Source: Mesorhizobium sp. ZC-5 (lineage in GTDB: Bacteria > Pseudomonadota > Alphaproteobacteria > Rhizobiales > Rhizobiaceae). From it: DNA of 64,000 nt. Below, one piece after another: positions 1 through 64,000 of the stretch. The DNA lies in the NCBI RefSeq assembly GCF_025753855.1, contig NZ_JAOWPT010000002.1:62001-126000 (forward strand), given 5' to 3'. Position numbers and translations under genes: made by a program. Positions within the stretch are counted from its first letter, which is position 1. Each line of letters begins with the position of its first letter. A model generated the notes under the pieces. It ran no database searches and was not told the DNA's origin. It worked only from the letters and a program-made list of their open reading frames with translations.

Positions 1-209
1 TTACCCTCGAGGGCTACGTCGTCAAACACCTTCGCGGCACCTATTACATCTTTCGCGACGCAACCGGCGAGATGCGCACTGAAATCAATCGGCATCTCTG
101 GCGAAATCGCAAGGTGACATCCAAAACCCCGATAAGGCTTATCGGCAAGGTGGACCGCGATGTCCGGGAACTCTACGTCAGAGCCGTTCGCCTGGAAATT
201 CCAGAATAG
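1..209 (+). CDS. BOF/YgiW-YdeI family OB-fold stress protein (3' part)
   Basis: The reading frame is open from the left edge (first full codon at base 3) to a TAG at 207-209, giving the last 68 residues of a protein. The segment reads like the OB-fold of the bacterial BOF family (YgiW/YdeI): the pattern TLEGYVV..YYIFRDATGEM, then NRHLW.., then LIGKVDRDV, matches the strand order 'L.G.I......Y.F.D..G.I.V.ID...W......G.VD.D'. E. coli members are small periplasmic proteins linked to stress tolerance. The N-terminus, where a signal peptide would lie, is outside the window. The match is from memory of the family pattern. Confidence 0.7.
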   Translation, partial: TLEGYVVKHLRGTYYIFRDATGEMRTEINRHLWRNRKVTSKTPIRLIGKVDRDVRELYVRAVRLEIPE

Positions 210-365
210 GTTGGCTGGGGCACTGGCAGTGACCTGCCACGGTTAGCCGTTTGATCCTGCATTTTGATGGTGCAATCTTTCTGATGATGGAGGATGCACT
301 ATGGGCTAGGTTCACCACGGGGAGCGCCACGCTCTGCTCGCGACCCAGGTCGTCCTGTGGCCACC

Positions 366-2168
<1,803 letters not shown>

Positions 2169-2277
2169 TCGGCGTCTGCATCAAGAATCAGAGAAAAGAT
2201 CCCTCATAGCAGCTTCGCTACGACAGCGACCTCCTGAACGCTGTCAGCAAGATTGCCGAGCTTGGCACAACGGCCCG

Positions 2278-2943
2278 TTAGAGCATATTTTGACCGCTGC
2301 TGGCCAGGGAGGCGATGAGGTCGCCAAACCGGTCTCCCTGGACGGCGATGTGGCTCCGCAGCAATCCGCGGGCTTTTTCCGCCTCTCCGGCGAGGATGGC
2401 TTCGATGATGCCGTCATGCTCGCCGTACGACACCTTCATGCGGTTGCGAACGCGCAGCTGCAGCCGACGATAGGGTCGCAGACGACGGTGCAACGCGCTG
2501 CATTGATCGAAGAGAAAGCCGCTGTGGCTGGCTTCATAGATTGCGTGATGGAATATCTCGTTGTCGTAATAGTAGGCGTCGGTATCGCCGCTTGTCGCCG
2601 ACAGTTCGCATTTGGCATGCGCTGCAAGCAGCTTCGCCCGATCCTCCTCGGTGTAGCGTCGCGCCGCCAGTGAGCCAGCCATTCCCTCCAGTTCGGCCAT
2701 AACCTCGAACATCTCGTAGATGCGGTTCGGGCCGGGATCCACCACGACCGCGCCGCGTCGTGGCCTTATCTCTACAAGCCCGATGGCGCCCAATTGCATC
2801 AATGCTTCCCGGATCGGGGTGCGCGAAACGCCAAACCGGCTGGCGAGTTGCACTTCGTCAAGCCGCGATCCAGGCGCGAGAGTTCCGGTGACGATACCGT
2901 TTTCGATCTCGTCGCGCAGTTTGTGGAACGTGCTGGTGGTCAA
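2278..2943 (-). CDS. matR: GntR-family (FCD) regulator of the malonate genes
   Basis: A 221-residue FadR-type GntR regulator. The N-terminal winged helix-turn-helix is in residues 1-70 (LDEVQLASRFGVSRTPIREAL, with the classic SRTPIREAL recognition helix). The C-terminal FCD ligand-binding domain carries histidines at DNEIFHHAIYEAS and at EHDGIIEAI that usually bind metal and carboxylate effectors. It is divergent from the malonate TRAP/catabolic genes with a 121-bp gap that contains a perfect TGTATACA palindrome. By analogy with the GntR regulators of rhizobial mat operons it probably controls those genes in response to malonate. The regulatory link is inferred from position; the family is certain. 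Confidence 0.85.
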   Translation of the reverse strand: MTTSTFHKLRDEIENGIVTGTLAPGSRLDEVQLASRFGVSRTPIREALMQLGAIGLVEIRPRRGAVVVDPGPNRIYEMFEVMAELEGMAGSLAARRYTEEDRAKLLAAHAKCELSATSGDTDAYYYDNEIFHHAIYEASHSGFLFDQCSALHRRLRPYRRLQLRVRNRMKVSYGEHDGIIEAILAGEAEKARGLLRSHIAVQGDRFGDLIASLASSGQNML

Positions 2944-2976
2944 GGATGTTTCCCGCTTTTATGCAATTTCAGATTT

Positions 2977-2988
2977 CTTGTATACATG
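2977..2988. promoter_or_regulatory. Candidate GntR operator, TGTATACA core
   Basis: CTTGTATACATG lies in the divergent gap between the GntR gene and matP. Its 8-bp core TGTATACA (2979-2986) is a perfect palindrome and fits the T.GT..AC.A type of site bound by FadR-subfamily GntR proteins. It lies about 35 bp upstream of the regulator start and about 80 bp upstream of matP, so one dimer could control both directions. A TTGACT hexamer follows at 2993-2998. The site is inferred from pattern only. Confidence 0.45.
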
Positions 2989-3064
2989 ACTATTGACTCT
3001 GCACGCAAGATTGGCGTCAATCATCACAATCGGCTGGAGGGCCGGAAAATAGGGAGGAGAATAA

Positions 3065-4069
3065 GTGAAAAATTTTGTGAAGATTCTCGGGCTGGCGACG
3101 GCGCTCGCCGCCGGATGCATGGTCGCCGGCGCCGCACAGGCCCAGACCGTACTCAAGGCCTCGCACCAGTTTCCAGGCGGCAAGGGCGACCCCCGCGACG
3201 AGATGGTGCAGATCATCGCCAAGGAAGTCGCTGCGGCCAATGTCGGACTGGAGATACAGGTCTATCCCGGCGCATCGCTCTACAAGCCCAACGAACAATG
3301 GAATGCCATGACGCGCGGCTTGCTCGCAATGTCGTCATTTCCGCTCGACTACGCGTCCGGCCGTCACCCGGTATTCTCGGCGACGCTGATGCCGGGCCTG
3401 GTCGGCAGCCTGGACCGCGCAGAACGGCTGAACGATTCCGAATTCATGAGCGAGATCAAAAAGGTGATCGACGAAGCCGGCGTCGTCGTCATCGCCGACG
3501 CCTGGCTGTCGGGCGCCTTCGCATCGACGAAGGGCTGTATCACCGCCCCCGATACGATCAAGGGTCAGGTCATCCGCGCGGCCGGGCCTGCATTCGAGGA
3601 GATGCTTGCCTCGGCTGGCGCGTCGATCACTTCGATGCCTTCCTCCGAAATCTACACTGGCATGCAAACAGGCGTGCTCGACGCGACCAACACGTCCTCG
3701 GCGAGTTTCGTCTCCTACAGGCTTTACGAACAGGTCAAATGCCTGACGGCCCCTGGCGAAAACGCGCTTTGGTTCATGTACGAGCCGATCCTCATGTCGA
3801 AGCAGGTCTATGAAGGCCTGACCAAGGAGCAGCAGGACTCAATCCTTGCCGCTGCCGAAAAGGCGGAAGCCTATTTCAGCGAGGAGATCAAGAAGGGCGA
3901 CCAGATCATGGTCGATACCTTCAAGAAGGCCGGCGTCGAGGTCGTCGAGATGTCCAAGGCGGATTACGACGCCTGGCTCGCGATTGCCAAGGAGTCTTCC
4001 TACAAGAACTTCGCCGAGAAGGTCGAAGGCGGCGAGGAATTGATCCAGAAGGCGCTCGCGGTGAAGTGA
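3065..4069 (+). CDS. matP: Malonate TRAP transporter, periplasmic binding protein
   Basis: A 334-residue DctP-type solute-binding protein. Translation starts at a GTG preceded by a strong AGGGAGGAGA at 3051-3060. The N-terminus is a signal peptide (KNFVKILG.., hydrophobic ALAAGCMVAGAAQA, cleavage before QTVLKASH). DctP hallmarks include VLKASHQFPGG, PGASLYKPNEQW and EIYTGMQTGVLDATNT. It binds the substrate in the periplasm and hands it to the MatQ/MatM membrane complex. The next genes encode the two permease subunits and then malonyl-CoA decarboxylase and synthetase. The same arrangement is known in Sinorhizobium meliloti as matPQMAB, so malonate is the likely ligand. The substrate is inferred from context. 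Confidence 0.88.
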   Translation: MKNFVKILGLATALAAGCMVAGAAQAQTVLKASHQFPGGKGDPRDEMVQIIAKEVAAANVGLEIQVYPGASLYKPNEQWNAMTRGLLAMSSFPLDYASGRHPVFSATLMPGLVGSLDRAERLNDSEFMSEIKKVIDEAGVVVIADAWLSGAFASTKGCITAPDTIKGQVIRAAGPAFEEMLASAGASITSMPSSEIYTGMQTGVLDATNTSSASFVSYRLYEQVKCLTAPGENALWFMYEPILMSKQVYEGLTKEQQDSILAAAEKAEAYFSEEIKKGDQIMVDTFKKAGVEVVEMSKADYDAWLAIAKESSYKNFAEKVEGGEELIQKALAVK

Positions 4070-4133
4070 GCCCCTCCGGCGGCCGCGGGTCACGACCAGC
4101 CGCGCCGCCGTCATCCCCGAAAGCGGTACGACA

Positions 4134-4694
4134 ATGATCAAAAGCTATATCCGCGCCGTGAGCACCGTCTCGCGGGCGCTGGGGGCACTTGCCACGTTTC
4201 TGCTCGCGCTGGCTATGCTGGCGGTCTGCCAGATGATCTTCGTGCGTTATATATTGCGCGAGGCGACGATCTGGCAGAACGACTTCGTCGTCTATTCAGC
4301 GACCGCCGCGATTTTCGTCGGCGCGCCTTACGTGCTCCTGAAGAAGGGGCATGTGGGCGTCGACGTGATCGAGCATCTGGTCGGCGACGCTATGCGGCTC
4401 AAGCTGCGGCTGGCGGGGTGCTGGCTCGGCCTGGTCTTCTGCGCGATCATGCTGGTCGCCGGCTGGATCAATTTTCACGAAGCCTGGGTGAACGGGTGGA
4501 CATCGCCGACCGTATGGGCTCCGCCGCTCTGGATTCCATACTCCGCCGTGCCGGTCGGTTTCGCGATGCTGTGCCTGCAATATGTCGCTGAAATCCTGAG
4601 ACTTCACACCGATGATAGCGCCGCGGCTCTCGAACCCGACCCGGAGATTTCGGCGTTCAAGGACATCGAGCCGAGCAAAGGAACACCATCATGA
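4134..4694 (+). CDS. matQ: Malonate TRAP transporter, small permease
   Basis: A 186-residue DctQ-family subunit with four predicted transmembrane segments: about residues 14-36 (ALGALATFLLALAMLAV), 48-66, 85-108 and 130-152. The DctQ pattern V.VRYIL....IWQND...Y......GAPYVLLKKGHVGVD is clear. It associates with the large permease MatM in the inner membrane. It starts 64 bp after matP and ends with an ATGA overlap with matM (4691-4694), indicating translational coupling. The C-terminal tail is hydrophilic and acidic (PDPEISAFKDIEP). Confidence 0.9.
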   Translation: MIKSYIRAVSTVSRALGALATFLLALAMLAVCQMIFVRYILREATIWQNDFVVYSATAAIFVGAPYVLLKKGHVGVDVIEHLVGDAMRLKLRLAGCWLGLVFCAIMLVAGWINFHEAWVNGWTSPTVWAPPLWIPYSAVPVGFAMLCLQYVAEILRLHTDDSAAALEPDPEISAFKDIEPSKGTPS

Positions 4695-6007
4695 GCCCTA
4701 CCGCAGCCGGGCTGCTCCTCATCGCCGGCCTTTTCATGCTGCTCGGCACCGGCATGCCGATCGCCTTCGCGCTTGGCTTGGCCGCGGTAAGCGCGCTGCT
4801 TCTGGATGGCGGCATTGGCATGTTCTACGTGATGTCCGAGACAATGTATGCCGGCATCGCCAACCTCGCCTTCGTCTCTATCCCGATGTTCGTGCTGATG
4901 GGGGCGGCCGTCGCCTCTTCGCCCGCGGGCGGAGACCTCTACCAGGCTCTCGACCGCTGGCTGAACCGTGTTCCCGGAGGGCTGGTGCTTTCCAACATCG
5001 GTGCCTGCGCCATCTTTGCCGGCATGACCGGTTCATCGCCGGCGACCGCCGCGGCGATCGGCAAGATGGGAATTCCCGAGATGACCAAGCGCGGCTATCC
5101 GTCCTCGGTCGCGGCGGGCTCGATCGCGGCCGGCGGCACGCTCGGCATTCTGATCCCGCCGTCGGTGACGTTGATCGTCTACGGCATCTCGACCGAGACC
5201 TCGATCGGCCGGTTGTTCATGGCGGGCGTCATTCCCGGTCTCATGCTGACGGCCATGTTCATGGTGTGGGCGCTCTACGACTGCAAGCGGAAAGGCTACG
5301 ACTTCGCCGGTCGCGCGGTGCGCTATACCATCAAGGAAAAGCTGTCGAACCTGCCGCGCGTGCTGCCTTTCCTGCTGATAATAGCGGGAACGCTCTACGT
5401 GTTGTACGGCGGCATCGCCACGCCGTCGGAGGCCGCGGGCGCGGGCGCGTTCCTTACTATCGTTGTTGTTGTCGCCGCCTACCGGCTGTTCAAGTTCCGT
5501 CCGGTCTCGAACATCTTCACCACCGCCATGCGCGAAAGCGTGATGATCATGATGATCCTGGCGGCGGCGGAACTGTTCGCCTTCGCCCTGTCGTCGCTGT
5601 TCATCACCCAGACGATCGCCGGCGCGATCGCCGAGATGGAGGTCAACCGGTGGATGCTGATGGCGGTCATAAATCTGTTCCTGCTGGTGGCAGGCATGTT
5701 CCTGCCGCCGGTAGCGATCATCGTGATGTCGGCGCCGCTGCTGTTTCCGATCATCATGCAGGCGGGATTTGACCCCTACTGGTTCGCAATCATACTCACC
5801 ATCAACATGGAGATCGGGCTGATCTCGCCGCCGATCGGACTTAATTTGTTCGTCATCAACGCCATCGCGCCCGATATCCCCACCCGGGAGATCCTGTGGG
5901 GCGCGCTGCCTTATGTGCTCGTCATGCTGCTCGCCATCGTAATTCTGTGCGTCTTCCCCGGTATCGTCACCTGGCTGCCCAACCACATGCTCGGAGCCGG
6001 AATATGA
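4691..6007 (+). CDS. matM: Malonate TRAP transporter, large permease
   Basis: A 438-residue DctM-family protein with about twelve hydrophobic segments along its length and family landmarks such as GMTGSSPATAAAIGKMGIPEM, GGTLGILIPPSV and PPIGLNLFVINAIA. This subunit forms the Na+-coupled translocation path of the TRAP transporter. It overlaps matQ by 4 bp at its start and matA by 4 bp at its end (ATGA at 6004-6007), so the transporter and the catabolic enzymes are made from one transcript. Confidence 0.92.
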   Translation: MSPTAAGLLLIAGLFMLLGTGMPIAFALGLAAVSALLLDGGIGMFYVMSETMYAGIANLAFVSIPMFVLMGAAVASSPAGGDLYQALDRWLNRVPGGLVLSNIGACAIFAGMTGSSPATAAAIGKMGIPEMTKRGYPSSVAAGSIAAGGTLGILIPPSVTLIVYGISTETSIGRLFMAGVIPGLMLTAMFMVWALYDCKRKGYDFAGRAVRYTIKEKLSNLPRVLPFLLIIAGTLYVLYGGIATPSEAAGAGAFLTIVVVVAAYRLFKFRPVSNIFTTAMRESVMIMMILAAAELFAFALSSLFITQTIAGAIAEMEVNRWMLMAVINLFLLVAGMFLPPVAIIVMSAPLLFPIIMQAGFDPYWFAIILTINMEIGLISPPIGLNLFVINAIAPDIPTREILWGALPYVLVMLLAIVILCVFPGIVTWLPNHMLGAGI

Positions 6008-7398
6008 ACACCTCGTCGATCTTCGGCGACATGCTGCAGACGATAGCCGAAAGGGGGCGCAGGCTTCTGTCCCTCGGCCGGCAACCGCTGCCTGCGGGCG
6101 TCGGGGACCTGGAAAGGGCATGCGAGAACCTGATTTCGCGGCGGGGCGAAGCCTCCGGCATGGCGCTGGCGGGCGATATACTGGAGCGCTGGCGGCGTTC
6201 GGACGATGACGATCGCCGCGCGTTCATGGCAATGCTGCTCGAAAAATTCGGCCCCGATCCCGAACGTCTGGAGCGGGCGATCGAAGCCTATCGCGAGGAG
6301 CGCTCGCCTCGGACGCTGCGTGAACTGCACGTTGCCGCCGAACCGAGGCGGCAGGAGCTGATCCGCCGGCTGAACCTGGCGCCCAACGGTATCGCGACGC
6401 TGGTCCAGATGCGCGAGGCGCTCCTCGACCAGAAGGCCGTCGACCCGGATCTGGAAGCCGTGGACGCCGATTTCAGCCATCTTTTCGGATCGTGGTTCAA
6501 CCGCGGCTTTCTGGTGTTGACGCCGATCGACTGGTCCGCGCCGGCCAATGTGCTGGAAAAGATCATACGGTACGAGGCCGTGCACGAGATTGGCGACTGG
6601 AACGAATTGCGCCGCCGGCTCGACCCCGAAGACCGCCGCTGCTTCGCCTTCTTTCATCCGCAGCTTGTCGACGAGCCGCTGATCTTCGTCGAGGTCGCGC
6701 TCACGAAGTCGATTTCCGGCTCGATTTCCGAACTGCTCGGCGAGGGCCGGGCGCCGATCCGGGCGGAGGACGCCACGACGGCCGTGTTCTACTCCATCTC
6801 CAATTGCCAGGAGGGCCTGCGCGGCATCTCCTTCGGCAATTTTCTCATCAAGCAGGTGGTGGAGGAATTGCGCCGCGACCTGCCGAAGCTGGAAACCTTC
6901 GTGACGCTGTCGCCGCTGCCAGGTTTTTCCCGCTGGCTGGCTTCGGAGATGGAAACGCCCTCGGGCGCATTGACCGACGCCGACCACAATTCGTTGACCC
7001 TTCTCGAACATCCGGAGTGGCCCGGCGACCCGAAAACGCGGGCGGCGATCGAAGCGGCGATCCTGCCGGCGGCCGCGCATTATCTCCTGCGCACCCGCAA
7101 CCAGCGCGGCCTGCCGACCGATCCGGTCGCCCGTTTCCATCTCGGCAATGGCGCGCGGCTCGAACGGGTCAACTTCCTCGCCGATCCGTCGCGGCGCGCC
7201 CTGCGCCAGTCGCAGGGCGTCATGGTCAACTACCTCTACAAGCTCGACGACATCGAGGCCAACCACGAGGCCTTCATCGAACGCGGCGAGGTTGTTGCGG
7301 CCACGGCCGTGAAACGGCTATTGCGCAACGATCGCTCGGCGCCACGGGTTGCACTGCAGATCGCCGGCAATAGCCAAGAGAGGGAAACGACATCGTGA
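6004..7398 (+). CDS. matA: Malonyl-CoA decarboxylase
   Basis: A 464-residue enzyme converting malonyl-CoA to acetyl-CoA and CO2. The start is the ATG at 6004, which overlaps the matM stop. An N-terminal helical domain (about residues 60-170) precedes the GNAT-like catalytic domain, which contains SISNCQEGLRGISFGNFLIK, LSPLPGFSRWL and FHLGNGARLERVNF. The last motif holds the His of the FHL.NGA signature of malonyl-CoA decarboxylases. It ends in a GTGA overlap with matB. Together MatB and MatA turn imported malonate into acetyl-CoA. Confidence 0.95.
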   Translation: MNTSSIFGDMLQTIAERGRRLLSLGRQPLPAGVGDLERACENLISRRGEASGMALAGDILERWRRSDDDDRRAFMAMLLEKFGPDPERLERAIEAYREERSPRTLRELHVAAEPRRQELIRRLNLAPNGIATLVQMREALLDQKAVDPDLEAVDADFSHLFGSWFNRGFLVLTPIDWSAPANVLEKIIRYEAVHEIGDWNELRRRLDPEDRRCFAFFHPQLVDEPLIFVEVALTKSISGSISELLGEGRAPIRAEDATTAVFYSISNCQEGLRGISFGNFLIKQVVEELRRDLPKLETFVTLSPLPGFSRWLASEMETPSGALTDADHNSLTLLEHPEWPGDPKTRAAIEAAILPAAAHYLLRTRNQRGLPTDPVARFHLGNGARLERVNFLADPSRRALRQSQGVMVNYLYKLDDIEANHEAFIERGEVVAATAVKRLLRNDRSAPRVALQIAGNSQERETTS

Positions 7399-8927
7399 GC
7401 AACCATATGTTCGATGCGGTCCGCGCGGCGATCACATCAACGAAGGCGCCCTTCATCGAAACCTCCGAGGGACGCGTCTGGACCTATGGCGATATGCTCG
7501 ATCTCTCCGGCCGTATCGCCAACGTCCTGAAAGACTCGGGCGTAAAGCCGGGCGATCGTGTCGCGGTCCAGGTCGAAAAGAGCGTCGAGGCGCTGATGCT
7601 TTATCTCGCCTGCCTGCGCGCCGGGGCCGTCTATCTGCCACTCAACATCGCCTACACGCTGGCCGAACTCGACTATTTCATCGGCGACGCGGAGCCACGC
7701 CTCGTCATTTGCGCGCCGGCCGCCGAGGCCGGCATAAGCGGGATCGCAAAGGCGCATGGCGGAACGGTCGAAACGCTGGACGATCTGGGTGGCGGTTCGC
7801 TGATGGAGAAGACTTCCAGCGCGAATGCGGAATTCACGGATGTCGCACGCGCTGCGGGCGATCTTGCCGCGATCCTTTACACCTCCGGCACCACAGGCCG
7901 TTCGAAGGGCGCTATGCTGACACACGACAACCTCCTGTCGAACGCCTTGACGCTGAAGGACTACTGGCGCTTTACAGCCGACGACCGGCTGATCCACGCT
8001 TTGCCGATCTTCCACACGCACGGCCTGTTCGTGGCGACCAACACGATCCTCGTTGCCGGCGCATCGATGCTGTTTCTGCCGAAATTCGACCCCGACCGGA
8101 TATTGGCATTGATGGGACGGGCGACCGCGATGATGGGCGTGCCGACCTTCTATGTCCGGCTGCTGCAGCACCCCGGCCTCACCCGCGAGGCGGCGGCCGG
8201 CATGCGGCTTTTCATCTCTGGTTCGGCCCCGCTTCTGGCCGATACCCATCGCGCCTTTCGCGAGCACACCGGCCACGCCATCCTCGAACGCTACGGCATG
8301 ACCGAGACGAATATGAACACGTCCAACCCCTATGAAGGCGATCGGATCGCCGGCACGGTCGGCTTCCCGCTGCCGGGCGTGGAGCTTCGGGTGGTCGACC
8401 CCGACACGGGCAGCGAACTGCCGCGGGGAGCCACCGGCATGATCGAGGTGAAGGGGCCGAACGTCTTCAAGGGCTATTGGCGCATGCCCGAAAAAACCCG
8501 GGCCGAGTTCCGCGACGACGGCTTCTTCGTCACCGGCGATCTCGGCCAGGTGGACGACCGCGGCTACGTCTCGATCGTCGGGCGCGGCAAGGATCTCGTG
8601 ATTTCAGGCGGCTACAACATCTATCCGAAAGAAGTGGAGGTCGAGATCGACCAGCTTCCCGGCGTCGTGGAAAGCGCCATCATCGGCGTGCCCCATCCCG
8701 ATTTCGGCGAAAGCGTCACTGCTATCGTCGTCAAGGAAGACGGCGCCGGGATTGATGAGCAGGCGGTGATCGCCGCCCTCGACGGACGACTGGCCCGCTT
8801 CAAGCAGCCCAAACGGGTGATCTTCGTCGACGAACTGCCTCGCAACACGATGGGCAAGGTCCAGAAGAAAATATTGCGGGACGATTATGCGGACCTCTAT
8901 GCGCTGGTTCCGCAAACCCGCGATTGA
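7395..8927 (+). CDS. matB: Malonyl-CoA synthetase (malonate--CoA ligase)
   Basis: A 510-residue ANL-superfamily adenylating enzyme that activates malonate with ATP and CoA. It starts at a GTG overlapping the matA stop. The P-loop-like motif LYTSGTTGRSKGAMLTH is near residue 160, ERYGMTETNMNTSNP near 300, and the hinge GDLGQVDDRGY..IVGRGKDLVISGGYNIYPKEVE near 390-425. The C-terminal catalytic lysine lies in PRNTMGKVQKK. ERYGMTETxMxTSNPY is the MatB/ACSF3 form of motif A5. It is the last gene of the operon. Confidence 0.95.
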   Translation: MSNHMFDAVRAAITSTKAPFIETSEGRVWTYGDMLDLSGRIANVLKDSGVKPGDRVAVQVEKSVEALMLYLACLRAGAVYLPLNIAYTLAELDYFIGDAEPRLVICAPAAEAGISGIAKAHGGTVETLDDLGGGSLMEKTSSANAEFTDVARAAGDLAAILYTSGTTGRSKGAMLTHDNLLSNALTLKDYWRFTADDRLIHALPIFHTHGLFVATNTILVAGASMLFLPKFDPDRILALMGRATAMMGVPTFYVRLLQHPGLTREAAAGMRLFISGSAPLLADTHRAFREHTGHAILERYGMTETNMNTSNPYEGDRIAGTVGFPLPGVELRVVDPDTGSELPRGATGMIEVKGPNVFKGYWRMPEKTRAEFRDDGFFVTGDLGQVDDRGYVSIVGRGKDLVISGGYNIYPKEVEVEIDQLPGVVESAIIGVPHPDFGESVTAIVVKEDGAGIDEQAVIAALDGRLARFKQPKRVIFVDELPRNTMGKVQKKILRDDYADLYALVPQTRD

Positions 8928-9079
8928 GAGTTCGGCGAACCGGAACAAGGCTGCCGATTGCGTCCCGATAGCCCTCCAAAAATTGAGGCACGAACGAACG
9001 GCGAGAATGGGTGGCCTGCAGACCGTCTTCTTTTAGCGATTCGATCGCGCAATGAGCATAAGATGCGTGTCGCCGCGCA

Positions 9080-9508
9080 TCAGTTGATGATCTCGCCTCG
9101 TTCGTCTGAGAGCAGTGCGGTCAGTCGTTCTCTCCACACCTGCAGTGCTTCGGGCGTCAATCTGGTCCAATGCGTGATTTCGCCAGTGACCTTGAGCGGT
9201 GCGCTGCTGCGATACGACCGAGTGGGGTTGCCGGGAAATTTCTTGTCGGTCACGTTCGGGTCGTTCTCGAATGTCCCGGTCGGCTCTACGACATAAACAC
9301 GCGGGACTGCGTCGCCTTCGGTGAGTTCCGCCGCGATTTCAGCGGCAAGCCCGGCACCGTCCACAATGGCAGTGAAGTAGATGTGGTTCATCACCACTTC
9401 AGGACGATAGTTCGACCGGTATCCTGCGTTGAGGAAATCACCCACGCGCAAATCCGCGATCGTGCCGTGAAAGAACGGTCCCCCGTCCAGCACTTCGGTC
9501 ATCGTCAT
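9080..9508 (-). CDS. arr: NAD+--rifampin ADP-ribosyltransferase (Arr)
   Basis: A 142-residue protein matching the Arr family along its whole length: FFHGTIADLRVGDFL near residue 12, SNYRPEVVMNHIYFTA near 33, then VYVVEPTGTFENDPNVTDKKFPGN, PTRSYRS and the GEITHW end. Arr enzymes transfer ADP-ribose from NAD+ to a hydroxyl of rifamycins and inactivate them. The gene stands alone between the mat operon and tRNA-Ser, with no mobile-element features seen beside it. Chromosomal arr homologues are widespread in environmental bacteria, so actual rifampin resistance is probable but not shown. Confidence 0.93.
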   Translation of the reverse strand: MTMTEVLDGGPFFHGTIADLRVGDFLNAGYRSNYRPEVVMNHIYFTAIVDGAGLAAEIAAELTEGDAVPRVYVVEPTGTFENDPNVTDKKFPGNPTRSYRSSAPLKVTGEITHWTRLTPEALQVWRERLTALLSDERGEIIN

Positions 9509-9647
9509 CGTCCTTATCTTGTGAGTCTGCTTGTAGTCTCAGCGAGCTAAGCGGTGCCAACGTCCGCGATTGGCGGTGATTGTGGCCGCTTGTCGGTGAT
9601 GCGGTGTTCGGCGGTACTGTCGCGCCATAGGAAGCAGTAGCGGTGTT

Positions 9648-9737
9648 TGGCGGAGAGGGAGGGATTCGAACCCCCGATGGGCTTGCACCCATGCCGCATT
9701 TCGAGTGCGGTGCATTCGACCACTCTGCCACCTCTCC
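9648..9737 (-). tRNA. tRNA-Ser (anticodon CGA)
   Basis: Read on the minus strand the gene begins GGAGAGGTGGCAGAGTGGTC at 9737. The acceptor stem GGAGAGG (9737-9731) pairs with CCTCTCC (9658-9652), followed by discriminator G and an encoded CCA (9650-9648). The anticodon arm CCGCA-CTCGAAA-TGCGG has CGA at 9703-9701. A long variable arm (CATGGGTGCAAGCCCATC) and the T-arm GGGGGTTCGAATCCC are typical of serine tRNAs. It decodes UCG. Confidence 0.97.
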
Positions 9738-9831
9738 GGATGCGCGGTCGGCCGTTTCCGGCGCGGCGCACTAGATAACGGCTGCGGTGCCCGCCCGCAA
9801 GGCCCAATCGCAGTCAATTCGCCGCGCCGCG

Positions 9832-9860
9832 TTGACTCCACGGAGACCTTGCGATAAAGC
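9832..9860 (+). promoter_or_regulatory. Candidate promoter for rplU-rpmA
   Basis: TTGACT at 9832-9837 is followed after 17 bp by TAAAGC at 9855-9860, in the 250-bp leader between tRNA-Ser and rplU. The spacing fits a housekeeping sigma factor and the rhizobial TTGAC-rich -35 preference. The -10 match is weak. The resulting leader would be about 120 nt; no L21-type autoregulatory structure was recognised in it. Confidence 0.35.
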
Positions 9861-9987
9861 ACCGCACGCTTCCGGCGCGGATTCCGTCTGCGCCGGTCGT
9901 GTTTTAAACCCCGCAGACTGACAAAAAGACGGCCGGGCTGCTTGTCCAGCAGCCCATAAAGCCGGACCGAACAGCGAAAGGCTAAAA

Positions 9988-10656
9988 ATGTTCGCAGTCA
10001 TTAAAACGGGTGGCAAGCAGTATCGCGTTGCCGCCGAAGACGTCCTGAAGATCGAAAAGGTTGCCGGCAATGTCGGCGACATCGTGGAAATCGGCCATGT
10101 GCTGGCCTATGGCGAAGGCGATAAGGTGACGATCGGTTCGCCGTTCGTCGACGGCGCATCGGTTGCCGCCGAAGTCGTCGAGCAGGGCAAGGCCCCGACG
10201 GTCATAGCGTTCAAGAAGCGCCGCCGCCAGAATTCGCGCCGCACGCGCGGCCATCGCCAGTTGCTGACCACCGTCCGCATCTCCGAGATCCTCACCGGTG
10301 GTGCCAAGCCGTCGAAGAAGGCAGCTGCCAAGCCTGTCGCCGAAAAGGCCGACAAGAAGGAAGCCAAGGCCGAGGCCGCTCCAAAGGCGGCGAAGAAGGA
10401 AGCCAAGTCTACCGAGACCGTTGCGGCCGCCGCGCCGCTGTTCACCGCGCCGAAAGGCGAGCCGGACGACCTGGTGGAGATCAAGGGCATCGGCCCGGTC
10501 GCCGCAGGCCAGCTCAAGGAGCAGGGCATCACGACGTTTGCCCAACTTGCCGGGCTGACCGAGGCCGACATCGCCAAGATCGACGAAAACATGCCGTTCA
10601 GCGCCGACCAGATCAAGGATTGGCAGGAACAGGCGAAGGCGCTGGCGAAGAAGTAA
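9988..10656 (+). CDS. rplU: 50S ribosomal protein bL21 with C-terminal HhH extension
   Basis: A 222-residue protein, about twice the usual 100-105. Residues 1-102 are a complete bL21 ([14 protein letters not shown], then [20 protein letters not shown]). A lysine/alanine-rich linker at about 105-155 ([20 protein letters not shown]) follows. The C-terminal domain resembles helix-hairpin-helix modules ([32 protein letters not shown]). Such extended L21 proteins are common in rhizobia. The core binds 23S rRNA in the large subunit; the role of the extension is not known to me. rpmA follows. Confidence 0.96.
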
Positions 10657-10732
10657 GCGCCGGACTTGAAACGGAACGCGAACGCGTTCATAAGGCTTTT
10701 CAAGCGTCCCAGCGACGCAAAGGAGTTATGAA

Positions 10733-11002
<270 letters not shown>

Positions 11003-11070
11003 CCGGTTCCGCGACACAACACCGGCGCCCCATCTCGGGAACCGGTGTCTGGACAGTCCAGAAAGGATCA

Positions 11071-11099
11071 GGGGAGATGGGTCGCCATCTCCCCTTTTT
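11071..11099 (+). terminator. Intrinsic terminator after rplU-rpmA
   Basis: A perfect 10-bp stem, GGGGAGATGG (11071-11080) and CCATCTCCCC (11085-11094), with a GTCG loop and a run of five T at 11095-11099. It lies 69 bp after the rpmA stop and directly before the GNAT gene's ribosome binding site, so that gene either depends on read-through or has its own start. Confidence 0.92.
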
Positions 11100-11116
11100 C
11101 ATGCCTGGAGGACGTC

Positions 11117-11707
11117 ATGGTTGCCGAGAAGGAAGCACTGGAAGACGAGAGTCTGGCGATAGATTGCCCCATTCTCGTCACCGAGCGGTTGTTGCTGAGA
11201 CCGCCGCATGTCGATGACATTCCGGAACTGGCGCAGCTTGCCAACAACCGGCGCATTGCCGAGATGCTGGCCCGCATGCCGCACCCGTACGGCGAAACCG
11301 AAGCGCGTGCATTCCTCTCGATGTCGCAGCAAAAGCGGACCGCCGGCTGCACCTACGCGGTGACGCTGGCCGAAAGCGGCGCCTTCATCGGCAGCGCCGG
11401 GCTCAACGCCACCGACGGCGGGCTGGAACTCGGCTACTGGATCGGCGAGCCGTACTGGAGACACGGCTATGCCACGGAAGCCGCGCACGCGCTCGTCGAC
11501 CTCGCCTTCCGGGCAAGCACGATCGACGTGCTGCATGTCTCCTGCCGGGTCATCAATCCGTCTTCGCGCCGTGTCATCCACAAATGCGGATTCCAGTATG
11601 CCGGGCAGGGCATGCTGAATTCGATCGTGGTCGGCCAGGTTCCGGTCGAGCGTTATCATCTCGACCGCAAGACTTGGGTCAGCCTGAAGACATGGGCACG
11701 GGGCTGA
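11117..11707 (+). CDS. GNAT-family N-acetyltransferase (RimJ/RimL type)
   Basis: A 196-residue acetyltransferase. The ATG at 11117 is chosen because GGAGG lies 5 bp upstream; the frame is open further up but would run through the terminator. The GNAT fold is seen in VTERLLLRPPHVDDIPELAQLANNRR at the start, YAVTLAESGAFIGSAGL in the middle, ELGYWIGEPYWRHGYATEAAHAL as the acetyl-CoA motif A near 105-125, and NPSSRRVIHKCGF near 155. These are typical of the Acetyltransf_3/RimJ-RimL group, which modify protein N-termini or small amines. The substrate is unknown. The gene is regularly found between rpmA and obgE in rhizobia. Confidence 0.9.
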   Translation: MVAEKEALEDESLAIDCPILVTERLLLRPPHVDDIPELAQLANNRRIAEMLARMPHPYGETEARAFLSMSQQKRTAGCTYAVTLAESGAFIGSAGLNATDGGLELGYWIGEPYWRHGYATEAAHALVDLAFRASTIDVLHVSCRVINPSSRRVIHKCGFQYAGQGMLNSIVVGQVPVERYHLDRKTWVSLKTWARG

Positions 11708-11769
11708 CACGCACACCTGTCGGGGCCCGTCGGGCTCGGCGTCCGGCCAGCCGAACGTCGTCCCGGCGG

Positions 11770-12636
11770 CTACGCCAGTTCGATCCACACCGGCAGATGG
11801 TCCGAACCGACAGCAGCCGAATCCACCCAAGAGGCTTTGACGCGGCTGGCCATGCCTGCGTTGACGAAACCGTAGTCGATGCGCTTCCAGCGGCTCTCGT
11901 CCTTCGGCCGGTTGGGATCGGCCCAGGTCGTCGCGGCCTCGCCGCTCGTTGCGAGGGCAGCCGCGTCGACCGGACGCGAGGCAACCAGGGGCATGCCGAA
12001 CTCGTGGTCGACACGGCCAACGAGCCCGACATATTCGACAGAGCCGGGCAGCATGTTGAAATCGCCCATCAGCACGAAGGCTTCCGGCAGCGGAGGCTCC
12101 GGGAAACCTATCTCGGAAACGCCGGTAAGCGCGCCGCCTTCGAGCGGATAGGCGAGCACCCGCGCCAGCAGGAAACGCAACTGTTCGCCGCGTTCGTCCG
12201 GACTGCGATGATCGAGATGCGTGGAATAGAAACGGACAGGCCCGAAAGGCGTCGCGATCAGCGCTTCGACTGCGCCGCGCTGGAGATTGAGCTTGTCGAA
12301 GGAGCGGCCGCGCGGCAGGAGCAGATTGCGCGACGACAGGATCGGTATCCGCGACAAAAGCATGTTGCCGAACTGGAAACGAAGATCCACCGCCTTCCCA
12401 TCCTTCACATGCGAACCGACGTCGATCTCGAAATTCGGTCCGTAAACGGAAAAATAGTCGGGCAGCGCCTCGCGCAGCTCCGCCACCATGTCGTGGCCCT
12501 GGTTCTTGGGATTGTTGCGGGTGACTTCCTGCAACGCTATCACATCGGCGCCGCGCACAGCATCGACGATACGGTTGATGTCGTATACGCCATCGAGCCC
12601 GATGCCGTACTGGATATTGTAGGAGACGAGTTTCAT
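11770..12636 (-). CDS. Endonuclease/exonuclease/phosphatase family protein
   Basis: A 288-residue member of the DNase I-like metal-dependent phosphoesterase fold. The ordered motifs are SYNIQYGIG near residue 4, ALQEVTRN near 35, FYSTHLDHRS near 155, LMGDFNMLPGS near 205 and GSDHLPVWIEL at the C-terminus. These supply the metal ligands (N, E) and the catalytic H/D pair. No signal peptide is evident. The substrate cannot be read from sequence; relatives act on DNA, RNA or phospholipids. It is opposite in direction to its GNAT and obgE neighbours. Confidence 0.88.
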   Translation of the reverse strand: MKLVSYNIQYGIGLDGVYDINRIVDAVRGADVIALQEVTRNNPKNQGHDMVAELREALPDYFSVYGPNFEIDVGSHVKDGKAVDLRFQFGNMLLSRIPILSSRNLLLPRGRSFDKLNLQRGAVEALIATPFGPVRFYSTHLDHRSPDERGEQLRFLLARVLAYPLEGGALTGVSEIGFPEPPLPEAFVLMGDFNMLPGSVEYVGLVGRVDHEFGMPLVASRPVDAAALATSGEAATTWADPNRPKDESRWKRIDYGFVNAGMASRVKASWVDSAAVGSDHLPVWIELA

Positions 12637-12732
12637 GGTTCTCTGCGGTTCCCGGCGTTTCCAGCAAACCCGCCCTCGCGCTCACGGCGTCTTTGCGCTA
12701 GAGCAGGTCGCCATTTCCCATTAGCAGCCTAA

Positions 12733-13787
<1,055 letters not shown>

Positions 13788-13788
<1 letters not shown>

Positions 13789-14948
13789 TGGCGACGGGAT
13801 CGCTCTCCCTGAAAAAATACCGCCGCATCACCGTAAAGATCGGATCGGCGTTGCTTGTCGATCGGTCGGCCGGCTTGAAGCGCGAATGGCTGGCCTCGCT
13901 GGCCGATGACATCGCTTCGCTTGTCGCGGACGGCGCCGACGTGCTGGTGGTTTCGTCTGGCGCGATCGCCCTCGGACGCACTATCCTCGGCCTCGGCAAA
14001 CGCATCCTCAAGCTTGAGGAAAGCCAGGCGGCAGCAGCGGTAGGCCAGATCGCGCTCGCCGGCGCATGGTCGGAAGAGCTTGCTCGGTGCAAACTGAAAT
14101 CGGGACAGATCCTGGTGACCCTTGGCGACACGGAGGAGCGCCGCCGCTATCTGAACGTCCGCGCCACAATCTCGACGCTGATCAAGATGAACGCCGTGCC
14201 CGTGATCAACGAGAACGACACGGTCGCCACTTCCGAGATCCGCTATGGCGACAACGACCGCCTGGCGGCGCGTGTCGCCACCATGATGGGCGCCGACCTT
14301 CTCGTGCTGCTTTCCGACATAGACGGCCTCTACACGGCACCGCCGGCACGCGATCCCGGGGCGAAATTCATTCCAGTCGTCGATCGCATCACACCGGAGA
14401 TCGAGGCGATGGCTGGCGCCGCCGCATCCGAACTGTCGCGCGGCGGCATGCGCACCAAGCTCGACGCCGGCAAGATCGCCACCGCGGCGGGCACGGCGAT
14501 GATCATAACAGCCGGCACACGGCTCAATCCCCTTTCCGCGATCGAACGCGGCGAGCGGGCTACATTCTTCCGACCCGGCATCCAGCCCGTGAAAGGCTAT
14601 AAGACCTGGATCGCCGGGCAGTTGGATCCCGCGGGCCGGCTGACCGTCGATACCGGTGCCATTGGTGCTTTGCTCTCAGGGAAATCTTTGCTGCCGGCCG
14701 GCGTAAAACTGGTCAGCGGCAATTTCTCGCGCGGCGACACCGTGGCGATCCTTTCGCCAGAGGGACGCGAGATCGCGCGCGGTCTTGTTGCCTATGACGC
14801 CACCGATGCCGTAAGAATCGCCGGATTGAAAAGTGCTGAGATTCCCGGTGTGCTCGGCTACCAGGCGCGTTCCGCCATGGTGCATCGGGACGATCTGGTG
14901 ATGAGCCATGCGATTGAGACCGCGATACCCGAGCAGGCGGAAGGTTAG
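13788..14948 (+). CDS. proB: Glutamate 5-kinase
   Basis: A 386-residue enzyme of the first step of proline synthesis (glutamate plus ATP to glutamyl phosphate). The N-terminal amino-acid-kinase domain shows [42 protein letters not shown] and the [15 protein letters not shown] segment. The C-terminal 100 residues form a PUA domain ([27 protein letters not shown]). It starts on the obgE stop and is followed 3 bp later by proA. Confidence 0.97.
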
Positions 14949-14951
14949 GCC

Positions 14952-16238
14952 ATGCTGAAGCTGAAAGAGAAGTCCAACGACGACATCGCATCGCTGATGG
15001 CCGAACTCGGCCGCAATGCGCGCGCCGCGGCGCGGCCTCTGGCGATCGCTTCGGCCGAGCGCAAGCACGCGGCGCTGATCGGCATGGCCGAAGCATTGAT
15101 CCGCCGGCAGGATGAAATCCTGGACGCCAACGCGGTCGACATGAAGAACGGCGAGGACGCCAGATTGTCTTCGGCCCTGATGGACCGGCTGAAGCTGACT
15201 CCTGCCCGCATCCGCGACATGGCCGAGGGCATTCGCGCCATAGCGGAACTGCGCGATCCGGTCGGCGAAGTCATCGCCGAATGGGACCGGCCCAACGGCC
15301 TCCACATCGAACGTGTCCGCACGCCGCTCGGCGTCGTCGGCGTCATCTACGAGAGCCGTCCGAACGTGACCGCGGACGCCGGTGCACTCTGCCTGAAGGC
15401 GGGCAACGCGATAATCCTGCGTGGCGGCTCGGATTCGCTCAATTCCTCCGCCGCGATCCATGCCTGCCTGGTCGAGGGGCTGAAGGCGGCGAAGCTGCCC
15501 GAGGAAGCGATCCAGCTTGTGCCGACGACCGACCGTGCCGCTGTCGGCGAAATGCTGAAGGGTCTCGGCGGCAATCTCGACGTCATCATTCCCCGCGGCG
15601 GCCGCAGCCTCGTCGAACGCGTGCAGAACGAGGCGCGCGTGCCTGTCTTCGCGCATCTCGAAGGCATCTGTCATCTCTACGTCGATCGCTCGGCGAAACT
15701 CGACATGGCGGTTGAAATCGCCGTGAACGCAAAGATGCGGCGGACCGGCATCTGCGGCGCGGCCGAGACCCTGCTGGTCGACAAGACGGCGGCGGATACG
15801 CATCTCCTTCCGATGCTCACCGCGCTCGCGGAGGCCGGTTGCGAAATCCGCGGCGATGCAGCGGTCGTCAGGGCGTTTCCTTCGGCAAAAAAGGCGGTGG
15901 AAGCCGACTGGAACACCGAATATCTCGATGCCGTCATCTCGGTGAAACTGGTCGACGGGATTTCCGACGCCATCGACCACATCGAAACCCATTCCTCGCA
16001 TCACACCGAGGCGATCGTCACCGAGGATGCGAAGGCCGTCGAGAGGTTCTTCAACGAGATCGATTCCGCGATCCTTCTTCACAACGCCTCGACGCAATTC
16101 GCCGATGGCGGCGAGTTCGGCATGGGCGCCGAGATCGGCATCGCCACCGGCAAGATGCATGCGCGCGGCCCAGTAGGCGTCGAGCAACTGACCTCTTTCA
16201 AGTACCGCGTGCGCGGCTCCGGCCAGATCCGGCCTTGA
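14952..16238 (+). CDS. proA: Gamma-glutamyl phosphate reductase
   Basis: A 428-residue NADPH-dependent reductase of the second proline step, of the aldehyde dehydrogenase superfamily. Signatures are [21 protein letters not shown] near 120-140, [12 protein letters not shown] near 215 and [19 protein letters not shown] near 260, which holds the catalytic cysteine. It is immediately after proB and overlaps a possible TTG start of nadD. Length and motifs are complete. Confidence 0.97.
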
Positions 16239-16285
16239 GCGATCTCTCGGCACTCCATCCGGACGTCGTGCAGAGCTACCTTCGC

Positions 16286-16879
16286 ATGCCGCATGTCGAA
16301 AAAGGCATGCAGGTCGGCCTGTTCGGCGGCTCCTTCAATCCGCCGCATGGCGGTCACGCGCTCGTCGCCGAGATCGCACTGAGAAGGCTGGCATTGGATC
16401 AGCTCTGGTGGATGGTGACGCCGGGCAACCCGCTGAAAAACACACGCGAACTCGCGTCATTGTCGGAACGCCTGCGGCAATCGGAGGAAATCGCCCGGGA
16501 TCCCCGCATCAAGGTCACGGCTTTCGAACTCCGCCATCATGTGCGTTACACCGCCGATACGCTGGCGCTTGTAAAGGCGCGCAACCCGGGCGTCGACTTC
16601 GTCTGGATCATGGGCGCCGACAATCTGAAGGATTTCCACCGCTGGCAGCGCTGGCGCCAGATCGCGATGACCTTTCCGATCGCGGTGATAGACCGGCCCG
16701 GCTCGACGCTCTCCTTCCTGTCCTCGGTGGTGGCAAAGACGTTCGACTATGCACGCGTCGACGAGGGCGACGCGCCCCGACTGGCGCGGATGAAGGCGCC
16801 GGCCTGGACGTTCATCCACGGGCCGCGCTCTTCACTCTCGTCGACCGCGTTGCGCAAGGCCGCCCGGCCGGAAGGCTAG
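16286..16879 (+). CDS. nadD: Nicotinate-nucleotide adenylyltransferase
   Basis: A 197-residue enzyme forming deamido-NAD from nicotinate mononucleotide and ATP. The nucleotidyltransferase motif is LFGGSFNPPHGGHALVAE (residues 12-29); WIMGADNLKDFHRWQRW and the closing SSLSSTALR complete the family pattern. The ATG at 16286 is taken as start. An in-frame TTG at 16235 overlapping the proA stop (TTGA) would give 214 residues and coupling to proA; sequence alone does not decide. rsfS, the usual next gene, is displaced 2.4 kb downstream here. Confidence 0.93.
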   Translation: MPHVEKGMQVGLFGGSFNPPHGGHALVAEIALRRLALDQLWWMVTPGNPLKNTRELASLSERLRQSEEIARDPRIKVTAFELRHHVRYTADTLALVKARNPGVDFVWIMGADNLKDFHRWQRWRQIAMTFPIAVIDRPGSTLSFLSSVVAKTFDYARVDEGDAPRLARMKAPAWTFIHGPRSSLSSTALRKAARPEG

Positions 16880-16969
16880 CGTCGGGACGACCACGAACGG
16901 CATCGTCTAACCATCGCATGTCGTTTTTGCGGCTTCCTCCGATCCGGCCAGTTGGCAGTCTGGATATCC

Positions 16970-18268
16970 ATGGCGCAAGCGGCAACAATCGAGAGCAGAG
17001 ACCCGGAAGGCGAAAAATCGCCGGCGACGCCGACGATCGCCATCACCAGCGTCATTCTGTCGATGGCTCTGGTGGCAATCGGCAATGGCCTGATGTTCGC
17101 CTACATCCCGGTGCGTCTCGGCGCCGAAGGCTTTTCGCCGACATGGTCCGGGTTGATCGTGACAGGACTTTCGGCGGGCGGGCTGGCCGGCTGCATCCTA
17201 ACCGGACCGCTGGTGCGCCGCGTCGGCCATGCCCGCGCCTTCATGGTGCTTTCGGCCCTCATTGCCCTTTCCAACGCCGCGGTGGGCGCGGGAACATATC
17301 CCCTGCTTTGGCTGGCCGCCCGAACCCTTTACGGCCTCGCCATCTGCGGCCTGTTCGTCGTCGCCCAGAGCTGGCTCAACGACGTTGTCGGCAACGCGAT
17401 CCGCGGCCGCGTCATGGCGATCTTCTACGTCGCTTACATCGCCGGGCTGGGCATCGGCTATTACACACTCGCGCTGGTCGACATCGCCAGCGCCGAGGCA
17501 TCGCTGATCGGCATCGCCTTCACCGCGCTGTCGATCCTTCCGGTCGGCCTGACGCGCCTGCGCCAGCCGCCACCGCCGCAGGCTGCGTCCGTTGCGCTTC
17601 GCCGCGCCTGGCGCATCTCGCCGGTCGGCCTGGCCGGAATGCTCGCCGTCGGCGGCCTCTCGATGAGCATTACCGGCTTCGCACCGATCCACGCGACGGC
17701 CAAGGGCTACAGCCAGCAGGACGTCGCGCTGCTGCTTTCGGCGATGCCGCTCGGCACCCTGCTGCTGCAGATACCTTTCGGCTGGATCTCCGACCGCACC
17801 GACCGCCGCTTCGTCCTGGTTGCCGTTTCGCTGCTGGCCGTCGTCTCCGGCTTGCTGGCGGTCGGCTTTGACGGAAGCACGCTCGCCATCCTGGTCGTCA
17901 TCTACATCTTTTGGGATGGCGCCAGCGAAACCATCTACTCGCTGGCCAGCGCCCATGCGAACGACCGCGCCGGCAAGGATGATCTCGTGGCATTGTCGAG
18001 TTCGCTGCTGTTTGCGTGGTCGTTCTCGGGATTTGTCGTGCCCGGGATCGTGACCACGCTGACCGCCGTCTACGGAACACAGTCGTTCATGTATGTGGCC
18101 ATCGCGATCGCCACGGCCTACACAGGTTTCGTGATCTGGCGCATTGTCGAGGCAAAGCGGGTTCCAGCCGATGAGACCGGCAGTTTCTCGCCAATGACGG
18201 CGCAAGCGCCCTTGCCGGTCGATCTTGCCTTCCCGGCCGAGGAAGACGAGCCGAAACAGCAGTCATGA
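16970..18268 (+). CDS. MFS transporter (YcaD-like)
   Basis: A 432-residue major facilitator with twelve hydrophobic segments. The ATG at 16970 is preferred over an upstream TTG at 16952. The first helix is in ITSVILSMALVAIGNGLMFAYIPV. The motif A region is GPLVRRVGHARAFMV, and the second-half copy is GWISDRTDRRFVLV. The C-terminal tail is acidic and cytosolic (PAEEDEPKQQS). The pattern is closest to the YcaD/YfkF group; the substrate is unknown. It is convergent with the MscS-like gene, overlapping it by 6 bp. Confidence 0.88.
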   Translation: MAQAATIESRDPEGEKSPATPTIAITSVILSMALVAIGNGLMFAYIPVRLGAEGFSPTWSGLIVTGLSAGGLAGCILTGPLVRRVGHARAFMVLSALIALSNAAVGAGTYPLLWLAARTLYGLAICGLFVVAQSWLNDVVGNAIRGRVMAIFYVAYIAGLGIGYYTLALVDIASAEASLIGIAFTALSILPVGLTRLRQPPPPQAASVALRRAWRISPVGLAGMLAVGGLSMSITGFAPIHATAKGYSQQDVALLLSAMPLGTLLLQIPFGWISDRTDRRFVLVAVSLLAVVSGLLAVGFDGSTLAILVVIYIFWDGASETIYSLASAHANDRAGKDDLVALSSSLLFAWSFSGFVVPGIVTTLTAVYGTQSFMYVAIAIATAYTGFVIWRIVEAKRVPADETGSFSPMTAQAPLPVDLAFPAEEDEPKQQS

Positions 18269-19120
18269 CTTGGCTGACTGGACCTCGCGATAGACCACTT
18301 CCTGCTGCGGGAACGGGATGGAAATGCCTTCATCGTCGAAAGCCAGCTTGGCCCGCTTGGTGAGGTCGAGCTTGGCGGAGAGGAAGTCGGACGCCGACGT
18401 CCAGTAGCGCAGCGTCACGCTGACCGCGCTGTCACCGAGGGCCGCAACGAAGGCTGTCGGCGCAGGTTCCTTGTTGACCCGCTTGTCGGCTGTGGCGAGG
18501 CCGAGCAGGGTTTTATGCGCGAGGTCGATGTCGTCTTCGTAACCGATGCCGATTGTGATGTCGTTGCGACGCACGCCGTTGCGGGTGAAATTGCGAACCG
18601 GCTGGTTCCACAGCGTCGAATTGGGCGCAAGGATGTAGACGCCGTCGATGGTGCGCAGACGGGTTGCGAACAGGCCTATTTCCTCGGCAGTGCCGGCAAC
18701 CGCGCCGATTTCGACATATTCACCGACGCGGAACGGCCTCAGCGCGAGCAGCATGATGCCTGCGGCTATGTTCTGCAGCGTGCCTTGCAAAGCCAGTCCC
18801 ACGGCCAAGCCGATGGCGCCTATGGCGGCAATGATTGACGCCGTTTGAACACCGAACTGCCCGAGCACCATGACGATGACCAGGGCCAGGATCGCATAGC
18901 GCGCCATTTTCGAGAAGAACTGGCAAAGCGTCAGGTCGAATCCGCGAACATGTTTCAGCCCGGCGAAAATCGAACGCTCGGCCAAACCGGCGACTATGTA
19001 GCCGACAATCAGCAGGATGACGGCGCCGATGGCCGAGAAAGAATACGAGACGAAGAGAGTGCTGAGTTGCGCTAGCCCCGCCTCTATGGTGAGGAGGGCA
19101 CTTTGCGGGTCTAGTTCCAT
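18263..19120 (-). CDS. Small-conductance mechanosensitive channel (MscS family)
   Basis: A protein of about 285 residues. The ATG at 19120 (MELDPQSALL) is chosen over one at 19159. Three membrane segments come first: VSYSFSAIGAVILLIVGYIVAG, YAILALVIVMVLGQFGV, then the pore helix TM3 with ASIIAAIGAIGLAVGLALQGTLQNIAAGIML, the glycine/alanine-packed signature of MscS. The beta domain (LALRPFRVGEYVEIGAVAGTAEEIGLF..T) and alpha/beta cytoplasmic domain follow. It is the size of E. coli MscS (286). It releases solutes on hypo-osmotic shock. Confidence 0.94.
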   Translation of the reverse strand: MELDPQSALLTIEAGLAQLSTLFVSYSFSAIGAVILLIVGYIVAGLAERSIFAGLKHVRGFDLTLCQFFSKMARYAILALVIVMVLGQFGVQTASIIAAIGAIGLAVGLALQGTLQNIAAGIMLLALRPFRVGEYVEIGAVAGTAEEIGLFATRLRTIDGVYILAPNSTLWNQPVRNFTRNGVRRNDITIGIGYEDDIDLAHKTLLGLATADKRVNKEPAPTAFVAALGDSAVSVTLRYWTSASDFLSAKLDLTKRAKLAFDDEGISIPFPQQEVVYREVQSAKS

Positions 19121-19234
19121 CGAAGGCAATCCATTGGTCGACAGACGGGTAACCCGCAACAGCGCGGCAGGTTCCGATATTCATGTGCCGTAATGTAGTG
19201 GATGCCTTCTCGATCAAGCTAAAAAGTCGACGTC

Positions 19235-19264
19235 TTGAAACTGTTACCGATCTCTGCCTATCTA
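19235..19264 (+). promoter_or_regulatory. Candidate promoter upstream of rsfS
   Basis: TTGAAA at 19235-19240, 18 bp, then TATCTA at 19259-19264, within the 236-bp gap before rsfS. A separate promoter is expected because rsfS is cut off from nadD by two unrelated genes, one on the opposite strand. The match is moderate. Confidence 0.35.
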
Positions 19265-19356
19265 AGTGGTGTCGCCTGATTTGTTTTGGCGATTTGGTTG
19301 TTCCTGTTTCGAAAGGGAAGACACTGCGAACAGCAATCCAGAGGAAGGCATCCGTG

Positions 19357-19734
19357 ATGCCTTCGCCAGCCGGGATAAGCCGAAACGACGAATTGTCCCG
19401 CGCCATCAAGACAGTCCTTGCCAGTCTGGAAGACTCCAAGGCCGAAAACATCGTCTCCATCGACATTCAGGGTAAATCGAGCCTCGGCGACTACATGGTG
19501 GTCGCTTCGGGCCGGTCGCACCGTCATGTCGCGGCGGTGGCCGATCACCTCATCAGGACGCTCAAGGAAGCCGGTCTCGGCAGCGCGCGCGTCGAGGGTC
19601 TGGCCGGCGCGGACTGGGTGCTCGTCGATGCGGGCGACATCATCGTCCATGTCTTTCGTCCGGAAGTTCGGGAATTCTACAACATCGAAAAGATGTGGCA
19701 GGCGCCCGACCTCGAGGAAGAGACGGTTCACTGA
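19357..19734 (+). CDS. rsfS: Ribosomal silencing factor RsfS
   Basis: A 125-residue RsfS/Iojap protein. It binds uL14 on the 50S subunit and blocks 30S joining when nutrients are scarce. The family pattern is clear: VSIDIQGKSSLGDYMVVASGRSHRHVAAVAD, then GADWVLVDAGDIIVHVF.PEVREFYNIEKMW. The ATG at 19357 has GAGGAAGG upstream at 19341-19348; a GTG at 19354 is an alternative. rlmH follows 15 bp downstream, the usual partner. Confidence 0.95.
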   Translation: MPSPAGISRNDELSRAIKTVLASLEDSKAENIVSIDIQGKSSLGDYMVVASGRSHRHVAAVADHLIRTLKEAGLGSARVEGLAGADWVLVDAGDIIVHVFRPEVREFYNIEKMWQAPDLEEETVH

Positions 19735-19749
19735 ACCGTTACTGACAGG

Positions 19750-20232
19750 ATGAAGATTGCGGTACATGCCGTGGGCCGGATGAAGGCTGGCCCCGAGAAG
19801 GAATTGGCGGACCGCTATTTCGACCGGTTCGCCAAAAGCGGCCCCGCAATCGGCCTCGAGTTCTCGGGCATAAGCGAACTGCCGGAAAGCCGTGCTCAGG
19901 GCGCCGCGGAGCGACGGCGGGAGGAATCGCAGAAACTTCAGGTGCAACTGACGCCCAGTGCGGTGCTTTTCCTGCTCGACGAACGCGGGAAGAACATGTC
20001 TTCGGAAGCCTTCGCGGAAAAGATCGCCGGCCTTCGCGATGGCGGCCAGCGCAACCTGAGCATCGCCATAGGCGGCCCAGACGGTCACGATCCGGCCCTG
20101 CATCAGGCAGCCACCCTTATCCTGTCCTTCGGCGCGCTCACCTGGCCGCATCAATTGGTGCGCATCATGCTCGCCGAACAGCTCTATCGCGCCGCAACGA
20201 TCCTTTCCGGTCATCCCTATCATCGCGCCTGA
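19750..20232 (+). CDS. rlmH: 23S rRNA (pseudouridine-1915 N3)-methyltransferase RlmH
   Basis: A 160-residue SPOUT-class methyltransferase that modifies pseudouridine 1915 in helix 69. The start MKIAVHAVGRMKAGPEKELADRY, the central LDERGKNMSSEAFAEKI, and the knot region SIAIGGPDGHDPAL with the end ALTWPHQLVRIMLAEQLYRA match the family over its full length. It forms a pair with rsfS, both acting on the large ribosomal subunit. Confidence 0.96.
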   Translation: MKIAVHAVGRMKAGPEKELADRYFDRFAKSGPAIGLEFSGISELPESRAQGAAERRREESQKLQVQLTPSAVLFLLDERGKNMSSEAFAEKIAGLRDGGQRNLSIAIGGPDGHDPALHQAATLILSFGALTWPHQLVRIMLAEQLYRAATILSGHPYHRA

Positions 20233-20354
20233 CGGCATTTTGGTGTACCGTGCATGGGAGGCAGTCGGCGTCTGCGTGGCAAACCAGCCAGTGTGGTTGA
20301 CGGTCCGTTAATGAACTCCCCCGTAGGGTTGGACATCCTGAAGCGAAAATTCTC

Positions 20355-21686
20355 ATGACGGGCATTCCTCGAGCGGCAAATGGATTCGCGCGGCTTTGCG
20401 TGCTGGCACTTGCTCTGGCCGCGGTACCTGCCGCCGCCGCGCAGGAAGCGGACTCAGCCGCAATCGAGGCCCGGCAGGCCGAAAGCCGCGCGGAATATGA
20501 TCGAATTTCCGGTGAAATGGCGCTTTCGACGGAAAGGCTCGACAAGCTTGCGACCGAAATAGCAGCCGTCAAAAAGGACCATGCGACCATCACCGCCGCG
20601 CTGATCCAGGCCGCCAAGACTGAAAAGAAGCTCGGTCAGGACATCGAAGACATCAACGATCGGCTCCAGGGCCTGAAGGATCAGCAGGCTGGCATTCGCG
20701 AGTCGCTCAAAGCCAGGCGCGACGTGCTCGCCGAGGTGCTCGGCGCGCTGCAGCGCATGGGACTAAACCCGCCACCGGCTCTTCTGGTCAAACCCGAGGA
20801 TGCGCTGTCGTCGGTACGGAGCGCCATCCTGCTTGGCGCCGTCGTGCCGGAACTCCGGTCCGAAACCGAAATCCTGCTGGCCGATCTCAACGAACTCAAC
20901 CGCGTCACCGCCTCGATCGAAGCCGAGCGCCAGCGTCTGGCGGCGACGGTGGGCGAACAGATTGCCGAGAAGGAACGGCTCGCCCTCTTGCTCACCGAAA
21001 AGAGCCGGCTCCAGGATGAATCGGAAGCAGCCCTCGCCAGCGAACAGCAGAAATCGGAAGAGCTGGCCTCCAAGGCGGGCAGCATGAAGGATCTGATCGC
21101 CTCGCTCGAAAAGGAAATCATCGGCGCAAGGTCGGCCGAGGAGAAGGCACGCAGGGCGGAAATCGAACGCCAGAGACGCGAGGCCGCCCTTTCGGCGATG
21201 CCTGTGCCGGAGAGCAACAGGCTGGTCGAAACCGCACCGTTTTCGCGTATGAGAGGCAAGCTGGCACTGCCGGTTGCAGGCCGTGTGGCGCGTCGCTTCG
21301 GCCGCGACGACAGTAACGGCGGTGTGATGCTTGGCGACATGGTTGCGACACAATCGGGCGCCATCGTCACCGCGCCTGCCGACGGAAGCGTACTTTATGC
21401 GGGGCCATTCAGGTCTTACGGGCAACTCTTGATCCTGAACGCCGGCGATGGCTATCATGTCGTTCTGGCCGGAATGGGTCGAATCAGTGTGACGACGGGC
21501 CAATCCGTTTTGGCGGGTGAACCGGTCGGCGCGATGGGAGAAGCCAGGGTGGCAAGCGCCTCGGCGAATGGAATTGGTGGCGCCGGACCGGAACTCTATG
21601 TAGAGTTCCGAAAAGACGGAAAGCCCGTCGACCCTGCTCCATGGTGGGCAGCGCGTTTTTCTGGAAGGACAGGAAATGATACGTAA
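20355..21686 (+). CDS. envC: EnvC-like murein hydrolase activator (M23/LytM domain)
   Basis: A 443-residue exported protein. A signal peptide (CVLALALAAVPAAAAQ) is followed by long charged coiled coils (about residues 35-290, rich in A, E, K, R) and a C-terminal M23/LytM domain with GKLALPVAGRVARRFG, GSVLYAGPFRSYGQLLILNAGDGYHVVLAGM and GPELYVEFRKDGKPVDP. Canonical M23 enzymes need H...D and HxH zinc ligands; here LYVEF stands where LHFEI-type sequence would carry a ligand, so this is probably an inactive regulatory LytM domain like E. coli EnvC, which activates amidases during division. It overlaps ctpA by 11 bp. Confidence 0.9.
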   Translation: MTGIPRAANGFARLCVLALALAAVPAAAAQEADSAAIEARQAESRAEYDRISGEMALSTERLDKLATEIAAVKKDHATITAALIQAAKTEKKLGQDIEDINDRLQGLKDQQAGIRESLKARRDVLAEVLGALQRMGLNPPPALLVKPEDALSSVRSAILLGAVVPELRSETEILLADLNELNRVTASIEAERQRLAATVGEQIAEKERLALLLTEKSRLQDESEAALASEQQKSEELASKAGSMKDLIASLEKEIIGARSAEEKARRAEIERQRREAALSAMPVPESNRLVETAPFSRMRGKLALPVAGRVARRFGRDDSNGGVMLGDMVATQSGAIVTAPADGSVLYAGPFRSYGQLLILNAGDGYHVVLAGMGRISVTTGQSVLAGEPVGAMGEARVASASANGIGGAGPELYVEFRKDGKPVDPAPWWAARFSGRTGNDT

Positions 21687-23007
21687 ATTGTCGCTTCTGT
21701 TTGCCGGTGCGCTGATGGGCGCTTCCGCGATGAGCCTGGTCTACGGTGCGCCAAGCTCGTCGGCAAACGCAGCGGGATCGGAAACCTATCGTCAGCTGGC
21801 GATTTTCGGCGACATTTTCGAACGCGTGCGCGGCCAGTATGTGACGCCTCCGGACGACAAGGCATTGGTCGAAAACGCCATCAACGGCATGCTGACCTCC
21901 CTTGATCCGCATTCATCCTACCTCAATCCCGATGCCGCCAAGGACATGCGTGTCCAGACCAAGGGCGAATTCGGTGGCCTCGGCATCGAGGTCACGATGG
22001 AAAACGAACTGGTCAAGGTAATCACCCCGATCGACGACACGCCGGCCGCGCGCGCCGGTGTCCGTGCCGGCGACTTCATCGCCGAGATCGATGGCGAGGA
22101 AGTCCGTGGGCTGACCTTGAACGACGCCGTCGAGAAGATGCGCGGCCTAGTCAACACCCCGATCGAACTCACCATCGTTCGCGAAGGCACCGACAAGCCG
22201 CTGAAGCTGACGATCGTTCGCGATATCATTAAGGTGAAGGCAGTGAAGTATCGCGTCGAAAACGACGTCGGCTACATGAAGATCACCTCGTTCACCGAGA
22301 AGACCTTCGACGATCTGCAGGCAGCGATCGACGACATCAAGTCGAAGATTCCGAACGACAAGCTCAAGGGTTATGTACTTGACCTCCGGCTCAATCCCGG
22401 CGGTCTGCTCGACCAGGCGGTCAGCGTCTCCGATACTTTCCTCGACCGCGGCGAGATCGTTTCGACCCGCGGCCGCGACCCGAAGGATATTTCACGCTTC
22501 GATTCCCGTCCGGGCGATCTGGTCGACGGCAAGCCGATGATCGTTCTGGTCAACGGCGGTTCGGCGAGTGCCTCGGAGATCGTTGCCGGCGCGTTGCAGG
22601 ATCATCGCCGCGCCACGGTGCTTGGCACGCAGTCCTTCGGCAAGGGGTCGGTGCAGACCATCATCCCGTTGGCCGAGAATGGTGCTCTGCGGCTGACGAC
22701 GGCGCTCTATTACACGCCGGCCGGCAAGTCGATCCAGGGCAAGGGCATCACGCCCGACATCAAGGTCGAGCAGCCGCTGCCGGAAGAACTGAAGGACCGC
22801 GACATCACCCGCGGCGAGTCGGATCTGAAGGGCCACATCAAGGGCGCCGAGGAAGGCGACCAGGGTTCGGGTTCCGCAGCCTATGTTCCGCCGGAGGCCA
22901 AGGACGACATCCAGCTGAACTATGCGCTCGATCTTCTGCGCGGCACCAAGACCGATCCGGCCTTCCCGCCCAATCCGCAGAAGGCCGTGCTGAACCAGCA
23001 ACAGTAG
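21676..23007 (+). CDS. ctpA: C-terminal processing serine protease (S41)
   Basis: A 443-residue periplasmic protease with an N-terminal signal anchor (LSLLFAGALMGASAMSLVYG), a PDZ domain at about 90-175 (GEFGGLGIEVTMENELVKV, GVRAGDFIAEIDGEEV) and the S41 catalytic core. The Ser-Lys dyad is visible in NGGSASASEIVAGALQD and TQSFGKGSVQTI. CtpA proteins trim periplasmic or membrane proteins and in several alphaproteobacteria affect peptidoglycan enzymes, which agrees with the envC neighbour. Followed by a strong terminator. Confidence 0.96.
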   Translation: MIRKLSLLFAGALMGASAMSLVYGAPSSSANAAGSETYRQLAIFGDIFERVRGQYVTPPDDKALVENAINGMLTSLDPHSSYLNPDAAKDMRVQTKGEFGGLGIEVTMENELVKVITPIDDTPAARAGVRAGDFIAEIDGEEVRGLTLNDAVEKMRGLVNTPIELTIVREGTDKPLKLTIVRDIIKVKAVKYRVENDVGYMKITSFTEKTFDDLQAAIDDIKSKIPNDKLKGYVLDLRLNPGGLLDQAVSVSDTFLDRGEIVSTRGRDPKDISRFDSRPGDLVDGKPMIVLVNGGSASASEIVAGALQDHRRATVLGTQSFGKGSVQTIIPLAENGALRLTTALYYTPAGKSIQGKGITPDIKVEQPLPEELKDRDITRGESDLKGHIKGAEEGDQGSGSAAYVPPEAKDDIQLNYALDLLRGTKTDPAFPPNPQKAVLNQQQ

Positions 23008-23058
23008 TAAGCGTTTTCGCGGTCGGACAGACGGGGGTCCGGTTGCGGCGTAGACGAT

Positions 23059-23092
23059 AAACTGCCGGGATTCGATTGATCCCGGCAGTTTT
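23059..23092 (+). terminator. Intrinsic terminator after ctpA
   Basis: A perfect 13-bp stem, AAACTGCCGGGAT (23059-23071) and ATCCCGGCAGTTT (23079-23091), with a 7-nt loop and TTTT at the 3' side. Because both flanks are A/T-rich it could act in both directions. Confidence 0.9.
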
Positions 23093-23125
23093 GCCAAAAG
23101 CGTCCCGCAGGCAGGGGAAGCGGGC

Positions 23126-24292
23126 TTGTCGCCAGCGATCAAGGAAATCGAACAGCCGCTCGGATTGGCCAAACCGCCCAAGCGGCGGGATGGCCGGCGT
23201 TTTGTGATCAGCGGCCGTTCCTTCGGCACAACCTCCGTTGCGATCCTTCTCCTCGCGGTTTCAAGCGCGATCGCGTTCCGCGACAAACCGTTCCGTGCGC
23301 CCGCCGTTGTCGCGGTGGCCGCGCCTGAAATAGCCGAGCCCGCCAAGCCTGAGGCGGCGCAGACCCCACCGCCCGCTTCCGCGTCCAGCCAACCCGGTCC
23401 GTCGATCATCCGCGTCGATCCCGAAAATCAGGGCTCGGGCAGTAGCGTCGTCATCGTCCGCGACCCGTCTGCCGTCGGCCAGAATCTGCGCGTAGCGCAT
23501 CTGCCGGACAGGGCACTGATCGAACAGTCGGAAAACGGACCACTGCCGATCCGTGCCGCGGATGGGCGACGGCCGTTCGATGTCTATGCAGCGCCATGGT
23601 CGGGCGCGCGCGGCGCCCGGGTGGCAATCGTGATCGGTGGGCTCGCGGTGTCACAGACCGGCACCCAGCAGGCGATCGAGAAACTGCCTTCCGAGGTGAC
23701 GCTCGCCTTCGCCTCGCAGGGCAACAGCATTGGTCGCTGGATGCAGGCGGCGCGGCGCAAAGGTCACGAGATCATGATGCAGGTGCCGCTCGAGCCGTTC
23801 GACTACCCCAACGTCAACCCCGGCCGCAGCACCCTGACTGTCGAAGCCAGCCCGGAAGAAAACACCGAAAGCCTTCTCTGGACGCTGGGGCGCACGACCA
23901 ACTACACCGGCGTGATGAACTACATGGGTGCGCGCTTTTCCGCCGATGCGGCCGCCATGGCGCCGATGATGGCCGAACTCGGCAAGCGTGGACTGATGTA
24001 TCTCGACGATGGCTCCGTGGCCCGCAGCGCTGCTTCAGGCGAGGCGCTTAAAAGCGGCGTGCCATTCGCCGAGGGCGATACGACGATCGACGCCGTGCGC
24101 GAACGGGGCGAAATCCTGAAAAAGCTCGATGAACTCGAGCGGACTGCTCGCGCCAAGGGTTTTGCGATCGGTACCGGTTCGGCCTTCGACGTGACCGTCG
24201 ACGCCGTTGCCGCCTGGGTGAACGAGGCCAAGAAGCGCGGCATCGAGATCGTGCCTGTTTCAGCGGTTGCCAGCGACCCCGAGCGCGGGTAA
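23126..24292 (+). CDS. Divergent polysaccharide deacetylase family protein (YibQ-like)
   Basis: A 388-residue protein starting at a TTG with AGGGGAAG just upstream (23112-23119). An N-terminal membrane anchor lies near residues 30-50 ([16 protein letters not shown]), followed by a proline-rich linker (about 60-100). The C-terminal two thirds are the DUF610/divergent polysaccharide deacetylase fold: [59 protein letters not shown], and GLMYLDDG. It is the usual companion of envC and ctpA in proteobacteria, suggesting an envelope or peptidoglycan role, but the biochemical activity is not established. Confidence 0.9.
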
Positions 24293-24300
24293 CCGGAAGC

Positions 24301-24837
24301 ATGACCAGGAACAGAACCGTCGACCCTGAAACCCTGCCCTACCGGCCATGCGTCGGCATCATGGTGCTCAACCGGCAGGGCCTGGTCTGGGCCGGCCATC
24401 GAATCGTCGTCGAGAACGGCGAGATGGAGGGCGCCGAGCAGCTCTGGCAGATGCCGCAGGGCGGCATCGACAAGGGCGAAGACCCGCTGCCGGCAGCGAT
24501 CCGCGAACTCTACGAGGAGACCGGCATGCGCTCGGTCTCGCTGCTGGCCGAGGCGCCCGGATGGATCAATTACGAATTGCCGCCTCACCTTCTTGGCATC
24601 GCGCTGAAGGGCAGATATCGCGGCCAAACCCAAAAATGGTTCGCCTTCCGGTTCGAAGGCGGCGAGAGCGAGATCGCCATCAATCCACCGCCCGGCGGCC
24701 ATGAACCGGAGTTCGATCGGTGGGCGTGGAAACCGATGACTGAACTGCCGGATCTGATCGTGCCGTTCAAGCGCGCCGTTTACGACCAGGTGGTGGTGGC
24801 GTTCCGGCATCTGGTAGCGGACGGCGGGCGCTTGTAG
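24301..24837 (+). CDS. rppH: RNA pyrophosphohydrolase RppH
   Basis: A 178-residue Nudix hydrolase that converts 5'-triphosphate mRNA ends to monophosphates and so starts RNase E-dependent decay. It shows [21 protein letters not shown] at the start, the Nudix box [22 protein letters not shown] (about residues 58-79), and the RppH-type KWFAFRFEG and [22 protein letters not shown]. It starts 8 bp after the deacetylase-like gene and is probably in the same transcript. Confidence 0.96.
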
Positions 24838-25383
24838 CCGCCCGCTGCCCGGCAGGGCATCAGGTGGACGCAAACCGCTGCGCACGTTTGCTGGAAATTG
24901 CCTTTCACGACGTATCGCGGCGCTCAAGCACGTCGAAGGCGAGGCCGTGCAGGTCTTTCAGGATTTCGTGGACCTCATGCGTGGATTTTTTCCGGCCCCG
25001 CCTCGGGTGCTGGCCGGGCGGCCGGCCGGGGCGCAGCGGCCATATGCGGTGCGGCTTCCGGCGGCGCGGTTCTCCGGTTGGCGCGGCGAGGTCGCCGTTT
25101 CTTTCCTGAGCAATGATCGCGTGGCGACGCGCCCGCCAGCGGGCGGTTTGCCTGGTGCGGCAGGTCGTCGAGGGCGGCGGCAAGGGCTGCGAACCGCAGG
25201 CCGAGGCGGGTGGCGTCGACCGGATCGTCGGGCGATGGCAGGCGGCGGGGCACGATGGGAGACGGTACGGTGTAGCCGGGCACCGAGATGCGCGGCACGC
25301 TGGTTGCGGCAGGGCGGCGGGGGCGACTTTCCCAGCGCGGCAGCCGATCGAAAAGCGGCAGCGTGAGCGTGGGGGTAGATGCG

Positions 25384-25530
25384 CTCTTACCCCCACCCCT
25401 TACCCCTCCCCTCAGGGGGGAGGGGGATTTTGGAACATTTGCGCTTGACGCATTCGCTGCTGGACCTGGTGCGGCGAGGACGCCTCCCTCCCCCTTGTGG
25501 GGAGGGGTAAGGGGTAAGGGGTGGGGGTCC
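25384..25530. repeat. Composite inverted C/G-rich intergenic-type repeat
   Basis: Two inverted copies of a C-rich module face each other. The left copy (25388-25427) reads CCCCCACCCCTTACCCCTCCCC followed by a G-rich partner. The right copy (25482-25528) is its reverse complement with one extra CTTACCCC unit. Each copy is itself palindromic (CCCCT CAGG GGGGAGGGG; CCCCC TTGT GGGGAGGGG). The block lies inside the broken hypothetical gene and resembles the palindromic mosaic repeats (RIME/SIME type) of rhizobia. Peptides such as LTPYPSPQGGG come from translating it. Confidence 0.75.
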
Positions 25531-25730
25531 GGGCGGCATCAGGATGCCGGTTCCGATGCCGTTGCGCAGGATCGTCGGCGCAGGCTTCGCCTTGCGCCAG
25601 CGCGACGGCGGGACGACAACGCCACGCGCCGCCACGATGATCAGCCGCCGCACGGCAGACTCGGCAGGGCGGAGCAGACGCAGCACGGCGCGGTGGAGAT
25701 GGCGGGGAAGGGTTTTTGCGCCGCGCAGGT

Positions 25731-25787
25731 ACCCCTCATCCGTCTCGGCTTCGCCTCGACACCTTCTCCCACAAGGGGAGAAGGGAA
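25731..25787. repeat. RIME-like palindromic repeat
   Basis: A short element beginning ACCCCTCATCCGTCTCGGC and containing the stem CCTTCTCCC-ACAA-GGGGAGAAGG (25762-25784). The wording CCCTCATCCG...CACCTTCTCCC...GGGGAGAAGG is that of the widespread rhizobial RIME-type repeats. It sits inside the N-terminal part of the broken hypothetical gene and keeps its minus-strand frame open, encoding about GLPFSPCGRRCRGEAETDEG. Confidence 0.75.
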
Positions 25788-26115
25788 GGCCAGTGGCGGC
25801 GAGCCCCGCCATGGCGGCGAGCGCGGCCAGGATGCGCTTCAGCGCCTCCGTGTTCCTCTCGATCGCCAAGTTCCAGTCCATCGCCGTTCCTTCCAAGTTG
25901 ACGAGGAGGATTATGCGGGGCGGCTGGAGGGGTGGGGATAGAGGGGAACGCAGGATTTTTCAATAATCGTGCAAGCTATTCAAATCGCTGCGAAGAATCT
26001 TTTTGGTAGAGAATGGGCGTGGGCGAAATCCTCGTCTGGATGCGGGCGACGCTACCTTCTCCGACCGTTCGAGAAGCTCGGTGAGGAGACATTAGGCGAC
26101 TGTTGCTGCCCAACC

Positions 26116-26646
26116 TTATTCCACGACCCCGCATGCCAGCCGGTCGCCGGCGTCGCCGGTGGGCTGGGTGGTGTAGTCGTCGGGCTGGGCATGCAGCACG
26201 ACGGCCGAACCGTCGGCGTCCTTGAGCGGGTTCTTGCCGCCTTCGCCGAGCGTGAACCCGTCGGTGAAGAACTCGGCCTTGACCACGCCCTCCGCCGCTG
26301 CGTGGACATTCGGCAGGTCGCCGGCATGCGGCCCGCCTTCGGCCATCACACCGTGCTTCATCTCGCCCGTGTAATGACCACCTGCCGATTTGAACCCATC
26401 GGCGCCGTCGCATTTACCGGTCTCGTGAATGTGGAACCCGTGCGGGCCCGCCGGCACGCCGGTGATCTCGGCAATGCCCCAGATCTTGCCTGACGGCGTT
26501 TCCTTGAAGGTGACGGTGCCGACCTCCTTGCCGTCCTTGTCCATCATTTTCGCGGTGGCGGTGACCGTCGTGGCGTCCTGGGCGTGCGCCGGCGTCATCG
26601 GAAGCGCCGCAATTATCGCGACAGTGGCAACTCTCAAAGCAAGCAT
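26116..26646 (-). CDS. sodC: Periplasmic Cu/Zn superoxide dismutase
   Basis: A 176-residue SodC. A signal peptide (VATVAIIAALPMTPAHA) leads to a mature part with the copper and zinc ligand motifs: GPHGFHIHETGKCD (copper His pair and disulfide Cys), GGHYTGEMKHGVMAEGGPHAGDLPNV (zinc ligands), VVLHAQPDDY (copper His), and AGDRLACGVVE (conserved Arg and second Cys). It detoxifies superoxide in the periplasm. It is monocistronic, divergent from the accessory acyltransferase. Confidence 0.97.
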   Translation of the reverse strand: MLALRVATVAIIAALPMTPAHAQDATTVTATAKMMDKDGKEVGTVTFKETPSGKIWGIAEITGVPAGPHGFHIHETGKCDGADGFKSAGGHYTGEMKHGVMAEGGPHAGDLPNVHAAAEGVVKAEFFTDGFTLGEGGKNPLKDADGSAVVLHAQPDDYTTQPTGDAGDRLACGVVE

Positions 26647-27083
26647 CGTCTTCTCCCTAAGGCTGGAGGGCCCTCCATGGAGTGGGAACGGGGCTGGCTC
26701 GACTTCGTTGCAATCTACCCGGAGAATCCCACTCCGCTCCTTTATTTATCCACACGGCCTACCAAATTCTCGAACGGAACGAATGTAGCCGGTCGCGCGG
26801 TTTTGAGTTTTTGACACCGGTTTTAGAGCACTGACCCTCTAGCGGCGCGAACCTCAAGGGCCATTCGAGTGGGCTTCGAAGGGGTCTCACAGGAGGTGTA
26901 GGAACAGATCAGTGAGATGGGCCGGTTGACCGCTCCTACCCCTCACGGCTGGCGCTGGTTTCTGGCCGGTGCATTGACCGCCGCCGCCACAGAGCCGTCG
27001 GCTTCCGGGTTACTTCTCTGCGTCTCCGCTGTGTGCATATTTGTAGTTTTCAGGAGATGGATGGGGCGCTATAAGGCGCCTCA
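26647..27083. other. Non-coding gap between sodC and acyltransferase
   Basis: About 440 bp with no supported gene. It contains a short hairpin GGCGC-TATAAG-GCGCC just before the acyltransferase ATG and an AGGAGGTGTAGG purine-rich stretch near 26891-26902 that does not lead to a convincing ORF. Base composition falls to a lower GC level than in the core genes nearby. It may be the left flank of a transferred segment. Confidence 0.4.
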
Positions 27084-28187
27084 ATGCAGGCATCCGCAGT
27101 GCGGCCGGACGCACTTAATCCTTACCGGAACAGTTTTCACGCGATCAGGCTGCTTGCCGCACTGCAAGTGGTCTACATGCATTCATACGGCCATCTCGGC
27201 CTTTCGGCGGGCCCAATATTCCGTCTCGCTTCGCAGTTTCCTGGCGTGCCTATCTTCTTCGCCGCGAGCGGATTCCTCGTGCTGGATAGTTTTTTGCGTT
27301 CTCGCTCGGCGTTGGCTTACCTGAAATCCCGAGCGGCGCGCATCTATCCGGGTCTCGCTTTGAACGTCGCGGTGATCGAAACTGCCTTTTGGCTAGGCGG
27401 CGGAATGACCTTTGCTGGAATGTCCCTTGCTGGCGTCTTAGGCTACGAACTGGCGTACATAGCCACGGCATCCGAGCTGTTGGGCTTTCGCATCAGCGGT
27501 TCCGGCCCAAGATGGAACGTGCCCGATTTGGGGTTCTGGGAACGATACCCGAGTGGCGTTTTGTGGACTCTCACAGTCGAATTGAGCTTTTATGTCGCCA
27601 TGCTCTTCCTCGGGCCGTTTATGCACTTTCGCAGGGCCGGCACTGTGGTGCTGGCGGTGAGTGCGGCCGCATCGCTTTTCCTGCTCTTTTATTTCGCAGG
27701 CAACAAAAAACCACCTGTGCTGTTCATAACGGCCGCGCCATATTTTTGGCTGTTCGCTATTGGCATGCTCGCCCGCCTTTGGATCGTCGAAATCGCCGCC
27801 ATTCGCATTCTTCCTATCGCGGTGGGCGTCATTCTAGCTCTGGTTTTCTTTGCAAGCGGATTTTCAGGCATCGACTACAAGGTGAACCCCGACTTCGTTG
27901 GAGTTGCCAAAGCTGCTCTCGTTTGTTTGTTTGCTATCGCACTCGGCATGTCGCCATGGCTGAGGTCGTCAGCGTTGGTACGCCACGATTTCAGCTACGG
28001 CATCTACCTTTACCATATGTTGTTCGTAGCGACCGCCCAAGCGCTCGGATGGTCAGGGACTTGGGTGTTTGTTGGTGTCATACTTCTAACGATCGGCACC
28101 GCCGCCTTATCATGGCATGCAATCGAGCGGCCAGTCATCGATCTCGCGAAGCGAGGCTTTCGATGGCCGGTGCCTGCGGCCGGATAA
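27084..28187 (+). CDS. Acyltransferase family 3 (OafA/YrhL-like) membrane protein
   Basis: A 367-residue integral membrane protein of the acyltransferase_3 family, with about ten hydrophobic segments. The N-terminal signature NSFHAIRLLAALQVVYMHSYGHLG carries the R and H residues typical of the family; GVPIFFAASGFLVLDSFLRSR and LWTLTVELSFYVAML follow. The C-terminal half has YGIYLYHMLFV and WHAIERPVIDLAKR. Such enzymes O-acylate surface sugars or other cell-envelope acceptors. Its codon use is less GC-biased than its neighbours, and it lies between sodC and a signal peptidase with an abnormal tail, which suggests acquisition by transfer. The acceptor is unknown. Confidence 0.9.
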   Translation: MQASAVRPDALNPYRNSFHAIRLLAALQVVYMHSYGHLGLSAGPIFRLASQFPGVPIFFAASGFLVLDSFLRSRSALAYLKSRAARIYPGLALNVAVIETAFWLGGGMTFAGMSLAGVLGYELAYIATASELLGFRISGSGPRWNVPDLGFWERYPSGVLWTLTVELSFYVAMLFLGPFMHFRRAGTVVLAVSAAASLFLLFYFAGNKKPPVLFITAAPYFWLFAIGMLARLWIVEIAAIRILPIAVGVILALVFFASGFSGIDYKVNPDFVGVAKAALVCLFAIALGMSPWLRSSALVRHDFSYGIYLYHMLFVATAQALGWSGTWVFVGVILLTIGTAALSWHAIERPVIDLAKRGFRWPVPAAG

Positions 28188-28193
28188 ACCCGC

Positions 28194-28940
28194 TCAGGTG
28201 TAACGCTGCAAACAAAGGTGGCCGGCAGGAAATTCGATTATATCGACGACGGCTGCCCTTAGAACCAGCCCTTCGCCATTCCCGCCTAAGCCCGGCCACT
28301 CCAATACCCGGTGACAAACTACAACGAAGCCAACGTCGAAGCGACTATCGGAGGAGTTGTCACGGTTATCGCCAAGCATGAAATAATGACCGGCAGGAAC
28401 GATGAACGCTCGTGTTTCGTCCCCGAAAGCCTGCTCCGTGATGTTCAGCACGTAATAAGCTTTCCCTTCGGGTAGCGTTTCCATTTGCAATGTGGCCGGG
28501 GTGCCGTCCATTTCGTACGGTTCGACTTCGGTCAGGGTCACCGGCTCGTCATTGATATGCAGGACACCGCCGATCATCTGGATTTTCTCGCCGGGTAGTC
28601 CGATGACACGTTTTATGTAGTCGGTTTCCGGATTCGGCGGATATTTGAATATGACAATGTCGCCACGCCGCGGCTCCTTACCCCAGATACGTCCGTCGTC
28701 GGTGGGGAAGAGGCCGAATGCGAAGCTGTAGCGGCTGTAGCCGTAGGCGAATTTCGCGGCGAAGACGAAGTCCCCTTCCGGGACGTTGGGAGCCATGCTG
28801 TTCGCCGGAATTGAAAAGGGCTGGAACGCGAGCGAGCGGAAGAGGAAGGCAAAGCCACCGATAAAGACAAACACCCCGAACAGGGCTGGAACCATCCACG
28901 CGTTGCGTATCCAGGAAGGCACGCGCCTCCGAGCCGACAT
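28194..28940 (-). CDS. lepB: Signal peptidase I (S26), C-terminal tail aberrant
   Basis: About 248 residues from the ATG at 28940 (MSARRRVPSW); an upstream ATG at 28997 would run through the atp terminator. One N-terminal membrane segment (VPALFGVFVFIGGFAFLF) precedes box B FSIPANSMAPNVPEGDFVF with the catalytic Ser, box D RGDIVIFKYP..PETDYIKRVIGLPGE with the general-base Lys, and box E GHYFMLGDNRDNSSDSR. After SRFDVGFV (about 28321) the usual VP.ENLVGRA.....W ending is absent; a 42-residue tail of unrelated sequence runs to the stop, 6 bp from the acyltransferase stop. It is probably a second, non-essential signal peptidase whose end was exchanged. Activity is uncertain. Confidence 0.82.
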   Translation of the reverse strand: MSARRRVPSWIRNAWMVPALFGVFVFIGGFAFLFRSLAFQPFSIPANSMAPNVPEGDFVFAAKFAYGYSRYSFAFGLFPTDDGRIWGKEPRRGDIVIFKYPPNPETDYIKRVIGLPGEKIQMIGGVLHINDEPVTLTEVEPYEMDGTPATLQMETLPEGKAYYVLNITEQAFGDETRAFIVPAGHYFMLGDNRDNSSDSRFDVGFVVVCHRVLEWPGLGGNGEGLVLRAAVVDIIEFPAGHLCLQRYT

Positions 28941-28981
28941 ATGGCACCCCTCGATCTGAGACCCTTGGATACTGAGCAAAC

Positions 28982-29007
28982 AAAAAGAGCGAGGCAAGCC
29001 TCGCTCT
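28982..29007 (-). terminator. Intrinsic terminator of the atp operon
   Basis: On the minus strand AGAGCGAGGC-TT-GCCTCGCTCT forms a perfect 10-bp stem (29007-28986) followed by a T run (28986-28982). It lies 26 bp after the atpC stop and ends the atpHAGD-orf-atpC transcript. Confidence 0.93.
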
Positions 29008-29032
29008 CGTCAATCCTCGGCGCCGGCCAAGC

Positions 29033-29434
29033 TTAAGCCGCCAGTGCGGCCTCCAGCGTGGTGAGCTGCGCCAGGAACTGCTCGGCCCTGGTCCTGGCCT
29101 GATCGTCCTTGGCGTCGGCGACGTCTTCTTTCGCCTCCTGGATACGGCGGGCGAGGTCGGTGCGGTCGATATCGCCGACTGCAACCGCCGATTCGGCAAG
29201 CAGCGTGCACCCTTCTGGAAGGATGTCGGCAAAACCGCCGAATACCACGTAGCGCTCGTCGGAACCGGAGACCGGCTTCACGGTCACGACGCCCGGCTTG
29301 ATGGTGGTCATCACCGGCGCGTGGTTGGCCATGACGGTCATCTCGCCCTCGGCACCCGGAATGACGACATGCTGGACCTCTTCCGAGACAAGCAGACGCT
29401 CCGGTGAAACCAGCTCAAACTTGAAAGCAGCCAT
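29033..29434 (-). CDS. atpC: ATP synthase F1 epsilon subunit
   Basis: A 133-residue epsilon subunit. The N-terminal beta-sandwich begins FKFELVSPERLLVSEEVQHVVIPGAEGEMTVMANHAPVMTTIKPG, a clear family pattern. The C-terminal helical hairpin (DRTDLARRIQEAKEDVADAK) is the part that can inhibit hydrolysis. It is the last gene of the operon. It is unusual in being separated from atpD by an extra 80-residue gene that ends 2 bp before it. Confidence 0.96.
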   Translation of the reverse strand: MAAFKFELVSPERLLVSEEVQHVVIPGAEGEMTVMANHAPVMTTIKPGVVTVKPVSGSDERYVVFGGFADILPEGCTLLAESAVAVGDIDRTDLARRIQEAKEDVADAKDDQARTRAEQFLAQLTTLEAALAA

Positions 29435-29436
29435 CT

Positions 29437-29679
29437 CTATTTCCGTTCAATCCAGCCAAGCGGCACTGTAATCCATCTAAGCGGGGAATCGCCACTTTTC
29501 CGAGGGTAGCGCAGTTCAACCATGCTGATTTCGTTGTGAAATCCCTCGACAATCCATACTCGACCGACAAGGGTCTTCAACACTTCGATATCTTCGGGGT
29601 CCAGTCCCGAATAGAATTCGTCGTCAAGTCGAAGAAGCCGAACCCGCTGTCCAATGGAAAAGGCGGGTTCGGCAATCAC
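29437..29679 (-). CDS. Hypothetical protein inside the atp operon
   Basis: An 80-residue soluble protein of unknown function encoded exactly between atpD and atpC, with its ATG (29679) touching the atpD stop and its own stop 2 bp before atpC. It begins AEPAFSIGQRVRLLRLDDEF and contains YSGLDPEDIEVLKTLVGRVWIVEGFH, ELRYPRK and WITVPLGWIERK. The pattern suggests a small beta-barrel (SH3/KOW-like: IGQRVRLL..., GRVWIV..., WITVPLGWI), but this is only an impression. No signal peptide or membrane segment. Tight packing indicates co-translation with atpD and atpC. Confidence 0.75.
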   Translation of the reverse strand: MIAEPAFSIGQRVRLLRLDDEFYSGLDPEDIEVLKTLVGRVWIVEGFHNEISMVELRYPRKSGDSPLRWITVPLGWIERK

Positions 29680-32225
<2,546 letters not shown>

Positions 32226-32253
32226 GCCTCAACCCTGATCCGTTCCGCCAGCC

Positions 32254-33783
32254 TCAAGCGAAGTTCTTGGCGAAGGCGTCGATCTGCGCCTTAAGATTGG
32301 CGCGCGTCTCGTCCGAGAGCTGCTTGTCCTTGCGGATCGCGTCGAGCACGGCCTTGCCTTCCGAGCGCATATGGGCAAGCAGCCCCTGCTCGAACTTGCC
32401 GACCTGGTTGACGGCGAGCTTGTCAAGATAGCCGTTGACGCCGGCGAAGATCACCGCGACCTGCTCCTCGACCTTCAGCGGCGAGAACTGCGGCTGCTTC
32501 AGGAGCTCGGTCAGGCGGGCGCCGCGGTTCAAGAGGCGCTGCGTGGCGGCGTCGAGGTCGGAACCGAACTGCGCGAACGCGGCCATCTCGCGGTACTGCG
32601 CGAGCTCGCCCTTGATCGAGCCGGCGACCTGCTTCATCGCCTTGATCTGCGCCGACGAACCAACGCGCGACACCGAGAGGCCGACGTTCACCGCCGGGCG
32701 AATGCCCTGGAAGAACAGGTTGGTCTCGAGGAAGATCTGGCCGTCGGTGATCGAGATCACGTTGGTCGGGATATAGGCCGACACGTCGTTGGCCTGCGTC
32801 TCGATGACTGGCAGCGCGGTCAGCGAACCGTTGCCGTTGTCGTCGTTGAGCTTGGCGGCGCGCTCCAGAAGGCGCGAATGGAGATAGAAGACGTCGCCCG
32901 GATAGGCTTCGCGGCCCGGCGGGCGGCGCAGCAGCAGCGACATCTGGCGGTAGGCGACGGCCTGCTTCGACAGATCGTCATAACCGATCAGCGCGTGCTG
33001 GCCGTTGTCGCGGAAATATTCGCCCATGGTGCAGGCGGTGAACGGCGCCAGGAACTGCATCGGCGCCGGGTCCGAGGCGGTGGCGGCGACGATGATCGAG
33101 TATTCGAGCGCGCCGCGCTCCTCGAGCACCTTCACGAACTGCGCGACGGTCGAGCGCTTCTGGCCAACGGCGACATAGACGCAATAGAGCTTTTCCGAAT
33201 CAGGGCCGCTCTGGTGGATGGCCTTCTGGTTCAGGATGGTGTCGAGGATGATGGCGGTCTTGCCGGTCTGGCGGTCGCCGATGACCAGTTCGCGCTGGCC
33301 GCGGCCGACGGGGATCAGCGCGTCGATCGCCTTGAGGCCGGTCGACATCGGCTCGTGCACCGACTTGCGCGGGATGATGCCGGGCGCCTTGACGTCGACG
33401 CGCATGCGCTTCTCGGCCTTGATCGGGCCCTTGCCGTCGATCGGGTTGCCGAGCGCGTCGACGACGCGACCGAGCAGGCCCGGGCCAACTGGCGCATCGA
33501 CGATGGCGCCTGTGCGCTTGACGGTATCGCCTTCCTTGATGTCGCGGTCATTGCCGAAGATGACGACACCGACGTTGTCGGCTTCGAGGTTGAGCGCCAT
33601 GCCGCGGATGCCGCCCGGGAACTCGACCATCTCGCCCGCCTGGACGTTGTCGAGACCGTAGACGCGGGCAATGCCGTCACCGACGGACAAAACCTGGCCG
33701 ACCTCGGAGACCTCAGCCTCCTTGCCGAAATTCTTGATCTGATCTTTCAGGATTGCGGAAATTTCCGCGGCGCGGATATCCAT
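32254..33783 (-). CDS. atpA: ATP synthase F1 alpha subunit
   Basis: A 509-residue non-catalytic nucleotide-binding subunit. It begins [19 protein letters not shown]. Walker A is [13 protein letters not shown] near residue 170, [17 protein letters not shown] follows, and the signature [17 protein letters not shown] is near 365. Length and all motifs are standard. Its ATG overlaps the atpH stop (TGATG-type junction at 33781-33785). Confidence 0.98.
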
Positions 33784-34343
33784 CAGCCGACCTCTTTCAG
33801 TGCAAGCTTGAGCGAATTGAGTTTGGTTTTTAGCGACGTATCGATCTGGCGCGAGCCCATCTTGACGACCAGTCCGCCGAGCAGCGACGGATCGACCGTC
33901 ACGGCGATCGAGACATCCTTGCCGGCGACGCCCTTCAGCGTTGCCTTCAGTTCGGTCTGCTGGGCCGGCGTCAGTGCGTGCGCCGAGGTAACTTCGGCGG
34001 CGACCTCGCCACGCTGTTCGGCGGCGATGCGGCGGAAGGCACGGATCATGCCGGGAACGGCGAACAGGCGACGATTCTTGGCGACGACGCGCAGGAAATT
34101 GCCCACCAGGCCGCCGATCTTGGCCTTGTCGGCGATGGCCGAAATGGCCCTCAGCTGATCCTCGGCGGAGAAGACCGGGCTCTTCATCAGCCGGTCGAGA
34201 TCGGCGCTGCCGTCAAGCAGTTCCTCGAAGCGTCCGAGATTCTTTTCCACCTCGGCGACGGCGTTTGCCTGGGCAGCAAGTTCGAACAGCGAACCTGCAT
34301 AACGCTCGGCAACACCGGAGATTGGCGAGTTAGACTGTGCCAC
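33783..34343 (-). CDS. atpH: ATP synthase F1 delta subunit
   Basis: A 186-residue delta subunit linking F1 to the peripheral stalk. A GTG at 34343 is used as the start because the conserved beginning ([23 protein letters not shown]) lies there and the length matches the family. The C-terminal signature [35 protein letters not shown] is clear. It is the first gene of the F1 operon; the 237 bp upstream gave no confident promoter match. F0 genes are not in this window, as usual in rhizobia. Confidence 0.94.
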
Positions 34344-34580
34344 GGACCGTCTTTTCTCTCGTCTGACAGGCCGCAAGATTTCTGGCGCGAGTGCAGGACT
34401 CTGGCTAAATCTTTGACCTTGTTGAATTTTCGTGGCTGGAGGGGATTCCGAGCGGCCTCCCCCGGCCAAAAGTCGATTGCCGTCTAGCACAGGCTTTTGG
34501 CGACCGCAACACGGCACAACGCAAGCTTTTCGGGCAGTTTTGTCGCAGCAGGCGAAAGCCCGGCGGAGCCTGGCCTGGAA

Positions 34581-34976
34581 TCAGGCAACGAAGCCCAGAG
34601 CGAGAGCCAATGGAAGCATCGCCAAAGCCACTTCGATGACCAGCCAGACCCAGTTGTAGAGGGTGTTTCCCTCGTCCGACAGCATCGACACGATACGGCC
34701 GAAGGCGGTGAACAGCCAACTGAAGCCGAGCGCCAGATAGAGCATCGGTTGCGCCAGCAGAATGCAACACAGGCCGAGACCGAGATAGAAGCCCGACATG
34801 GTGGCGCGCGCCTCGCCGACGGCCTCGGGGTGTTTTTCGGTCGGCTGGAGCCGCAGGAGGCGGAAGGAAAGCCTCGGCGCGAACAGGAAGATCAGGCCGA
34901 ATGCCACCGTAACCACGGCTGACGACCACGCCAGCCATTCGCCTTGGCTCGTCGGCCAGGGAAACGAGAATTCCAT
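34581..34976 (-). CDS. Small integral membrane protein (DUF4345-like)
   Basis: A 131-residue protein with four hydrophobic segments: about residues 13-32 (LAWSSAVVTVAFGLIFLFAP), 62-80 (GFYLGLGLCCILLAQPML), 82-97 (LALGFSWLFTAFGRI) and 108-130. The pattern P..ARATMSGFYLGLGL...L...P....ALGF.....GRI.S....G resembles the DUF4345 family of unknown function. That family name is from memory of the pattern and is tentative. It is transcribed separately from atpH. Confidence 0.75.
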   Translation of the reverse strand: MEFSFPWPTSQGEWLAWSSAVVTVAFGLIFLFAPRLSFRLLRLQPTEKHPEAVGEARATMSGFYLGLGLCCILLAQPMLYLALGFSWLFTAFGRIVSMLSDEGNTLYNWVWLVIEVALAMLPLALALGFVA

Positions 34977-35069
34977 GGTGTCCCCTCGAACATCCGCGTG
35001 AAAATGCGGGCATTCTAGCGAACGTCGGGCGACGCGCCAGTCGTCAGCCCGGATTTTCCGTGGGCACGG

Positions 35070-35765
35070 TCAGTTCAGCGCGAAATCCACCGCCGCCTCG
35101 GCGTGGATGCGGGTCGTGTCGAAGACGGGGATGTCGAAATCGTCCTGGCCGACCAACATGGTGATCTCGGTGCAGCCCATGATGACGCTGTCGATGTCGT
35201 TGGCGCGCCGTATTTTCGCGACCTCGGCGATGTAGGCATCCTTCGATTCGCCGGTGACGATGCCCTTGCACAGTTCATCGTAGATGACGCGGTGGACCAT
35301 GGCGCGGCCTTCGGCATCGGGCACGACCGGCGCCATGCCGTGCTTCTTCGCCAGCCGGCCCTTGTAGAAATCCTGCTCCATGGTGAAGCCGGTAGCCAGA
35401 AGCGCTGGCTTGCTTGCGCCGGCGCGCTTCATCACGCCGGCGGTGGCATCGGCAATGTGGATGAGAGGAACCGAAACCGCCGCCTGCACCTCGTCGGCCA
35501 TGCGGTGCATCGTGTTGGTGCAGATAAGCAGGCCTTCAGCACCGCCATCCTCCAGCCTCCTCGCCGCGTCGGCGAGAAGTGCTGCCGCACCCTGCCAGTC
35601 GCCTTCATGCTGGCGGTCGGCGATCTCGGCGAAATCGAACGACCACAACAAAAGCTTCGCCGAATGAAGCCCGCCCAGCCGCTCGCGCACGATCTCGTTG
35701 AGATGGTGATAATAGATCGCCGTCGATTCCCAGCTCATGCCGCCGATCAGGCCGAGTGTTTTCAT
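35070..35765 (-). CDS. Aspartate/glutamate racemase family protein
   Basis: A 231-residue two-cysteine racemase. The family start is MKTLGLIGGMSWESTAIYYHHLN. The first catalytic Cys is in LLICTNTMHRMAD (near residue 83) and the second in IMGCTEITMLVGQDD (near 196), with PVFDTTRIHAEAAVDFAL at the C-terminus. These features fit the YgeA/RacX branch of amino-acid racemases. The amino-acid preference is not evident. It lies 30 bp downstream of priA on the same strand. Confidence 0.9.
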   Translation of the reverse strand: MKTLGLIGGMSWESTAIYYHHLNEIVRERLGGLHSAKLLLWSFDFAEIADRQHEGDWQGAAALLADAARRLEDGGAEGLLICTNTMHRMADEVQAAVSVPLIHIADATAGVMKRAGASKPALLATGFTMEQDFYKGRLAKKHGMAPVVPDAEGRAMVHRVIYDELCKGIVTGESKDAYIAEVAKIRRANDIDSVIMGCTEITMLVGQDDFDIPVFDTTRIHAEAAVDFALN

Positions 35766-35795
35766 GACGGAAGATCCTCGCGGGTCATTATCTGC

Positions 35796-37997
35796 CTACA
35801 AAAAGCTCTGCGGGTCGATGTCGACGCTGACCCGCACCGAACCGCGTATTTTCGGGCCGGCGGCCAGCATGTCACGGATGTAGCCTTGCATATCCGAGCG
35901 CCGGTCGCCCTGAACCAGCAGGCGGAAGCGGTGGCGGCCGCCGATCAGCGCCAGCGGCGCTTCGGCCGGGCCGAGTACATGGATATCGTCGGACGCCGGT
36001 GCCGCGCGACGCAGCCCGCGCGCATGGCTTTCGGCTTCGGCACGAGTCTGTGCGCTGACGATGATACCGGCCAGCCGTCCGAACGGCGGCAAATGCGACC
36101 GCTCGCGTTCGGCGATTTCCTTCTCGTAGAAAGCTTCGGCATCGCCGGAGACGATCGCACGCATCACCGGGTGGTCTGGTTGATAGGTCTGCAGCAGGCC
36201 GTGGCTTTTCTTGCCCGTGCGGCCGGCGCGGCCGGTGACCTGGCTGAGCAACTGGAAGGTACGCTCCGCCGCACGCGGATCGCCGTTGGCAAGGCCCAGA
36301 TCGGCATCGACCACGCCGACCAGCGTCATGTTGGGAAAATTGTGGCCCTTGGCCACCAGTTGCGTGCCAATGACAATGTCGGCGTCGCCATTGGCGATGG
36401 CCTCAAGCTCCAGCCTGAGCCGTTTGACTCCGCCCATGATGTCGGAGGAGAGCACGATGGTACGGGCATCCGGGAAATGCCCGACGACCTCTTCGGCGAT
36501 GCGCTCGACGCCCGGTCCGCAGGCAACCAGGTGATCGAAGGTGCCGCATTCCGGGCAGGCATCGGGACGCTTCTCGTGATGGCCGCAATGGTGGCAGACA
36601 AGCTGGCCGCGAAAGCGGTGTTCGACCAGCCAACTGGAACAGTCCGGGCACTGGAAACGGTGGCCGCAGACCCGGCAGAGCGTCAGCGGCGCATAGCCGC
36701 GCCGGTTGAGGAAAAGCAACGACTGTTCGCCCCGTGCCAGGGTCTGGCGGACATGATCGACCAGCACCGGCGACAGGAATCCGCCCCGCGCCGGCGGCGA
36801 CTTGCGCATGTCGATCGCCTTGATGTCGGGCATGGCGGCATCGGCGAAGCGCTGCGACAGCGCCGCGCGCCGGTAGCGGCCTTGCAGGACATTGACCTGG
36901 CTTTCGACCGACGGCGTCGCCGAAGCCAGCACCACGGGAAAGCTGCCTATATGGCCGCGCACCACAGCCATGTCGCGCGCATGATAGTAGACGCGGTCCT
37001 CCTGCTTGTAGGCAGGGTCGTGTTCCTCATCGACGACGATGAGGCCAAGGTTGTTGAAGGGCAGGAACAGCGCCGACCGCGCGCCGGCAACGACCCGCAC
37101 GGTTCCCTCGGCCACCTGGCGCCAGACCTTTTCGCGCATACGCGGCGGCAGATCGGAATGCCATTCCGCAGGCTTGGCGCCGAAGCGGTCGTGGAACCGT
37201 TCGAGGAAGGCCTGGGTGAGCGCAATCTCGGGTAGCAGGATGAGAACCTGCTTGTCCTTTTCGAGCGCGGCCGCGATCGCCTCGAAATAAACCTCCGTCT
37301 TGCCGGAGCCGGTGACGCCGTCGACCAGCGTGACGCTGAATTCTCCGGCCGCGACGCCTCCCCGGAGCATTTCGGCTGCCGCCTTTTGATCGTCGGTCAG
37401 GTCCGGCACCGCATAGCCGGGGTCCGGTGCCGCCACCACCGGCCGCGGCGGGATCATCACCGGCTCGAACACGCCCTGCGCCTTCAATCCGTCGATGACG
37501 GTAAGCGACACGCCGGCGGCATGCGCCAGCCCCGAGCGGGTCCAGGCAAGACCGTCGGACGAAAGCTCCAGGACGCGCGTCCGAGCCGCCGTCATGCGGT
37601 CCGGCTCATTTTCGGTGCGCTGCAATCCTTCCGTCCATAGCTGCGGATCGAAGGCTTCCGGCGCCCGCAGCAGCATCCGTGCCACCATGCCGGGCGGCGA
37701 CAGCGTGTAGGACGAGATCCAGTCGACCAGCCGACGCATGCCTTCGTCAACCGGCGGACAATCGAAAACCTCGGAGATCGGCCGCAGTTTCTTCGGGTCG
37801 ACCGCGTCGGTGCTGCCGTCCCAGACGATGCCGGCCACCTCGCGCGGTCCGAGCGGCACGCGCACGATCGAGCCCGGCTCGACATGCATACCGTCGGGCA
37901 CAGCGTAGCTGTAGGGGCGCTCGGCCGGCATCGGCACCAGCACCGGCACTGACAGCCGCTCGGCTTCCAGCCTGAAGGGTAGCGAATCTTGCTTCAT
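35796..37997 (-). CDS. priA: Primosomal protein N' (PriA helicase)
   Basis: A 733-residue replication-restart helicase. The N-terminal 3' DNA-binding domain (VLVPMPAERPYSYAVPDGM, VRVPLGPREVAGIVW) is followed by the helicase core with Walker A VDGVTGSGKTEVYFEAIA near 225, DEEHDPAYKQ (DEEH box) near 320, and the zinc cluster of paired cysteines C..CGHRFQCPDC...CHHCGH...CPECG between about 437 and 485. It ends with the motif GRAGRTGK and a C-terminal domain. It loads the replisome at repaired forks. It is divergent from the aldolase gene. Confidence 0.96.
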   Translation of the reverse strand: MKQDSLPFRLEAERLSVPVLVPMPAERPYSYAVPDGMHVEPGSIVRVPLGPREVAGIVWDGSTDAVDPKKLRPISEVFDCPPVDEGMRRLVDWISSYTLSPPGMVARMLLRAPEAFDPQLWTEGLQRTENEPDRMTAARTRVLELSSDGLAWTRSGLAHAAGVSLTVIDGLKAQGVFEPVMIPPRPVVAAPDPGYAVPDLTDDQKAAAEMLRGGVAAGEFSVTLVDGVTGSGKTEVYFEAIAAALEKDKQVLILLPEIALTQAFLERFHDRFGAKPAEWHSDLPPRMREKVWRQVAEGTVRVVAGARSALFLPFNNLGLIVVDEEHDPAYKQEDRVYYHARDMAVVRGHIGSFPVVLASATPSVESQVNVLQGRYRRAALSQRFADAAMPDIKAIDMRKSPPARGGFLSPVLVDHVRQTLARGEQSLLFLNRRGYAPLTLCRVCGHRFQCPDCSSWLVEHRFRGQLVCHHCGHHEKRPDACPECGTFDHLVACGPGVERIAEEVVGHFPDARTIVLSSDIMGGVKRLRLELEAIANGDADIVIGTQLVAKGHNFPNMTLVGVVDADLGLANGDPRAAERTFQLLSQVTGRAGRTGKKSHGLLQTYQPDHPVMRAIVSGDAEAFYEKEIAERERSHLPPFGRLAGIIVSAQTRAEAESHARGLRRAAPASDDIHVLGPAEAPLALIGGRHRFRLLVQGDRRSDMQGYIRDMLAAGPKIRGSVRVSVDIDPQSFL

Positions 37998-38091
37998 CGG
38001 ACGTGACCTTGCCCCGAACTTCGTCTAGATCAAAGGCCGAACACGGGGCAGCCTTTTGCGGCCGCCTGCGAAAATCGCGAAGGAGACAGCC

Positions 38092-38745
38092 ATGAAATTT
38101 TTCGTCGACACGGCGGATATCAAGGAAATCAAGGAGCTCAACGATCTCGGGCTGCTCGACGGCGTTACCACCAACCCTTCGCTCATCCTGAAGTCCGGCG
38201 GCAAGATCGCCGAAGTGACGAAACAGATCTGCGACATCGTCGAAGGCCCGGTCTCGGCGGAAGTGACCGCCACCGAATATTCGGAGATGATGAAGGAAGC
38301 CAAGGTGCTGGCCAAGATCGCCGACAATGTCTGCATCAAGGTGCCGCTGACCTTCGACGGATTGAAGGCCTGCAAGGCGATCCGCTCCGAAGGTCGCATG
38401 GTCAACGTCACCTTGTGCTTCTCGGCCAACCAGGCACTGCTCGCCGCCAAGGCCGGCGCCAGCTTCATCTCGCCCTTCATCGGCCGCATAGACGACATCG
38501 GTATCGACGGCATGGAACTGATTTCGGAAATTCGTACCATCTACGACAATTACGATTTCAAGACGGAAATCCTCGCGGCGTCGATCCGCACCGTGAACCA
38601 CGTCAAGCAGGCGGCGCTGATCGGCGCGGACGTGGTGACGGTGCCGCCAGCGACGCTGAAGGCGCTGGTCAAGCATCCGCTGACGGACAAGGGCCTGGAG
38701 CAATTCCTGGCGGACTGGGCCAAAACCGGCCAGAAGATCGGCTGA
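38092..38745 (+). CDS. fsa: Fructose-6-phosphate aldolase / small transaldolase
   Basis: A 217-residue TIM-barrel aldolase. It begins [31 protein letters not shown] with AGGAGA 6 bp upstream. The Schiff-base lysine is in [19 protein letters not shown]; later motifs are [20 protein letters not shown]-like and [23 protein letters not shown]. The short form cleaves fructose-6-phosphate or acts as transaldolase in the pentose phosphate pathway; sequence does not separate the two with certainty. The hydratase gene follows 4 bp later. Confidence 0.93.
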
Positions 38746-38749
38746 TCCG

Positions 38750-39565
38750 GTGGCGGCAGGCAACCCCGGGGCGATCGCGTCGGAGGCTCTCTCCGCCCTC
38801 GACGCAAACCGCCAGGTTGAGCCCTTTTCGTCGCGCATCCCGGGTTTTGCCAACGATGACGCCTATGCGGTTACCGCGGCGTTGCGCGACATGCGCATCG
38901 CGCGTGGCGAAACGCCGGTCGGCCGCAAAATTGGCTTCACCAACCGCACCATCTGGGCCGAATATGGCGTCGACCGGCCGCTTTGGGGCCATGTCTACGA
39001 CACCACGCTGCACGATATTGGCCCCGGCGGACAGATAAAAGTCTCACACCTGCCGGAGCCGCGCATCGAGCCGGAGATCGTGTTCGGTCTCGGCCGTGAC
39101 ATAGAGCCGGCGGCGAGCTTGGCCGAAATCGCCGCTTCGATCGCGTGGGTCGCACACGGCTTCGAGATCGTGCAATCGATCTATCCTGGCTGGCGGTTCA
39201 CCGTCGCTGATTGCATTGCAGACGGCGGCCTGCATGGCGGGCTGTTCGTGGGGCCGCAACGGGCCGTGTCCGGCAGCGAGCGCGAAGGCCTGGCCGCGGC
39301 GCTTTCGTGGCTGACGCTCTCGCTGTCCCGCAACGGCGAGATCACAGACACCGGTGTCGGGACCAACGTGCTCGACGGACCGGTTCAGGCGCTCGGGCAC
39401 CTCGCCACCGTTCTCGCGGACGACCGGCTCAATCCTGCGCTCCGCAAGGGCGAAGTGATTACCACGGGCACGCTCACGCGCGCCTTTCCGGTTGTGCCGG
39501 GCGAACGCTGGTCCACGACGATTGACGGTTTCGATCTGCCCGGACTTTCGGTCCAGATCGGGTAG
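38750..39565 (+). CDS. 2-keto-4-pentenoate hydratase family protein
   Basis: A 271-residue protein of the fumarylacetoacetate hydrolase/MhpD superfamily starting at a GTG 4 bp after the aldolase stop. Features are AYAVTAALRDMRIARGETPVGRKIGFTNRTIW near 38-70, PEPRIEPEIVFGLGRDIE (acidic metal ligands) near 100, and VGTNVLDGPVQALGHLATVL near 200. Members hydrate 2-hydroxypentadienoates or decarboxylate oxo-acids in aromatic degradation. No other aromatic-pathway gene is present, so the true substrate is open. Confidence 0.88.
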   Translation: MAAGNPGAIASEALSALDANRQVEPFSSRIPGFANDDAYAVTAALRDMRIARGETPVGRKIGFTNRTIWAEYGVDRPLWGHVYDTTLHDIGPGGQIKVSHLPEPRIEPEIVFGLGRDIEPAASLAEIAASIAWVAHGFEIVQSIYPGWRFTVADCIADGGLHGGLFVGPQRAVSGSEREGLAAALSWLTLSLSRNGEITDTGVGTNVLDGPVQALGHLATVLADDRLNPALRKGEVITTGTLTRAFPVVPGERWSTTIDGFDLPGLSVQIG

Positions 39566-39805
39566 CGAGAAATCACGACGACCCGGCGGAACCTCGCAAA
39601 GCCAATAGATCGCCGGCTTTCTTGGGATGGACAGGACGCGTCGTTCGTCCGGGCCAGCCGCAAGCATAAATTTGATGAAACTTTTCGGTAAATTTTCTGC
39701 TGCCGCTAGAGCGGTCATGAACCATGCCTATGCCCAGCGGCTACCATCACCCCGCGCTAAAGTATATCAGACCACGGCGGGTGGCTGCTTGGTTGAGGGA
39801 TGAAG

Positions 39806-40003
39806 ATGCAATCGAACTTTGCCGCCGCACGCGCCTTGCTTGAAAACGCTCAAGCGCTTCTCGATGGCGACGATGACAAGTCCGGCAAGTTGCGCGAGGC
39901 CCTCGATTTGTTGATCGAGGCGGTGCTGACGGCTGAACACAGCCAGCCGGCGGTTGCCAGCAATATCGTCCGATTCCCAGGCAAACGGGCGGCCGCTCGG
40001 TAA
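39806..40003 (+). CDS. Small hypothetical protein
   Basis: A 65-residue protein from the ATG at 39806, chosen because GAGGGA lies 6 bp upstream; an ATG at 39800 adds two residues. It is helical and acidic-amphipathic (NFAAARALLENAQALLDGDDDKSGKLREALDLLIEAVL), with a basic C-terminus (RFPGKRAAAR). No domain is recognised. It stands alone between the hydratase and an opposite-strand acyltransferase. Confidence 0.7.
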   Translation: MQSNFAAARALLENAQALLDGDDDKSGKLREALDLLIEAVLTAEHSQPAVASNIVRFPGKRAAAR

Positions 40004-40053
40004 ACCGGCATCGTCTTCCCGGCGTTTCCCTGCCAATGCCGTCTACACTGTTG

Positions 40054-40971
40054 TCAGGCCGGCAACAGTGGGGTGAACGTCGCATCGGGATCGTCCGCCA
40101 ACCCATGCACGGTGTGCTGCTGCAACCGCGCGGCAACGTCGGCCGGTTCGCCTTCCAGTGCATCGGCCAGGATCGGCTTGCCGATGGTGATCGAAAAAGC
40201 GCGGCCCTTCTTGTTCAGAAGTTCATGAAACACCGTCATGTCGCGCAGTTCGGTCGAATATTTCGAAAGAAAATAGAACAGCCCGGAATTGCGCGCAGTG
40301 ATCCGTGCCGGGACCACTGGATAGCGATAGCGCCGTGCCAGCGATACCAGCGAGGTCTGCCATGGCCTTTCAGTCAGCACACCTTCATGCCAATAGGCGA
40401 TGCGGCCTGACGGAAACAGCACGATCGCCTTGTTGGAGGCAAAAGCCCGTGCCGTCATTTCCAGCGTGTCACGGCTCTTGGCGTGCGATTTCTCGCCCTG
40501 CCTCCATTCTACCGGAATGATCAGATCGCGGAAGCCGGCGGCAACCCGTTGCGCGTCACGATTGGCGAAAATCGCCATGTCCGGGCGGACATTCTTGAGC
40601 GCATCGAACACCGCGACGCCATCGGCGATGCCGGTCGGATGACTGGGCGCCAGGATGAAGCCGGTTTTTTCCGGTAGATTGGCAACCCCGCGTACCGTCA
40701 CGTCCAGCGACAGAAGCGCGCTGAGATAGGACATCGCATCCCAGCCGGACATCTCGGCGACATCGTCCGCCATTTCGACAGCTTGATAATAGTGGAGGAA
40801 GCGCAAAAGCAGCGGCCGCATGATTGGCCACAAGGGATGACGCGACAGCATCGTGGAACGCTCGGCGATCATCTGGTCGATGATATGAGCATCTTCGCCA
40901 ATGCTGACGCCCCGGAACCAGCGCGCGCCGAGCGTTTCCGTGAAGCTGGACGGCGTCGTCCGGGAATCCAT
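40054..40971 (-). CDS. PlsC-type lysophospholipid acyltransferase family protein
   Basis: About 305 residues; the ATG at 40971 has GGAGT upstream, while a GTG at 40978-40980 would add three residues. The acyltransferase block is FILAPSHPTGIADGVAVFDAL near 118-138, a variant in which H and D are five residues apart. KAIVLFPSGRIAYWHEG and YPVVPARITARNSGLFY follow, corresponding to blocks III and IV. The upstream HPLWPIMRPLLLRFLHYYQAVE is typical of a rhizobial subgroup of 1-acyl-glycerol-3-phosphate acyltransferase-like proteins. Precise acyl acceptor unknown. Confidence 0.85.
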   Translation of the reverse strand: MDSRTTPSSFTETLGARWFRGVSIGEDAHIIDQMIAERSTMLSRHPLWPIMRPLLLRFLHYYQAVEMADDVAEMSGWDAMSYLSALLSLDVTVRGVANLPEKTGFILAPSHPTGIADGVAVFDALKNVRPDMAIFANRDAQRVAAGFRDLIIPVEWRQGEKSHAKSRDTLEMTARAFASNKAIVLFPSGRIAYWHEGVLTERPWQTSLVSLARRYRYPVVPARITARNSGLFYFLSKYSTELRDMTVFHELLNKKGRAFSITIGKPILADALEGEPADVAARLQQHTVHGLADDPDATFTPLLPA

Positions 40972-41072
40972 GGTTTCCACTCCGTTGGGCGCTGTTTGGC
41001 CGAATCCTGTGACGCAGTAATGACACGAGAGCGTACAACAAACTTGCCGCGAATGTTGTTCCTGGCGCGGCG

Positions 41073-41627
41073 CTACTTCGATGCCAGCCTTTCGAGATCC
41101 TGGGCGACAGCCAGACGGACAAGCTCGGCAAGTTCACGCGCGGCCCGGTTCTCCGCGTCACGCGTCGCTCGCAGGCGCGCGAATTCCTGCCGGGGCGCAT
41201 CATAGGAAGATGCCACCTGGCGTGCGCCCTTTGCGACGACGGTTCCACCCTTGCTCAGCGTATAGCTCGAAGAAACCGTAACGGTGCCGGCCGTTGGCTC
41301 GTCTTCGTCACCGATCTGGATAATGGCGGCAGCCTCGTTTCGCGACGTGACGCCGAGATCAAGCGTGTAGGCCGGGCTGGCGGGCTCACCCTTGCCGCCA
41401 TTGAGCAGGAAGATCATGTGATTGCGCACTTCCTGGCCGTAACGGGTCGTGGCTGGCTTGACCGAGATCGACGCCAATTCCGCCGTTGTGCTGGCGCCGG
41501 CTCCAGTTGAGGTCACCGGAGCATAAAGGGGCCGTACGGTGCAGGCCGACGCCAGGACCAGGCATGAAAGCAGTATCGGTCGGAGAAAACGGCTCACCTG
41601 GTTCCACTTCCGCTCAGACAACGACAT
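41073..41627 (-). CDS. lptE: LPS-assembly lipoprotein LptE
   Basis: A 184-residue lipoprotein. The signal [20 protein letters not shown] has a lipobox ending at the acylated Cys followed by the RPLY motif characteristic of LptE. It plugs and assembles the LptD barrel that inserts lipopolysaccharide in the outer membrane. Its start overlaps the leuS 3' end by 14 bp, the normal rhizobial arrangement. The usual next gene holA (DNA polymerase III delta) is not present downstream here. Confidence 0.9.
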
Positions 41628-44262
41628 TCACGATTCTCTGCGGGACGACAATCAACTTCCGCGGCTGTTTGCCATCCAGCGCCTTCTGCACGAAGTCCAG
41701 ATCGAGCACCGCTTTTTCGACCGTACCTTGGTCTGCGTCGCGGGCAATTGTCAAATCGCCACGCTTCTTGCCGTTGATTTGCACCGGATAGATTACGTCG
41801 TTGTCAACCGTCAGCGCCGGGTCGAATTCCGGCCAGCGGCGGTTGGCCACGAACCCCTCGCCGCCGAGAGCCGCCCAGCATTCCTCGGCCAGATGCGGCA
41901 TCATCGGCGCGACCATGATGATCAGAAATTCCAGCGCCTGGCGGCAGGCCGCCTTGAGTTCGGAATCCGCTGTTCCAGCCGCAACGGCATTGAGCGCGGG
42001 CTGGATCGCATTGGTCAGTTCATAGAGCCGCGCGATACCTTTGTTAAAGGCGATCTTCTCGATATCCTCGGCAACCAGCCGGGCGGTCTTGTGCGCGATA
42101 CGCGAGATGGCCAGGCCCTCGCCGCCACCGGCCTGCCTGGGCGCAACGCCGTCCAACGGGGCCGCCGTTTCCGATACCAGGCGCCAGACACGCTGGACGA
42201 AGCGGTGCGCACCCTCGACGCCGGCCTCGGTCCACACGACGTCACGTTCCGGTGGCGAATCGGACAATACGAAGAAGCGCGCGGTATCGACGCCGTAGCT
42301 GGCCAGGATGTCGTTCGGATCGACGACGTTCTTCTTCGACTTCGACATCTTCTCGATCGGGCCGATCTCGACCGGCGATCCATCGGATAAGAGGGACGCC
42401 CTGCGGTCGCCGTCGATGGCCTCGATTTTGACGTCGATCGGCATAACCCAGGTGCCGTTTGGCCCGGCACCACCGATGCGATACGTCTCGTGCACGACCA
42501 TGCCCTGCGTAAACAGCCCCTCGAAAGGCTCTTCGACCACATTCAGGTGCCCGGTCGCCTTCATGGCGCGGGTGAAGAAGCGCGAGTAGAGCAGGTGCAG
42601 GATGGCGTGCTCGATGCCGCCGATATATTGCCTGACCGGCAGCCAGCCGTTCTGGCCGTCGACCGCCGAGAGCGTGGTCGGCGCATCCTCGTTCCACGGA
42701 TCGGTGAAGCGGGCGAAATACCAGGACGAGTCGACAAACGTATCCATTGTATCGGTGTCGCGCCGTGCCGGCTTGCCGCATTGCGGGCAGTCGGCGTGCT
42801 TCCAGGTCGGATGGTGGTCGAGCGGATTACCCGGCTTGTCGAAGCTCAGATCCATCGGCAGTTCGACCGGCAGATCCTTGGCCGGCACCGGAACCGCACC
42901 GCAATCATCGCAATAGATCACCGGGATCGGCGCACCCCAGCAGCGCTGGCGCGAGATCAGCCAGTCGCGCAGCCGGAACTGCACCTTGCGTTCGCCTTGC
43001 GGGCGATTGCCGACGGTGACACCGGAAAGCCGTTGCGCCACCTCATCGAACGCCTCTTTCGGCTTCATGCCGTCAAGGAAGCGCGAATTGATCATCACCC
43101 CGTCGTCGACATAGGCTTCGTCGATGATCTGGAAGGTCTTTTCGTCAGCGCCTTCCGGCATGACGACAGGCACCACGGGCAGGCCGTATTTATTGGCGAA
43201 GTCGAGGTCGCGCTGGTCTCCCGACGGGCAGCCGAAAATGGCGCCCGTGCCGTAGTCCATCAGCACGAAATTGGCGACGTAGACCGGCAGTGTCCAACTG
43301 TCGTCAAAGGGGTGCACGACGCGAATGCCCGTGTCGATCCCTTTCTTCTCGGCGGTCTCGATCTCGACCGCCGAGGTGCCGCCGCGCCGGATCTCCTCGA
43401 TGAAGGCCGCCAGCGCAGGGTTGTTCTCGGCTGCCTTCGCCGCCAGCGGATGATCGCCGGCGATCGCCATGAAGGAGGCGCCGAAGATCGTGTCGGGGCG
43501 GGTCGTGTAGACCTCCAGTTCGGATTCACCGCCCGGCGCCGTGCCCTCGGCGATCGGCCAGCGGATCAGCAGGCCTTCCGACCGGCCGATCCAGTTCTCC
43601 TGCATCAGCCGCACCTTTTCCGGCCACCGGTCCAGAGTCGCGAGGCTGTCGAGCAATTCCTGGCTCATCGACGTGATCTTGAAGAACCACTGCGTCAGGT
43701 CGCGCTTTTCGACCAGGGCGCCCGAGCGCCAGCCGCGGCCATCGATGACCTGCTCGTTGGCGAGCACCGTCATGTCTTCCGGGTCCCAGTTGACCTTGGC
43801 CGATTTCCGCTCGACCAGGCCGGCCTTCCAGAAATCCAGGAACATCTTCTGCTGGTGCTTGTAGTAGCTCGGATCGCAGGTTGCGATCTCTCTGCTCCAG
43901 TCGAGCGACAGGCCGAGCGTCTTCAGCTGGCCCTTCATCGTGGCGATGTTTTCATAGGTCCAGTCGCGTGGATTGACCTTGTTGTCACGCGCGGCGTTCT
44001 CGGCCGGCAGGCCAAAGGCGTCCCAGCCCATCGGGTGCAGCACGTTGAAGCCTTGCGCGCGCTTGTAGCGCGCGACGACATCGCCCATCGCATAGTTGCG
44101 GACATGGCCGATATGGATGCGCCCGGACGGATAGGGAAACATCTCGAGCACATAGTATTTCGGGCGCGGGTCTTCGTTCTTCGCCTCGAAGAGTTTTGCC
44201 TCGTCCCAGGCTTTTTGCCATTTCGGTTCGGCCGCGCGGGGATTGTATCGTTCGGTTGCCAT
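41614..44262 (-). CDS. leuS: Leucyl-tRNA synthetase
   Basis: An 882-residue class I synthetase. The HIGH box is in [21 protein letters not shown] near residue 45. The CP1 editing domain contains [18 protein letters not shown] near 250, and the KMSKS loop is [18 protein letters not shown] near 640. The C-terminal anticodon region ends [16 protein letters not shown]. All parts are intact and the length is normal. It is followed by lptE and faces the YggS gene. Confidence 0.98.
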
Positions 44263-44368
44263 GCCCGTTATTTCGCCTATGAAGAATGCGGGAGACGTTC
44301 ACCATGGTTTGCCGGACCCGTCAACACCGCGGGCCTGGAAGTGCATGCAAATTAAGGCGGTTTCAGGC

Positions 44369-45031
44369 ATGAGCGACGCGGTCCAGCGATTGCAGCAGGT
44401 GAGAGAGCGAATCGCCGCGGCCGAAAAGGAAGCAGCGCGACAAACGGGCGACGTCATCCTCGTCGCAGTGTCGAAAACCTTCTCGGCGGACGATATCCGG
44501 CCCGTCATCGAGGCCGGGCAGCGTACCTTCGGCGAGAACCGCGTGCAGGAAGCGACAAGCAAATGGCCGGCGCTGAAAGCGGAATTTCCCGACCTCGAAC
44601 TGCATCTGATCGGTCCGCTTCAATCCAACAAGGCCAAGGAGGCCGTCGCTCTATTCGACGCGATCGAAACAGTGGACCGCGAAAAAATCGCGGCGGCCCT
44701 GGCGGCGGAGATGAAGAAGCAGGCCAAGGCACCAAAGCTCTACGTACAGGTCAACACCGGTTCGGAACCGCAGAAGGCCGGCATCGAGCCCCGCGAGGCA
44801 GTCGCATTCGTAGCGCGCTGCCGCGATGTCCATGGTCTCGCCATCGAAGGGCTGATGTGCATCCCGCCCGCCGACGAAAATCCCGGGCCTCACTTCGCGC
44901 TGCTCGAAAAGCTGGCGCGGGAGGCTGGCGTCGACAAGCTTTCCATGGGCATGTCCGGCGACTACGAACTGGCGGTCCGCTTCGGAGCTACATCGGTGCG
45001 GGTCGGCTCGGCCATTTTCGGCAGCCGGTAA
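44369..45031 (+). CDS. YggS-family pyridoxal phosphate homeostasis protein
   Basis: A 220-residue TIM-barrel PLP-binding protein. From the ATG at 44369 it reads MSDAVQRLQQVRERIAAAEKEA. The PLP lysine is in VILVAVSKTFSADDIRPVIEAG. FGENRVQEA, LHLIGPLQSNKAKEAV, YVQVNTGSEPQKAGI and LSMGMSGDYELAVRFGATSVRVGSAIFG complete the family pattern. The proteins bind and buffer PLP and have no catalytic activity known. It is divergent from leuS. Confidence 0.95.
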   Translation: MSDAVQRLQQVRERIAAAEKEAARQTGDVILVAVSKTFSADDIRPVIEAGQRTFGENRVQEATSKWPALKAEFPDLELHLIGPLQSNKAKEAVALFDAIETVDREKIAAALAAEMKKQAKAPKLYVQVNTGSEPQKAGIEPREAVAFVARCRDVHGLAIEGLMCIPPADENPGPHFALLEKLAREAGVDKLSMGMSGDYELAVRFGATSVRVGSAIFGSR

Positions 45032-45041
45032 GCCCGCTCCC

Positions 45042-45959
45042 TCAGAACTTCAAGTTCTCCACCAGGAAGTCGACAAAGGCCCGCACCCGCGCTGGAAGAT
45101 ATTTGCCCTGGCCGACATAGACGGCGTGGACCGGCTCCTCCTCGCCCGGATTGAACTCCTCGAGCAGGGGCACCAGCCGTCCGGCGGCGATATCCGGCCC
45201 GATATGCCAAAGCGCATGCTTCGCGATGCCGCCGCCTGACAATGCCATCAGCCGCATCGATTCGCCGTCGCTGACCAGCGACTTGCCGGATGGCATGACG
45301 CTGACCTTCTCCCCTTCGGGACCGGTGAAATGCCAGCCTTCGACATGGCGTGCGAAGCAGAAGCCCAGCACGGTGTGGCGATGCAGGTCGGCGGGCGTCC
45401 TGGGCGTGCCATGCGCCGCGAGATAAGAGGGCGACGCCACGACCGTCATGCGGCTTTGTCCGAGCTTGCGCGCGACGAGGCTCGATTCGGCGAGCGGCCC
45501 GGCGCGGATTGCGAGGTCGGCACGCTCCTCCATAAGGTCGACGACGCGGTCGGTGAGTGACAGGTCGACTGATATTTCCGGGTTGAGCTCGAGGAATTTC
45601 GGAATAAGCGGGATCAGCTTGTGCTGGCCGAACGGCACCAGGCAATTGACGCGCAGCCGGCCCCGCGGTGCCGCGCCTTGCGCCGCTTCACGTTCGGCGG
45701 CGGCGATTTCGGCGAGGATACGCAACCCGCTTTCGTAGAAGGCGACACCTTCCGGCGTGACCTGCAATTTGCGGGTTGAGCGACGCAGCAGCCGCGCGCC
45801 AAGGCGATCCTCCAGCCGCGCAATCAGCTTGCTGACCGCTGATGGCGTCATCCTGAGTTCTCGTGCCGCTGCCGAAAAGCCCTGTGCCTCGACGACGCGG
45901 ATAAAAACTTCGATCTCGCCGGAACGGTTGATGTCGATGCGACCCATTCGTGAATTCAT
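45042..45959 (-). CDS. LysR-family transcriptional regulator
   Basis: A 305-residue LysR protein. The N-terminal HTH is at about 15-60 (EIEVFIRVVEAQGFSAAARELRMTPSAVSKLIARLEDRLG, then LLRRSTRKLQVT). The effector domain follows (GRLRVNCLVPFGQHKLIPLIPKFLELNPEISVDL). It is divergent from an MFS transporter gene with a 109-bp gap, the classical layout for LysR control of an adjacent exporter and the AKR gene behind it. The effector is unknown. An internal ATG at 45947 is an alternative start. Confidence 0.92.
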   Translation of the reverse strand: MNSRMGRIDINRSGEIEVFIRVVEAQGFSAAARELRMTPSAVSKLIARLEDRLGARLLRRSTRKLQVTPEGVAFYESGLRILAEIAAAEREAAQGAAPRGRLRVNCLVPFGQHKLIPLIPKFLELNPEISVDLSLTDRVVDLMEERADLAIRAGPLAESSLVARKLGQSRMTVVASPSYLAAHGTPRTPADLHRHTVLGFCFARHVEGWHFTGPEGEKVSVMPSGKSLVSDGESMRLMALSGGGIAKHALWHIGPDIAAGRLVPLLEEFNPGEEEPVHAVYVGQGKYLPARVRAFVDFLVENLKF

Positions 45960-46068
45960 TTCACAAAAACTGTGCCGGGATCAAGGCTGGTTCACAGCCA
46001 CCCGTATGACGATCTAACGGGTTCAGCCGCGGATGCGACTTGCCAATCTATGATTCGGGGACCCTGTC

Positions 46069-47265
46069 ATGCCTCTTGCACTCTATGCCCTCACCGCCGG
46101 AGCCTTCGGCATCGGCGTCACCGAATTCGTCATCATGGGCCTGCTGCTTGACGTCAGCGCCGACCTCGGCGTCTCGATCTCGGCGGCGGGTATGCTCATT
46201 TCCGGCTATGCGCTGGGCGTCGTGGTTGGTGCGCCGTTGCTCGGCGCCATAACCGGCCGCTGGTCGAAGAAGACCCTGCTCATCGCCCTGATGGTCGTCT
46301 TCACCGCCGGCAACCTCGCCTGTGCGCTGGCGCCCGACTACTGGACGCTGATGGCGGCCCGCGTGCTCACGGCTTTCGCGCATGCTTCCTTCTTCGGTGT
46401 CGGCTCGGTCGTCGCCACCGGCCTGGTGCCCGCCAACAAGAAGGCCTCGGCCATCGCCGTGATGTTCACCGGCCTGACCGTCGCCAACATCCTCGGCGTT
46501 CCTTTCGGTACCTGGCTCGGCCAGGCCTATGGCTGGCGTTCGACCTTCTGGGCCGTAACGCTGGTCGGGGTGATCGCCATCGCTGTGATTGCGCTGCTGG
46601 TGCCGCGCGACAAGCCGTCGAGCGGCCAGGAGGAAAGCTCCGGCAGCGCGCTTGCCGTGCTCGGCCGCCGCGCGGTGCAGCTTGGCCTGTTGACCACGGT
46701 GCTGTCCTGGGTAGGCGTCTTCGCCGGCTTCACCTACATCGCTCCGATCCTGACTGAGATTACCGGCTTTTCCGAAGCGGCGGTGTCACCGATTCTGATG
46801 GTGTTCGGCGGCGGGCTCATCGTCGGCAACATTCTCGGGGGACGTCTGGCCGACAAGCGCTTGGTGCCGACCCTGCTGGGCAGTCTCGTCGCGCTGGCGC
46901 TGGTGCTGTTTGCCATGACCTTCGCCATCCACAGCCAGGTGCTGGCGGTCGTCACCATCGGCCTGTTCGGCGCCGCCGCCTTCGCCACTGTCGCACCGCT
47001 GCAGATCTGGGTGCTCCAGAAGGCAGAAGGTGCCGGCCAGGGCCTCGCTTCGTCGTTCAATATTGCCGCCTTCAACCTCGGCAACGCCATCGGCGCCTGG
47101 CTCGGCGGCTTCGTCATCGACCACGGCCCCGGCCTCGGCGCCATCACCTGGGTTGCCGGCCTGGTGCCGCTCGCCGCACTTGCCGTCGCGATCCTGGCAC
47201 TGCGCCGCGAGAAGCATAGCGAACAGCTTGCACCTGCCGTGGCTTGTCCCGGCGCTGCAGAGTAA
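46069..47265 (+). CDS. MFS transporter, DHA1 / AraJ-like
   Basis: A 398-residue drug/sugar-type exporter with twelve hydrophobic segments. The start PLALYALTAGAFGIGVTEFVIMGLLLDVSADLGVS is the AraJ/PbuE/YdhP pattern; motif A is GAITGRWSKKTLLI. Helices 5-6 include GWRSTFWAVTLVGVIAIAV. It probably effluxes a small organic compound. It is divergent from the LysR gene and is followed 26 bp later by an aldo/keto reductase, likely co-transcribed. Confidence 0.92.
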   Translation: MPLALYALTAGAFGIGVTEFVIMGLLLDVSADLGVSISAAGMLISGYALGVVVGAPLLGAITGRWSKKTLLIALMVVFTAGNLACALAPDYWTLMAARVLTAFAHASFFGVGSVVATGLVPANKKASAIAVMFTGLTVANILGVPFGTWLGQAYGWRSTFWAVTLVGVIAIAVIALLVPRDKPSSGQEESSGSALAVLGRRAVQLGLLTTVLSWVGVFAGFTYIAPILTEITGFSEAAVSPILMVFGGGLIVGNILGGRLADKRLVPTLLGSLVALALVLFAMTFAIHSQVLAVVTIGLFGAAAFATVAPLQIWVLQKAEGAGQGLASSFNIAAFNLGNAIGAWLGGFVIDHGPGLGAITWVAGLVPLAALAVAILALRREKHSEQLAPAVACPGAAE

Positions 47266-47291
47266 CCATCGAAATCATCAGGAGAAGAACC

Positions 47292-48326
47292 ATGGAATAT
47301 CGACGTCTTGGCGCATCCGGCCTGAAAGTGCCGGCCCTGAGCTTCGGTGCGGGAACCTTCGGCGGTTCCGGCCCACTGTTCAGCCATTGGGGCACCAGCG
47401 ATGCCGAGGAGGCGCGGCGGCTGGTCGATATCTGCCTCGAAGCCGGCGTCAACCTGTTCGACACCGCCGATGTCTATTCGAACGGCGCTTCGGAAGAGGT
47501 CCTCGGCGAGGCCATAAGGGGTCGCCGCGACCAGGTGCTTATCTCCACCAAGACCTCGCTGCCGATGGGCGACGGTCCGGCCGATTATGGCTCCTCCCGC
47601 TCGCGTCTGATCAAGGCGGTCGAAGACGCCCTGAAGCGACTCGGCACCGACTACATCGATCTCTTGCAGCTACACGCATTCGACGCCGGCACGCCGGTCG
47701 AGGAAGTCCTCTCCACCCTCGACAACCTCGTGCAGGCGGGCAAGCTGCGTTATATCGGCGTCTCCAATTTTTCCGGCTGGCAGGTGATGAAGTCGCTGGC
47801 GACGGCAGAGAAACACGGCTGGCAACGCTACGTCGCGCACCAGGTCTATTATTCGCTGGTCGGCCGCGATTACGAATGGGAGCTGATGCCGCTCGGCCTC
47901 GACCAGGGCGTCGGCGCGCTGGTGTGGAGCCCGCTCGGCTGGGGCCGGCTCACCGGCAAGATCCGCCGCGGCCAGCCACTGCCCGAAGGCAGCCGGCTGC
48001 ACGATACCGCGAGCTTCGGACCGCCGGTCGACGACGAGCATCTCTACCGCGTCGTCGACGCTCTCGACGAGGTGGCCAGGGAAACCGGCAAGACGGTGCC
48101 GCAAATCGCCATCAACTGGCTCTTGCGGCGGCCGACCGTGTCGTCGGTCATCATTGGCGCCCGCAACGAGGAGCAGCTGCGCCAGAATCTCGGCGCCGTC
48201 GGCTGGGCGCTGACGCCGGAGCAGGTGAAGAAGCTCGACGAGGCGAGCGAAGTGACGGCTGCCTATCCGTATTTCCCCTACCGCCGGCAGGAGGGTTTCG
48301 CGCGGCTCAACCCGCCCGCCGTGTAG
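47292..48326 (+). CDS. Aldo/keto reductase
   Basis: A 344-residue NADPH-dependent oxidoreductase of the YajO/voltage-gated K+ channel beta-like AKR group. The ATG at 47292 has AGGAGAAG upstream. Catalytic tetrad positions are visible: D and Y in NLFDTADVYSNGASEEVLGEA, K in QVLISTKTSLP, H in YIDLLQLHAFDAGTP. The cofactor region is VSSVIIGARNEEQLRQNL. Substrate unknown. It forms a short operon with the MFS gene and ends at a bidirectional terminator. Confidence 0.93.
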   Translation: MEYRRLGASGLKVPALSFGAGTFGGSGPLFSHWGTSDAEEARRLVDICLEAGVNLFDTADVYSNGASEEVLGEAIRGRRDQVLISTKTSLPMGDGPADYGSSRSRLIKAVEDALKRLGTDYIDLLQLHAFDAGTPVEEVLSTLDNLVQAGKLRYIGVSNFSGWQVMKSLATAEKHGWQRYVAHQVYYSLVGRDYEWELMPLGLDQGVGALVWSPLGWGRLTGKIRRGQPLPEGSRLHDTASFGPPVDDEHLYRVVDALDEVARETGKTVPQIAINWLLRRPTVSSVIIGARNEEQLRQNLGAVGWALTPEQVKKLDEASEVTAAYPYFPYRRQEGFARLNPPAV

Positions 48327-48341
48327 GCAGAGCCGAAAATG

Positions 48342-48369
48342 AAAAGGCCGGCATCTCCGCCGGCCTTTT
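48342..48369. terminator. Bidirectional intrinsic terminator
   Basis: AAAAGGCCGGC (48342-48352) and GCCGGCCTTTT (48359-48369) form a perfect 11-bp stem with a 6-nt loop, A-rich on the left and T-rich on the right. It lies between the convergent aldo/keto reductase and the substrate-binding protein gene and can serve both. Confidence 0.93.
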
Positions 48370-48387
48370 GTCGATATCGACGAGGCT

Positions 48388-49494
48388 TTATTCCACCGCG
48401 ACGATCTTGCCGCCTTCCCACTTAAACAGCGAGAAGCTCGGCGAGCTGAGGTCGCCCGTTTCGCCATAGGTCAGCTTGCCGATCGCCGTCGCAACCGGCT
48501 CGCCAGCCTTCAGCGCGGTGGCCACCGCTGTTGCATCTTCGGCGCTGCCTGCCTTCTCGATACCGGCCTTGATCACTTCGACAGCGGCATAGGCGTTGAG
48601 CGTGAAAGCCTCCGGCGGGATGCCCTTCTCGCCCAGCACCTTGACGGCCTCGGCCGAGTCCGGGTTCTTCAGTGCGTCGGTCGCGTTGGTAAAGATCGTT
48701 CCGGCGGCCGCCTCGTTGCCGATGGCCCAGAATTCGCTGTTGGAGAGACCTTCGCCGCCGATGATCGTCGCATTGACGGAAACGTCGCGAAGCTGGCGGG
48801 CGAGCAGACCGCCTTCCGGGTGGTAGCCGCCGAAGTAGATCACCTCGACGTTCTCGGACTTAATGCGGGTGACGAGCGCTGAAAAATCCTTTTCGCCGGG
48901 CGTCAGCGAGCTTTCCATCACTTCGGTGACGCCGCCGGCGTTGAGCGCTGCCTTGAACGCATTGGCGAGGCCCAGGCCATAGGTACCCTTGTCGTTGATG
49001 ATGGCGATCTTCTTGTCCTTGAGGTTCTTCAGCACATAGGCGGCGGCGACTTCCGCCTGCTGGTCGTCGCGGCCGCAAGTCCGGAGCACATTGGTCAGGC
49101 CGCGTGCGGTCAGGTCAGGGGCGGTCGCGGTCGGCGTCACCATCAGCACGCCATTCTCGGCAAAGACATCCGAGGCGGGGATGGCGACACCCGACGTCAC
49201 CGGACCGACGACAAATCGCACGCCGTCGCCGACCAGCTTGTTAGCGGCCGAAACGCCCTGCTTGGGGTCGCCTGCGTCGTCGGCCAGCGTCAGCACCACC
49301 TTTTCGCCAAGGATGCCGCCATTCTTGTTGATGGTTTCGACGGCGGCTTCGGCACCATTCTTGACCTGATCTCCGTACGCCGCGACCGCTCCGGTCAGCG
49401 GTGCGACGAGGCCGATGACGATATCGGCGCGCGCGGTCGTGGTGGACAGAAGGGAGGCCGCCAAGGCGGCGCTCAGCCAGATTTTATTGGTCAT
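48388..49494 (-). CDS. Branched-chain amino acid-type ABC transporter substrate-binding protein
   Basis: A 368-residue periplasmic protein. The second ATG (49494) is chosen because GAGGAG sits 7 bp upstream; 49500 is an alternative. Signal peptide [17 protein letters not shown] is followed by [25 protein letters not shown], the type I fold of LivK/Liv[34 protein letters not shown] and [18 protein letters not shown] are usual. No permease or ATPase gene is nearby, so it is an orphan component serving a transporter elsewhere. Ligand assumed to be a branched-chain or related amino acid. Confidence 0.92.
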
Positions 49495-49618
49495 GATCAT
49501 ACTCCTCGAGCGTCGGGCCTGCTTGAGGCCCGTTGAAGGCTCGGGGAATACGCTTCCGCGCCGGTCAAGGCAAAGCGATTGCTTTGGGCCAGAAGCCGGC
49601 GAGGATGCTCACCAAACG

Positions 49619-49891
49619 TCAGTGCAGGACCAGTTCGCCGCTGACGTTGCGCCATTCGTTTGGCGAGATCAGCTTCTTGTGGGTGTAGGCGACCGAATGC
49701 AGCGGGCCGTCGAGCTTGGTCTTCCAGAAATCGATGAACCGATAGAGCGCCGGAAACTTCGGCGCCAGGTCGTAGTGCTGCCAGATGAACGTCTGCAGCA
49801 CATGCGGATGATCCGGCAGGTGGTAGAGAATTTGTGCCGTGGTGAGGCCGTAGCCCTTCAGCATCAGTTCCATTTCGGCATTGTCACGCAT
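49619..49891 (-). CDS. Usg family protein
   Basis: A 90-residue protein from the ATG at 49891 (MRDNAEMELMLKGYGLTTAQ), chosen because GGAGGA lies 6 bp upstream. The whole sequence (ILYHLPDHPHVLQTFIWQHYDLAPKFPALYRFIDFWKTKLDGPLHSV, ending ISPNEWRNVSGELVLH) is the Usg family found in alphaproteobacteria, named from its place near trp genes in some species. The molecular function is not known to me. It is a single gene here. Confidence 0.85.
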   Translation of the reverse strand: MRDNAEMELMLKGYGLTTAQILYHLPDHPHVLQTFIWQHYDLAPKFPALYRFIDFWKTKLDGPLHSVAYTHKKLISPNEWRNVSGELVLH

Positions 49892-50207
49892 GGCCGTCCT
49901 CCAGCGCTCCGTTGTCTCCTCCACGTCGCGAAGTGTGCGCCGCGATTGTTAATCGTCTATTGAAATGCGGTCGGCCGCAACTCGTTTCCACAACAAAAAC
50001 AGGATGTTGGCAGCCGGCACAAGCGAGTGCTGATTATCCGGCTCGGCCAAACCAAGCATGAAGTGCGGCATGCCGCCACGCGAATCCAACGTCTAATATT
50101 GTGGTCGGCGGTCAAATGATAATAATGCCGGCGAAATCATCGATGGCGATCGTCTGTTTGCGGCTTCAAGCCGCCAGCCGTTGGAAATTTGGGAGGAAGT
50201 GCCGAAA

Positions 50208-52175
<1,968 letters not shown>

Positions 52176-52186
52176 GTCCTGCAACC

Positions 52187-52205
52187 TTTGATTTACACAA
52201 TCAAA
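52187..52205. repeat. 7-bp inverted repeat TTTGATT-N5-AATCAAA
   Basis: TTTGATT (52187-52193) and AATCAAA (52199-52205) flank TACAC immediately upstream of the -35 element proposed for the CxxC microprotein gene, in an unusually AT-rich stretch 12 bp after acs. It has no T run and is better read as an operator than as a terminator of acs. Confidence 0.45.
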
Positions 52206-52207
52206 TA

Positions 52208-52235
52208 TTGCAATTTTAGCTTGCATAGATACAAT
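52208..52235 (+). promoter_or_regulatory. Candidate promoter of the CxxC microprotein gene
   Basis: TTGCAA (52208-52213), 16 bp, TACAAT (52230-52235). It is followed by a long imperfect inverted repeat (AATCTGGACG...CGTCCGGATT, 52233-52266, with inner arms CCGA/TCGG) that could form a leader hairpin. The ORF starts at 52282. Confidence 0.45.
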
Positions 52236-52281
52236 CTGGACGACCGACTCGATCGGCGTCCGGATTGTAGGGGAGCAAGCG

Positions 52282-52449
52282 ATGAAATACCGTCGGAAGA
52301 ATGGCAGTGACACTTGGCATTTCTGCACGAATTGCAGCAAATGGCCGACTAGTGATTACGTCGAACGCGACTCCAAGCCTACTACAGGCGAGTTGGACAA
52401 CGAGTGTCAGGCGAAAGAAAACAACGGCACCTGCAGCAAGAAGCAATAG
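52282..52449 (+). CDS. CxxC microprotein (55 aa)
   Basis: A 55-residue ORF with ATG at 52282 and GGGGAG 6 bp upstream. It contains WHFCTNCSKWP (a CxxC pair), SKPTTGELDNECQAKE and a final NGTCSKK, so four Cys arranged as C-x2-C...C...C, which could bind zinc. Small proteins with a TWHxCTNC...PTxGELxNxC pattern recur in rhizobia as I remember them, with no assigned role. It has its own promoter-like element and leader hairpin. Confidence 0.7.
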   Translation: MKYRRKNGSDTWHFCTNCSKWPTSDYVERDSKPTTGELDNECQAKENNGTCSKKQ

Positions 52450-52574
52450 CACAACCGGTGGCTGCATCGCCTCGCCGCTCTTCGTCTCCTGCATGAGAGC
52501 GATCGCCTGTGTGGCTTTTTTGCACTTGCGAAAGCGGGCGAAGCACCCCAAGTTTGGGGCGTGTTCAACAGATC

Positions 52575-52589
52575 GAAAGGAGGTGATCC
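52575..52589 (+). promoter_or_regulatory. 15-nt full-length anti-SD complement (extended Shine-Dalgarno)
   Basis: GAAAGGAGGTGATCC is the exact reverse complement of the conserved alphaproteobacterial 16S 3' end GGATCACCTCCTTTC (from memory). It ends one base before the ATG at 52591; the GGAGG core is 7 bp from the ATG, an ideal spacing. A typical Shine-Dalgarno helix is 4-7 bp, so this is exceptional. Confidence 0.8.
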
Positions 52590-52590
52590 G

Positions 52591-52662
52591 ATGTCGAGTG
52601 ATTTCGTTTTCCAGAACGTGGCCTCAGCGGATTGCACTTTCGGGAAGCAGTCTTCCCTTTAA
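52591..52662 (+). CDS. 23-codon micro-ORF behind the extended SD
   Basis: ATG at 52591 to TAA at 52660-52662, encoding MSSDFVFQNVAS followed by ADCTFGKQSSL. The last codons form a hairpin GGGAAG-CAGT-CTTCCC (52642-52657). No similar protein is recognised. The downstream DNA has a UUCG-capped hairpin and a terminator, and the next gene is on the opposite strand, so it is not a leader of any gene in the window. It may be a real peptide or a ribosome-binding RNA element; translation is likely given the SD but not shown. Confidence 0.5.
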   Translation: MSSDFVFQNVASADCTFGKQSSL

Positions 52663-52672
52663 GGCGCGAGAT

Positions 52673-52712
52673 GCGCGGCTTGTGACCTTCGGGTCATAGC
52701 CAGAGGCCGCGC
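52673..52712 (+). ncRNA. UUCG tetraloop hairpin in the micro-ORF transcript
   Basis: TGACC-TTCG-GGTCA (52683-52696) is a classical C(UUCG)G-capped stem. GGCT/AGCC (52677-52680 with 52698-52701) extends it, and GCGCGGC/GCCGCGC (52673-52679 with 52706-52712) offers an outer, partly competing pairing. Together with the terminator downstream this suggests a stable structured RNA end. Confidence 0.5.
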
Positions 52713-52727
52713 CATGGACGGAAACAC

Positions 52728-52761
52728 GGAAGGCCGTTTCTCGAAAGGGAAGCGGCCTTTT
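52728..52761 (+). terminator. Intrinsic terminator of the micro-ORF transcript
   Basis: AAGGCCGTTTC (52730-52740) pairs with GAAGCGGCCTT (52749-52759) in an 11-bp stem with one G-T wobble, and is followed by a TTTT run (52758-52761). It would end a transcript of about 200-250 nt starting upstream of the micro-ORF. Confidence 0.8.
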
Positions 52762-52766
52762 CCTTT

Positions 52767-52795
52767 GTCCACGATCATGGCCTTGGATCGTGGAC
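52767..52795. repeat. 10-bp inverted repeat GTCCACGATC / GATCGTGGAC
   Basis: Perfect arms at 52767-52776 and 52786-52795 with a 9-nt spacer, between the micro-ORF terminator and the end of the nuclease gene. No T run follows on either strand, so it is not a simple intrinsic terminator; it may be a processing or protein site. Confidence 0.55.
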
Positions 52796-52802
52796 CGTAC
52801 TT

Positions 52803-53267
52803 CTAATCGCACCAACCGGCACGCCGTCCGCCTTTGTAGGGCCGTACCAGCGCCTGCTCGAGCATCTGGTCGGCGACAAACTCACCCGCCTGTGTTTCCA
52901 CGTCGGCCAGCACCCTGCCGTAATATTTGGCGCTGCCTATGTTGGAGATCCGAACATTTGTACCGATCAGGTCGGCAAGCGCCCTGCGCGCCTTTAGTGC
53001 CGCGGCGTGCTCGGCCTCACAGCGGCTCTTCATCTCCGGCGCATCGATGCCGCGGACCCTGATGTTGACTTCAATCACCTGGCCCGGCCAGACATGCGCC
53101 TCGGCCATGAACGTGTCGCCATCGAGCACGTTCAGCACTGTCGCTTCGACAGGACCTTCAAAATTGCCGCGCCGTTTGGCTTCGCCAGATCCCGCGAACA
53201 GCACGGAAACCGCTACGGCCAGGATGGCCGCGAGCCTCAACCTTGCACGAGATGCGTTCGAACTCAT
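52803..53267 (-). CDS. Secreted thermonuclease-like (SNase domain) protein
   Basis: A 154-residue exported protein. Signal peptide LRLAAILAVAVSVLFAGSGEA, then the staphylococcal nuclease fold: VEATVLNVLDGDTFMAEA (metal-binding D residues), VNIRVRGIDAPEMKSRCEAE (Arg and Glu), YYGRVLADV and a C-terminal cysteine. This is the usual order of catalytic residues in the family. It would degrade nucleic acid outside the cytoplasm. Monocistronic. Confidence 0.9.
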   Translation of the reverse strand: MSSNASRARLRLAAILAVAVSVLFAGSGEAKRRGNFEGPVEATVLNVLDGDTFMAEAHVWPGQVIEVNIRVRGIDAPEMKSRCEAEHAAALKARRALADLIGTNVRISNIGSAKYYGRVLADVETQAGEFVADQMLEQALVRPYKGGRRAGWCD

Positions 53268-53341
53268 GCAAGGTATTTATTCCTATCACGGTACTTAAGC
53301 AAGCCTTGATATTCTATATTTGCCGTGGTGTGCCCATCAAA

Positions 53342-53443
53342 TCATAGCAACAGCCAGATCGTCATGCCCCCGGCTATGACGGCGGCAAGCCAGATCATTG
53401 CGACCCACGAGGCCGCCCGTTTATTCTCGCCGTGGGATTGCAG
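53342..53443 (-). CDS. Possible 33-aa membrane peptide with non-ATG start
   Basis: An open stretch of 33 codons 3 bp after the PepSY gene stop, in the same frame, from CTG (53443) to TGA. It reads LQSHGENKRAASWVAMIWLAAV and then IAGGMTIWLLL: a basic head and one good membrane helix. A GAGG lies 9 bp before the CTG. If only ATG is allowed the product is 18 residues (from MIWLAAV). It looks protein-like but the start is unusual, so the call is tentative. Confidence 0.35.
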   Translation of the reverse strand: MQSHGENKRAASWVAMIWLAAVIAGGMTIWLLL

Positions 53444-53446
53444 AGT

Positions 53447-53713
53447 TTACATCCTCGGTTCGCCGGTGACCGGATCGATCTTGATCTCCACCTTGGCCTT
53501 GTCAGATGTGTAATAGACCACATCATAATATCCGTCTTCATCCCAGTCGATCTCGTCGATATAGCGGAACTGGTCCCGCTGTTCGATCTTGGTAATGATC
53601 TCGGAGAGCTTCAGCGATTTTTCAGGCGGAATAGGCGGCGGCTGGGTCTGCGCCCATGCCGGGATCGCAAAAAGCAGCCCCGCGCTAAGAATTCCAGGGA
53701 TCGCGGTTCGCAT
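53447..53713 (-). CDS. PepSY-domain-like exported protein
   Basis: An 88-residue protein with signal peptide ILSAGLLFAIPAWAQ and a PepSY-like domain: SLKLSEIITKIEQRD, IDEIDWDEDGYYDVVYYTSDKAKVEIKIDPVTGEP. The pattern of an amphipathic helix, WDEDGYYDV strand and KIDPVTGE end is the usual single-PepSY fold, often a periplasmic inhibitor or sensor. Function unknown. A possible membrane peptide gene follows. Confidence 0.8.
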   Translation of the reverse strand: MRTAIPGILSAGLLFAIPAWAQTQPPPIPPEKSLKLSEIITKIEQRDQFRYIDEIDWDEDGYYDVVYYTSDKAKVEIKIDPVTGEPRM

Positions 53714-53818
53714 CGACGGCTCCTTCGTGATGTGTGGACAGCATCAGAACGGGCTGGCTCGCCTCAGGGTTCCACCGCAGGCAGACTACTACCTGCAACA
53801 GCTAGCCCTTCTACTGGT

Positions 53819-54688
53819 TCAGGTGATGAGCGGCGTCGTCAATGTCCGGTCGATGCCTTGCTGCGGCGGACAAGCTGGATGGCTGTCCTGTTCGTACGTC
53901 CACACCTTGAAGGTGGTGAGCTTGTGGGCGCCAAAGCTGTGCAGCAGCGGCACGTCGGTGGCGTCGCGGCCGCGCGCCACGACAACCCTGCCGATGCGCG
54001 GGACGTTGTGGCGGGCGTCGAACGTATACCATTTGCCGTCGAGGAATGCCTCGAACCAGGCGTTGAAATCCATCGGCGCCGGATCCGGCGGCACGCCGAT
54101 GTCGCCAAGATAGCCGTTCACGTAACGCGCCGGAATGTTCATGCAGCGGCACAGTGTGATGGCGAGATGCGCGAAGTCGCGGCAGACGCCGACGCGCTCC
54201 TCATGCGCCTGCGCCGCCGTGCGGGTCGCCCGCGCATAGCCGTAGCCAAACGACAGGCGGTTGTGGACATAGTCGCAGATAGCCTGCACCCTCACCCAGC
54301 CCTGCGGCAGATGGCCGAACAGACGCCATGCCAGATCGCCGAGATGATCGGTCTCGCAGTAGCGGCTGCCAAGCAGGAAAACGAGCGTTTCATGCGGCAG
54401 GTCCTGTATAGGTGTTTCCTGTGCCAGCGTATTGATTTCGTCGGTCTCGCCGCTGTCGTCGATCACGGCATCGTAGAGAATGCGAAAGCCGCCTTCCGGC
54501 GCCGTGAACCGCCGGCAGGCGTTGCCGAAGCCATCCTCGTAGACGGTGCTCGGCACATGCGGCGAGGTCAGCACCCTGGTCTGGCGCTTGATGTCATGCT
54601 GGCGATCCGGATTGACGTCGAGCAGTGAAATGACCGGCATCGGTTGCGGGCACTCGATAGCAATCTCATAACCGAGCCTGATCAGCAT
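53819..54688 (-). CDS. Transglutaminase-like family protein
   Basis: A 289-residue protein with a bacterial transglutaminase-like N-terminal region (LGYEIAIECPQPMPVISLLDVNP) and a transglutaminase core. The catalytic Cys is in HEERVGVCRDFAHLAITLCRC near 170. Where the core usually has HAWVE/HAW.E the sequence has FNAWFEAFLDGKWYTFDARHN, so the His is replaced by Asn, while the Asp of the triad (FDARHN) remains. No signal peptide. Similar proteins in rhizobia are of unknown substrate. Confidence 0.85.
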   Translation of the reverse strand: MLIRLGYEIAIECPQPMPVISLLDVNPDRQHDIKRQTRVLTSPHVPSTVYEDGFGNACRRFTAPEGGFRILYDAVIDDSGETDEINTLAQETPIQDLPHETLVFLLGSRYCETDHLGDLAWRLFGHLPQGWVRVQAICDYVHNRLSFGYGYARATRTAAQAHEERVGVCRDFAHLAITLCRCMNIPARYVNGYLGDIGVPPDPAPMDFNAWFEAFLDGKWYTFDARHNVPRIGRVVVARGRDATDVPLLHSFGAHKLTTFKVWTYEQDSHPACPPQQGIDRTLTTPLIT

Positions 54689-54791
54689 CGCGGCACCTTC
54701 GATGTTGGAGGAAGAACTTTCCCACCAACGTACACCGGTGGCTTCTGGTTCCGAGAAGCACGTGCTCGAACCCGGCCGCCTGCCATGCGGT

Positions 54792-55007
54792 CTAGAAATC
54801 GCTGGTCAGGCCCTTCACCTCCCAGTCGCCATAGCGTCCGGGTTCCTTGCCGCCGCGACCGCCGAGTTCTTTCGGCAGGCTGGCCTCTTGTTCCAGATAG
54901 GTTTTCCGGCGGGCCTCGGCTTCCGCCAGTGCGCGCCTGGCCGCTGGCGTCAAAGTCCTTTTCTCGACTTTCAGTTCGGCCTTGTTCTGATCTTCGGCTT
55001 CAGACAT
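54792..55007 (-). CDS. DUF1674 / SDHAF4-like succinate dehydrogenase assembly factor
   Basis: A 71-residue protein from the ATG at 55007. The C-terminal signature GGRGGKEPGRYGDWEVKG followed by LTSDF is that of DUF1674, the family of eukaryotic SDHAF4 (Sdh8), which helps assemble the flavoprotein subunit of succinate dehydrogenase. The N-terminal part is charged (KRTLTPAARRALAEAEARRK). It is divergent from htpX, a gene order common in rhizobia. Confidence 0.9.
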   Translation of the reverse strand: MSEAEDQNKAELKVEKRTLTPAARRALAEAEARRKTYLEQEASLPKELGGRGGKEPGRYGDWEVKGLTSDF

Positions 55008-55098
55008 TGAATCGCTCGAAATATTGAAAGGACGGGATCGCTTTCCCATCATATAGACTGGGTTCTGGACCGGATCGACCCCAAACACGGAGCTGACG

Positions 55099-56109
55099 AT
55101 GAACATCATGCGCACCGCCATGCTTTTGGCCTTCATGACCGCGCTCTTCATGGGCGTCGGCTACCTGATCGGTGGATCGGGCGGCATGATGATCGCGTTT
55201 CTGATCGCCGCCGGCATGAACCTGTTCAGCTACTGGAACGCCGACAAGATGGTGCTGCGCATGCACAACGCCGTCGAGGTCGACGAGCGTAATGCGCCTG
55301 AATATTACGGCATCGTGCGCGAACTGGTGCAGCGCGCCGGGCTGCCCATGCCGAAGGTCTACCTGATCGACAACCCGCAGCCCAATGCGTTCGCCACCGG
55401 CCGCAATCCCGAGAACGCCGCCGTCGCCGCCACCACCGGTCTGCTTGAAAGGCTGAACTACGAGGAAGTCGCCGGCGTCATGGCGCATGAACTCGCCCAT
55501 GTGCAGAACCGCGACACGCTGACCATGACGATCACCGCGACACTTGCCGGTGCCATCTCCATGCTCGGCAACTTCGCGTTTTTCTTTGGCGGCAACCGTG
55601 AAAACAACAATCCGCTCGGCTTCATCGGCGTGCTGGTCGCCATGATCGTGGCGCCGCTGGCCGCGATGATGGTGCAGATGGCGATCAGCCGCACGCGCGA
55701 ATATTCAGCCGACCGCCGCGGCGCCGAAATCTCCGGCGACCCGCTTTCGCTGGCATCGGCGCTTGACAAGATCGCGCGCAACGTCGAACGCATCCACAAT
55801 CCGGATGCCGAGCGCAATCCGGCAACCGCGCATCTTTTCATCATCAACCCACTTTCCGGCGAGCGCATGGACAATCTTTTCTCGACGCACCCCAACACCG
55901 AAAACCGCATCGCCGCCCTGCAGCAGATGGCAGGCGGCACGGGTGGTGGAATGCGTCAGCCCGAAACGCGAGCCGCGCCGCAAGCGCCCGCGCCGGAACA
56001 GTCGGCACCGTCCGGTCCGTGGGGCCAGCAGCCGGCGGAAACCAAACCGCCCCGCCAGTCCGGCAAATGGGGCCGCAACCCGACCGGGCCGAAAGGCCCG
56101 AGGTCGTGA
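55099..56109 (+). CDS. htpX: Protease HtpX
   Basis: A 336-residue inner-membrane zinc metalloprotease. Two N-terminal membrane segments ([19 protein letters not shown] and [17 protein letters not shown]) precede the catalytic domain with [12 protein letters not shown] (HExxH) near 135 and the third ligand in [11 protein letters not shown] near 205. Two more hydrophobic segments lie between. The C-terminal tail is Pro/Gln-rich and disordered. It degrades damaged membrane proteins. Its stop overlaps rsmB by a GTGA. Confidence 0.95.
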
Positions 56110-57497
56110 ACGGCGCCAACGCTTCCGGAAAACGGCAAAGATCCCGCGGCCCCGATCTTCAAGCGGAGAACGACCTGAATATCCCAGGCCTGCCGGCACG
56201 CAAGGCGGCGGCGAAGCTGCTTGCCGCGGTGATCGATGCAAAAACGCCGCTCGACGGGTTGACCGATCATGAGCATGGCCATCCGCAGTTTCGCACCCTC
56301 GACATGCGCGACCGTTCGCTGGTGCGCGCCATCCTCATCACCGCGCTGCGCTTCCGGGTGACCATCGGCAAGCTGATCGCACGCCGGCTCGAGCGGCCGT
56401 TGCCGGGAAACGCCCATTCACTGTCTCACCTGCTGCATGTCGCGGCGGCGCAAATCCTGTTCCTTGACATTCCCGACAGCGCGGCGGTCGATCTCGCGGT
56501 CACGCATGCGAAATCCGACCCGCGCACCGCGCGGTTCGCCGGGCTGGTCAACGGTCTGCTGCGTGGCATTGCCCGTGCCAAGGACCATCAGTTGCCGAAA
56601 ATGCTGGCATCCACCGGCGATGCCCCCGACTGGTTCATCGAGCGGCTGACCGCTGCCTATGGCGATGACAAGGCACACGCCATCCTTGCCGCGCACCGTA
56701 CCGAGGCCCCGGTCGACTTCACCGTGAAATCCGATCCGGAAGGCTGGGCCGAAAAACTCGGCGGCATCGTTTTGCCCACCGGCACCGTGCGTGTCGAACA
56801 CTTGGCCGCCAATGTCGCCGATTTGCCGGGTTACGGGGACGGCGCCTGGTGGGTGCAGGATGCCGCCGCGGCACTGCCGGCCCGGCTGCTCGGCGATGTC
56901 GCTGGCCTGCGCGTTGCCGACCTGTGCGCCGCGCCCGGGGGCAAGACTGCGCAACTTGCCATGGCTGGTGCGGACGTTACCGCCGTCGACGCGTCGAAGA
57001 ACCGGCTCGCCCGGCTTGCGGTCAACCTCGATCGCCTCGGCCTCCGGGCCGAAATTGTCCAGGCCGATCTCCTGGATTATCAGCCGGCGGAGCTTTTCGA
57101 CGCCGTTCTGCTCGACGCGCCCTGTTCATCCACCGGAACCGTGCGTCGGCACCCCGATGTGCCATGGACCAAGTCGCCGGAAGACGTCGCCAAGCTGGCC
57201 GCCCTGCAGCGCAAGCTGCTCGACAAGGCGCTGCAGCTGGTGAAACCCGGCGGTCGGCTGGTCTTCTCCAACTGCTCGCTCGATCCACTGGAAGGTGAAG
57301 CGCTGGTGGAAGCGATGCTGGGCGAAACCGCCCTTGCAACACTCGACCCGATCGTGGCGGGCGAGATCGACGGCATCGCACCGTTCCTCACCGCCAATGG
57401 CCTGCTGCGCACCACGCCCGCCGATCTCGATCTCGGCAGGCCGGGCATTTCCGGTCTCGATGGGTTTTTCGCGGCGCGTTTCCGCCGTGCCGGCTAA
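56106..57497 (+). CDS. rsmB: 16S rRNA (cytosine-967 C5)-methyltransferase RsmB
   Basis: A 463-residue NOL1/NOP2/Sun-type enzyme starting at a GTG overlapping htpX. An N-terminal NusB-like domain ([20 protein letters not shown].., [26 protein letters not shown]) precedes the SAM-dependent domain: [32 protein letters not shown] with the release Cys, and [13 protein letters not shown] with the catalytic Cys. It methylates 16S rRNA C967. Confidence 0.95.
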
Positions 57498-57544
57498 ACA
57501 GTTCGCCACGCCTGCGTTTCTAAACCATTCGCTAACCATAAATT

Positions 57545-59350
57545 ATGGATAAGGATGAAGGTGGCGACGCAAGGATTCGGTTTTTGGCAAGTGCAGCGGG
57601 CAACGCTCCGCGCCTCTGGGCGCTTGTTGCGAGGGAGGTCTGGCGCCGGACCCGCCGCAGGCTGCGTGCCGGACCGGTCTATCGCTGGCGTTATACCGGC
57701 CGCACGCCGGAACGCGTTCTCATCGCACCGCCCGACCTCCGGCTTGCCGATCCCCAGATCGCGCTCGAAATCTACTACGGCCGTTTTCCGCTCGCCGGCC
57801 ACCTGGTCGAGACCGGAGGCCAGTCGCCGTTCCAGATGCCGGTCGTACATCGCGGCTGGCTGAAGGCGCTGCACGGCTTCCGCTGGCTGCGCCACATGCG
57901 TGCGGCCGGTACCGAGCTTGCCGCCGCCAATGCCCGCGCGCTGGTTTCCGACTGGATCGCCACGCATGGCGGAAAAATCTCCGGCACGGCCTGGGACCCG
58001 GCGACGACGGCACGGCGCATCATAGCCTGGCTGCAGCATTCCTCCGTCGTGCTGCAGGGGGCCGAGTTTCCCTTCTACCGGACGTTCCTGCGCTCATTGG
58101 CGGTGCAGATACGCTATCTGCGCTCGATGGCGCCGGAGATGCCTGACGGCAGCGAGCGGCTGCGCGGCCGCATCGCGCTTGCCTTTGCCGCTTTGTCGCT
58201 GCCGGCGCCAGGCTCGGCGATCCGCAGCGCGACACGCAATCTCGCCGAGGAACTCGACCGGCAGATTCTGCCCGATGGCGGGCATATCTCACGCAACCCG
58301 CTTGTCGTGCTCGAGCTGCTGGCCGATCTTCTGCCGCTCCGCCACACATACGCCAATCAGGGCGAAACGCCTCCCGAAGCGCTGATCGGCGCCATCGAGC
58401 GCATGCTGCCGGCATTGCGTTTCTTCCGCCATCAGGACGGCAGCCTCGCCCGCTTCAACGGCATGGGCGCCACGATCCAGGACCGCATCGCTGCCGTGCT
58501 GCGCCATGACGACACCGCCGGCGCGCCGCTTCTGCACGCTCCCCATTCGGGTTACGAGCGGCTTTCGATGGGCGGTACGACGGTGATCGCCGACACCGGC
58601 ATGGTGCCGCCGCCAGATGTATCGGGCCACGCCCATGCCGGCTGCCTGTCCTTCGAACTGTCTTCCGGCCGCCAGCACTATGTCGTCAACGCCGGCGTCG
58701 ACGATTTCGGCGCCGATGATTTCCGGCCGCTGGCGCGCGCCACCGCCGCGCATTCAACCGCAACGCTGAACGACACTTCGTCGGCGCGCTTCTCCCACTC
58801 CGCACGCGTCAACGGCCTGCTGCGCACGCCCCTGGTTGCCGGGCCGCGCCATGTCCCCAGCCAGCGGACCGATGCTGACGGCACGCAGGGTTTCGTCGCC
58901 AGCCACGATGGATATGTCTCCCGTTTCGGTCTCTTCCACGAGCGCGAACTGACGCTTTCCGACGGCGGCAACCTGCTTGAAGGCGTCGATCGTTTCTTCC
59001 GTGCCGGTGGTGAGACGCCGAGGAGCAATGGCCGCGATCTCGTTACCTTGCGTTTCCACATTCATCCCGAAACCCAGCTGTACCGCGACGGGCAGGGCCG
59101 TCTGGTGCTCGCCGCGGGCGGCGCCGACAGCTGGGCGTTTTCATGTGACGCAATGCCTGCCGACATCGAGGAATCCATCTTCTTTGCCGGCCTCGGCGGG
59201 CCGCGCCGGACCAGCCAGATCACGCTCTCATTCAAGGCTTCCGAAATCCCCGAGATCGCCTGGCAATTGACGCGAACGCGCGTCGTGGAACCACCTCGGC
59301 CCGAGGCCTCCCACAGCACGCGGACGATTTTCGGCGACACGCCGGTTTGA
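57545..59350 (+). CDS. Heparinase II/III family protein
   Basis: A 601-residue protein. The N-terminal helical toroid part (about 1-320) is followed by the heparinase II/III-like C-terminal domain with [45 protein letters not shown] (residues from about 338), [15 protein letters not shown]-like and [20 protein letters not shown]. No signal peptide is evident. In rhizobia this gene is regularly fixed between rsmB and purH, unlike true heparinases in polysaccharide loci; its substrate is not established. Confidence 0.9.
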
Positions 59351-59411
59351 TTCCGCCCAGCCCTGTGTTACGGCGCGGCCTGTTTCTCAGTTGCCGTCTT
59401 CGGAGACCCGC

Positions 59412-61028
59412 ATGGCCGTCGTGTCCAAGAAAATCCCCGCGCCCGACCTGTTGCCGATCCGCCGCGCCCTGCTTTCGGTTTCCGACAAGACGGGACTGGT
59501 GGAATTCGCCAGGTCGCTCCAGGAAATGGGCGTCACGCTGATCTCCACCGGAGGCTCGGCAAAGGCCATCGCGGCAGCCGGCATTGCCGTGACCGACGTT
59601 TCCGAGGTAACCGGCTTTCCCGAAATCATGGATGGCCGGGTCAAGACCCTGCACCCGGCGGTGCATGGCGGCCTGCTTGCCGTGCGTGATGATCCCGAAC
59701 ATGTCGCCGCCATGCATGCCCACGGCATCGAGGGCATCGACCTCGTCGTCGTCAATCTCTACCCGTTCGAGGACGTCCGCTTCTCGGGTGGCGACTATCC
59801 TTCGATCGTCGAAAACATCGACATCGGCGGCCCCGCCATGGTGCGGGCATCCGCGAAGAACCACGCCTATGTCGCCATCGTCACCGACCCGGACGACTAC
59901 GCAGCGGTGCTCAACGCGCTCGAATTGAACACCGGATCGCTATCACTCGATTTCAGGAGAAAGCTGGCGGCCAAGGCGTTCGCGCGCACCGCCGCCTATG
60001 ATGCAGCAATCTCAGGCTGGTTCGCCGAGGCGTTGAAGATCGAGGAACCCGCATGGCGCGCCTTCGGCGGCAGGCTGGAGACAGTGATGCGCTACGGTGA
60101 AAATCCGCATCAGTCCGCTGGGTTCTATGTCAACGGCGACAAGCGGCCCGGCGTCGCGACCGCGCGCCAGCTGCAGGGCAAGCAGCTCTCCTACAACAAC
60201 ATCAACGACACCGACGCCGCCTTCGAGCTCGTCGGTGAATTCAATCCCGAGACAAGTGCCGCCGTGGCCATCATCAAACATGCCAACCCGTGCGGCGTCG
60301 GCGAGGCGGCGACGCTGAAGGAGGCCTATGCAAAGGCGCTGGCCTGCGATCCCGTGTCGGCCTTCGGCGGCATCGTCGCCGTGAACCGCACCCTCGACGC
60401 CGACGCGGCCGAGGAGATCGTCAAGACCTTCACCGAAGTGATCATCGCGCCCGACGCGACCGCGGAAGCGCAGGCGGTCATCGCCGCCAAGAAGAATCTT
60501 CGCCTTCTGGTGACGGGCGGACTGCCGGATCCACGCTCTCCGGGCGTCGCGGTCAAGTCGGTTGCCGGCGGCCTGCTTGTGCAATCGCGCGACAACGCCG
60601 TGGTCGACGGGCTGGAGCTGAAAGTGGTGACGAAGCGGGCTCCCACGGACCAGGAACTGGCAGACCTGAAATTCGCCTTCCGCATCACCAAGCACGTCAA
60701 GTCGAACGCCATCGTCTACGTCCGGGATGGCGCGACCGTCGGCATCGGCGCCGGCCAGATGAGCCGTGTCGACTCCTCGCGCATCGCAGCGCGCAAGGCG
60801 CAGGACGCCGCTGAAGCTGCCGGTCTTGCTGAATCCCTGACCAAAGGCTCGGTGGTGGCGTCCGACGCGTTCTTTCCGTTCGCCGACGGCCTGCTTTCAG
60901 CCATCGAAGCCGGTGCCACCGCTGTCATCCAGCCCGGCGGTTCGATGCGCGACGACGAGGTGATCGCTGCCGCCGACGAACATGGCATCGCGATGGTGTT
61001 CACCGGGGTGAGGCATTTCCGGCATTGA
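59412..61028 (+). CDS. purH: Bifunctional AICAR formyltransferase / IMP cyclohydrolase
   Basis: A 538-residue enzyme of the last two purine-synthesis steps. The ATG at 59412 has GGAG upstream. The N-terminal IMP cyclohydrolase shows [33 protein letters not shown] and [19 protein letters not shown]. The C-terminal AICAR transformylase has [22 protein letters not shown] and the closing [30 protein letters not shown]. Complete and typical. Confidence 0.98.
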
Positions 61029-61036
61029 ACGCGCTT

Positions 61037-61054
61037 CTCCCCGAAAACGGGGAG
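61037..61054. terminator. Hairpin between convergent purH and MFS gene
   Basis: CTCCCCG-AAAA-CGGGGAG is a perfect 7-bp stem with a tetraloop, 8 bp after the purH stop and 11 bp before the MFS stop. No T run is present. It may stall transcription or be a remnant of a rhizobial CTTCTCCCCG-type repeat. Confidence 0.4.
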
Positions 61055-61065
61055 GGAAATGCGCT

Positions 61066-62463
61066 TCAATCTTCCACCCTGTCCGCCGGATAAGGCGTCA
61101 GCCACAGCACCGCCATGCCGCCAAGCAGGAACAGCAGGATCATCGCCATGCCGAGACGTGGCGAACCGCTGAGCGCGGTGACTGTCGCGACCAGAAAAGG
61201 CGCCGTGAAGCTCGTCGCCCGCCCGGCGAGCGCGTAAATCCCGAAGTAACGCCCCGCCTCGTCCGCCGTTACGCTGCGCGCCAGATACGAGCGCGATGAT
61301 GCCTGCACCGGACCAAAGGCCAGTCCGATCAGCAGGCCGAAGGCGATGTAGGCCTTTTCGGCCGGTGTTCCGAACAAGCCACCCGTGTCGGCGCCCGGCA
61401 GCATCAGCCCGCCGAACAGCGTGAAGCCGGGTCCGGTCGAGACGATACCAATCGTGGCAACAATCAGCAGCACCAGCGCGATCATCACCACCACCTTGGA
61501 GCCAAGTCCGGTGTCGAGCCGGCTCGCGGCAAGGCAACCAAAAATCGCAACGACATTGAGGATGATCCCGAACACTCCGATTTCGGTGATCGACCAGCCG
61601 AACATCGCCGCCGCGAACACGCCGCCGAGGCCGAGCAGCGCGTTGACCCCGTCCTGGTAGATCATGCGCGCAATCAGGAAGCGCAATACACCGCTGCGCT
61701 GCCGCACTTCCCCCAGCGTCGATTTCAGCTCGGCGAGACCCTCCCGCACGGCCGGGCCTATCGGGCTGCCCTTCTTGCCGTCGGGTGTGAAGAAAAACAT
61801 CGGCAGGATGAAGACAAAATACCACAGCGCCGACAGCGGACCGGTCGCCCGTGCATCCTCGCCAAGCTTGGGATCGAGTCCGAAAAGCGGATCGGCGCCG
61901 ATGATCGTCTTGCCCGTTTCCGGCGACCCGGCCAGCATGGTGACGACAAAGATCAGCGCGATCATGCCGCCGAGATAACCCAAGCCCCAGGCGATGTTGG
62001 AAATCTTGCCGATCTCGGGTTTCGAGACCAATCGAGGCATCATGGAATCGTTGAAGACAGTCGAGAACTCAGCCGCGATCGAGGCCAGCGAGAAGAACCC
62101 TACCGCCCAGAACAAACTCGATCCCGGTGCCGCGTACCAGAGCATGCACAGGCTGAATATCTTGATCGCCGCGAAGACGGCAATCCATGGCTTGCGCGGC
62201 CCGGTCTGGTCCGCGATCGACCCCAGCACTGGTGACAGGATCGCGATGATGAAGCCGGCGGCTGCGATGCCGTAGCCCCATGCCGCCTGTCCCATGGCCG
62301 GGTCGCTGGCCATGCGCGACACAAAATAAGGACCGAATATGAAGGTGGTGACGACCGTGAAGAATGGCTGCGCCGCCCAGTCGAACAGCATCCAGCCCCA
62401 GATGCCGCTGCGCGGCGCGCGCTCCGTGCCTGCGGCGGCTACCGCACCATTCACTTCAGCCAT
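61066..62463 (-). CDS. MFS transporter, UMF1/Atg22-like family
   Basis: A 465-residue transporter with about twelve hydrophobic segments. The start [33 protein letters not shown] is the UMF1 (vacuole effluxer Atg22-like) pattern, and [22 protein letters not shown] is the motif A-like loop. [11 protein letters not shown] and [28 protein letters not shown] follow in order. The substrate is unknown; yeast Atg22 exports amino acids from the vacuole. It lies 26 bp downstream of the glutamate dehydrogenase gene on the same strand. Confidence 0.92.
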
Positions 62464-62489
62464 GTCCCCTCCGCGAATGCCGCCAGCGT

Positions 62490-64000
62490 CTACTGGCCGG
62501 TCAGGTCGCTCATCAATCCCGATGCCACCGACAGCCGCGACACGGTAATATCGCCGCCTTCCGTCAGTGCCTGCAGCCGCTCGCGGGTGCGGGCGATACG
62601 CTCGCCTCCGGCCTCCAGCCAGGCGGCAACCGGATCGGCCTGCTTGCCATAGCCGGCGAGCGCCGATGTCGCGATGCCCCGACGCGCCGCACCGATCATG
62701 TCGATGGCGCGCGAAAGCGCAAGCCCGTCATAATAATCGGCCGGCGTAATCGAGCGCGCCGCGTCCTCGATGCGCGGAATGCGGAAGGCATCACTGACGC
62801 CAAAGAAGGCTCTCGCCGACTGTACGAGATCGGCGCCAGCGCTGCGGGCCACCAAGGCGATGTCCGGCAACAGTTCGGCAACCGTCAGCGCGGCCAATTG
62901 TTCGGCCAATCGTTCCGGCGCTCCCGCCCGGAAAAAGGCCTCGCGGCGTTCGTCCAGTTTTTCCTTCATGAAGGTTGGCAGCAAGCTTCCTATCTTCGGC
63001 TCCAGAACCTTGCGTGCCTCGCGCAGTTCAATGATGCGGGTTCCAAGCGGTGCATCGCCGCGGTCGTTCTTGAGGAGCCATGCCGTGGCGGCGGAAATCA
63101 ACCGACCGGCGGTCTGATAGAAATCGAGCTGTGCCTGTCCGTCTACCTTGTTGTCCAGCGCGTCGATGTCGGCATAGACGCTGGCAAGACCGAAGCCGTC
63201 GCGCACCACGGTGAAGGCACGCACCACGTCGCCGGCATCGCGGCCGGTGCTGTCCTGCAGCCGGCTCACGAACGCCGGTCCACCGCGATTGATCAGGTCG
63301 TTTGAAAGCACGCGCGCGATGATCTCGCGGCGCAGCCGATGCCCCTCGATCTCCGCCTGATACTTCTTCGCCATGCGGTCGGGGAAATAGCCCAGCAGGT
63401 CCCGGTCGAAATGCGGATCGTCGGGCACATTGCTCGCGATGATGTCGCTGAACAGCACGATCTTGGCATAGGCGAGCAGCACGCCGAGTTCGGCGCGCGT
63501 CAGCGGCTCGCCGCGCACCTGGCGTTCAGCCAGCGCCTGCGGCGACGGCAGCGTTTCCACCGCGCGATCGAGCAGGCCGCGTGCTTCCAGCGCCGCCATG
63601 AAGCGCGCCTGGTGAGGCAGGTCGCCAATGCCGCGCTTGCGGGCGAGCGAGAGCGCCAGGGTCTGCTGGTAGTTGTTGGAGAGGACCAGGGAGCCGACCT
63701 CGTCGGTCATCTCGGCCAGCAGCTTGTTGCGCGCGGGACGCGTCAGGGAGCCCTTGCGCATCGCCGACGCCAGCGCGATCTTGATGTTGACTTCGACGTC
63801 CGACGAATTGACGCCGCCGGAATTGTCGATGGCGTCGGAATTGCAGGCACCGCCGAGCATGCCGAATTCGATGCGGGCACGCTGGGTGACGCCGAGATTG
63901 GCGCCCTCGCCGATCACCTTGACGCGCAGTTCGGCGGCGGTCACCCGGATGCCGTCATTGGCGCGGTCGCCGACTTCCTGGTTGCTCTCGCCGGTGGCGC
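62490..64000 (-). CDS. NAD-dependent glutamate dehydrogenase (GDH180 type), 3' part
   Basis: The last 503 residues of a large (normally about 1,600-residue) NAD-specific glutamate dehydrogenase whose 5' end lies beyond the right edge. The segment begins in TGESNQEVGDRANDGIR and passes VKVIGEGANLGVTQRARIEF, GGACNSDAIDNSGGVNSSDVEVNIKI and SNNYQQTLALSLARKRG, which belong to the catalytic domain and its C-terminal extension. The enzyme deaminates glutamate to 2-oxoglutarate. The frame is open to the window edge, so a GTG at 63944 should not be read as the start. Confidence 0.94.
   Translation of the reverse strand, partial: ATGESNQEVGDRANDGIRVTAAELRVKVIGEGANLGVTQRARIEFGMLGGACNSDAIDNSGGVNSSDVEVNIKIALASAMRKGSLTRPARNKLLAEMTDEVGSLVLSNNYQQTLALSLARKRGIGDLPHQARFMAALEARGLLDRAVETLPSPQALAERQVRGEPLTRAELGVLLAYAKIVLFSDIIASNVPDDPHFDRDLLGYFPDRMAKKYQAEIEGHRLRREIIARVLSNDLINRGGPAFVSRLQDSTGRDAGDVVRAFTVVRDGFGLASVYADIDALDNKVDGQAQLDFYQTAGRLISAATAWLLKNDRGDAPLGTRIIELREARKVLEPKIGSLLPTFMKEKLDERREAFFRAGAPERLAEQLAALTVAELLPDIALVARSAGADLVQSARAFFGVSDAFRIPRIEDAARSITPADYYDGLALSRAIDMIGAARRGIATSALAGYGKQADPVAAWLEAGGERIARTRERLQALTEGGDITVSRLSVASGLMSDLTGQ

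Follow-up and report, generated by a model that had tools for sequence, protein, structure and literature searches.

A probable stand-alone small mRNA of the rre/CC2171 type in Mesorhizobium sp. ZC-5 in which being read seems conserved and the peptide does not

The window, by which we mean the whole 64,000-nucleotide stretch of Mesorhizobium sp. ZC-5 DNA that was analysed (contig NZ_JAOWPT010000002.1, positions 62,001 to 126,000), probably encodes a stand-alone small mRNA, or structured RNA, of the rre/CC2171 type, a kind already known in alphaproteobacteria. As far as comparison of sequences can tell, what is conserved in this RNA seems to be that its short open reading frame is read, and not the peptide that results. 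We think it probable that it is a small mRNA that masks itself and is opened by ribosomes, in which translation matters and the peptide does not.

Organization of the locus

The RNA is predicted to be about 205 nt long (52561–52766, + strand), as judged from a GTGTTCAAC block at the predicted transcription start, the terminator and the fold. Its predicted promoter, with a −35 of CTTGCG (52525–52530) and a −10 of CAAGTT (52549–52554), is inferred from blocks shared by 89 loci found by DNA similarity in the family: a TTG lies 40–55 bases upstream of the Shine-Dalgarno sequence (SD) in 88 of them, and in an anchored profile of all 89 the −35 block is kept at 46–79% per position, the −10 block at 57–72% at most positions, and the GTGTTCAAC block at 70–94% per position. 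Direct reading gives the extended SD as GAAAGGAGGTGATCC (52575–52589), with 15 Watson-Crick pairs to the 16S tail and a possible G-U at G52590, followed by ATG (52591–52593) and 23 sense codons, MSSDFVFQNVASADCTFGKQSSL, that end in TAA at 52660–52662 (sORF 52591–52662). Codons 3–8 contain the 5′ strand of a predicted helix, P1 (GUG-UUUCG-UCCA, 52598–52613), whose 3′ strand (UGGA-CGGAA-A-CAC, 52715–52727) is located directly 5′ of the terminator; both strands were placed from the MFE fold and pair counts, and the 5′ strand also from tests of cognate against swapped strands. Further into the ORF are a putative internal anti-SD, CGGAUUGC-A-CUUUCG (52628–52642), which imitates the 16S tail, is complementary to 52574–52590 and was placed from RNAalifold and pair counts on the alignment A1 (described below), and a hairpin over the last codons, P2 (GGGAAG-CAGU-CUUCCC, 52642–52657). 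To the 3′ side of the ORF, inverted repeats and A1 pair counts define the hairpin P3/P4 (52673–52712), in which GCGCGGC/GCCGCGC encloses GTGACC-UUCG-GGTCAT (52682–52697) with its UUCG tetraloop. The intrinsic terminator (52730–52768) has arms at 52730–52740 and 52749–52759 that are 91% complementary, followed by TTTTCCTTT, and is recognizable also by comparison within the family. The SD with its start codon, the 23 codons, the hairpin over the last of them, the UUCG-capped stem and the terminator had all been listed in the initial annotation, and each is present as described there.

Two flanking elements that had been listed with them were rejected as parts of the RNA. The upstream hairpin CCCCAA-GT-TTGGGG exists, one base away from where it had been placed (arms 52546–52551 and 52554–52559), and lies outside the RNA, overlapping the predicted −10; those relatives whose alignments were inspected do not have it. 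The 10-bp inverted repeat is likewise real (52767–52776 and 52786–52795); it lies beyond the terminator and between convergent genes, with the whole repeat (52767–52795) sitting between the terminator of the RNA and the stop of a small convergent gene on the − strand (52803–53267) that by eye has the look of a secreted staphylococcal nuclease. On the left side, a 55-codon + strand ORF (52282–52449, MKYRRKNGSDTWHFCTNCSKW..) is located between an acetyl-CoA-synthetase-like gene and the small RNA, and a T run at 52516–52521 follows weak inverted repeats.

A small ORF with overlapping hairpins and a terminator has the appearance of an attenuator, and the RNA could in principle regulate a gene next to it, as its leader peptide or attenuator. 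However, the next downstream genes are on the opposite strand, as judged by eye from their ORFs and from the GC of codon positions, and there is no convincing + strand gene downstream before 55099, the intervening + strand ORFs opposing − strand genes and being judged spurious by eye. Upstream neighbours differ between lineages, and also between two loci of one genus (L002 and L003), and no conserved operon partner across lineages was found among the 19 loci examined. In addition, MH_s33, a Mesorhizobium RNA with the same Rfam annotation, is listed as a separate intergenic transcript (PMC5596092, Table 1). An attenuator is therefore scarcely credible, and the initial annotation had been right to set a leader peptide aside. 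With its promoter-like blocks, its terminator, lineage-variable upstream neighbours and a transcribed Mesorhizobium RNA of like annotation, the locus is best read as a stand-alone gene, as had been proposed. Within lineages neighbours are shared, in a clustering that has antisense ORFs mixed in, and the convergent − strand genes downstream are partly common to L002, L003 and L066. At both L106 (7030–7100) and L117 (3346–3416, −), a tRNA gene is a close neighbour of the Bradyrhizobium rre locus and is encoded on the other strand.

Relatives and the extended SD

The initial annotation could not name a family, while allowing that the RNA might already be catalogued in rhizobial surveys. A name is in fact available, Rfam CC2171 or the rre-type small mRNAs, and an RNA annotated as CC2171 appears in a Mesorhizobium survey (PMC5596092, Table 1). 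In a permissive Rfam scan 52567–52758 matches CC2171 (RF01867) with 44.1 bits (E 3.1e-7), which is under the gathering score of 75, and we therefore call the RNA a homologue, and not a member, of the curated family. The alignment is full-length, with model positions 1–159 aligned to 52567–52758, and includes the 5′ AUCGAAAGGAGGUGAUCC block and the terminator; the model's helix between the first codons and the pre-terminator segment is present in kind, with the model's own pairs partly broken in the window. RF01867 matches 38 of 61 genomes of the family at E ≤ 0.001 and none of the 61 over the cut-off, which is exceeded by a Caulobacter control and by 4 of 20 related loci.

The distribution is broad. 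By DNA similarity, 52540–52800 matches 89 of 151 genomes of the family, and across the order 126 of 297 genomes carry the motif AAAGGAGGTGATCCNDTG, each a single time and always with ATG or GTG after it; a backward control for this motif gave a single match. One of the 126 matches (L277, genome G210) is a false positive that precedes a glutathione-S-transferase-like gene. A looser SD pattern is found in 59 of 289 genomes of the class; elsewhere in the phylum, 6 of 149 genomes have it. Among named genomes a scan yielded at least 119 stretches with the motif, and of 80 listed titles, classed by name, 75 are alphaproteobacterial, three are given as Proteobacteria only and two are from other groups.

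The extended SD had been put forward as the hallmark of the RNA, and this is upheld. The alphaproteobacterial 16S tail, GGCTGGATCACCTCCTTTCT, was checked on a Phyllobacterium plasmid, where it closes a 16S gene that Rfam confirms; no 16S gene was found in the window's own genome assembly (G000), and the 16S-tail pattern was found in none of the 12 other genomes searched. Pairing of the SD to the full 16S tail is predicted at about −30 kcal/mol. The 13-mer AAAGGAGGTGATC occurs once in the 6.3-Mb genome, for which our own arithmetic with equal base frequencies gives a chance expectation of about 0.2 (about 0.01 for the 15-mer), and it is conservation, rather than this count, that is telling. A second, relaxed SD match in the same genome (C18) was set aside, being without an rre-like short ORF and by eye within coding sequence. 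The SD is exact in 63 of the 89 family loci, which were found by DNA similarity; most loci outside the family were gathered by the exact motif, and SD variation is therefore underestimated among them. Over 270 loci, 24 of 30 substitutions in the SD keep the 16S pairing by G-U, and the six that break it all fall at the two end positions, so that 16S pairing also constrains the SD.

The comparisons that follow use defined sets of loci, among which relatedness is only partly controlled and clade names are inferred from peptide patterns. For A1 the 49 closer loci were picked by hand from the 89 of the family, and loci with the hairpin in another frame are not among them. A duplicate of the window (L001) and the false positive L277 were left out of the P2-frame comparison and the P1 permutation. 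Along with these two, six loci with long or atypical ORFs (L103, L142, L145, L077, L134 and L158) were left out of the anti-SD enrichment, synonymous, neighbour-clustering, P1 swap, phase, longest-helix, SD-substitution and extra-A comparisons, as were two loci with an extra-A SD (L232 and L236) for the last two of these. A terminator 100–215 nt from the SD was required in the P1 tests, the anti-SD enrichment and the ordinary-SD sets (e.g. 258 of 278 loci in the P1 permutation).

Reading frame and conserved structure

Several patterns concern the reading frame. First, the RTG lies exactly one base 3′ of the SD, and there is no TTG among the 126 exact-motif matches, though the pattern allowed TTG. 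Secondly, the start-to-loop distance is in phases 0, 1 and 2 in 63, 0 and 16, respectively, of the 79 family loci (of 89) with a scorable loop, and the loop-to-terminator distance in 24, 25 and 30 of the same loci. Thirdly, all 11 gap runs in A1 between the start and the end of P2 are 3 nt long, and those 3′ of the ORF are mostly 1 nt. The stop is also kept, its codon interchanging among TAA, TAG and TGA, and 26 of 28 complete ORFs in the Sphingomonadales have 18 codons; the Rhodobacteraceae group was defined partly by an 18-codon length, and its constancy is thus no evidence.

A conserved start, a frame that is mostly kept, indels in threes and exchange among stop codons at constant length in the Sphingomonadales would suit a micropeptide gene, in which selection acts on the peptide and the strong SD serves to express it. 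The codon differences argue otherwise. The synonymous fraction of single-base codon differences is close to what neutrality predicts in all 9 sets of one comparison and both sets of a second, with the largest excess being 0.33 against 0.26 expected (the counts are pairwise, not independent, and stand without a formal test); third codon positions are the most variable in no set, and the peptides look unrelated between lineages. Moreover, P2 is kept while the frame over it shifts from EQPL to RSSL, is placed on or after the stop in the Rhodobacteraceae, and is carried in another phase by 16 of the 79 family loci. At L193, L202, L203, L207, L209, L215 and similar loci P2 is in another frame and the ORF ends in RSSL* inside its 3′ arm; these loci are a natural frame change that kept the RNA. 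The micropeptide that the initial annotation had entertained is thus, as a selected product, not borne out by the near-neutral fractions, and we regard it as highly improbable.

It is also conceivable, although unlikely, that the RNA is a trans-acting, base-pairing non-coding sRNA whose ORF is unused. Rfam types RF01867 as 'Gene; sRNA', MH_s33 is listed as an sRNA in Mesorhizobium (PMC5596092, Table 1), and the fold is strong (see below). Ribosome profiling in Caulobacter found most ncRNAs to be untranslated (PMC4117421, the available part of which does not mention CC2171), and this counts against translation here, unless CC2171 is an exception. An unused ORF, however, fits poorly with indels that mostly preserve the frame, a conserved stop, and an RTG that is fixed one base past the SD and is never TTG.

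The reading that we prefer, in which the ORF is read within a structured RNA, draws also on conserved stems, P2 and P1, which according to the initial annotation would speak for an RNA. The RNA at 52560–52766 folds with −94.3 kcal/mol (z −5.29, with 0 of 200 shuffles as good), and this MFE forms P1 and leaves the SD mostly open. Comparison supports the conservation of P2, a predicted hairpin with a CARY loop being found in 80 of 89 family loci, 14 of 18 Rhodobacteraceae loci and 59 of 76 other MSS-type loci, where shuffled sequences would be expected to give 0.1, 0.0 and 0.0, respectively; in A1, six of its seven pairs have two-sided changes. Covariation over the whole structure in A1 (49 of the 89 family loci) is 0.244, compared to 0.178 when shuffled and at most 0.116 when slid, for a structure derived from the same sequences that it was scored on.

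Comparison also supports the predicted helix P1 as conserved in the window's and the CC2171-type lineages. Among 245 distinct sequences, cognate P1 strands have a mean of −14.9 versus −12.9 when permuted within clades, and 0 of 2000 permutations reach the observed value; these tests hold clades together, with finer relatedness uncorrected. P1 has a probability above 0.5 in 103 of 138 MSS-type RNAs and in 60 of 138 with the 3′ tails swapped inside clades, in 45 of 60 MSH-type RNAs (27 of 60 swapped), and in 14 of 28 from Sphingomonadales (10 of 28 swapped), and such support is absent in Rhodobacteraceae (6 of 18, the same as in the swap control) and Bradyrhizobium (0 of 7). The longest exact helix favours cognate over swapped strands in MSS-type (43% vs 28%) and MSH-type RNAs (84% vs 60%); the corresponding values are 91% vs 91% in Sphingomonadales, 18% vs 19% in Rhodobacteraceae and 14% vs 9% in Bradyrhizobium. 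Compensated versions of P1 include CAUUGUC/GACAAUG, CAUUGCC/GGCAAUG and CAUCGUU/GACGAUG. In A1, two-sided changes are seen in 1 of its 12 pairs, located in the weakest part of P1.

Internal anti-SD, proposed mechanism and known systems

Comparison supports a predicted SD:anti-SD pairing in three of five lineages. RNAalifold on A1 pairs the 3′ half of the SD with CGGAUYGCC inside the ORF; in these 49 loci (of 89 in the family) the 8 pairs are formed in 98.2% of cells, and Cys/Arg codon changes in the anti-SD preserve this pairing. Relative to shuffled bodies, SD-complementary stretches have z −1.45 in MSS-type, −1.53 in Rhodobacteraceae and −1.52 in Bradyrhizobium RNAs; the enrichment is weak in CC2171-type RNAs (z −0.48) and absent in Sphingomonadales (z −0.21). 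The window's own internal anti-SD carries a mismatch, A52636, and has no excess over shuffles (−12.2 vs −12.2; −16.2 with its flank). Loci of Sphingomonadales, L064, L079 and L087 among them, have on the 3′ side of the ORF a GC-rich hairpin with a CACUUCC-like loop, possibly an anti-SD presented in a loop.

A variant SD with an extra A, GAAAGGAAGGTGATCC, is present in 4 of 6 inspected genomes that have a weak Rfam match but no DNA match, and also at L232 and L236; overall it is found in 47 of 347 family genomes from 16 genera, once per genome, and may reflect a single ancestral change passed on within one clade. Every one of the 47 carries CTTCC, and none carries CTCC, in the 25 nt that follow the stop; at this position L234, whose SD is of ordinary length, reads CACCTCC. 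The GGAAGGUG complement is present in 35 of 47 extra-A RNAs versus 0 of 147 MSS-type and 0 of 18 Rhodobacteraceae RNAs with an ordinary SD, and the GGAGGUG complement in 1 of 47 versus 22 of 147 and 17 of 18, respectively. In 46 of 47 extra-A RNAs the segment behind the stop has its own SD as the better pairing partner; over the whole body, where the own SD was compared with the other SD type, this preference is weaker (38 of 47 extra-A, 93 of 147 ordinary MSS-type and 18 of 18 Rhodobacteraceae RNAs). Because the extra A weakens 16S pairing (from −30.8 to −23.3), the matched CUUCC is best explained by intramolecular pairing, and its presence in 47 of 47, the strongest evidence obtained, suggests that the super-long SD also pairs inside such RNAs (weakly in the window's RNA). 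In the MFE of one extra-A member (L343) P1 is formed and the SD helix is not. No earlier account of an internal anti-SD or of the extra-A pair was found in the open-access literature; Hahn et al. 2017 and Landt et al. 2008 may cover part of it.

In the mechanism that we propose, a promoter at about 52525–52554 would give rise to the RNA of about 205 nt, ending at the terminator (52730–52768). The 15-nt SD, one base before the start codon, would bind the whole 16S tail, or alternatively would pair with the internal imitation of that tail, which the window's lineage carries within the second half of its ORF and others directly past the stop codon; the first codons would pair with the pre-terminator segment in P1 and the last codons would form P2. 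Because initiation and elongation must open these helices, the RNA would be closed when free of ribosomes and open when bound by them, and the conserved trait would be that the ORF is bound and read, and not its peptide. P1 and the SD:anti-SD helix cross each other, which implies either a pseudoknot or mutual exclusion. We infer that 30S binding would compete with the internal anti-SD, that the RNA would thereby be responsive to free ribosomes, and that its stability would be set by its own translation; the initial proposal of a 30S-capturing or dual-function RNA is plausible. More tentatively, and with considerable doubt, we speculate that the SD owes its great length to competition with the internal mimic of the 16S tail, and that the RNA is a sensor of ribosome availability, one per genome across Alphaproteobacteria. 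Plentiful free 30S subunits would then displace the internal anti-SD and the meaningless ORF would be read, and with scarce 30S the closed RNA would persist and act; the act of translation would be selected and the peptide would drift freely.

On these comparisons, the CC2171 sRNA of Rfam and the small mRNAs of the rre type are likely to be variants of a single gene of alphaproteobacteria. The comparisons also suggest a reason for an SD that is fully complementary to the 16S tail, and offer a testable case in which translation itself would be conserved rather than the peptide. If the competition model holds, the RNA would be a direct gauge of free ribosomes.

Small mRNAs of the rre type have at least 16 nt of complementarity to the 16S 3′ end before an sORF, are stand-alone, bind 30S and are weakly translated. 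The same SD motif recovers loci with a 14-codon VSYLKRCHLAGIAR ORF in Bradyrhizobium and with an 18-codon VSRVILERGVGTV.. ORF in Rhodobacteraceae, which we take to be rreB and rreR, respectively. Both are reportedly described by Hahn et al. in 2017 (RNA Biol 14:1353) as stand-alone small mRNAs whose SD is complementary to the 16S tail over its full length, and rreB is said to co-sediment with 30S. The window's RNA differs from these in having 23 codons (14 in rreB), an ATG instead of a GTG start, 15 and not 17 SD pairs (15 Watson-Crick pairs and one possible G-U, beside the 16 nt or more of the rre type), a predicted P1 helix, and a putative anti-SD inside the ORF. With CC2171 (RF01867) it shares the 5′ CAAC block, the extended SD one base before an RTG, the terminator, and predicted pairing between the first codons and the stretch ahead of that terminator; it differs in the sequence and register of P1 (GUG-UUUCG in the window, CAUUGUC in CC2171), and it carries a P2 hairpin of the GGAG-CARY-CUC type.

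Within the genus, MH_s33 of Mesorhizobium huakuii 7653R is annotated as RF01867 and is an intergenic, 215-nt RNA-seq transcript (PMC5596092, Table 1). It is likened to the window's RNA via this annotation and not via its sequence; the available part of that paper does not include it among the nine Northern-tested RNAs and gives no ORF, SD or mechanism for it (PMC5596092). Two Mesorhizobium contigs, L066 and L129, have a 23-codon ORF that differs from the window's in the last residue. Further afield, the extended SD initiation sites of Staphylococcus aureus also have long SD pairing near the start codon (PMC13009471); in the available part of that work this is a general feature of initiation, whereas here it marks a single specialized RNA in each genome, which also has a putative internal anti-SD.
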